Positions 1 to 41,392 of a DNA stretch of 41,392 bases are shown piece after piece (position 1 is the first letter of the stretch; every line of letters begins with the position of its first letter). The translations under genes and the position numbers were made by a program. The notes below the pieces were generated by a model. That model was not told where the DNA came from and made no database searches. It saw nothing but the letters and a program-made list of their open reading frames with translations. Source of the DNA: Synergistaceae bacterium (GTDB taxonomy: Bacteria > Synergistota > Synergistia > Synergistales > Synergistaceae). Where the stretch lies: NCBI GenBank assembly GCA_031268885.1, contig JAIRWR010000079.1, positions 1-41,392 on the forward strand, written 5' to 3'.

Positions 1-68
1 TCCTGTGACATATTTTTTACCACTTCACTGTCATGCCTTGCTGGAAGCAAACCTTGCAAAAAATAATC

Positions 69-185
69 TGAGTATCAGGTTGTCTCAGAATAATGATGCC
101 GGGTTGCCGAACAATCGCAAATAACAAGAGCCCGACAGGATATTAGACATTACCCAGGGCAGTAACTGAAACAACCTGATACTCA
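69..185. repeat. 15-bp perfect inverted repeat flanking an 87-nt interior
   Basis: TGAGTATCAGGTTGT at 69-83 is the exact reverse complement of ACAACCTGATACTCA at 171-185. A perfect 15-bp match at this distance is unlikely by chance. The interior has no open frame. It could be the arms of a small non-autonomous element or of a long RNA hairpin; no transposase or target duplication is visible. The rest of 1-418 is AT-rich and I see no gene or RNA gene in it. Confidence 0.5.
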
Positions 186-418
186 TAAAAAATAATCAAG
201 CCTTAGAGCATATTTTATCGGATTGAACCACTAATTCCGGCAGCGCTGGAGGGCGGCAGGCCGAGAAGCGTAGACATGTGGAAAATCCTCAATGCCCAGA
301 TTTGAACTTGCAATCACTACGAATAAATCATAACAAAATATCAAGAAAGCGCAACTGATTTTTCTCAATAAATCTACCTATTTATCTAATATATCATTTT
401 TGGGATATGTGCATATAC

Positions 419-876
419 TTAAATATATGACCTCTTGAAAAGTTGGCATTTGCAAATATTTCTATCAATATACGTCTCGCTGCCAGACATGCTGTTTTCA
501 GACGGCAGCCAGCCTTCATACTCCGCGTCCTCATCGTAGAAGTCGTGCCATAGCAAAAGCAGCTCGTCATCTGCGATGGCTGTCACGCGCTCTATCTTTA
601 TCGGCGTTCCTCCGGAGGTGAAACCGTTCCTGTACCCGACTGAGCCGTTGGTCATGTCCAGGAGGTATACTCCGTTGCTCTTGGAGGGATCCGACACCCT
701 GTAAAAAGACGATGTAGCCGCATGGAGCCGCCGCTTATCTCCGTCACGCCTGTTGAGTTGGGCAGGGCGTCTTGGACCGCTGCTTGTGCGCTGCTCATGC
801 TTCCGCCGAACAGACGCTCTAATACCTTCACGCGCTTTAATTCGTTCTGGATCAATGTCACTCTCTCCTGTCTCAT
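419..876 (-). pseudogene. frameshifted hypothetical gene upstream of rpoB
   Basis: Two minus-strand reading frames join into one plausible protein of about 150 residues. The first runs from ATG at 876 through a sensible N-terminus (MRQERVTLIQNELKRVKVLE) to GGSM near 720. The second takes over at the same place in another frame and reads AATSSFYRVSDPSKSNGVYL and on to the stop at 419. The switch lies near 718-724, just where the first frame becomes Arg/Pro-rich. The simplest reading is a single-base indel in a real gene, or a sequencing error. The C-terminal end may also be altered. I do not recognise the family, and no signal peptide or membrane segment is visible. Confidence 0.45.
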
Positions 877-926
877 CCGGACATTTTCTCAGACGACTTA
901 TGGGAGGACATTATCACAGACGAGTG

Positions 927-987
927 ACAGGAGCGTAAAAACAGGAGCGTAAAACAGGAGCGTAAAATATGTTGCGTAAAATATGTT
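927..987 (+). repeat. short tandem repeats just upstream of the rpoB promoter
   Basis: ACAGGAGCGTAAA is repeated three times head to tail (927-940, 941-953, 954-966, the first with one extra A). The last copy runs into a second repeat, CGTAAAATATGTT at 961-973 and again at 975-987. The second repeat ends at the start of the -35 box, so the array abuts the rpoB promoter. Each unit contains an AGGAG that could be mistaken for a ribosome binding site. Confidence 0.8.
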
Positions 988-1015
988 TGACAAAATTACT
1001 TCTTGCCAATATCAT
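987..1015 (+). promoter_or_regulatory. sigma-70-type promoter for rpoB-rpoC
   Basis: TTGACA at 987-992 and TATCAT at 1010-1015 are separated by 17 nt, which is a near-consensus vegetative promoter. Transcription would begin near 1022, downstream of the in-frame ATG at 969 and upstream of the GGGAGG at 1051-1056. This fixes the rpoB start at 1068 and means rpoBC need not depend on read-through from ribosomal protein genes. Confidence 0.75.
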
Positions 1016-1067
1016 TTACAGTTGCACGTATCGTGCAGAATATATTATCAGGGAGGTCGTTCTCCCC

Positions 1068-4000
1068 ATGCTGGCAACAGCCCCTTCGGAGAAAGCGCGG
1101 GAACGTAGGATTTTCGGCACGGAAAAGGATCTCTTGCCTCTTCCAGATTTGGTTGAAGTTCAGAAAAACTCTCATGATTGGTTCTTTCAAAAAGATATAG
1201 ACCCGATGATGCGGGAAAAACAGGGTTTACAGGAACTCTTTCTGGAGATATTTCCCATAGAGAGCTATGACGGTTCATTCTCGCTGGAGTTTGTAAGTTA
1301 CAGGGTTGAACCTGAGACGGTAAGCCTCGACGAAGCCAGGAGCAGGGATTTGACATGGTCTCGGCCCGTTCGGGCAACGATACGGCTTCGCAACGTAAAG
1401 ACGGGGGAGATAAAGGAAGAGGAGATATACCTGGGCGATTTCCCGATAATGACAGCGCGCGGGACATTTATTATCAACGGGACGGAGCGAGTGGTCGTCA
1501 ATCAGCTCGCTCGTTCGGCCGGCGTGTATTTCAGCGCCGACAGGACGCCAGGACAGGAGATCTTTTCCGCTAAGGTTATACCAGACCGCGGCGCGTGGAT
1601 GGAGTTCGATCTGCCAAAGGGCGAACCACCGTTAAAGGTGGAACCTATATCAGTCAAGGTGGACAGCAGGAAGAAGATTCCAGTAACAATGCTTATCAAG
1701 GCATTTGGCATCAACTCTGACGAGGAGGTCCTGAAGCTTTTCGGAGCCTCCGAAAAGCTGATTGACATCACCGAGGACGACGTAAAGGGAATGCTCCTGG
1801 CGGAGGCGATAGTAGCCGACGATGGAACGGAACTCGTAAAGAAGAACGAACGGCTCTCGAAGGAACACCTCGAGACGCTGTGGAATCAAGGCAGGACAAA
1901 ATTCTGGGTGTGGGACATCGACCCTGTCATAGCCACGACCATTACCATTGATAAGGACAAAGTCGCGAGCAGCGACGAGGCGATAATGGAGCTCTTCAAG
2001 CGCCTGCGGCCTAATGAACCGGCGCGTATGGAAAACGCGAGAGAGTATGTTCACAGCATTTTTACCGACGCGAGGAGATACAGCCTTGGACGTGTCGGGC
2101 GCTACAAGGTCAACAGGCGCATCGGAGTGGACCTGCCGATAGAAGAACGTCTCCTTACCTCAACTGACATTGTGGCAATCTCCCTTGAGCTCCTCAAGCT
2201 CAAGAACGATGAGGCCTACGACGGGGAAGATGACATCGATCATCTCGGGAACAGGCGCGTGCGCGCGGTGGGCGAGCTGTTGCAGAACCAGGTTCGCATA
2301 GGCCTGCTCCGCCTCGAAAGGATTGCCAAGGAGAGGATGACAACAATTCCCGACCTCGCGACCTCCATGGCAAAGGATCTCATAAACGTACGCCCAGTTT
2401 CCGCGGTGTTGCGCGAGTTCTTCGGGTCCGGACAGCTCTCGCAGTTTATGGATCAGACAAATCCCCTCGCGGAACTCACCCATAGGCGCAGGCTGTCGGC
2501 CCTTGGCCCAGGCGGGCTTTCGCGGGAGAGGGCCGGATTCGAGGCAAGGGATGTCCATTATACGCACTATGGACGAGTCTGTCCCATAGAGACTCCGGAA
2601 GGTCCTAACATAGGTCTCGTAACGTCGCTAGCGACGTATGCCAGGATAAACGACTACGGATTTCTCGTGCGCCCGGTTCGCCGCGTCGTGGATGGCGTCG
2701 CGACAGACGATGTGATATATCTCTCCGCCGACGAGGAAGACCAATACTACGTCTGCAGGGCGGACACCCCAATGGATGAAGACGGACGCATCATCGGAAA
2801 TACGATACATGTCCGTTACAGGAGCGACATCAGGGAGATAGCGCCGAGCGAGGTTGATTTTCTGGACATCTCCCCAAAGCAGATCGTATCCGTGTCAACG
2901 GCGTTGATACCGTTTCTCGAACACGACGACGCGAACAGAGCGCTTATGGGCTCCAATATGCAACGCCAGGCGGTTCCGCTGGTGCGGGCGGAGGCGCCGC
3001 TCGTCGGCACGGGGATAGAGCACAGGATAGCGAAGGACTCGGGCTCCTGCGTTATTTCAGAACGCTCGGGAGTAGTGACGTATCTCGATTCGAACCGAAT
3101 AGAGGTGACCAGCGACGACAATCACCTGAATCAATACAAGCTGATCAAGTTCCGCAGGTCGAACCAGGGCACCATAATACATCAGAGGCCGATAGTGGAC
3201 AGCGGAGACAGGGTCAGCGCCGGTCAGATCATAGCGGACGGTCAGTCGTGCGACGGCGGGGAGCTGGCGCTGGGAAGGAATGTGCTCGTTGCCTTTGTCT
3301 CGTGGGAGGGCTACAACTTTGAGGACGCCATACTCCTCAGCCAGAGGCTGGTAAAGGAGGACTTCTACACATCCGTTCACATCGAGGAGTATGAGGTCGA
3401 GGCCAGGGAGACCAAGCTGGGCCCTGAGGAGATAACCAGGGACATCCCGAATATGAGCGAGGACGCGCTGAAGAACCTAGACGAGGACGGCATAATCCGA
3501 GTTGGAGCGGAAGCGCACGCTGGCGATATACTCGTCGGCAAGGTGACGCCTAAGGGTGAATCGGACCAGACTCCCGAGGAGAAGCTGCTTCGGGCTATAT
3601 TCGGAGAGAAGGCGCGCGAGGTGCGTGACACGAGTCTTCGCGTCCCGCATGGAGAGGGCGGCAAGGTTGTGACCGTCAAGCGCCTTACGAGGGAAGAGAA
3701 CAGCGAGGATATGAGCGCGGGAGTGAACGAGGTGATAAAGGTTTACGTCGCTCAGTTCCGAAAGATCACCGAAGGTGACAAGATGGCGGGGCGTCACGGG
3801 AACAAGGGCGTCGTGTCGAGAATTCTGCCAGAGGAGGATATGCCTTATCTTTCGGATGGCACTCCCGTTGACGTGGTCTTAAATCCGCTTGGCGTCCCGT
3901 CGAGAATGAACCTAGGGCAAGTTCTGGAGACGATAACGGGTTTCGTAGCGTATCATAACGGGTGGCTTGTATCCACACCGGTATTCCTCGCCGCGAACGA

Positions 4001-4747
4001 AAGAGAGATACTCTCCCACCTGGACACGGTTCGCGAGACGAAGTATCCGGAACTCACCTCCGACTGCAAGATCACGCTTTATGACGGCAGGACGGGGCTT
4101 CCGATGGATGGCAAGGTCACGGTGGGGGTCATGTATATGCTGAAGCTGATACATCTGGTGGACGACAAGATTCACGCGCGTTCCATCGGTCCGTACAGCC
4201 TCATAACCCAACAGCCGCTTGGCGGCAAGACGCAGTTCGGAGGGCAGCGTTTCGGCGAAATGGAGGTATGGGCGCTTGAGGGCTATGGCGCGGCTCACAT
4301 GCTCCAGGAGATGCTCACCGTGAAGAGCGACGACATACACGGCCGGCTGCGCACTTATGAGAGGATAGTCAAAGGACAGAATCTGATCAAACCAGGCGTT
4401 CCGGAGAGCTTCAGAGTATTGATAAAAGAGCTTCACGGCCTTGGCCTCGACGTCGAGATAAAATACAGCGACGGAAGTTTCGGCGAACTCGTAATGAGCG
4501 AAGAGGACGAGAGAGGGCATCGGGCGACATCCCTCCGTCCTGACGCCATTGTAGACAGAGACAGCGATGACTTCCTGGATTCTAACAACAAGCCCGTCAT
4601 ATTCAGCAGATCTTCGGAGGAGAGCGCGCTTGACTCCTCTCCGTTAGATTCGGACATGAAGAAGAAGAGCAACGAGTTCTTCACGTCGAGCACGCCGGAT
4701 GTACCGTTGCTGGACAGGGATGACAAACTTATGGAGGATGATGGGTA

Positions 4748-4748
<1 letters not shown>
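1068..4748 (+). CDS. rpoB: DNA-directed RNA polymerase subunit beta
   Basis: Catalytic-core subunit of RNA polymerase. The start at ATG 1068 follows GGGAGG (1051-1056) and lies downstream of the mapped promoter; an in-frame ATG at 969 lies upstream of the likely transcription start, so I reject it. The protein is 1226 residues. The rifampicin-binding cluster is intact: [14 protein letters not shown] near 452-465, with Asp462, His472 and Ser477 matching E. coli D516, H526 and S531, so no common resistance change is seen. The catalytic [10 protein letters not shown] region is present near nt 3781. After the usual C-terminal core (ending near nt 4460) there is an extra tail of about 95 residues rich in Asp, Glu and Ser with no obvious motif. 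The stop overlaps the rpoC start by one base (TAATG), which implies translational coupling. Confidence 0.98.
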
Positions 4749-9763
<5,015 letters not shown>

Positions 9764-9782
9764 TTCAATAAGTACTCGCAAG

Positions 9783-9830
9783 ATAATGCGGCCGCACGAT
9801 GTGATGAAACGAGCGGTCGCATTATTTATT
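9783..9830. terminator. bidirectional rho-independent terminator after rpoC
   Basis: ATAATGCGGCCGC (9783-9795) pairs with GCGGTCGCATTAT (9813-9825), 13 bp with one G-T pair and a 17-nt loop, followed by TTATT. It lies between the rpoC stop (9763) and the stop of the convergent gene (9826-9828) and is flanked by A/T on both sides, so it can end both transcripts. Confidence 0.8.
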
Positions 9831-10869
9831 TCGCGGAAGTAATTCTGCTGAATATATCGGACAACGCCTTTATCGCCGGTTGATAATACGGGTTGATCTC
9901 CAGCGCCCTGTTGAACCACGAGACCGCCGCCTGCGGATAGTTCAGTTTCAACGCGCTGGTTCCAGCCCAATAAGCGGATAAATAGTTGCCGGCATAGTCG
10001 AGGGACTGCTTGCAAAAAGCGCTGAACGCCTCGCGATAGCGCTTGTTAGCGTACAGATTCCATGCTCCTCTATGCTGTATCTCAAGCGCGTACATCTCAA
10101 CCTGAGTCAGCGGAAAAGTTCGAATCAGCCTCGCGTCGGATATCTGATTCACGTCAAAAGCAGGCGTCGATGGAGAAAATGGCTGATACATCGGAGGAAC
10201 GGTCGGAATCGGCGACTGGTACGACTGCGTCGGCACAGGCTGAATTTGAACCCGCGTCATCGGCGGCTGAGGCTGAGCCGGAACCTGTGTCAGAGCTGGG
10301 GCTTGCGGCGGCATCGGCGTCTCCATGTAATAAAAACCTGGCGCGGCCGAAGGCATGCCCTGCTGGAGACCCGGCAGAGCCCAATTATTTCCGACCGACG
10401 TGCGAACCCATCTTCCAAGATAACCAGGAAGACGCGGCTTGCCCGGCGTTTGGCGGAAGGTCGCGAATCTAAGGTTGTCCGCGTCGAGCCGGGATATCGA
10501 CACCACCCTGTCGCCCTGCTGTATAACCCAACCTTTGCTTGGAGCAGCCACCTCGCAAAAACTCTCAGACGTCGCCACACTGCTCACCTTGAGCACCGCT
10601 ACGGGCGCCTTATAAATACCCAGCAGCACCCCGTTTGCATCGTAAGCGCCCCCGCCATCATAGTGGACGAGATAATAATCGCCAACGCGCGCGCCTCTCG
10701 AAATACCTATATCAATCACGTATGTGTCAGCCGCGATAGCGGAAACTCGCCCTTCATTCACCAATCCGCCCGCAACCAACCTGACCCATCTGGTCTGCGC
10801 GTCAACCTGCCCTGCAAGAGAACAAAAAAACAACACTACAAAAATCTTGCGCAATACTCGATTTTTCAC
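9826..10869 (-). CDS. exported protein with FlgT-like domain, Pro/Gln-rich linker and TPR-like C-terminus
   Basis: A 347-residue exported protein, last gene of a minus-strand group of four. The start is GTG at 10869 with GGAG about 10 nt upstream, 6 nt after the stop of the previous gene. A signal peptide (MKNRVLRKIFVVLFFCSLAG, cleavage probably after VDA) leads. Residues 27-125 form a beta-rich domain whose pattern (NEGRVSAIAADTYVIDIGISRGARVGD) resembles the C-terminal domain of the flagellar assembly protein FlgT. Residues 165-240 are rich in Pro, Gln, Met and Tyr, a likely extended linker. Residues 265-340 look like two TPR helix pairs (NLYANKRYREAFSAF, ALKLNYPQAAVSWFNRALEI). The domain likeness is by eye; the function is unknown. 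A role in the cell envelope or flagellar base is an inference. Confidence 0.75.
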   Translation of the reverse strand: MKNRVLRKIFVVLFFCSLAGQVDAQTRWVRLVAGGLVNEGRVSAIAADTYVIDIGISRGARVGDYYLVHYDGGGAYDANGVLLGIYKAPVAVLKVSSVATSESFCEVAAPSKGWVIQQGDRVVSISRLDADNLRFATFRQTPGKPRLPGYLGRWVRTSVGNNWALPGLQQGMPSAAPGFYYMETPMPPQAPALTQVPAQPQPPMTRVQIQPVPTQSYQSPIPTVPPMYQPFSPSTPAFDVNQISDARLIRTFPLTQVEMYALEIQHRGAWNLYANKRYREAFSAFCKQSLDYAGNYLSAYWAGTSALKLNYPQAAVSWFNRALEINPYYQPAIKALSDIFSRITSAK

Positions 10870-10875
10870 ATTTTC

Positions 10876-11430
10876 TCACTCCGATCGGACGGACGGTGGG
10901 TAGTATCTGTTCATTGGCAGTGGATTTTCAAGCTCCGGCGCATAGCCCATAGATCCGGGTTCCAAGTCGGACTGAGGGGCCGGAATGTACATCGGCACAC
11001 TGCCGTTACCCTGCGCCGGCGGCGCGTATACAGGCGGATTCACCAGACCGGGCATGAAATTCGAACCAGGGGCCGGAATGTACATCGGCGCGTATCCGGA
11101 TCCGTTCATATCCATCACGGGTTGATACGGTAAATACACGGCGCCTGCCGTCGTTTGAACGTAATTGATGACGTTAGCCGGGAATGGAGTAGAATGATAC
11201 GAGGACACCCTGAAATACTTAGCTCTGGAAGCTGATATTGGAATCAATCTGCCTCCGCGCTTAACAACCCATCTGGTGCTCGTCGGAGATATAACCTCAT
11301 GTGTAACGGGCGCTTCGCTGACCGTTACCTCATAGTCTCTCTCCAACGCGATTACCGCCGCTGCGGCAATCCCGCCGCACAACAATACACAAAACAACAA
11401 CGCAATAACTATTTTTCTTAACATTTTCAT
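10876..11430 (-). CDS. membrane-anchored or secreted Pro/Tyr-rich hypothetical protein
   Basis: A 184-residue protein with an N-terminal hydrophobic segment (residues 4-28, LRKIVIALLFCVLLCGGIAA), either a signal peptide or a single anchor. The start at ATG 11430 follows GGAGGAGAG by a few bases; a second ATG two codons on (11424) fits as well. Residues 35-75 contain a short beta-like stretch (STRWVVKRGGRLIPIS). The rest is low complexity and contains an approximate repeat, APMYIPAPGSNFMPG and VPMYIPAPQSDLEPG. It sits 6 nt before the next gene, so the two are surely co-transcribed. I do not recognise a family. By composition it could be a linker or surface-exposed partner of the FlgT-like proteins beside it. 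Confidence 0.7.
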   Translation of the reverse strand: MKMLRKIVIALLFCVLLCGGIAAAAVIALERDYEVTVSEAPVTHEVISPTSTRWVVKRGGRLIPISASRAKYFRVSSYHSTPFPANVINYVQTTAGAVYLPYQPVMDMNGSGYAPMYIPAPGSNFMPGLVNPPVYAPPAQGNGSVPMYIPAPQSDLEPGSMGYAPELENPLPMNRYYPPSVRSE

Positions 11431-11636
11431 CTGCTCTCCTCCTTGATTGCAGCCCCAATATGCTCACATCTTAAACTAGTATGTTCAATATGTCCATGGT
11501 ACGCAACGAGTGATGAAGACAGAGACAGGTCTTTTCGCGTTAACCCGCGTCCGAACGGGAAATCAACGTCCGCGCCGAGTACCATAAGAATCACTTCAGC
11601 ATTTTTTAGCCTTATGCCCTGATTTCAGATGTGGCG

Positions 11637-12872
11637 TCACTCGGTATCCACATACACCGACCTCGGTCTGGCTCTCTCTCCGGTCCGCTTTTCCACCCTT
11701 ATCTCCGCGTCGATGAGGTCGACGTCGCCCACCCATTTATACCTCATCAGGGACGCGCTTGCGGCAAGTGACGGAGTATCCGGCTCGTACCACTGGAAAC
11801 CCCTGTCGGTCAGCACCTCTTCTATGCTTGGCAACGCGATGTACAGAGTGTAGTCATACGCCGCCCTGCGCGTTCCCTTTCTCCTGACCCTGGCCCACTC
11901 CTCCCCGGTCCAGAAATAAATCTCGTAAGGACGGGAACCCTTCCACGCTATCGGAACTCTCGGATACGTAAGTATGCCCATCCTGTCAACCCTGAAACGC
12001 CAGCGGGATATCTCGTTGAATCTCTCGCTCTGCATCCAACTGACAGTCGCCCCCAGCGGGTCCGGGATCAATGGGGCGTATTGCAGATATGCCCCGGTGA
12101 GCGGATCGCTCCCCTCCGGCTCAAATCTGGAGTCGGCATATCCTTCGCCTGGCGGGGCCTCCGATTCGACGAGTATGGGGAACGAGATCACCACCGGTTC
12201 GAGAAGCAGATTCGCCGGCAAGGGCTGCTTGATGGGAAGGACCGACATGGACGGACGAGGTTCCTTCCTCTGTTGTTTGGTCAGAATCGGCACGGGCTGG
12301 AGACCATTGGGAGTCTTTACGAGGTCGGGGTAGTACGGATCTATATCCAGCGCTATATTAGCGGCGATCTGGGCTCTGTCATAATCGCCGAGCGCGTGAT
12401 GAGCACGTGAAAGCAGATACCATGCGTCGGCAAAATCAGGGTGCTCGTCAAGGAATGCGCGCATAACGACCACGGCGCTTCGGTAGCGCCCGTTTTCCAC
12501 CAGGTTACGGCCGACGAACAGCGTGCGGTTTATCATATCCTCGCTGGCCGCCCTCTGCGCGTCCTCCGCATCACGCTCCGCCTTCTCCTTTGCCGCCGCG
12601 GCCTTCCTTGCGGCTTCCGCTGCGGCGTTTTTCCTTGCCTCCGCCTCAACAGCATCACGTCTCACGCGAACCTTCCTGGCGGCCTCAGCCTGCTTTTTCT
12701 TTGCCGCCTCCTCCTCCTGACTTGCCGTAGGACGAACCGATTCATCCGGAGGGGATTTTCTGTCCGCGTAAAGTGTTCCCGGCAGCACCGCCATAACCGC
12801 CAAAGAGATGAGAACCAAAACCACGGAGGACAACACGGCTTTTATCAAAACCCTCGATAATCTATCTCTCAT
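11637..12872 (-). CDS. exported protein with Ala/Lys/Glu coiled coil and TPR
   Basis: A 411-residue protein. The start at ATG 12872 has GGAGG seven bases upstream. An N-terminal hydrophobic segment (residues 10-33) is a signal peptide or anchor. Residues 45-115 are an Ala/Lys/Glu/Arg-rich stretch (for example EEEAAKKKQAEAARKVRVRR) likely to form a coiled coil or long helix, similar in flavour to the TolA/TonB spacer. Residues 115-185 hold TPR-like helices (NGRYRSAVVVMRAFLDEHPD, ALGDYDRAQIAANIALDIDP). The C-terminal 200 residues form an unrecognised domain rich in Trp and Tyr (WKGSRPYEIYFWTGEEWARV). The function is unknown. The length and N-terminal anchor suggest a protein spanning the periplasm. 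Confidence 0.72.
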   Translation of the reverse strand: MRDRLSRVLIKAVLSSVVLVLISLAVMAVLPGTLYADRKSPPDESVRPTASQEEEAAKKKQAEAARKVRVRRDAVEAEARKNAAAEAARKAAAAKEKAERDAEDAQRAASEDMINRTLFVGRNLVENGRYRSAVVVMRAFLDEHPDFADAWYLLSRAHHALGDYDRAQIAANIALDIDPYYPDLVKTPNGLQPVPILTKQQRKEPRPSMSVLPIKQPLPANLLLEPVVISFPILVESEAPPGEGYADSRFEPEGSDPLTGAYLQYAPLIPDPLGATVSWMQSERFNEISRWRFRVDRMGILTYPRVPIAWKGSRPYEIYFWTGEEWARVRRKGTRRAAYDYTLYIALPSIEEVLTDRGFQWYEPDTPSLAASASLMRYKWVGDVDLIDAEIRVEKRTGERARPRSVYVDTE

Positions 12873-12951
12873 ATCCTAACCTCCATTTTAAAGACGAAAG
12901 TATTGAGCGAGTAATTTTTGCATTGAAGCGAGATGAACTAGCCACACCGAC

Positions 12952-13947
12952 TTAAAATCCGCCGTCTCGCCCGCGATAGGCGGGAACTCCGTCACGTCCA
13001 CCGTAGAGAGGCGCGGACACTGAATCTCCAAGTTGTATGGGGCCTCGGCTTGATTCTTTTATCACTTCAACAACCGCATCCAGCCCCTTCACTAATACGA
13101 CGCGCACCCTCCCCACGATCTGCGGGAAGTGCATCTCCGGTGTCTCGGGAGCTATCGTCCTAACCGAGGAAGACCTAGTGACCGCGAAGATGTCGCCAAC
13201 CTTCACGCTGTCCTCCCTGCCCAGGTTGATGTGATACAGCTTGTCCTGTTTTTTGGCGGAGACGGAGAGCGATCCGTCCACTCTCTCGGCCTTCGCGACG
13301 ATCTGGCCGACTATTCTGTAGCCGTTGTAGCCCTCCGCCAGCTCTTCGAACGCGTCGTCCAGGGCGTGACGTATCGCGGACCAGTATGGGGTATTCTTGA
13401 ACTCGTCCCAGTATATGGGCTTCGTCTCAAGCATATCGGTGTAGAGCACATAAAACCTGTCGTCGCGGCGTTCTATTACGGAATCGTATATTATCCGTCT
13501 CGACGGGGCATCGTATATATACATGTGAAGCGCCACATCCCATCGCACCTTCGAGCCCAGGGTGTCCTTCTTGCGGTAATAGAACTCCTCAAGGCTTATC
13601 TTCACGACTACATCCCTCATGTCAAACCACGACGCGGTCCAGTATTCCGGTTCCACTCCGGCTATCACGATGGGATCAAGCCTCGGGATCTGCCTGAGCC
13701 TGCGGAGGAAATAATCCTCCATCTTCTCCGGAAGGACGTCCCCAGGGTAGTATCTGCTCCCCCAGACCTTGGCCACGCTGTTGTTCTGAATCGGAGTCAC
13801 AAGGTATAGATTGAACCTCTCCCCCCGCTCGGCGACTATAGCGCAAGCGGCGCGCGCGCCGACGAGGATGACGGGGAGAACAGTCAAAAACACTATTGCG
13901 GAGAGTAAGCGCAAGCGTTTGCGGTCTGAAAATTTTCGGTTCGTCAT
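12952..13947 (-). CDS. exported protein with FlgT-like C-terminal domain
   Basis: First gene of the minus-strand group, 331 residues when started at ATG 13947, which is preceded by GGAGG with a 10-nt spacer. A 20-codon upstream extension is open but has no binding site. The signal segment is residues 10-38 (RLLSAIVFLTVLPVILVG). Residues 45-200 form an unrecognised domain (VAKVWGSRYYPGDVLPEKME; YDAPSRRIIYDSVIERRDDR), possibly a lipoprotein-like assembly fold. Residues about 215-320 (GQIVAKAERVDGSLSVSAKK, then NLGREDSVKVGDIFAVTRSS) match the pattern of the FlgT C-terminal domain also seen in the protein at 9826-10869. The tail holds a small repeat (YGGRDGVPAYRGRDGGF). FlgT forms part of flagellar outer-membrane rings in Vibrio; whether this one does is not shown. 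Confidence 0.75.
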   Translation of the reverse strand: MTNRKFSDRKRLRLLSAIVFLTVLPVILVGARAACAIVAERGERFNLYLVTPIQNNSVAKVWGSRYYPGDVLPEKMEDYFLRRLRQIPRLDPIVIAGVEPEYWTASWFDMRDVVVKISLEEFYYRKKDTLGSKVRWDVALHMYIYDAPSRRIIYDSVIERRDDRFYVLYTDMLETKPIYWDEFKNTPYWSAIRHALDDAFEELAEGYNGYRIVGQIVAKAERVDGSLSVSAKKQDKLYHINLGREDSVKVGDIFAVTRSSSVRTIAPETPEMHFPQIVGRVRVVLVKGLDAVVEVIKESSRGPIQLGDSVSAPLYGGRDGVPAYRGRDGGF

Positions 13948-14171
13948 TTTGAAACATTCCTCCATCACATGTCGCTGTGAGCACATATAAAAAACGCTCA
14001 TATTCAATATCGGACGTTTGCGGCCTTGCGTTAAGGCCCATTGGTGTGATATTATGGCTCTCGTTTTTGGAGTTGTCTCATATCACTTCCGAGGCTCAGG
14101 TTCAAGCGGTTGTTTGTATACTTTAATCGCTATTTTGATGATACACTTTCTTAAATGAGGAGGCAGACGAG

Positions 14172-14450
14172 GTGCCCAACAAAAAATCCGCGGCGAAACG
14201 CGTATTGATAGCCGAAAAGAACAGGATCTACAATCGTTACTGGAAGACGCGCTGCAAGACGGCACAAAAGAACTTCCTGTCGGCGGTGGCCGGCGGAGAT
14301 TCCGAACTTGCCGCAAAGCGCCTGGCCGAGGCGCAGAGCGTGCTCGATAAAGCGGTCGTAAAGGGAGTCATTCACAGAAACACAGCCGCGCGGAGAAAGT
14401 CCAGGATGGCATTGAAGATAACTCCGGCGGAGACAGCGGCGGAGGGTTAA
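14172..14450 (+). CDS. rpsT: 30S ribosomal protein S20
   Basis: A 92-residue basic protein that binds 16S rRNA in the small subunit. The N-terminus MPNKKSAAKRVLIAEKNRIY and the end RRKSRMALKI are diagnostic. The start is GTG at 14172, with GAGGAGG at 14157-14163 eight bases upstream. It stands alone on the plus strand between the exported-protein group and holA; the holA stop lies 21 bases past its own, in convergent orientation. A clear promoter pair was not found in the 160-nt gap upstream; TATACT at 14117-14122 is a possible -10. Confidence 0.96.
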   Translation: MPNKKSAAKRVLIAEKNRIYNRYWKTRCKTAQKNFLSAVAGGDSELAAKRLAEAQSVLDKAVVKGVIHRNTAARRKSRMALKITPAETAAEG

Positions 14451-14471
14451 AGATCGCTTACGCGGGCGCGC

Positions 14472-15410
14472 TCATCTGGCATTGGAGAGCAGGTTTATCG
14501 CAAGCAGGCTCAGGTCCCTCCAGGACGCGCCCAAACCGCTCTTTTCGTTGTAATTGATCTTGATAAGCCCGGTCACGAAGTTCATGAGGTTATCTTTACC
14601 GTAAATCCTCGCCGCTGTCCCGGCCATCTTCGTTGCGTAATCCTTTACTCCGAGAGCTCTTACGAACGCCCCTCCTTCATTCGGAAAAGCAGCCATGTAG
14701 AACGCGATACGGATTCTGTTATGGAGGGCTGACAGAAGCGGAAGCAGTTCGGAGCTTCGGGAGAGTGTGTCGAGCGCCCGCAGCACGTCCGTTCGCGAAC
14801 CGCGGCAGATTCCATCCAGCAGTTTCAGCGTACTTCGGCTTCCGTCCGACATACACAAACTCTGAACGTCAGAGACGGTGATCTCCCCTCGCCCGCTCAT
14901 CCCGCAAAACAGGGACAACTTCTCCGCCTCGCTCGCCATCTCTCCGCTGTCCTCGTAAAGCTCCTTCAGCAGCGTGATTGCATCGCGCCTGACGGAGACG
15001 CCGTTTCTCTTTGCGCTCTCCGTTATCATACTGTCCCTTTCTTTAGACCACGGCGAGAGTTCAGCGGCCTTTGAGACTGTGCACCTGCCTATATAAGCCT
15101 TTGGGATTAGCGCCGAAGTCTCTGTATCGCACATCAGGATAATGACGTTGGGGGAGTCCGGCGGAGGAGGGGAGATAAGAGGGGCTAGGCCGTTCGGAAA
15201 CGGGCCGAGCTTCGCGGCGTCATCCACTATGATCACGCCGCGCTCGTCGAAGAGGCCAGCTCCCATGTTGTCCGTCATTAGGGAATGCCAGTCGCCGCCA
15301 TCCTGTCGGCGGAGATCGCCGTACCCAGCCTTGGCCAAGTCGCTGACCGTGGAGTCCATAAGGCGTTTCCGCGCCGTGCCGGAGGCGATCAGAAGATGCA
15401 GGTGAGGCAT
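14472..15410 (-). CDS. holA: DNA polymerase III subunit delta
   Basis: Clamp-loader delta subunit, which opens the beta sliding clamp. With the start at ATG 15410 it has 312 residues, the usual size is 330-350. That ATG follows a GGGGG run; an ATG five codons upstream (15425) lacks a binding site. Family pattern: an N-terminal P-loop-like lobe without a full Walker A, GVIIVDDAAKLGPF near 60, RDAITLLKELYEDSGEMASE near 165, and a C-terminal collar-type helix bundle (RDLSLLAINLLSNAR). The sequence is rather divergent, so the call rests on the DEGMASE-like region, size and the common leuS-holA neighbourhood (59-75 nt after leuS, same strand). Confidence 0.82.
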   Translation of the reverse strand: MPHLHLLIASGTARKRLMDSTVSDLAKAGYGDLRRQDGGDWHSLMTDNMGAGLFDERGVIIVDDAAKLGPFPNGLAPLISPPPPDSPNVIILMCDTETSALIPKAYIGRCTVSKAAELSPWSKERDSMITESAKRNGVSVRRDAITLLKELYEDSGEMASEAEKLSLFCGMSGRGEITVSDVQSLCMSDGSRSTLKLLDGICRGSRTDVLRALDTLSRSSELLPLLSALHNRIRIAFYMAAFPNEGGAFVRALGVKDYATKMAGTAARIYGKDNLMNFVTGLIKINYNEKSGLGASWRDLSLLAINLLSNAR

Positions 15411-15484
15411 GACGCCGTCCCCCATTCGTTACGAAAGAACGCCGGCTCTACACTCTCCAACAGAACAGTTAGCGGTTCCACGCG

Positions 15485-17983
15485 CTATCCCCTCAGGACT
15501 ATATTTACGAGTCTGTCGGGAACCGCTATGACCTTCACTATCTCCTTGCCGCCAACTCTGCTCTTCGCGGATGGCTGGTCCATTATCCTCTTCGTCAGCT
15601 CCTCCTTGCTCAAGCCAGGTTCCACCTCATACTGTTCACGCAGTTTACCGTTGATCTGAAGCACCACGGTAACACGGTCGGCCTTGAGAGCTTCTGTATC
15701 GACGCTGGGCCAGCGCGCGGTCGCGAGATAATCGTCGTTGCCCATGGCCTCCCAGAGCTCCTCGCATATATGCGGACAGAACGGAGACAGGCAGAGCAGC
15801 AGCGATTCCACTCCTTCACGAAAGAGCGACCATTCGATCTCGTTGCCGGGGTTAAAGACAGTCAGTCCATTATAGAGCTCCATCAGCCTCGCGACAGCCG
15901 TGTTGAACTGCCTCTCGTCCTTTATATCCTTCGTCACCCTGTCGATAGTCGAATGAATCAGCCGTTTGAGATCCTTCCCTGGACCAGCGGGCAGGGAGTC
16001 CATGCTCACCGCCGCGCGTTTTGCCGACCTAAGTTCCGAGGCGCTCTCATCTACCATCCTATAAACCCTGTTCAAAAAGCGGTTTGCGCCCTCAACTCCC
16101 TTGTCGGACCAGTCCAGGCTCTTGTCCGGCGGCGAGGCGAACAGTATAAATAGCCGGGCGGTATCGGCGCCGTACTTCTTTATTATTTCGTCGGGATCTA
16201 CGACGTTTCCAAGCGACTTCGACATCTTCGCGCCATCTTTGACGACCATCCCCTGAGTCAGAAGCCCGGTGAACGGCTCGCGCATGTCGCTTGGAACGAG
16301 GCCGAGGTCGGATACCACTTTTGTAAAGAACCTCGCGTATATGAGGTGCAGGCAGGCGTGCTCTATGCCGCCTATGTAGAGATCGACAGGCATCCAGTAG
16401 TCAGCGTCCTCCGGCCTGAATGGAGACGAATCGCAAGCGGGCGAGAGGTATCTGAGGAAGTACCACGAAGAACATATAAACGTATCCATGGTGTCGGTCT
16501 CCCTGCGAGCCGGGCCGCCGCAGCGCGGGCACGTCGTCCGGACCCAGTCCTCGCAATCGAGAAGCGCGTTCCCGCCGTTGTCGGGTATCCTTGCGTCGAA
16601 GGGCAGCTCCACCGGAAGGCTGGACTCGGGCAGAGGGACTGTCCCGCAACGGTCGCAGTACACCACCGGAATAGGGGTGCCCCAATAGCGTTGACGCGAT
16701 ATCAGCCAGTCTCGGAGCCTGTACTGAGTCTCTCGTCTTCCCCATCCGTTGGACTCGAACCACTCTCCTATTTTTTCGATGGCGACCGGCGTCGGAAGCC
16801 CGTCGAACTCCCCCGAGTTGCACGCGATGCCGTCCGCGTCGATCGCGGCAGTCATCTCGTCCGGATTTGGAGCCGTCTCTCCTTCCGCGCGCACAACCGG
16901 GATTATGCCCAGGCCAAACTTTCGGACGAAGTCGAAGTCGCGCTGATCGTGAGCGGGCACGCCCATAATCGCGCCTGTCCCGTAATCCATTAGAATGTAA
17001 TCCGCTATCCATACCGGGGCCCTGGTTCCATTTACGGGATTGATCGCTTCAAATCCGGTGTCGATGCCCATCTTGTCACCGTCGTTCGCGGTACGCTCTA
17101 TGGCGCTGCGTGAGGATATCCTCCGGACAAACTCCAGTACCTCGTCACGGCGGCCCCGCGGCATCATCTCCGCAAGTCTTTCGACAATCGGGTGCTCCGC
17201 GGCGAGCGCTACGAACGTGACGCCAAATATTGTGTCGATTCTAGTGGTAAACGCCTCAATCGACAGGTCGGTATCGGCTATCCTCATATCGAACCTGACT
17301 CCCTCTGAGCGCCCAATCCAGTTTCTCTGCATCGTCAATACCCTCTCAGGCCATCCTGAGAGGTTGTCCAAATTCTCCAGCAGCTCCTCCGCGTAATCGG
17401 TTATCCGCAGAAACCACTGTTCGAGAGCCCGCTTAACGACTGGAGTGCCGCACCTCCAGCAGACGCCCTCGCCTATAACCTGTTCGTTCGCGAGCACCGT
17501 CCCGCAGGAATCGCACCAGTTTACCGGGGCGTGTTTCTTGTAGGCGAGACCCCTCTCGTACATGCGAAGGAAGAACCACTGGCTCCATCTGTAGTAGTCG
17601 GGCAGGCAGGTCTTCACCATCCTGCGCCAATCGTAGCTGCACCCCATCGACTTGAATTGTCCCGTCACGTGGTCGATGTTGTCGAGCGTCCACTTTGCCG
17701 GATGGATCTTCATCTTGATGGCCGCGTTCTCCGCCGGCATTCCAAACGAGTCGAAACCTATCGGGTACAGGACGTTGTATCCATTCATGCGAAGGAAGCG
17801 AGCGGTCAGGTCCCCTATCGAGTAGTTACGGAGATGCCCCATGTGCAGCGCGCCGCTGGGATATGGAAACATCTCCAAGCAGTAGAACTTGGGTCTGTCC
17901 CCGCCGGTCTCGACGTGAAAACATCCGGACTCCTCCCACCTCTTCTGCCATTTGGGCTCGATAGCGCCAAATTCATATGCCAT
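15485..17983 (-). CDS. leuS: leucine--tRNA ligase
   Basis: Class I aminoacyl-tRNA synthetase that charges tRNA-Leu, 832 residues, a normal bacterial length. The signature HMGH is at 47-50 (FPYPSGALHMGHLRNYSIGD) and KMSKS at 586-590 (GAKMSKSLGNVVDPD). The CP1 editing domain is present (near 220-400, with the TTRIDTIFG and YGTGAIMGVPAHDQRD motifs that bind misacylated tRNA). The zinc-type cysteines in CDSCGTVLANEQV...CWRCG (near 158-178) and CDRCGTV (near 446) are intact, as is a C-terminal anticodon-binding and tail domain. It is transcribed from the promoter at 18026-18055 and is followed by holA. Confidence 0.97.
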   Translation of the reverse strand: MAYEFGAIEPKWQKRWEESGCFHVETGGDRPKFYCLEMFPYPSGALHMGHLRNYSIGDLTARFLRMNGYNVLYPIGFDSFGMPAENAAIKMKIHPAKWTLDNIDHVTGQFKSMGCSYDWRRMVKTCLPDYYRWSQWFFLRMYERGLAYKKHAPVNWCDSCGTVLANEQVIGEGVCWRCGTPVVKRALEQWFLRITDYAEELLENLDNLSGWPERVLTMQRNWIGRSEGVRFDMRIADTDLSIEAFTTRIDTIFGVTFVALAAEHPIVERLAEMMPRGRRDEVLEFVRRISSRSAIERTANDGDKMGIDTGFEAINPVNGTRAPVWIADYILMDYGTGAIMGVPAHDQRDFDFVRKFGLGIIPVVRAEGETAPNPDEMTAAIDADGIACNSGEFDGLPTPVAIEKIGEWFESNGWGRRETQYRLRDWLISRQRYWGTPIPVVYCDRCGTVPLPESSLPVELPFDARIPDNGGNALLDCEDWVRTTCPRCGGPARRETDTMDTFICSSWYFLRYLSPACDSSPFRPEDADYWMPVDLYIGGIEHACLHLIYARFFTKVVSDLGLVPSDMREPFTGLLTQGMVVKDGAKMSKSLGNVVDPDEIIKKYGADTARLFILFASPPDKSLDWSDKGVEGANRFLNRVYRMVDESASELRSAKRAAVSMDSLPAGPGKDLKRLIHSTIDRVTKDIKDERQFNTAVARLMELYNGLTVFNPGNEIEWSLFREGVESLLLCLSPFCPHICEELWEAMGNDDYLATARWPSVDTEALKADRVTVVLQINGKLREQYEVEPGLSKEELTKRIMDQPSAKSRVGGKEIVKVIAVPDRLVNIVLRG

Positions 17984-18025
17984 GTTCTTTTCGCCTCCGT
18001 ATTTTTAGTCGCTGTCACATGGGAC

Positions 18026-18055
18026 ATTATAATCCACTTCGCTCGCCAAAGACAA
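18026..18055 (-). promoter_or_regulatory. promoter for leuS-holA
   Basis: On the minus strand TTGTCT (18050-18055) and TATAAT (18026-18031) are spaced by 18 nt, about 45 nt upstream of the leuS ATG. The -10 is consensus and the -35 matches four of six bases. Confidence 0.55.
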
Positions 18056-18202
18056 TAAGCGTTGTCAAAACACGCTCCGCATGCGATAACAATGAGCGTC
18101 TACAGGGCTCCGTAAATTCACCAGCCTGGCGCGATCTCTAAATCGCTTTAATCCAGTTATAGACTTGATTCCCCGACATCCATCTTTGAGCGGATTGGAG
18201 AT

Positions 18203-18231
18203 TTGGGAAGCCGCGAAATGTGGAGTATAAT
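18203..18231 (+). promoter_or_regulatory. promoter for the membrane-protein gene at 18277
   Basis: TTGGGA (18203-18208) and TATAAT (18226-18231) with a 17-nt spacer. The start site would be near 18238, about 40 nt before the ATG. Confidence 0.55.
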
Positions 18232-18276
18232 TAGAACGGTATGTGTCAGATCCACGTGCTGAAGGAGAGATGGTCG

Positions 18277-18909
18277 ATGAAAAGGGTTGCCCTTGTTATC
18301 TTGTTCTGTTCAGGCGCATTGATCGGGCTTGTTAAATACTTCTCTATCGATAGAACGACATTCGCTTTTATGGCGTTTTTTTTCGTATTGTTTATTCCGG
18401 TGCTGCCAATCTGTCTTGCGGCTAAGTCACGTTCTGATAAGGAGGAACGAGCCAAGGACGCCATTGAAATCGCTCAGGGATTTGTCATGGCGCGCAAGGA
18501 GATCCGCTCCAGAATTCCCAAAAACAACCCCAGAAGAGAATCCAACGCGGCCTTCGAGGGCGCGGCGAAGATCGGCGCCGTTCGCTCGATGGCCGCGCTC
18601 CTCCGCAAGCCCGGCCTGCGGATGATCGTTTTAGATGTATGCGACTTTGCCGACATGGTGTTAGAGACAATCAGGCGGATGCCGTGCGACTCGCCGGCGG
18701 CCGTCTCTTTCTCCGAGAATCTTCTCGCTCGCCTCGTGGATTCCATTGATCTCTGCTTCAAGTCGAGCGGCAGCCGCAGAGACAAGCCTAACACCTCCTC
18801 AATCGCCGACATCCCAGACGCTCAGGAGATAGAGTGTTTCAGCCTCTTCATAACCGCCATCAAAAAACAACAGGATCTGATCTTGTTCGAGGGACAGGGC
18901 AAGGGGTAA
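18277..18909 (+). CDS. small membrane protein with two N-terminal transmembrane helices
   Basis: A 210-residue protein starting at ATG 18277 with GAAGGAG some 10 nt upstream. Two hydrophobic segments near the start (VALVILFCSGALIGLVKYF and FAFMAFFFVLFIPVLPICLA) form a hairpin in the membrane. The remaining 150 residues are soluble, mostly helical, and begin with a charged stretch. Layout and size recall XpaC-like proteins (two helices then a cytosolic helical domain), but I cannot confirm that and give no function. It is a single-gene unit with its own promoter; the first CRISPR-like repeat begins two bases after its stop. Confidence 0.7.
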   Translation: MKRVALVILFCSGALIGLVKYFSIDRTTFAFMAFFFVLFIPVLPICLAAKSRSDKEERAKDAIEIAQGFVMARKEIRSRIPKNNPRRESNAAFEGAAKIGAVRSMAALLRKPGLRMIVLDVCDFADMVLETIRRMPCDSPAAVSFSENLLARLVDSIDLCFKSSGSRRDKPNTSSIADIPDAQEIECFSLFITAIKKQQDLILFEGQGKG

Positions 18910-18910
18910 A

Positions 18911-19011
18911 GTTTCACCTCACGCGCCCGCATGGGCGCGACGAAAAGAAATTGACATCACAAGTCAGAAAATTAAGTTTCATTTCAACTCACGCGCCCGC
19001 ATGGGCGCGAC
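18911..19011 (-). CRISPR. two-repeat CRISPR remnant (type I-C-like repeat)
   Basis: Two 31-nt repeats at 18911-18941 and 18981-19011 differ only at two of their first seven bases and share CTCACGCGCCCGCATGGGCG followed by CGAC. Read on the minus strand they begin GTCGCGCCCATGCGGGCGCG and end in TGAAAC or TGAAAT, with an inner palindrome that would fold as a hairpin, the pattern of type I-C repeats. The single spacer is 39 nt (18942-18980). There are no further repeats and no cas genes in the window. A leader, if any, would lie at 19012-19290, which is AT-rich. Confidence 0.6.
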
Positions 19012-19307
19012 GTAATTATTATGTCCGAAAAACCGAAAAAAATCAATATCGAAATGGCAGCCTCAAACCACAGGTTGAGATACTTGACAATAGCGCTGAG
19101 CTTGGTGATAACGCTGATTCAATCAAAATCAAACTTCACCCATTGATGAAAAGGCAAAATATCGAGAACCCAGAGATAAACAACACCTATAGGAATTTAA
19201 ACTCGTCAACCCGCGGTTTGAGGGTTATAATTGATCAGGCGCCATTATGGGGAGGTTACCGTATAATACAATTAATATATAAATATTTCTCTCAAGGAGG
19301 GGTTGTG
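19012..19307. other. AT-rich intergenic region upstream of prfB
   Basis: No convincing gene. A 41-codon frame (19021-19146) with a hydrophobic middle has no ribosome binding site and is not called. Two TATAAT boxes occur (19226-19231 and 19262-19267); neither has a good -35 at the right distance, but the second is well placed to start a prfB transcript. AAGGAGG at 19294-19300 is the prfB binding site. Confidence 0.4.
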
Positions 19308-20469
19308 ATGGTTAATTTACCTACAAGCACGGTCATGTCCAACCTGCGTTCGTCGCTCGACGAGCTGCGTGATAGTCTTTGACCTGCCAGGACTCGAAGC
19401 GAAATCCACGCGTCTGACGAAGGAGACGCTCGAACCAGGTTTTTGGGAGAGGAACGACGCGAGTACAGTGTCGCGCGATCTCGCTATGATCGGGGGCCGT
19501 ATTGACAAATGGCGCGAGTTGGAACGGGAGCGAAGCGAAATGGAAACCCTGGCGGAACTCCTCTCGGAGGAGGATGACCCAGAACTAAGCCGCGAGTTCT
19601 ACGAGAGATCGGGCAAACTTGCCAAATCAGTGGAGGCGGAGCGGATATATGTTCTTCTGGACGAGGAGCACGACATCTCCTCAGCGATAGTGATGATTCA
19701 CGCCGGCGCCGGCGGGCTCGACTCGCAAGACTGGTGCGAAATGCTGTACCGAATGTATCTACGCTGGGCGGAGTCTAGGAGGTTCGGCGTTCGTGTCTTA
19801 GACGAACAGCGCGACCAGGGGACCGGCGTCAAAAGCGTCACGTTCGAGGTGAGCGGAGATTTCTCCTACGGATATCTCAAGGGGGAGCAGGGGGTGCATA
19901 GGCTTGTCCGTATCTCTCCATTCGACTCGGCAAAGCGCAGGCATACCAGTTTCGCGTCCGTGGAGGTACTGCCGGTGCTCCCCGAGAACGTGGAGGTGGA
20001 CATCCGTCCGGAAGACCTTAAGATGGACACGTTCCGCTCCAGCGGCGCTGGGGGACAGCATGTCAACATGACGGACTCCGCGGTGAGAATTACGCACCTT
20101 CCCACCGGAATAGTGGTGAGCTGCCAGGTCGAGCGTTCTCAGCACATGAACAGGGCGACTGCCATGGGGGTTCTGAGATCCCGGCTGTTCGAGCGGATGC
20201 TTCGCGAGCGGCGTGAGCAGATAGAATCGCTGCAGGGGGAGAAACGTGTCATAGCGTGGGGCAGTCAGATTCGCTCCTATACGCTGCAGCCGTTTCAACT
20301 CGTAAAGGATCACAGGTCCGAGTGCGGAATCGGCAATGTTTACGCCGTCCTCGACGGGGACATAGATGAGCTGATAATGGCTTACCTCAGATTTGTGAAG
20401 ACAGGTCTCACCAGCAGGCGTTCGGATTCGTCCGATTCCGAGGCCGCCGGCTCAGCCGATGAGGAGTGA
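19308..20469 (+). CDS. prfB: peptide chain release factor 2 (programmed +1 frameshift)
   Basis: RF2 ends translation at UGA and UAA. The first frame starts at ATG 19308 (AAGGAGG seven bases upstream) and reads 24 codons to CTT TGA at 19377-19382. A +1 shift on CTTTGAC, skipping T19380, continues with GAC CTG CCA into the main frame and yields 386 residues. The in-frame UGA is the classic autoregulatory device: low RF2 lets the ribosome shift. The stop-recognition SPF (in VRISPFDSAKRRHTSFASVE) and catalytic GGQ (SSGAGGQHVNMTDSAVRI) are both present. The usual AGGGGG stimulator just before the slippery CTT is missing here (the bases are CGTGATAGT). The downstream gene overlaps or nearly abuts. 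Confidence 0.95.
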
Positions 20470-20473
20470 TGTT

Positions 20474-22432
20474 TTGAGAAACAACGTGGTTTTATGGGTC
20501 TGCGCAGCCATCTGTGTATTGGCGCTGCTACCCTCTCTGTCTTTTGCCGGATTGTCCGGCGGATTTGACTCCGATAAACCGGAGGCTGGAAAGTACAAGG
20601 CATTCGTCCCCATAGATCCCATAATGCCCGTATCGCAGGTGAAACCGGGAATGAAGGGGGAGTGCCGCACCGTGATCCGCGGAACTCAGGTAGTCACGTT
20701 CAGCGCGGAGGTAGTGGATATCATTTCAAACCGCGGAGTTCCCAATCATCTCATATTGGTGAAGACAAGCGGCCCTGTAATGGAGCAGACCGGCGGCATA
20801 GCGGCCGGAATGAGCGGTTCGCCGTTCTACATAAATGGAAAGCTGGCGGGCGCGGTGGGTTACGGCTGGCCGTTTTCAAGGCACGACCTCGGGCTCGTTA
20901 CCCCGATAGAGGATATGATAGCTCTGTGGGACAACCCTGAAGTAATACCGTCGTTCGATCCCGCTCCGATCATCCCCGAAAAGCCGTTGGCCAGGAGCGA
21001 TGATGAAACCCCGTCCAAACTTGAGGATAAATTGCTCGATATGATTGTGGCGTCCGACGATGTCGAATCGGGAGTCCTGGACCTCGTGATAACATCGTCC
21101 GACGTGCAGCAGTCTGCATCCGGCGACGTATTGGCGGCTCCGCTGTTCGTATCGGGAGTCTCATCCAGGATAGCCGGAAAGATCGGGGAGATGCTCGGCG
21201 TGGAGATCGCCGCCTTTGGCGGAGGCTCTTTCTCGGGGGACAATCAGGGTTCGGCCGATGGATCGAAGAGGGCGAAGTATGACGCAAACCTTAAGCCCGG
21301 CATGGCGGTCGGCACGTCCCTCCTGTGGGGCGATGTTGAGATAAGCTCGATAGGAACGTTGACCGCTCTGTCCAAGGACGGCAGGTTCATAGCGTTCGGC
21401 CATCCGTTCCTGAACCTGGGCGCGACATCCGCTGTTCTGACTGAGGCCAGCATATCCAGCGTTGTGCCAGGCTTGCAGACGCCGTTCAAATTGGGCGTCA
21501 CCGGCGACATAATTGGAATAGTCACGCAGGACAGGCCTCAGGGAATCGGGGGGAGGGTCGGCAGATTCGCTCCGGCGGCAGGTTGTTCTATAAACGTGCT
21601 TGATGTCGACTCGGGACGCAGATATCAGCGCAGATTTCAGGTCTTGCAGGATATGTACCAGTTTTCGAGGCTCATGCCGATGGCCATAGTTGGAACGATA
21701 GAGGATCTGTGGGGGAGAAGCGGCGGGGGGTCCGCCAAGATAACCGCGACATACAGTGGAAACGCGCTACCCGGCGGGTGGAAGCGCACAAACGTCTTCG
21801 TGTCCGAAAAGAACGTGATAGACGCCATGCTTGCGGAGTTCAACCTGATGACCCAGTTGTTCGCTGTAAATCAGTTCCAGGAGCTACGTCCCTTCGGCGT
21901 GAATGTCGACGTCGAGCTAACGCAGATGCCGAGGGTACTCTACATTGACGACGTCGAGACGCCAAAGGGACCATTTCATCCCGGCGAACGCGTGTCGTTT
22001 GACATAACCCTCCGTCCCTGGCGCAAAGCCCCGTTTGTTCGCACATACTCGCTCGTCGTGCCGGAAAAGGTAACCGGCATCTGCGAGTTGCTGATTCGCG
22101 GCGGAGGGATAGCGGAGGAGAACGCGGAATACATGGACGCGGCGTGGCGCAGCATAAGCAGCCTTCCAATACTCCTTAATGAGATTGACGCAAAGGAGAC
22201 TAACGATCAGATAGTCCTAGAAATCCGCGGACAAGAGGCCCTGGCCGATCAGATAAAGAGAGCGCAGAAGGGTGACCCCGAAGATCTCATGAACGACAAG
22301 CTGAAGAGCGAGATTCGCGAGGAGAAGATGAATGAGGGCTCAATGCGGATAATCAGGACAAACTACTACGTTGACGGCATAATTCACAGGCTCATCAGGG
22401 TAGAAGGAGAGTCGTCAGGCGATGGATCGTGA
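20474..22432 (+). CDS. exported S55-family (SpoIVB-type) serine peptidase
   Basis: Most likely a secreted or periplasmic protease, 652 residues from TTG 20474, which sits seven bases after GAGGAG (20461-20466); an in-frame ATG at 20459 lies before that site. The signal peptide ends in LSFAG. Residues about 40-150 read PVSQVKPGMKGECRTVIRGT, then IAAGMSGSPFYINGKLAGAV with Ser114/Ser116 in GMSGSP, the nucleophile motif of peptidase family S55. A histidine motif, AFGHPFLNLG (His310), comes 190 residues later. In SpoIVB itself the histidine precedes the serine and a PDZ domain is present; neither holds here. The C-terminal 250 residues are beta-rich and unrecognised. The organism need not sporulate: such proteins occur in several non-sporulating phyla. 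The gene is coupled to prfB and uvrC. Confidence 0.8.
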   Translation: MRNNVVLWVCAAICVLALLPSLSFAGLSGGFDSDKPEAGKYKAFVPIDPIMPVSQVKPGMKGECRTVIRGTQVVTFSAEVVDIISNRGVPNHLILVKTSGPVMEQTGGIAAGMSGSPFYINGKLAGAVGYGWPFSRHDLGLVTPIEDMIALWDNPEVIPSFDPAPIIPEKPLARSDDETPSKLEDKLLDMIVASDDVESGVLDLVITSSDVQQSASGDVLAAPLFVSGVSSRIAGKIGEMLGVEIAAFGGGSFSGDNQGSADGSKRAKYDANLKPGMAVGTSLLWGDVEISSIGTLTALSKDGRFIAFGHPFLNLGATSAVLTEASISSVVPGLQTPFKLGVTGDIIGIVTQDRPQGIGGRVGRFAPAAGCSINVLDVDSGRRYQRRFQVLQDMYQFSRLMPMAIVGTIEDLWGRSGGGSAKITATYSGNALPGGWKRTNVFVSEKNVIDAMLAEFNLMTQLFAVNQFQELRPFGVNVDVELTQMPRVLYIDDVETPKGPFHPGERVSFDITLRPWRKAPFVRTYSLVVPEKVTGICELLIRGGGIAEENAEYMDAAWRSISSLPILLNEIDAKETNDQIVLEIRGQEALADQIKRAQKGDPEDLMNDKLKSEIREEKMNEGSMRIIRTNYYVDGIIHRLIRVEGESSGDGS

Positions 22433-23885
22433 AAACCTGATTGCGATGGTCCGCCGCTTCCCGGACAAGCCAGGCGTCTATTTGATGCACGACGGAAGCG
22501 GACAGACGATATACATCGGAAAGGCCAAGTCCCTCAAAAAAAGGGTTTCGTCGTACTTCCGCCACACGAGGTTCGCGTCTCCAAGGCTGACGCGTCTGGT
22601 TGCCGATATCGGCGATATCTCTACCATAAGGACCGAGAGCGACGCCGAGGCTATGATACTGGAGTCTCGCCTCATAAAACTTTACCAGCCGTTTTTCAAT
22701 GTCGAACTGAAAATGGGAGAGAAGTATCCGTTCATCAAGATCACGTCGGAGGACTTCCCGAGGGTGCTTGTCAGCAGAATCAGGCAGGATGACAGCTGTG
22801 TCTACATAGGCCCTTTTGTAAAGGTGAGCGATCTCAGATCCATGATCCGGCTGGCGGAGAGATACTTCCCCCTGCGAACCTGCTCCTCTCCGCTTGAGGC
22901 CGCCAAACTGCCCGTTAAGAAACGCCCGTGCATGAGGCACACGCTGGGCTTATGCCTCGGTCCCTGCGCGGGCCTCTGCGCCGAACCCAAGTACAGGGAA
23001 CGCGTGGCCGACCTGATCATGCTGCTTCAGGGGTGCGGCGCGGACCTCGCAAACAATCTGCATAAACGGATGGACGCGGCTGCAAGACAGATGGAATTTG
23101 AGGAGGCCGCGCGTCTGCGCGATACCATAAGGGCGATATGGCGGGTCAACAGACAGAAGATTTCAAACCCGCTCTCGGCTGGACATGACGGAGATGAGTG
23201 GGTTCCCCTTAAACGGCTTCAGGAGACGCTGGGGCTGCCCATACTTCCATGGAGGATCGACGGCTTCGACATATCGCACACGGCGGGAGAGAATACAGTC
23301 GGAGTGGTCGTGGTCTTCGAACAGGGGTTCGCCAACTCGTCGCTCTACAGGCGTTTTAACGTCACAACTGTGGATGACGTGGACGATTTCAGATCCATGG
23401 AGGAGACGGTGTCCCGGAGATACAAGCGCTGCTTGAGTTCAGAGGAGCCTCTGCCGCAGCTCGTCCTAATCGACGGAGGACCGATCCAGCTCGACTTCGC
23501 CAGGCGCACGCTGGACTCCCTTGGGCTGGGAGCGATAACGGCCGTGGCGCTCGCCAAACGGGAGGAGGAGATCTATATGTCTGGCATTCGCAACCCGCTG
23601 AGGCTTGATTCGTCTGACCCCGGCCTGTTGCTTCTTCAAAGAATCAGGGACGAGGCGCACAGATTCGCTGTCACGTCGCACAGGAAAAAACGGAATAAAA
23701 AGTTTTCCAGAAGCGCACTTGAAGATATCCCCGGAATGGGTAAGAATAGAGTGTCTCAGCTCCTCAGCAGGTTCGGCTGCGTTCGTGCCATAGCGGGGCT
23801 GAGCCAGGACGAACTCGCGTCCGTCCCTGGGATAGGCGATGTCCTCGCCGAGCGAGTCCTAACCGCGCTCGACGTGATGGTATAG
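22422..23885 (+). CDS. uvrC: excinuclease ABC subunit C, short form
   Basis: Makes both incisions in nucleotide excision repair together with UvrA and UvrB. It overlaps the previous gene by 11 bases. The N-terminal GIY-YIG nuclease is present (KPGVYLMHDGSGQTIYIGKA, residues 17-36). The UvrB-binding UVR motif is at about 213-246 (MDAAARQMEFEEAARLRDTI). The RNase H-like nuclease has FDISHT (Asp283, His286), LIDGG (Asp351) and RDEAHRFA (His413). Two helix-hairpin-helix motifs close the protein (430-487). Length is 487 against about 600 usually: only some 37 residues separate UVR from Asp283, where E. coli UvrC has about 160. The domain between them is missing while all catalytic residues remain, so I expect a working protein. 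Confidence 0.95.
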   Translation: MDRENLIAMVRRFPDKPGVYLMHDGSGQTIYIGKAKSLKKRVSSYFRHTRFASPRLTRLVADIGDISTIRTESDAEAMILESRLIKLYQPFFNVELKMGEKYPFIKITSEDFPRVLVSRIRQDDSCVYIGPFVKVSDLRSMIRLAERYFPLRTCSSPLEAAKLPVKKRPCMRHTLGLCLGPCAGLCAEPKYRERVADLIMLLQGCGADLANNLHKRMDAAARQMEFEEAARLRDTIRAIWRVNRQKISNPLSAGHDGDEWVPLKRLQETLGLPILPWRIDGFDISHTAGENTVGVVVVFEQGFANSSLYRRFNVTTVDDVDDFRSMEETVSRRYKRCLSSEEPLPQLVLIDGGPIQLDFARRTLDSLGLGAITAVALAKREEEIYMSGIRNPLRLDSSDPGLLLLQRIRDEAHRFAVTSHRKKRNKKFSRSALEDIPGMGKNRVSQLLSRFGCVRAIAGLSQDELASVPGIGDVLAERVLTALDVMV

Positions 23886-23930
23886 ATTGGTTCATTTTTT
23901 CCATTCCGTTCCTGAAGGGGACGTTATATC

Positions 23931-25058
23931 TTGAATACAGGCATTTCGATAAACCGCGGTGAAGACGAATATTATATGAGAATGGCGCTGAGCCTGGCGA
24001 TGAGAGGTACTGGAGCCGTAAGCCCCAATCCCAGGGTCGGCTGTGTCATAGTCGATGGCGGAAGACCGGGTGGAGAGATCGTCGCGTGGGGGTATCACAG
24101 GGCCTATGGAGCGCCTCACGCCGAGGCCGACGCGCTTCGAAGGGCCGGAGGACAAGCTCCCGGCTGCACCGTCTATGTCAATCTGGAGCCGTGCTGCCAC
24201 GAGGGGAAGACCCCTCCTTGCTGCAACGCGCTCATTGAGGCTGGGGTCGGAAGAGTCGTCATGGGCATGGAGGATCCGAATCCCCTCGTCTCTGGCGGAG
24301 GGGCGAAAAGGCTCTCCGAAGCCGGAATAGAGGTGACAGGCGGGATCCTGGCCGACGAATGCCGCCGGATCAACAGGGGCTTTATCAGGAACATTACGGC
24401 GGGCAGGCCTTGGATCACCGTAAAGGCCGCAGTATCGTGCGACGGGGACATGGCGCTCTTAAACGGAGAGAGCCGTTGGATCAGCGGCGAGGAGTCGAGA
24501 AGAAGGGTTCACATGGCGAGGGCCGAAAACGACGCCGTGCTCGTGGGGATTGGCACCGTGCTGTCCGACGATCCCGCCCTCACCGTGCGGGATACGGACG
24601 GACGTTCGCCGCTTCAAGTCGTAGTGGACAATCGCCTCGACACGCCACCGGATTCGAGGATTCTGGCGGAGGGCAGATGTCTGATCTTCGCCGGACGCTC
24701 CGCTGGCGAGGAGAGGGAACGAGCGCTGCTCGAACGGGGCGCGGCTGTGATAAGACAAGAAAAGGACGGTTCTCGAATAGAGCTTGACGGTGTCGTACGG
24801 GAGCTCGGCCTGCGCGGCGTGAATTATCTGATGGTAGAGGGCGGCCCGCGCATAATAAGCTCATTCATCAACGAGCGCCTTGTCGATGAATTTTCTCTGT
24901 TCAAGGCCCCCAAGATCATGGGACGCGGGATGAGCATGGCCGGCGATGTAACACTTGCCAGCATGAAGGAGACGATATCGATGAAGAGACTCAAGGTAAA
25001 CGCAATAAAGGAAGATATCTGGATTGAGGGAGTGGCGTCTTGTTCACCGGACTTGTAG
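23931..25058 (+). CDS. ribD: bifunctional riboflavin deaminase/reductase
   Basis: Performs the second and third steps of riboflavin synthesis: deamination of the pyrimidine, then NADPH reduction of the ribosyl chain. 375 residues. The TTG start at 23931 follows GAAGGGG with a 10-nt spacer and keeps the family N-terminus EDEYYMRMALSLAMRG; an ATG at 23976 would cut into it. Zinc site: HAEADAL and PCCHEGKTPPC. Reductase domain from about 145: RPWITVKAAVSCDGDMA and GIGTVLSDDPALTVRD. Only 45 nt separate it from uvrC, too short for an FMN riboswitch, and none is seen. Its end overlaps ribE by 19 bases. Confidence 0.96.
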   Translation: MNTGISINRGEDEYYMRMALSLAMRGTGAVSPNPRVGCVIVDGGRPGGEIVAWGYHRAYGAPHAEADALRRAGGQAPGCTVYVNLEPCCHEGKTPPCCNALIEAGVGRVVMGMEDPNPLVSGGGAKRLSEAGIEVTGGILADECRRINRGFIRNITAGRPWITVKAAVSCDGDMALLNGESRWISGEESRRRVHMARAENDAVLVGIGTVLSDDPALTVRDTDGRSPLQVVVDNRLDTPPDSRILAEGRCLIFAGRSAGEERERALLERGAAVIRQEKDGSRIELDGVVRELGLRGVNYLMVEGGPRIISSFINERLVDEFSLFKAPKIMGRGMSMAGDVTLASMKETISMKRLKVNAIKEDIWIEGVASCSPDL

Positions 25059-25705
25059 AATGCGTCGGAGTGGTCCGCTCTGTCGCCTATGAGGGCGGAG
25101 GCGTCCACAGAATAGGCGTCCACGCGCCGCCCATCGCCGGAGATCTGAAGACAGGCGAGTCGGTAGCTGTGGCAGGAGCGTGTCTCACAGTGGTCGAATC
25201 GTGGGGCGATGTTTTCTATGTGCAGATGATGAGCGAGAGCGGAAGGGCGACCAGGCTCGACTCCATAAAACCGGGCGACAGGGTCAACCTCGAACGCGCG
25301 CTTCGCCTGGGAGACAGGTTCGACGGCCATATGGTGCTCGGCCACGTTGACTGCGCGGGACGCGTCTCCGGCATAACGAATGAGGGGAACACCAGGAAAT
25401 TCTGGATAACAGCGCCCTCAAATATCTCATGGGGCATAGCTCCCAAGGGCTCGATCACGGTTGAGGGGGTGAGCCTGACGGTCATCGACGCACCGGGTAA
25501 GTTCGACGAGGATTTCTCGGTCGGGCTGATACCGACTACTCTGCGCGAGACGACATTGGGCGATCTCGCGGAGGGATATCTCGTCAACATAGAGATAGAC
25601 GTCCTAGCGAGGTACGCGGCACGCATTCTGAACGTTGAAACCGGGGAGGCTCGTTCGAACGAGAGTAATCTGACGTGGGAGAAACTTCAGGAGTACGGCT
25701 GGTAG
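25040..25705 (+). CDS. ribE: riboflavin synthase alpha chain
   Basis: Last step of the pathway: dismutation of two lumazines to riboflavin. 221 residues with two similar lumazine-binding barrels (1-97, and about 98-200), beginning [12 protein letters not shown] and continuing [16 protein letters not shown] at the second barrel. The start is TTG at 25040, inside the end of ribD, with GGGAG 12 nt before; the N-terminus is invariant in the family, so the start is certain despite the rare codon. The protein ends with a short extra tail after the usual ARYAARIL. Confidence 0.95.
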
Positions 25706-25719
25706 ACGGGAGGACAGAT

Positions 25720-26949
25720 ATGACTGAAGAAATTATAATCCTCGATAGCATTGAAGATGCCGTAAATGACATCGCAGATGGGAAAATAGTTATTGTGGTG
25801 GACGACGCGTGCCGGGAGAACGAGGGCGACATGATCGTCGCGGCGGAGCTCTGCACCACTGAGCGGGTGAACTTCATGGTGAAGCGCGCGCGCGGGCTGG
25901 TATGCGCCCCCATCGAAACCGCGATAGCCGAGACGCTGCAGCTGAACCTCATGGTGGAGCGCAACACCGATCTGCACGGAACGGCCTTTACCGTGTCGGT
26001 TGACGCGGTCCACGGAACGACGACTGGAATCTCCTCCGAGGAGAGAGCCATCACCGTAAGGCGTCTGGTCGATCCGGACGCCAGGGCCGGGGACTTCAGG
26101 AGACCGGGACACATCTTTCCACTGATCGCCCGTCAGGGCGGCGTGTTAAAGCGCGCCGGACATACGGAGGCGGCGGTCGATCTGGCGAAGCTCGCCGGAC
26201 TTCGCGGCGGCGGCGCGATCTGCGAGGTCTTAAACGACGATGGTTCGATGGCGAGGCTGCCGCAGTTGATCAAGTTCGCGAAATCTCATGGAATCAGAAT
26301 AGTCTCGGTAGCCGATCTGATAAGGTATCGGCTCGCCAGGGAGAAGCTCGTAACAAGGGAGGCGTCGGTAGCCTTTCCGACGGAGTTTGGGGACTTCAAA
26401 GGGTATGCGTACAGGTATCAGGGGGATGCTAACTCCGAAATGCTTCACATCGCGCTCGTGAAGGGCGACGTTACGTCTGTCGACAGCGTGCTGGTCCGGG
26501 TGCACTCGGAGTGCCTCACCGGAGATGTGTTTGGCTCGCTGCGCTGCGACTGCGGGCCGCAACTTCACAAATCGATGGAGATGATAGAGCGCGAGGGCGT
26601 GGGCGCGATACTGTACCTGAGGCAGGAGGGCAGGGGGATAGGCCTCCTCTCCAAGCTAAAGGCGTACGAACTGCAGGAGCGGGGGCTGGACACCGAGGAG
26701 GCAAATATCGCGCTCGGTTTCGAACCTGACATGAGGGACTACGGAGTAGGGGCGCAGATCTTGGTCGACCTCGGAATAAGGAAGATAAGGCTCATAACGA
26801 ACAACCCAAAAAAGATGGTGGGCCTGGAGGGGTATCGTCTCGAGATCACGGAGAGAGTTCCGCTCGAATTCCCTCCGAATGAGCACAACAAGAAATATCT
26901 GCAGACAAAGTGCGGCAAGATGGGGCATATACTTCATAATATCAATTGA
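25720..26949 (+). CDS. ribBA: bifunctional DHBP synthase / GTP cyclohydrolase II
   Basis: Supplies both precursors of riboflavin. 409 residues from ATG 25720, which follows GGGAGG by six bases; the frame is open further upstream, into ribE, without a binding site. The N-terminal DHBP synthase half shows [19 protein letters not shown] and the acidic loop; the C-terminal GTP cyclohydrolase II half has the zinc ligands in [20 protein letters not shown] and the catalytic region [20 protein letters not shown]. All key residues seem present in both halves. It lies 14 nt after ribE and the ribH start is 14 nt after its stop. Confidence 0.96.
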
Positions 26950-26963
26950 TCGGAGTGATTGTG

Positions 26964-27449
26964 ATGAAAGTCATACAGGGTTCTCTCATAGGTTCGGGGC
27001 TTCGTTTCGCCCTGATTGTGTCACGTTTCAACGAGCTCATTTCGAGCAAGCTTCTGGATGGAGCGGTCGATATATTAACTCGGCACGATGTACGTCATCA
27101 GGACATAGAAGTATACTGGGTTCCAGGCGCCTGGGAACTGCCGCTCATAGCCAAGGAGATTGCGCTCTCCGGCAAGCATGACGCGATAGTTGCGCTGGGC
27201 GCGGTCATCCAGGGCGACACCCCTCACGCCGATTACATCTGCGCCGAGACGTCAAAGGGGCTTGCGCTTGTAAGCCTCGATCAGAGAATCCCCGTCAGCT
27301 TCGGCGTGCTCACGTGTTCGAACCTCGAACAGGCGCTTCTGCGGGCTGGGAGCAAGTCCGGAAACAAGGGCTCTGATGCCGCCATGTCGGCGCTGGAGAT
27401 GGCCAATCTTCTCGCCGAGACGAGGCGCGCGCAGGGAGGAAAGGAGTGA
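26964..27449 (+). CDS. ribH: 6,7-dimethyl-8-ribityllumazine synthase
   Basis: Forms lumazine from the RibD product and DHBP, 161 residues, typical size for the icosahedral or decameric enzyme. Start: ATG 26964 with GGAG at 26952-26955. Motifs: RFALIVSRFNELISSKLLDG at the N-terminus, WVPGAWELPLIAKEI, and GAVIQGDTPHADYICAETSK, which includes the catalytic histidine. The stop overlaps the serS ATG by one base. Confidence 0.96.
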   Translation: MKVIQGSLIGSGLRFALIVSRFNELISSKLLDGAVDILTRHDVRHQDIEVYWVPGAWELPLIAKEIALSGKHDAIVALGAVIQGDTPHADYICAETSKGLALVSLDQRIPVSFGVLTCSNLEQALLRAGSKSGNKGSDAAMSALEMANLLAETRRAQGGKE

Positions 27450-28738
27450 TGCTCGATCCAAAGTGGATTCGCGAACATCCGGACGACGTGCGTGAACTTC
27501 TCAGGAGACGCGGTCACGGTTTCGATCTAGACGCCCTGTTGGCGCTCGAATCCGAGAGGCTCGAAGTCCTGAATGAGGTGGAGGGGCTGAGGGCAAAGAG
27601 AAACGACGGGTCCAAGCGGGTCGGGGAGATAAAGAAAAGTGGAGGGGACGCATCCTCCCTGGTCGAGGAGATGAAGACCACAGGCGAGAAAATACGCGAG
27701 ATGGACTCGCGTCTGACAGGAATCGAGGATGAGTGGAACAGGCAGCTTCTCCTGATGCCCAACCGGCTGAGCGGCGATGTCCCGATCGGATCCGATGAGA
27801 GCGCGAACATCGAGATAAGGAGATGGGGAGAGCCCGGAGAGTATTCGTTTGAGCCCAGACCTCACTGGGAGCTCGGCGAATCCCTCGGCATAATGGACTT
27901 CGAGAGAGGCGCAAGGCTGGCGGAGAGCAGGTTCACCGTCCTGAGAGGCGCTGGAGCCAGGCTGGAACGAGGCCTTATCAATTTCATGCTCGACCTCCAC
28001 ACCACCAAACACGGATACGTTGAGATACTACCGCCGATGCTGGTCAACAGCGCGACTATGACCGGAACTGGGCAGCTCCCCAAGTTCGCCGACGATCAGT
28101 ACAAGTGCGTAAATGACGACCTGTGGCTCATTCCAACCGCCGAGGTGCCCCTGACTAATCTGCACTACGGCGAGATACTGAGCGAGTCGGACCTACCTCT
28201 CCTCTACACCGCTTACACTGTCTGTTTCAGGAGAGAGGCCGGTTCGTACGGCCGTGACATGAGGGGTATGCTGAGACAGCACCAGTTTGACAAGGTGGAG
28301 CTGGTAAAGCTGTGCGCCCCCGAGACAAGCTATCGCGAGCTCGACCTGCTCCTTGAGGACGCGGAGAGCGTTCTGCGGGCGCTGGAGCTGCCGTACAGGG
28401 TTGTGGTCCTCTCATCAGGGGACATAGGCAACGCGGCCGCCAAGACATACGACATCGAGGTCTGGCTTCCGTCGCAGGGTTGCTATCGGGAGATAAGCTC
28501 GTGCAGCAACTGTGAGGATTTTCAGTCCCGCAGAATGGGGACGAGATATCGCATGAAGGACGGGGGCAAGATCGGATTCGTTCACACGCTGAATGGATCG
28601 GGAATCGCGGTTGGCCGCTGCCTCATCGCCATTATGGAGAACTTCCAGGAGGAAAACGGTTGCGTCTCGATACCAGAAGCGCTCCGCCCGTACGTCGGCG
28701 GGATGAACAGAATAGCCCCTTCATCCGCGGCCAAGTAA
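27449..28738 (+). CDS. serS: serine--tRNA ligase
   Basis: Class II synthetase charging tRNA-Ser (and tRNA-Sec if present), 429 residues. The start at ATG 27449 follows GGGAGG (27434-27439) by nine bases. The N-terminal coiled-coil arm (to about 105) is normal. Class II motif 2 is CFRREAGSYGRDMRGMLRQH and motif 3 GSGIAVGRCLIAIMEN. The TAEVPLTNLH serine-binding region is present. It is the last of the rib-linked string and ends one base before the next gene. Confidence 0.97.
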   Translation: MLDPKWIREHPDDVRELLRRRGHGFDLDALLALESERLEVLNEVEGLRAKRNDGSKRVGEIKKSGGDASSLVEEMKTTGEKIREMDSRLTGIEDEWNRQLLLMPNRLSGDVPIGSDESANIEIRRWGEPGEYSFEPRPHWELGESLGIMDFERGARLAESRFTVLRGAGARLERGLINFMLDLHTTKHGYVEILPPMLVNSATMTGTGQLPKFADDQYKCVNDDLWLIPTAEVPLTNLHYGEILSESDLPLLYTAYTVCFRREAGSYGRDMRGMLRQHQFDKVELVKLCAPETSYRELDLLLEDAESVLRALELPYRVVVLSSGDIGNAAAKTYDIEVWLPSQGCYREISSCSNCEDFQSRRMGTRYRMKDGGKIGFVHTLNGSGIAVGRCLIAIMENFQEENGCVSIPEALRPYVGGMNRIAPSSAAK

Positions 28739-28739
28739 A

Positions 28740-30503
28740 ATGCAGGACTTGTTCCCCGCTGTTTTTGCAAGGGCGGATACCGGATATCTCAGGATGGCGG
28801 CAGTCGTCATGTCGGTCGTCGTCGCGTGCTTTTTCATTCAGAAGACATTCAAGCGGGATCTGGAGAGTGATCAATATTACTACCTGAGGGATATCTGCCT
28901 GATAGCGTCATGGGCGCTCTGCGGCATCTGGACGCAGAGCGTTCCGATGAAGCTGACTATTACCGCGGGGGTGATAGCTGGGCTAATAGGGTTCTGTCAG
29001 AAGGTTGTGAAGAACTGGGATCTTCGTGTCTGCTTTCTGGCTGTCGGCTTTGGTGTCGCCCTACTCGGCCCGCGCATAACTTTCATAGGGCAGCCTGATG
29101 GAGAGTTCTTCTATCTCTCCAGCCTGACGACCATAATGGTGCTGAGTACCCTGTGGATGGGGTTCTTTCCAATTCTCTTCCAGGAGTTCGATGAGATACC
29201 TGGTATGGGAGGAGGCCTCCTGCTTGCGAGCTGGACTCTGATGGTCGTAGTAACCGCTATGTCCTCGAAGGGGCCCTCGGACGCTCTGGTGATGTCGCTC
29301 TGCGGACTCGCCCTGATACTGGTCTTCTGGAGCCGTCACGTAAACGTCTATCGGAGGCTCGGCGCGCCGCTCTCCGCGATGTGGGGAACGCTTCTGGCTG
29401 GAACGTCGATGTTAGGCGCCAGCAAGGGCGTTGCGTTCGCCACCGTCATGATACTTCCGCTTGGGCTCTTTGCCATACCGATATTGGAGACGTCCCTCTG
29501 CGTCCTCTCGGCGGCATTCTCCCCCAGGCCACTGGGAAATATGATGTTCTATCGAAAGCTGGTGCAGGGGGGGATGGATCATCCCTCGGCGGTCTTTACG
29601 GTCTGCGGCATATGCGGCGTATGCGGGATTTCGATGGCCGCGCTTCAGATGAAACTGCTCGACCCGCTGTCGCTGCTCCTGACAGCGCTCTTCCTGATAT
29701 CTGGTTTTCATGTGGCTGTCGCGTGCATTAGGGATTCCGGCAACAGATCGGCGAATCGTCCTTCGCTGTGGGGGGTGGTGGTCGATAACTTTTCGCTCGA
29801 CTACGCGCTCGGCCGTGTGAACGGGTGGCTGTCATCCGGCGGCGGGCCGAGGATAATAGTCACCGTAGACGCACTGGCCGCGCTGCGGAGCAGACGCGAC
29901 AGAAGATACGGCGGCATCGTGAATCGGGCAGGGCTCGTGCTGCCTGACGGAATAGGGCTGATATGGGCGCTGCGCTTCCTCGGGTTCATCGTTCAGGAGA
30001 GGATACCCGGCGTGGAATTTGTGGACCATCTCTGTCGCCTCGCGTCGAGCCGAGGGTGGCCGGTATATTTCTTCGGCGGAAAACCGGGAATCGCGGAGAG
30101 GGCCTCGGAGAAGCTCCGCTCAAAATATCCCGCCCTGGTCGTTGCAGGCTGCAGGAGCGGATTTTTCAAACCGGCGGAGAGCGAGGGTATATGTGAGAAG
30201 ATAAGGGAGTCGGGAGCGAAGGTCGTCTTCGCGGCCCTTGGAGTTCCAAAACAAGAGTACTGGATGGATGACAACCTGGCGAGCATCGGCAGTGTCGTCG
30301 GGGTAGGCGTCGGCGGCAGCTTCGACGTCATCTCCGGCGTGCTGAAGCGCGCCCCGCGGGGTTGGAGAAACATGCGCCTCGAGTGGCTTTACAGGACAAT
30401 TCAAGAACCCGTCAGATGGAAGAGAGTGGCGCGGCTGCCTCTCTTTGTCCTGTTGGTTTTCCTGAAAAAAATCCACCTTGACACATGGCGGCGGTTGACG
30501 TGA
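28740..30503 (+). CDS. fusion of a WecA/MraY-like membrane domain with a WecG/TagA/CpsF glycosyltransferase
   Basis: A 587-residue protein with two parts. Residues 1-345 carry about ten hydrophobic segments whose spacing resembles polyprenyl-phosphate sugar-1-phosphate transferases (PILFQEFDEIPGMGGGLLLA aligns with the usual NLIDGLDGLA region, ETSLCVLSAAFSPRP with the vPilDt...rRl region). The Asp-rich catalytic motifs are not kept: the DGLDG and GDSGS equivalents read DEIPGMGG and LGAPLS. Residues 345-560 are a complete GT26 domain: IVTVDALAALRSR, AGLVLPDGIGLIWALRFLG, PVYFFGGKPGIAERASEKLR, ALGVPKQEYWM, GVGGSFDVISGVLKRAPRGW, LEWLYRTIQEPVRWKRVA. Such enzymes add ManNAc or a similar sugar to a lipid-linked GlcNAc during surface polymer synthesis. 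The start has no clear binding site. Confidence 0.8.
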   Translation: MQDLFPAVFARADTGYLRMAAVVMSVVVACFFIQKTFKRDLESDQYYYLRDICLIASWALCGIWTQSVPMKLTITAGVIAGLIGFCQKVVKNWDLRVCFLAVGFGVALLGPRITFIGQPDGEFFYLSSLTTIMVLSTLWMGFFPILFQEFDEIPGMGGGLLLASWTLMVVVTAMSSKGPSDALVMSLCGLALILVFWSRHVNVYRRLGAPLSAMWGTLLAGTSMLGASKGVAFATVMILPLGLFAIPILETSLCVLSAAFSPRPLGNMMFYRKLVQGGMDHPSAVFTVCGICGVCGISMAALQMKLLDPLSLLLTALFLISGFHVAVACIRDSGNRSANRPSLWGVVVDNFSLDYALGRVNGWLSSGGGPRIIVTVDALAALRSRRDRRYGGIVNRAGLVLPDGIGLIWALRFLGFIVQERIPGVEFVDHLCRLASSRGWPVYFFGGKPGIAERASEKLRSKYPALVVAGCRSGFFKPAESEGICEKIRESGAKVVFAALGVPKQEYWMDDNLASIGSVVGVGVGGSFDVISGVLKRAPRGWRNMRLEWLYRTIQEPVRWKRVARLPLFVLLVFLKKIHLDTWRRLT

Positions 30504-30513
30504 CGCTTGGAGA

Positions 30514-30536
30514 CAACCCGGCGGATTTGCCGGTTG
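30514..30536 (+). other. hairpin between the WecG fusion gene and ybaB
   Basis: CAACCCGGC (30514-30522) pairs with GCCGGTTG (30529-30536), eight base pairs with one bulged C and a 6-nt loop, followed by ATTAATTATACTT. The T-tract is poor, so this may be a weak terminator or a processing hairpin. TATACT at 30543-30548 could be a -10 for ybaB-recR but lacks a -35. Confidence 0.3.
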
Positions 30537-30567
30537 ATTAATTATACTTGATGGGAGATGGACTGAT

Positions 30568-30876
30568 TTGAAGATGGATAAGATGTTGAAACAGGTCCAA
30601 AAGATGCAGGCTCAGGTCTCTTTGATGCAGGAGGAGCTCGCTAACGAGGTGGTGGAGGCGTCAAGCGGAGGAGGGATGGTCAAGGTTCAGGCCAATGGGC
30701 ACGGCGACGTCGTATCCGTATCGATATCGAAGGATGTCGTCGATCCTGAGGATGTCGAGATGCTGGAGGACCTCGTTCTGTCAGCCGTCAAGGAGGCCCT
30801 GCGTCTTGGCCGCGAAATGGCTGAAAAGCGTATGGGCAGCATCACCGGCGGACTTGGCATCCCAGGACTGTTTTGA
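30568..30876 (+). CDS. YbaB/EbfC family nucleoid-associated protein
   Basis: A small dimeric DNA-binding protein, 102 residues, encoded next to recR in most bacteria. The start is TTG 30568 with GGGAG ten bases upstream; an ATG two codons later (30574) is possible but further from the site. N-terminal helix MLKQVQKMQAQVSLMQEEL, strands VEASSGGGMVKVQANGHGDV and DVVDPEDVEMLEDLVLSAVK are typical. Its stop overlaps the recR start by 3-4 bases. Confidence 0.94.
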   Translation: MKMDKMLKQVQKMQAQVSLMQEELANEVVEASSGGGMVKVQANGHGDVVSVSISKDVVDPEDVEMLEDLVLSAVKEALRLGREMAEKRMGSITGGLGIPGLF

Positions 30877-31481
30877 GCCTTCCCGGTTCTTTCGGCGAGT
30901 TGACCGGCCTTCTGGGTAAGTTTCCCGGAGTCGGCCAAAAGACCGCGAGACGGATGGCCTTCTTTCTGTTGAGCGCGGATCCGACATGGGTAAGCTCATT
31001 GGCGGAGTCCATCGCGAACCTGAGGGAGAGAGTGCGGTCCTGCCGCGAGTGCGGGAACATATCGACCGATGATCTGTGCGGAGTATGCGCGAATCCGTCG
31101 AGGGACAGGAGGAGCATCTGCGTCGTGGAGAGCCAGGAGGACTGCGTCGCGATGGAACAGTCAGGAGTCTTCGGCGGGCTTTACCATGTCCTTGGAGGCA
31201 GGTGTTCCCCACTTGAGGATGAGGATGTGCCCGCTGAGAGTCTCGACCGTTTGAGGAGGCGAATCTCGGAACATGGGGCATCCGAGGTGATACTGGCTTT
31301 AAACCCAAGGATAGAGGGTGATATGACAGCTTTTCTGGTTCAGGATTCACTGAAAGAATTGGACGTCAAAATAACTCGTCTCTCCTACGGATTGCCTGTT
31401 GGGGGCAGTATCGGGTATGCTGACAGAGTAACGCTTCACATAGCGTTGGAATCAAGAAGGGAAGTGAAAGAGGAGGAGTGA
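30873..31481 (+). CDS. recR: recombination protein RecR
   Basis: Works with RecF and RecO to load RecA at gaps. 202 residues from TTG 30873, overlapping ybaB. N-terminal helix-hairpin-helix (LLGKFPGVGQKTARRMAFFL), a zinc finger CRECGNISTDDLCGVC, the Toprim domain (ICVVESQEDCVAMEQSG; ILALNPRIEGDMTAFLVQ) and the C-terminal LSYGLPVGGSIGYADRVTL, all as expected. Confidence 0.97.
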   Translation: MSLPGSFGELTGLLGKFPGVGQKTARRMAFFLLSADPTWVSSLAESIANLRERVRSCRECGNISTDDLCGVCANPSRDRRSICVVESQEDCVAMEQSGVFGGLYHVLGGRCSPLEDEDVPAESLDRLRRRISEHGASEVILALNPRIEGDMTAFLVQDSLKELDVKITRLSYGLPVGGSIGYADRVTLHIALESRREVKEEE

Positions 31482-31543
31482 GGCGGACGAACTTGAATCA
31501 AGCCGAGGATAGCTGTGACGCCGACAGGAAGGGAGATGATAAA

Positions 31544-32713
31544 GTGCCTGAAACAGGAATAAATGGAATAATGAAGATCACGCTTAGAATAATACTGACG
31601 CTTGTCTGCGGAGTAGCGGGTTATCAGCTGTCTTTACTGATACTTCAACTTGAGCTTAAATGGGTGACGGAACTCGCCCACCCAAATATTTGGATGGCTT
31701 TTTCCATATTGTTGTTCGCTCTCTGCGGAAACCTATTGACGCCGATAATATGGTGGGCTCTCAAGAAAACCGGCGCGCTGTTCGAAAACATGCTTCAGGA
31801 CGTGAGCATTCCGGACATCGCTGTCGCTCTTATGGGATTGATATTGAGCCTCTTGCTCGCCAATCTTTTTGCGATACCGCTCATGGGAATTCCAGGAATT
31901 GGTTTCTACATAGCCATAGCCCTCAACATACTGTTTGCCTTCGTGGGCATGCGGGCGTTTTTGAAGAGGCGGGACGATGTTTGGGCGTTCGCGCTCGGAG
32001 TGGTCGGTTTTGGCGGCCGCTTACATTCCAGAAAAAAGGATAAGAACGCGGCTGGCGACGGCGGAGGCACGGTGATTATCGGAACTGCCGCGTATGAAGA
32101 ACATCCTTCCGATGCCAGCAAGAAAGTGCTGGATACAAGCGCGCTCATCGACGGCAGAATCTTGGACATCGCAATGACCGGCTTTCTCGAGGGAACGCTG
32201 GTGCTGCCAAGATTTGTGCTGACCGAACTCCAGGGCGTCGCCGACTCCTCCGAGCCAGCCAGGCGGGCGAGGGGCAGGAAGGGGCTCACGGTGGTGTCCG
32301 AGCTTCAGCGGATCGATAATATGACGGTCAGCATCGAGGACTTCAGTATGAAGGAGCTCAAAAGGGACAAGGTCGACGAGGCTCTAGTCGAACTGTGCAA
32401 GAAACTTGACGCAAAGATAATCACCACGGACTATAACCTCAATCAGATCTCCAGAATTGAGGGCATTCCCGTCTTGAATGTAAACGAGCTCGCCAACTCA
32501 CTGAAACCGCAGTTCCTGCCCGGAGAGGTCGTGAAGATCGACGTGATCCGCCCAGGAAAGGAGCACGGCCAGGGCATAGGCTACCTCGAGGATGGGACCA
32601 TGCTGGTGGTCGAGGACGGATCCGGGGCCATAGGAGAGACGGTAGATGTCGTAATCACATCCATGCTCCAGACCGCCGCCGGCAGGATGGTATTCGGCAA
32701 ACTCAGGAGATGA
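31544..32713 (+). CDS. YacL-type membrane protein with PIN and TRAM domains
   Basis: A membrane-bound putative RNase, 389 residues with the start at GTG 31544, eight bases after GGGAG (31531-31535). An upstream in-frame GTG at 31478 sits one base after an AGGAGG, too close. Four transmembrane helices (to about residue 145) precede a PIN nuclease domain (KVLDTSALIDGRILDIAMTG, then EALVELCKKLDAKIITTDYN with its acidic residues) and a C-terminal TRAM RNA-binding domain (LPGEVVKIDVIRPGKEHGQG). The architecture is that of the B. subtilis YacL. It follows recR and overlaps ispDF by ATGA, a common neighbour order for the yac region. Confidence 0.9.
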   Translation: MPETGINGIMKITLRIILTLVCGVAGYQLSLLILQLELKWVTELAHPNIWMAFSILLFALCGNLLTPIIWWALKKTGALFENMLQDVSIPDIAVALMGLILSLLLANLFAIPLMGIPGIGFYIAIALNILFAFVGMRAFLKRRDDVWAFALGVVGFGGRLHSRKKDKNAAGDGGGTVIIGTAAYEEHPSDASKKVLDTSALIDGRILDIAMTGFLEGTLVLPRFVLTELQGVADSSEPARRARGRKGLTVVSELQRIDNMTVSIEDFSMKELKRDKVDEALVELCKKLDAKIITTDYNLNQISRIEGIPVLNVNELANSLKPQFLPGEVVKIDVIRPGKEHGQGIGYLEDGTMLVVEDGSGAIGETVDVVITSMLQTAAGRMVFGKLRR

Positions 32714-33885
32714 GCCAGGCTATCGGAACCTGGTCTTTTATACTTGCCGCGGCAGGGTCGGGGTCCCGGATGGGCGGGGCGCCCAAACAGTTCCGAATAC
32801 TTGGGGACAGGCCAATGTGGGTCTGGTCGGCCATGGTCGCCGAGGAGCTCTACTCACGCGGGAAAATAGACGAGCTGATAGTGATTGTGCCAAGCGGCAG
32901 GGAAGATTCACTCGGTCCGTTCAGCTTCAGTTGTCCCACGACCGTCACAGTCGGTGGGAGCACTAGGTCGGAGTCGGTGAGGAGAGGTCTTGCCGCGGCT
33001 CATTCCGATTTCGTGCTCATTCATGACGCCGCGAGACCGTTTCTGGACGCCGATATCTGTGAAGCGCTGATGAACGCGACGACCAAACCGCGAGGAGCCG
33101 TGCCTCTGTTGAGTTCAGTGGACTCCCTCAAGAGGATCGAGGGGGACCGCATATACGCGGTTCCGAGAGCCGAGATAAGAAGGACGCAGACTCCACAGGC
33201 ATTTTACAGGGAGTCCATAGCAAAAGTACTTGAGGCCTCGCCCGAAGGCTCCACGGATGAGGCCTCGCTCTGGCTCGAAATGTTTGGAGATCTCGCCTGC
33301 GTGGATGGTTCTGAAAAGAATTTCAAGGTGACTACCGAGTTCGACTGGCTTGTAGCTGTGTCCATCGTAAACTGTTCGAAGGAGACACGGGTCGGACTCG
33401 GCTATGACGTTCACGAACTTATACCCGGGCGCAGGCTCATTCTAGGGGGCGTCGAAATTTCGTCCATGCTTGGGTTACTTGGCCACTCGGATGCCGACAT
33501 AATATGTCACGCGGTCTCCGACGCGCTGCTTGGAGCCGCGGGAGAGGGCGACATAGGGACGCTGTTCCCCGCGTCCGACGAGTCCTATAGGGACGCGGAC
33601 AGCACAGCGCTCCTTACCGATGTTATCGGGTTGATAACAAAAAAACACTGGCGCATATCGTGGATTAGCGTCGTCTTGATCGCTCAGATTCCTAAATTGG
33701 GAAGATATATGCCGATAATAGCGGATAACTTACAGAAACTCTTTACTAGTTCGCCATCTGACGTTAAACTTAGCGTCAAGGTAAAGTCGGGTGAGTCTGT
33801 TGGAAGTACGGGACGTGCCGAATGTATGGTCTGTCATGCGGTGGCTACGTTGGAGCGCTTTAGTTTGAAAGAAAGGTGTGTTTGA
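32710..33885 (+). CDS. ispDF: bifunctional IspD/IspF isoprenoid enzyme
   Basis: Carries steps three and five of the MEP pathway to IPP/DMAPP in one 391-residue chain. The IspD part (1-225) has FILAAAGSGSRMGGAPKQFR with the CTP loop and DAARPFLDADI. The IspF part (229-391) has the zinc ligands GYDVHELIPGRRL and LLGHSDADIICHAVSDALLG. The region near 355-365 is unusual: KVKSGESVGSTGR stands where TTTEGLGFTGR is normal, but the metal-binding Glu is kept. VVLIAQIPKLGRYMP replaces the usual DATIIAERPKL. ATG overlaps the previous stop (ATGA). Confidence 0.94.
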   Translation: MSQAIGTWSFILAAAGSGSRMGGAPKQFRILGDRPMWVWSAMVAEELYSRGKIDELIVIVPSGREDSLGPFSFSCPTTVTVGGSTRSESVRRGLAAAHSDFVLIHDAARPFLDADICEALMNATTKPRGAVPLLSSVDSLKRIEGDRIYAVPRAEIRRTQTPQAFYRESIAKVLEASPEGSTDEASLWLEMFGDLACVDGSEKNFKVTTEFDWLVAVSIVNCSKETRVGLGYDVHELIPGRRLILGGVEISSMLGLLGHSDADIICHAVSDALLGAAGEGDIGTLFPASDESYRDADSTALLTDVIGLITKKHWRISWISVVLIAQIPKLGRYMPIIADNLQKLFTSSPSDVKLSVKVKSGESVGSTGRAECMVCHAVATLERFSLKERCV

Positions 33886-33978
33886 AGCCGGTTTGAGGAA
33901 ACGCTGATTCAATCGTCAAAACAACATCCAGCCGTTTTGGTCCGGGGCTTGAAGTCGAAGGATCGGGGGATAGCGTCT

Positions 33979-34082
33979 ATGGATACTCAGTATGAGCGTC
34001 AATTCCCGTTCGGCTGTTGGTTTGTATAGGTCCGTGACATTGAATCAGCATCTCCTAAAAAGCGTTGGGATTCTGTTTTTTT
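33979..34082 (+). promoter_or_regulatory. possible 16-codon leader ORF followed by a rho-independent terminator
   Basis: In the 343-nt gap between ispDF and rlpA, an ATG at 33979 has GGGGGA eight bases upstream and reads MDTQYERQFPFGCWFV to a TAG at 34027-34029. The terminator begins 17 nt later. This spacing resembles attenuators, with translation of the leader able to affect hairpin formation. No promoter for a leader transcript is seen and the coding potential of so short a frame cannot be shown. Without it the segment 33886-34045 holds nothing I recognise. Confidence 0.25.
34046..34082 (+). terminator. rho-independent terminator in the ispDF-rlpA gap
   Basis: CAGCATCTC (34046-34054) pairs with GGGATTCTG (34067-34075) with one mismatch and one G-T pair, then seven T (34076-34082). 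It would end the long transcript coming from ispDF. Confidence 0.6.
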
Positions 34083-34228
34083 CCATGCGAGCCGAGGCTT
34101 GGCTGAGTGCCTTGTCTGTGGCCTGGGATAGACCGGCGCCGTTTCGAGGCATTGAGGATCATAATGCCCTGCGGAAGCGGCCCGGCATTTGTTTTGCACG
34201 ATAGTTTGCGAGTTTGGAGTGTGAGAAT

Positions 34229-34978
34229 GTGCGGTACAATCTAATTAAGAGGTTTTTGTATGTGTTCTTGTCGGCAATACTCGTTCTTTCCGCGGGAAGC
34301 GCTGTGCGCGCGGAGCCCTCTGGCGTCACGATGAACGGCGCGTTCGCGGAGTGGAGGATCGGCGGCGTGATTGTCTGGAAGTTTCCAGCGAAATACTCCA
34401 TTGAGGCAACAACGGTCTCCAACCGCTTCAATAATGCCTATTCCAAGGGGTTCTCGCTGACGGAACTAAATGTGTCTAAGGCTGACAATTACTGGTCGCT
34501 GCGAATCGGAGAAAACCTGATAGTTAGAGCGCTTCCTCGTTACGGCGGCAATTCCGCCATGAATTCCCACCTGCTTGGGCTGACCATTTTATCTAGGGTA
34601 TACGAGGCCGTAGGACAGCTTCACGCCCACAAACTGACGCAGAGCTACAAGATAGGCGGAGGATTTGAAGTCAGTTCGTCGATCTCCTGGTATGGAGGGA
34701 AGATGATAGGCAGGAAATTCGCAAACGGGGAACGATTTACGGAGAGCCACCTGTCAGCGGCCGCAAAGAACCTTCCGTTTGGCACATTGGTAAAGATAAC
34801 GAGCCCCGTCAACGGAAAATCGGTGGTGGTCAGAATAACCGACCGCTTCATGGAACACAAGAACAGGCTTCTGGACATTTCTCAGGCCGCGGCGGAACTG
34901 CTCGGCATTAAGAACATGGGCGTCGCCAAGGTCATGGTAAGCGTAATCGGAAGAGTTGATAAAGTTGGAGGAAGATAG
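34229..34978 (+). CDS. RlpA-like septal ring lytic transglycosylase (double-psi beta-barrel)
   Basis: A 249-residue exported protein. The start is GTG 34229 with GGAG (34216-34219) nine bases upstream; the signal peptide is MRYNLIKRFLYVFLSAILVL...VRA. Residues about 40-145 are unrecognised. The C-terminal 100 residues are a double-psi beta-barrel: SSSISWYGGKMIGRKFANGE, SAAAKNLPFGTLVKITSPVN, VVRITDRFMEHKNRLLDISQ. RlpA enzymes cleave glycan strands lacking stem peptides at the septum. Catalytic Glu (ANGERF) and Asp (ITDRF) are present, but the usual His of TAAHKTLPF is Ala (SAAAKNLPF). The SPOR domain of many RlpA proteins is absent. It overlaps gltX. Confidence 0.78.
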   Translation: MRYNLIKRFLYVFLSAILVLSAGSAVRAEPSGVTMNGAFAEWRIGGVIVWKFPAKYSIEATTVSNRFNNAYSKGFSLTELNVSKADNYWSLRIGENLIVRALPRYGGNSAMNSHLLGLTILSRVYEAVGQLHAHKLTQSYKIGGGFEVSSSISWYGGKMIGRKFANGERFTESHLSAAAKNLPFGTLVKITSPVNGKSVVVRITDRFMEHKNRLLDISQAAAELLGIKNMGVAKVMVSVIGRVDKVGGR

Positions 34979-36356
34979 CGGCAGCGTAACTACAAGATTC
35001 GCCCCGTCTCCCACCGGACCGCTTCATATAGGGGGGGCGAGGACCGCTCTATTTAATTTTATGTGGGCAAGGCGTAACGGCGGCAGATTCTTGCTTCGCT
35101 TCGAGGATACAGACGCGTCGAGGTCCAGGGTGGAGTACGAGGACTCCATCCTGGAAGATTTAAGATGGCTCGGCATAGAACCGGACGGGAGGATCGCCAG
35201 GCAGACATCGAACTCCAAAAGACACGCGCAGACGCTTGCGTCTCTGCGGGAATTGGGTGCTGTATATCCTTGTTTCTGCGTTGGGCGCGGCGAAAATGAC
35301 GAGTCCGACGCTGTGCGGCGATGTGTTTGCGGGCGCCTATCGCGCGATGAGGCCGACGCAAGGGTTGATTCTGGCGAACCGCACTGCTGGCGCTTCCGAG
35401 TCAGGAGCGATCTGAAAGAATTCAGTTTTTTGGACCGGCTCAGGGGTACAATAGCGGCGCCCGCTTCCTCTATCGAGGACTTTGTTTTGGCGCGCGGCGA
35501 CGGAACGAGCACATATCTCCTGGCGGTCGTCGTGGACGATCACGACTCGTCAGTGACTCACGTCATAAGAGGGGAAGAGCACATCTCCAACACCCCCAGG
35601 CAGGAGATGATATACAGGGCACTCGGTTGGCAAGCTCCGCAGTGGGTACATATACCGATGGTGCTTGATGCCGGGAGACACAAGCTCAGCAAGCGCTCCG
35701 GCGCAATCTCAATCGGCTCGTATAGGGATGAGGGTTGGCTGCCGGATGCTGTTGTCTCTTACATCGCGACTCTGAGCTGGTCAGGCGCTCCATCGGACAT
35801 GTTGCTCAGCCCAGCGGAGATGTCCGCCGCCTTTCATCTCGACTCGGTGGCCCTTACTCCGCCGGTTCACGATCCCGATAGGATGAGACACTTCGGAAAG
35901 ATGTCGATTGCCAGGCTGCCAGCAGAGGACCTGCTAGAAAAGTATCGCGGCGCTTTCCCTAAGCGACATCCCGATTCCAACAATTATGACGAAACGGACA
36001 GGATCTCCCTCATCAAAGAACTTGTTCCGTCGTGCGCGGTGCTCGACGAGCTGCGTGAGGCCATCTCGAACTCCTTTCTCGCGCCGCGGGCCGCTATCAG
36101 CGTCTCCGAAATCGGTTGGGTTACGGCAGTGAGGGACCGCTTGGCGGATGTCCCGGACGATGACTGGACGTCTGAGCGCATACGAAAGATATTGAAAGAA
36201 TTTCAAAAAGAATGCGGGCTCAAGGGCAGAGAACTCTATCATACACTGCGTCTGCTAATCACTGGCAGAGAGTCGGGCGCGCCGCTCGCGCTGATACTCT
36301 CCTGCCTTGGCAGGGAGCGGGTCATAAGTGGGCTGACCTCGGCTTCAAGCGAATAA
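34956..36356 (+). CDS. gltX: glutamate--tRNA ligase
   Basis: Class I synthetase charging tRNA-Glu (whether it also charges tRNA-Gln cannot be told here). 466 residues from TTG 34956, overlapping rlpA by 23 bases; TTG 34965 is an alternative, and GGAGG at 34967-34971 has no start codon after it. HIGH motif: PSPTGPLHIGGARTALFNF. KLSKR: DAGRHKLSKRSGAISIGS. A cysteine-rich knuckle (CFCVGRG...RRCVCG) follows the first Rossmann half. The C-terminal anticodon-binding domain is complete. Confidence 0.94.
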   Translation: MIKLEEDSGSVTTRFAPSPTGPLHIGGARTALFNFMWARRNGGRFLLRFEDTDASRSRVEYEDSILEDLRWLGIEPDGRIARQTSNSKRHAQTLASLRELGAVYPCFCVGRGENDESDAVRRCVCGRLSRDEADARVDSGEPHCWRFRVRSDLKEFSFLDRLRGTIAAPASSIEDFVLARGDGTSTYLLAVVVDDHDSSVTHVIRGEEHISNTPRQEMIYRALGWQAPQWVHIPMVLDAGRHKLSKRSGAISIGSYRDEGWLPDAVVSYIATLSWSGAPSDMLLSPAEMSAAFHLDSVALTPPVHDPDRMRHFGKMSIARLPAEDLLEKYRGAFPKRHPDSNNYDETDRISLIKELVPSCAVLDELREAISNSFLAPRAAISVSEIGWVTAVRDRLADVPDDDWTSERIRKILKEFQKECGLKGRELYHTLRLLITGRESGAPLALILSCLGRERVISGLTSASSE

Positions 36357-36390
36357 AAAAAATTTTTTTAAGGATCAGCGGCATTATAAC
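36355..36390 (+). promoter_or_regulatory. A8T7 tract and possible promoter of guaB
   Basis: Eight A and seven T in a row (36355-36369) begin right at the gltX stop. The tract is followed by TATAAC at 36385-36390, a fair -10; no -35 is clear at 17 nt. The tract might act as an UP element or as the T-run of a poor terminator. Confidence 0.3.
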
Positions 36391-36464
36391 TCTACGAAAT
36401 ATGGCTATTGAATTCTATTGAGCAAGAGACGAGGAGTCAGCATAATAAAAAAGGGGAGAATGCA

Positions 36465-37958
36465 GTGCAAAGCAGCGACATGGGCATCAATCAGGAGAAA
36501 TTTACCAATTACCGTGGGTTTACATTCGACGATCTCCTTCTCGAGCCGGGTTACAGCGATGTGTTGCCGTCACAGATCGACACCAGCACATTCTTCACTG
36601 ATGAGATAACGCTTCGCGCGCCAATCTGCAGCTCCGCCATGGACACGGTGACAGAATCCAGGCTGGCGATCGCTCTTGCCCGCGAGGGGGGAATCGGAAT
36701 ACTGCACCGGAATCTGACGATAGAGGATCAGGCGCGAGAGGTCGACAAGGTCAAGCGTTCGGAATCGGGGGTCATAGTCGATCCATTCTATCTGTACCCG
36801 GAGGACAGAGTCACGAAGGCCATAGATCTTATGTCGCACTATCATATATCCGGAGTTCCCATAGTAAATCATGACCTGCGCCTCGTCGGCATAATAACGA
36901 ACAGGGACCTCAGATTCATCATCAACTACGACCAGCCTATCGACGCGGTCATGACAAAGGATAGCATCGTCACCGCGCCCGTCGGCACCGATCTCGAGAG
37001 CGCCAAGAAAATACTCAGCCGCCGCAAGGTCGAAAAACTCCCAATCGTTGACAGTGACGGCCGATTGATGGGGCTCATCACAATCAAAGATATACAGAAG
37101 GCAAAGGACTTCCCGAACGCCACAAAGGATTCGCGCGGCAGATTGAGGGTAGGGGCCGCGATAGGAACAGGCTCCGATTCGATGAACCGACTCGAGGCGC
37201 TGGTCGCCGAATCTGTGGACGTGGTAGTCGTGGATACCGCGCACGGCCATTCGAGGTCCGTGATAGAGACGATAAAGAAAATAAGGGAAAAATACCCTGA
37301 TCTCCAGCTTGTCGGCGGGAACATAGCGACGGCGGACGCCGCTGAGGCCTTGATTGATGCTGGAGTCAACTCGGTCAAGGTCGGCATCGGCCCCGGATCA
37401 ATCTGTACGACCCGCATTGTGGCCGGGATCGGCGTTCCTCAGGTAGCGGCCATAATGAACGTAGCTGGCATTGCGCACAGAATGGGCCGCAAGGTCATAG
37501 CCGACGGCGGCATTAGATATTCTGGGGATATCGTAAAGGCGCTCGCGGCTGGCGCCGACAGCGTCATGATAGGCTCGCTCTTTGCCGGCACCGAAGAAAG
37601 CCCCGGAGAGGCCGTAATCTATCGTGGCAGGTCATTCAAGAGCTATCGCGGAATGGGCTCGTTGGGCGCGATGCGGGAGGGAACGAGCAAAGACAGGTAT
37701 TTCCAGGAGGGGATACCAGAGGACAAACTCGTTCCGGAGGGGATCGAAGGTCTGGTTCCTCATAAGGGGTCTCTCAGTGGGATTGTCTTCCAGATGATTG
37801 GCGGGATACGTTCTGGCATGGGCTACTGCGGAACGGCCAACATAGAGGAGCTGCACAGAAAGTCGCGTTTCATCGAGGTGACGCCCGCATCCATGAAGGA
37901 GAGTCACCCTCATGATGTCGTCATAACAAAGGAAGCCCCGAATTACGCGATGGAGTAA
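36465..37958 (+). CDS. guaB: IMP dehydrogenase
   Basis: NAD-dependent oxidation of IMP to XMP, the committed step to GMP. 497 residues from GTG 36465, six bases after GGGGAG (36453-36458); an upstream in-frame ATG at 36408 has no binding site. The (beta/alpha)8 barrel is split by two CBS domains (about 95-215; [20 protein letters not shown]). The catalytic loop is [13 protein letters not shown] with Cys314. IMP-binding [12 protein letters not shown] and the flap [11 protein letters not shown] are present. No gene for guaA follows; the next feature is tRNA-Pro. Confidence 0.97.
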
Positions 37959-38109
37959 CGCATGGCCATGCTCAAGAGAGAAGCGACGCCAAGTGTCAAT
38001 GAACACGCGCCGCAATCGTACCAAGCCTGCAAATTTACGAACACCAGCGAATGTCCGCTGTTATTGCATGTAGAGCATGTTCTGATTAGTCCGGGCAGGA
38101 ATAATCGCG

Positions 38110-38138
38110 TTGACGGTGATCAAGCTGAGTGGTACAAT
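38110..38138 (+). promoter_or_regulatory. promoter of tRNA-Pro
   Basis: TTGACG (38110-38115) and TACAAT (38133-38138) with a 17-nt spacer, ending 10 nt before the tRNA 5' end. An excellent sigma-70-type match. The rest of the 190-nt gap after guaB holds nothing. Confidence 0.75.
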
Positions 38139-38148
38139 AATTTATATA

Positions 38149-38226
38149 CGGGGCGTAGCGCAGTCTGGTTAGCGTGCCTGGTTCGGGACCAGGAGGTCGG
38201 AAGTTCAAATCTTCTCGCCCCGACCA
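38149..38226 (+). tRNA. tRNA-Pro (anticodon CGG)
   Basis: Seven-base acceptor stem CGGGGCG (38149-38155) pairs with CGCCCCG, then A and an encoded CCA (38224-38226). Anticodon stem CCTGG/CCAGG with loop TTCGGGA gives anticodon CGG, reading CCG. The T arm is GGAAG-TTCAAAT-CTTCT. Confidence 0.97.
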
Positions 38227-38234
38227 AATGGGAG

Positions 38235-38267
38235 AAAAGGCTCTCGGCCGGTGTCGGGAGCCTTTTT
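38235..38267 (+). terminator. rho-independent terminator after tRNA-Pro
   Basis: AGGCTCTCG (38238-38246) pairs with CGGGAGCCT (38255-38263) around an 8-nt loop, nine pairs with one G-T, followed by a T run to 38267. Confidence 0.85.
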
Positions 38268-38392
38268 AAGATATGCGGGCAGGGGACGTGAACCAAGTAG
38301 CGAAAGTCAGCTCAGAAGACCTCAACCCTAAAATTGACAGATTAAGAACTTTGAACTCTCAACAACCAAAGTAATACTGAGGATGACTGACT

Positions 38393-38884
38393 ATGTCTGA
38401 TGGCGACGATAAAGAACGTAAGGATTATACAGCGGCGCGCAACAGGAAAGCGCGGTATGAATATTTTATTCTTGAGTCTCTCGAGGTCGGCATCACCCTA
38501 TCGGGAACGGAGATAAAATCCGTCCGTGCCGGGCATGTAAATCTGCGGGAGGGATTTGCGCGCGTCGAAGGCAGGGAATTGTGGCTGTACAGCGTCCACA
38601 TCTCCCCCTACGAGAAAGGTACGCACTACAACATGGAACCCACGAGGAGGCGTAAGCTTCTGGCCCACATGAGCCAAATCATAAAGTTGCAGGCAAAATC
38701 GAGGGAGAATGGGTTGACTCTGATACCCCTTGCGATGTATATTAAGAATGGAAGATGGGCAAAGGTAGAACTTGCCGTAGCGAAAGGTAAGCAAACCCAT
38801 GATCGCAGGGACGCGATAGCTTTACGTGATGCGGAGAGGGAGATAAACCGCAATCTTCGAGAGAGAAGCAGAAGAGGCAATTGA
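38393..38884 (+). CDS. smpB: SsrA-binding protein SmpB
   Basis: Binds tmRNA and guides it to stalled ribosomes. 163 residues from ATG 38393 with GAGGATG about 10 nt upstream. Family motifs: NRKARYEYFILESLEVGITL, LSGTEIKSVRAGHVNLREGF, and the basic C-terminal tail (KGKQTHDRRDAIALRDAERE) that reaches into the mRNA channel. It ends 9 nt before the ssrA gene. Confidence 0.97.
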   Translation: MSDGDDKERKDYTAARNRKARYEYFILESLEVGITLSGTEIKSVRAGHVNLREGFARVEGRELWLYSVHISPYEKGTHYNMEPTRRRKLLAHMSQIIKLQAKSRENGLTLIPLAMYIKNGRWAKVELAVAKGKQTHDRRDAIALRDAEREINRNLRERSRRGN

Positions 38885-38893
38885 TCAAGTAAG

Positions 38894-39249
38894 GGGGGCG
38901 ACAGGTTTCGACAGCAGGATGGAAGGTCCGTGAGAGCGAGCCGAGGATGGAGGATCCTCGTAAATCCGACTCCAAAAAAATAATTGCCAACGAAGATTTC
39001 GCACTGGCTGCTTAATTAAAGCAGTCACGCTGTCCGGGGGCTCGGTCGTTGGAAACCGGCACGGCGTCACAAAGACGGCTGGAACTATGGGAGTTTTCTC
39101 TGTCTATGGTTTGAGACTCTAGGGAGGAATAGATAAGGGAAATCCTGTCCGAGGGAGTTCCTAAGTCGAATTTAAAACACGGACTACGCTCGTAGCGCTA
39201 CCGGATGGTCCCTTGTTGGACCGGAGTTCGATTCTCCGCGCCTCCACCA
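38894..39249 (+). ncRNA. ssrA: transfer-messenger RNA (tmRNA)
   Basis: 356 nt with a tRNA-Ala-like end: GGGGGCG (38894-38900) pairs with CGCCTCC before an encoded ACCA (39249 is the last base), T arm CGGAG-TTCGATT-CTCCG. The tag reading frame starts at GCC 38986 and reads ANEDFALAA to TAA 39013-39015, a typical degradation tag ending ALAA. The one-piece form is used. The 3' end is a well-known integration site; integrase-like sequence follows 170 nt later. Confidence 0.97.
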
Positions 39250-39276
39250 GTACCCAAAAGCAAACAATGACAAAAG

Positions 39277-39312
39277 ATGGCCCGAAGCAGATTTAGCCTA
39301 GCTTCGGGCCAT
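39277..39312 (+). terminator. terminator of ssrA
   Basis: A perfect 12-bp inverted repeat, ATGGCCCGAAGC (39277-39288) and GCTTCGGGCCAT (39301-39312), 12-nt loop, followed by TTCGTTGTTGTTG. The T run is interrupted, but the stem is strong. Confidence 0.7.
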
Positions 39313-39329
39313 TTCGTTGTTGTTGACAA

Positions 39330-39359
39330 TTGACATCGGATGATGATAAAAGTCATAAT
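39330..39359 (+). promoter_or_regulatory. promoter of the integrase-YjbQ chimera and rtcB
   Basis: TTGACA (39330-39335) and CATAAT (39354-39359), 18-nt spacer. A second TTGACA lies at 39323-39328. The transcript would begin about 50 nt before the GTG start. Confidence 0.5.
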
Positions 39360-39372
39360 ATGACACTATTAT

Positions 39373-39415
39373 TGGCCCACAGATTGGCCCACAAATTTGA
39401 AAGGAGTGGCCCACA
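39373..39415 (+). repeat. three TGGCCCACA repeats upstream of the integrase
   Basis: TGGCCCACA occurs at 39373-39381, 39385-39393 and 39407-39415, starts 12 and 22 bases apart, between promoter and start codon. Spacings near whole helical turns suggest a protein-binding array, for instance integrase arm sites. Confidence 0.5.
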
Positions 39416-39418
39416 AAG

Positions 39419-39943
39419 GTGAATTTATACGAGACTACTATCAAAGCCGCGCGAGCCAAAGATAAAAGATATGAGCTCCAGGATGGCGATGGGCTTATCC
39501 TGGAGATCATGACAAGCGGGAAAAAATATTGGCGATATCGATATATAATAACACGCGATGGACGCAGAACGCGGATGACTATCGGTGAATATCCGTACGT
39601 CGAAGCCGCACTCGCCGAAAGCGGAATCCGCGAGGGCTTATATCTTGTCAACGAGATGAACATTACGGCGAGCGTATTCATCAATGACAACGAGAGCGGT
39701 CTGCACCGCGATTTTGAACGTTGGCTCGAAAAACTCGCCCCTGAAAAGCCTTATGACCAGTATGATCATAACGGCTTTGAGGACAGCGCCGACGTGCATC
39801 TCAAACGCTCTGTTATGGGACGCGAGACCGTAGTCGCCATTACGGACGGCAAACTCGATTTCGGAACGTGGGAGCAGATTTTCTACGGAGAGTTCGACGG
39901 TATGCGGGACAAGCGCGTACTCGTGAAGATTGTCGGAGAGTAA
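39419..39943 (+). CDS. chimera: tyrosine-integrase N-terminus fused to YjbQ C-terminus
   Basis: 174 residues in one open frame. The start is GTG 39419 with AAGGAG (39401-39406) 12 nt before. Residues 1-60 ([46 protein letters not shown]) are the N-terminal DUF4102-type domain of P4-like integrases. From about 61 on ([60 protein letters not shown]) the sequence is YjbQ/UPF0047. The catalytic integrase domain is missing, as is the first part of YjbQ. In YjbQ the motif is usually [11 protein letters not shown]; here the His is Asn (residue 81). YjbQ has been given a thiamine-phosphate synthase side activity, the true role is unclear. Whether this protein is functional is uncertain; the frame is intact. 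Confidence 0.75.
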
Positions 39944-39946
39944 CGC

Positions 39947-41158
39947 ATGATACAGATAGCCGGAAAATGCAACACAGCAATTTGCTACACCGGAGAGCTT
40001 GAAGCCGCCTCTATGGGGCAGATACAGGCCGTTTGCGACCGTGCCGAGTTCGCGGACTGCAAGATACGGATAATGCCGGATGTTCACGCGGGAATGGGCT
40101 GTACGATCGGCACGACGATGACGATAACCGACAAAATTGTGCCGGGAATGGTCGGTGTGGACATAGGGTGCGGTATGGAAACGGTCAAACTCGCGGAAAG
40201 GGAAATCGACTACGCCAAGCTCGACGCGCTCATTCGCTGCGAGATACCTTCCGGGCGCGGAATCCGCGACACCTACCACCTACTGAACGCCGAAATTGAC
40301 GTGGGCGAGCTTCATTGCGCCAGTGAAGTCAATCTTGAACGCGCAAAACGAAGTATCGGCACCCTAGGCGGTGGAAACCATTTTATTGAAGTTGACCGTT
40401 CGGATAACAGAGACTTGTATCTCGTCGTCCACTCCGGCAGCCGTCACCTCGGCACGGAGGTCGCCGGTTATTATCAGGATGAAGCGTATAAGGCGCTCTG
40501 CGGTAATTCCAAGCGACAGATTGAGGAAACTATTGCCACCCTCAAAGCCGAGGGGCGCAAGCGCGAGATCGCCGATACGATAAAGAATCTCAGAACGCAA
40601 GGAAACAGCGAAGCAGGTTCGATTCCCAAAGACCTCTCTTATGTCAGCGGCTACATGTTCGACGAGTATTTACACGATATGAAGATCACACAGCATTTCG
40701 CTGTGCTGAACCGCCGCGCCATGACCGAGGTGATCTTGCGCGGAATGGGTCTGACGGAGGTTGATCGTTTCACGACAATTCACAACTATATCGACACGGA
40801 CAAGATGATACTTCGCAAAGGCGCCGTTTCCGCTAGATATGGCGAGCGGCTGCTGATACCGATAAATATGCGCGACGGCAGCCTGATTTGCGTAGGCAAT
40901 GGCAACGACGACTGGAATCAGTCCGCGCCTCACGGTGCTGGTCGGCTGATGAGCCGCAAGGCGGCGTTTGCCAGGCTGTCGATGGACGAGTATAAAGCTG
41001 AGATGAGCGAGATTTATTCGACTTCGGTCAGCCTTGACACCCTTGACGAGTCTCCGATGGCGTACAAAAACATTGACGAGATAATTAGCCACATCTCCCC
41101 CACTGCCAAGATTATTGAACGTGTGCTTCCGACGTATAACTTCAAAGCGGGAGAGTAA
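39947..41158 (+). CDS. rtcB: RtcB-family RNA 3'-phosphate ligase
   Basis: Joins RNA 2',3'-cyclic-phosphate or 3'-phosphate ends to 5'-OH using GTP, in tRNA splicing or RNA repair. 403 residues from ATG 39947, three bases after the chimera's stop with GGAGAG six bases upstream, so both are one operon. Active-site signs: MPDVHAGMGCTIG, VGVDIGCGMETV (Asp72, Cys75), LGGGNHFIEVD, VHSGSRHLG and the guanylated histidine in SAPHGAGRLMSR (His329; E. coli His337). All metal ligands appear intact. AGG/AGA codons are scarcer here than in the core genes, a mild sign of transfer. No archease or RtcR is in the window. Confidence 0.95.
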   Translation: MIQIAGKCNTAICYTGELEAASMGQIQAVCDRAEFADCKIRIMPDVHAGMGCTIGTTMTITDKIVPGMVGVDIGCGMETVKLAEREIDYAKLDALIRCEIPSGRGIRDTYHLLNAEIDVGELHCASEVNLERAKRSIGTLGGGNHFIEVDRSDNRDLYLVVHSGSRHLGTEVAGYYQDEAYKALCGNSKRQIEETIATLKAEGRKREIADTIKNLRTQGNSEAGSIPKDLSYVSGYMFDEYLHDMKITQHFAVLNRRAMTEVILRGMGLTEVDRFTTIHNYIDTDKMILRKGAVSARYGERLLIPINMRDGSLICVGNGNDDWNQSAPHGAGRLMSRKAAFARLSMDEYKAEMSEIYSTSVSLDTLDESPMAYKNIDEIISHISPTAKIIERVLPTYNFKAGE

Positions 41159-41201
41159 ATCTGAAACGGAGTGTGTGTTTTTGGGAAATCCTCCTGAGAC
41201 T

Positions 41202-41392
41202 AGGGCGTGTTTGAAAACTAGATATTGCACAAAATCTCCCTATATAGCATAATAATGAAGTATTATCTGTGAGAGGGGATAGATAGTCGTGCGCCGTCAT
41301 GAAATCAGTGATAATAATTGGGAACGAGTAAAAGACCTGCTTCCGCCCGAAAATACGGGTGAGGGCCGGCCGTCAAAACCAAACAGGGTAAT
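41202..41392 (+). mobile_element. left end of an IS5-like insertion sequence
   Basis: AGGGCGTGTTTGAAAAC at about 41202-41218 looks like a terminal inverted repeat of the IS427 group of IS5, and the transposase starts 87 nt further in. The right end lies outside the window, so the target duplication and boundaries cannot be checked. It begins about 45 nt after the rtcB stop. Confidence 0.55.
41289..41392 (+). CDS. IS5-family transposase, N-terminal fragment (cut by window end)
   Basis: GTG at 41289 with AGGGG about 10 nt upstream reads VRRHEISDNNWERVKDLLPP and on with GRPSKPNRV to the window edge. The pattern (RHEltDeeW..i..LLPP...GRP) is the start of IS5/IS427 transposases, in the DUF4096 region. 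The DDE catalytic part is not in the window. IS427-type elements often encode the protein in two frames; that cannot be judged here. Confidence 0.75.
   Translation, partial: MRRHEISDNNWERVKDLLPPENTGEGRPSKPNRV

Follow-up and report, generated by a model that had tools for sequence, protein, structure and literature searches.

A phylum-wide fusion of a catalytically degenerate WecA/TagO-like membrane domain with a TagA-type glycosyltransferase in Synergistota

Results

Architecture of the fused gene

The window, which is the whole 41,392-nucleotide stretch of Synergistaceae DNA that we analyzed, carries on its forward strand an uninterrupted ATG-initiated open reading frame (ORF; positions 28740 to 30503) for a protein of 587 amino acids. 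The gene is single-copy in its genome. Among named records, those closest to it come from metagenome-assembled genomes of Synergistaceae, and the fusion was not seen on plasmids, where no record covered 80% of the query. In other systems, the lipid-linked first sugar and the second sugar are added by separate proteins. Here, a membrane domain resembling the first enzyme precedes a domain for the second step, in the following arrangement:

27446 to 28738, plus strand: serS, the upstream neighbor through most of the phylum, including its deep family, and a mark of vertical inheritance (neighborhood comparison)
28740 to 30503, plus strand: complete fusion gene (587 aa), a pseudo-WecA/TagO membrane domain joined to a GT26 glycosyltransferase, present in 178 of 188 phylum genomes
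28740 to 29753, plus strand: MraY/WecA-fold membrane domain, residues 1-338, with 11 predicted membrane helices and predicted to be catalytically degenerate (AlphaFold, Foldseek, alignment, profiles)
29664 to 29738, plus strand: predicted 11th membrane helix, residues 309-333, returning the chain to the cytoplasm ahead of GT26 (AlphaFold model; loop charge distribution)
29763 to 30473, plus strand: complete GT26 (WecG/TagA) domain with C-terminal membrane appendage, residues 342-578 (PF03808, TagA match, Foldseek)

Elsewhere in the window (32710 to 33885), IspD and IspF are apparently encoded by one fused ORF of 391 aa.

Fold and ancestry of the N-terminal half

The N-terminal half of the window protein had no Pfam or NCBIfam match, PF00953 included. 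We therefore relied on an AlphaFold2 model built with 49 natural homologues (mean pLDDT 85.8, pTM 0.58), in which the moderate confidence of membrane helices 9-11 (pLDDT about 55-86) and the pTM value leave the placement of the two halves relative to each other unfixed. Foldseek searches of the PDB with the N-terminal half retrieved MraY (8tlu, E 8.6e-7; 5ckr, target TM-score 0.66) and human DPAGT1 (5lev, E 1.5e-4) as the only good folds, the next match dropping sharply to an E of 0.09. Hence, the WecA-like domain proposed in the initial annotation of this DNA was borne out by structure prediction and superposition-type searches. The same annotation had counted ten helices; the membrane domain stands, but the model has eleven. 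This number places the end of the chain in the cytoplasm, where the GT26 domain must be, and the charges of the loops agree with it.

Profile comparisons gave a similar picture. A homologue in a deep-branching family (f11) matches PF00953 with 40.6 bits against a curated cut-off of 27, and the remaining family aligns with f11 at an hhalign probability of 99.3%. The comparison with WecA needed a family of WecA sequences rather than the genome's own WecA alone; against a WecA/WbpL-like set, the remaining family reached 89% (E 2e-6), whereas shuffled and reversed controls gave E values of 0.02 or worse. Further, the whole-family model also reached ordinary WecA-like proteins from Actinomycetota that stand alone (positions 38-322, best E 1.3e-24). 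The fold match and the profile controls rule out chance resemblance or unrelated membrane helices, and sequence profiles and predicted structure together make a solid case that the N-terminal half is homologous to, and adopts the predicted fold of, the polyprenyl-phosphate GlcNAc-1-phosphate transferases (MraY/WecA).

Loss of catalytic motifs

We counted catalytic motifs in 71 homologues, with positions set by alignment with active relatives:

28851 to 28892, plus strand: residues 38-51, KRDLESDQYYYLRD, where WecA cytoplasmic loop 1 (RK.H..PTP.LGG) is shortened and replaced by a fusion-conserved motif, with D51 conserved in at least 90% (alignments)
28989 to 28994, plus strand: G84-F85 at the catalytic Asp-Asp pair of WecA/MraY, the pair lost in 71 of 71 (alignment)
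29190 to 29204, plus strand: residues 151-155, DEIPG, at DGxDG, with the first Asp kept in 71 of 71 and the second lost in 71 of 71 (alignment)
29358 to 29375, plus strand: residues 207-212, LGAPLS, at the metal-site motif MGDSGS, the Asp lost in 69 of 71 (alignment)
29538 to 29558, plus strand: residues 267-273, NMMFYRK, at HxHH, with Y271 invariant (alignment)

The lipid phosphate is bound in MraY by the first Asp of this pair, and D265 is located at the Mg2+ (PMC5039524). A209 occupies the position of the metal-site Asp in the window protein, and the two homologues that keep this Asp are themselves without the Asp-Asp pair. M268, F270 and Y271 stand where the HxHH histidines would be (MMFY), and no homologue retains a histidine there (0 of 71). 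The claim that the catalytic aspartates are missing was thus correct for the Asp-Asp pair, the second Asp of DGxDG and, with two exceptions, the metal site, but not for the first Asp of DGxDG, D151, which is invariant. Catalytic residues sought elsewhere in the membrane domain, using the alignments of the 71 homologues, were not found. Loss of catalysis by the N-terminal half across the whole phylum is, on these alignments, a well-supported prediction.

The old active-site positions did acquire new conserved motifs. D151, G155 and Y271 are invariant across the phylum, with Y271 an example of a new invariant residue at a former catalytic position, and W197, R199, K229 and H281 are nearly so. 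The invariance of D151 and these new motifs could be read as a sign that the N-terminal half is still catalytic and performs a different phosphosugar transfer with remodeled residues (D151, E152 and Y271), making the protein bifunctional. We consider this very improbable. The Asp pair, the second DGxDG Asp, the metal-site Asp, the histidines and the sugar-nucleotide loop have all been lost, and separate MraY and WecA proteins exist. A bifunctional active enzyme was ruled out among the candidates considered, with key catalytic motifs missing across the family.

An intact GT26 domain

The C-terminal half is, by sequence and predicted structure, an intact TagA-type GT26 domain, in agreement with the initial annotation, and a predicted N-acetylmannosaminyltransferase. 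It matches PF03808 with 205.5 bits (6.2e-61; curated cut-off 27.4) and Thermoanaerobacter italicus TagA at 3e-44, residues 340-577 aligned. Further, Foldseek superposed it on TagA 7n41, which has the GT-E fold (E 7e-13, target TM-score 0.95). We used as references the TagA residues Thr37, Asp65 (the catalytic base), Arg214 and Arg221 (PMC6493773), all of which have equivalents in the fusion:

29862 to 29864, plus strand: T375, equivalent of TagA Thr37, kept in 71 of 71 (alignment)
29946 to 29948, plus strand: D403, equivalent of the TagA catalytic base Asp65, kept in 71 of 71 (alignment; role from PMC6493773)
30393 to 30416, plus strand: R552 to R559, equivalents of TagA Arg214 and Arg221, kept in every sequence that reaches this point (alignment)

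The half also keeps the TagA-type hydrophobic C-terminal appendage (L547, L550, I554, L571). Specificity for ManNAc is suggested by the epimerase and CsaB encoded in the same genome.

A separate WecA and the origin of the degenerate domain

The search for a separate, active-type WecA was successful. A short WecA with intact motifs (NFVDGMDGLA, FLGDGG and HAHH) is encoded on another contig, at L159:4307-5257, directly followed by the gene for UDP-GlcNAc 2-epimerase (wecB), and MraY is also encoded in the genome. Most Synergistota genomes likewise have two PF00953 proteins besides the fusion. Directly before the wecA-wecB pair, ribose/galactose isomerase (RpiB) and uracil phosphoribosyltransferase form one fused ORF of 366 aa (L159:3271-4368, contig C82).

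By sequence profiles, the degenerate domain descends from the long WecA/TagO branch rather than from the short WecA of the same genome. Against a family profile built without the deep f11 members, long WecA/TagO proteins reach 42-52 bits, while the genome's short WecA and its MraY come out at about zero against the N-terminal domain model; the long proteins had been picked for matching the full family model, which makes the contrast partly selected and leaves the bit scores standing. Descent from the genome's own WecA was rejected on these scores. The simplest and likely history is one in which neighboring tagO and tagA genes fused and TagO catalysis was lost once the short WecA had taken over initiation; in present-day Paenibacillus alvei, tagO, tagA and csaB are co-transcribed (PMC6030368).

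Selection and distribution

The fusion is present in 115 of 116 good-quality Synergistota genomes. Among the 17 genomes tested, those bearing the fusion had no other GT26 and those lacking it had no GT26 at all; fusion-less genomes are mostly incomplete, and absence is therefore usually a gap in the data. The gene follows serS through most of the phylum, f11 included, with variable downstream genes, consistent with vertical inheritance of the fusion alongside serS. An assembly artifact was ruled out by the same single ORF in many independent genomes, some of them single-contig. In two genomes (G185 and G076), the fusion reads as two adjacent ORFs, reflecting a sequencing frameshift or a real split. 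Among the matches listed, best first, for the phylum that includes an Acidaminococcaceae genome (398 genomes) and the phylum that includes an Acidimicrobiales genome (149 genomes), none joined the N-terminal domain to GT26. Nine long GT26 ORFs from two other phyla were read as candidates for the same fusion and rejected: eight are CsaB-GT26 fusions and the ninth (738 aa) had no match to the N-terminal domain. In the eight, the pyruvyltransferase is joined to the ManNAc transferase whose product CsaB is expected to modify.

The degenerate domain is under purifying selection as strong as that on the GT26 half, with dN/dS against close relatives of 0.07-0.10 and 0.09-0.11, respectively, values that are rough because dS is near saturation. 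Selection and phylum-wide retention rule out domain decay. Pairwise distances in one half track those in the other (correlation 0.90), which is what a fusion of long standing should show. Within the degenerate domain, the cytoplasmic loops are the most conserved part (mean 0.52; p = 0.018), ahead of the membrane helices (0.47) and the periplasmic parts (0.41). The strong purifying selection, the conserved cytoplasmic loops and the retained TagA membrane appendage are all compatible with the membrane scaffold or lipid binder suggested in the initial annotation.

These constraints also bear on whether the N-terminal half could be a mere membrane anchor for the transferase, the remainder of the fold being historical. 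TagA is active only once it is at the membrane (PMC6493773), and fusion would guarantee this. One helix suffices for anchoring, however, yet eleven are kept across the phylum with invariant or near-invariant residues and a dN/dS near 0.08, and the hydrophobic appendage of TagA itself is likewise retained in the GT26 half. We therefore regard a purely anchoring function as quite unlikely.

Discussion

A candidate step in the synthesis of the wall ligand of SLH tethers

Along with WecA and UDP-GlcNAc 2-epimerase, the genome encodes CsaA/CsaB and SLH proteins. The csaB gene lies after a gene for a DUF5693 protein, and CsaB is present in 60 of 61 phylum genomes; neither csaB nor wecAB is clustered with the fusion gene. 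Four SLH proteins carry the TRYE motif and a C-terminal Phe and are OmpM-like. The OmpM-like SLH proteins of this genome, at least four, form a multi-copy family with nearly identical SLH regions (HWAY, TRYE). OmpM-like tethers have been reported in Synergistetes (PMC9388160), and pyruvylated polymers are bound by SLH domains from several diderm phyla (PMC10628300). TagA of P. alvei transfers ManNAc onto the GlcNAc-PP-lipid, and CsaB then pyruvylates this ManNAc (PMC6030368). In other phyla, the nearest GT26 proteins are often encoded beside csaA/csaB or fused to CsaB.

We favor, with reasonable confidence, a model in which the pseudo-TagO half serves as anchor for the ManNAc transferase and probably also binds the GlcNAc-PP-undecaprenyl acceptor of this enzyme, in the synthesis of a pyruvylated polymer that anchors SLH proteins. 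The short WecA and the UDP-GlcNAc 2-epimerase encoded beside it can supply the acceptor and the donor, the short WecA making GlcNAc-PP-undecaprenol in this model. The pseudo-TagO half would keep the GT26 domain at the inner leaflet and bind the product lipid via the former active-site cleft and lipid groove. The GlcNAc-PP-lipid could then be presented to the fused GT26 domain for the addition of ManNAc. CsaB would pyruvylate this ManNAc, giving the wall ligand through which the OmpM-like SLH proteins tether the outer membrane. Presentation of the lipid is not strictly needed, because TagA works without any such domain.

The main rival to lipid-acceptor binding, which we infer to be the most likely role of the degenerate half, is pairing with WecA. 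The pseudo-TagO half could mainly heterodimerize with the active short WecA, forming a two-step assembly that channels the GlcNAc-PP-lipid from WecA to GT26 or regulates WecA, and not bind the lipid itself. MraY crystallizes and cross-links as a dimer (PMC5039524), nearly every Synergistota genome has the fusion plus a separate non-MraY homologue, and it is the entire fold that is conserved rather than a single helix. However, the short WecA lies on another branch than the fused domain, so that a dimer interface conserved by descent is not expected, and their genes are not neighbors. We thus consider pairing unlikely, if less so than simple anchoring, and retain lipid-acceptor binding as the preferred role.

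Significance and comparison with known systems

To our knowledge, the transfer of a lipid-linked sugar between its producing enzyme and the following one is a poorly understood part of envelope glycan synthesis. Here, throughout a phylum, a dead first enzyme is naturally fused to a live second one, which separates product binding from catalysis and makes the hand-off question directly testable. More tentatively, the first enzyme of a lipid-linked glycan pathway may, in the whole phylum, have become a module that hands over lipid without catalysis and is covalently joined to the second enzyme, a built-in substrate hand-off that, alone or with the active WecA, would commit the undecaprenyl carrier to the outer-membrane tethering polymer. 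In addition, the fusion suggests how Synergistota may make the wall ligand of their SLH/OmpM tethers, and it brings a conserved polytopic pseudoenzyme into a superfamily with antibiotic targets among its members. The GT26 and MraY/WecA families are themselves known; for the phylum-wide fusion of a dead WecA/TagO to GT26, we found no earlier description in the open-access literature searched.

The fusion shares with the TagA/TarA proteins of T. italicus and P. alvei a complete GT26 domain (33% identity in the structural match), the catalytic Thr/Asp/Arg residues and the hydrophobic C-terminal appendage. TagA is, however, a soluble or peripheral protein of about 245 aa, to which the fusion adds an 11-helix membrane domain. 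With WecA/TagO and MraY (PF00953) it shares a common fold and descent, the long WecA/TagO form being the closest, but it is without the Asp-Asp pair, the metal-site Asp, the second DGxDG Asp, HxHH and loop 1, and is joined to GT26. The CsaB-GT26 fusions and csaA-csaB-tagA clusters of other phyla also tie the same kind of GT26 to the pyruvyltransferase step; in those fusions, however, the partner is the downstream enzyme, CsaB, and not a dead upstream enzyme.
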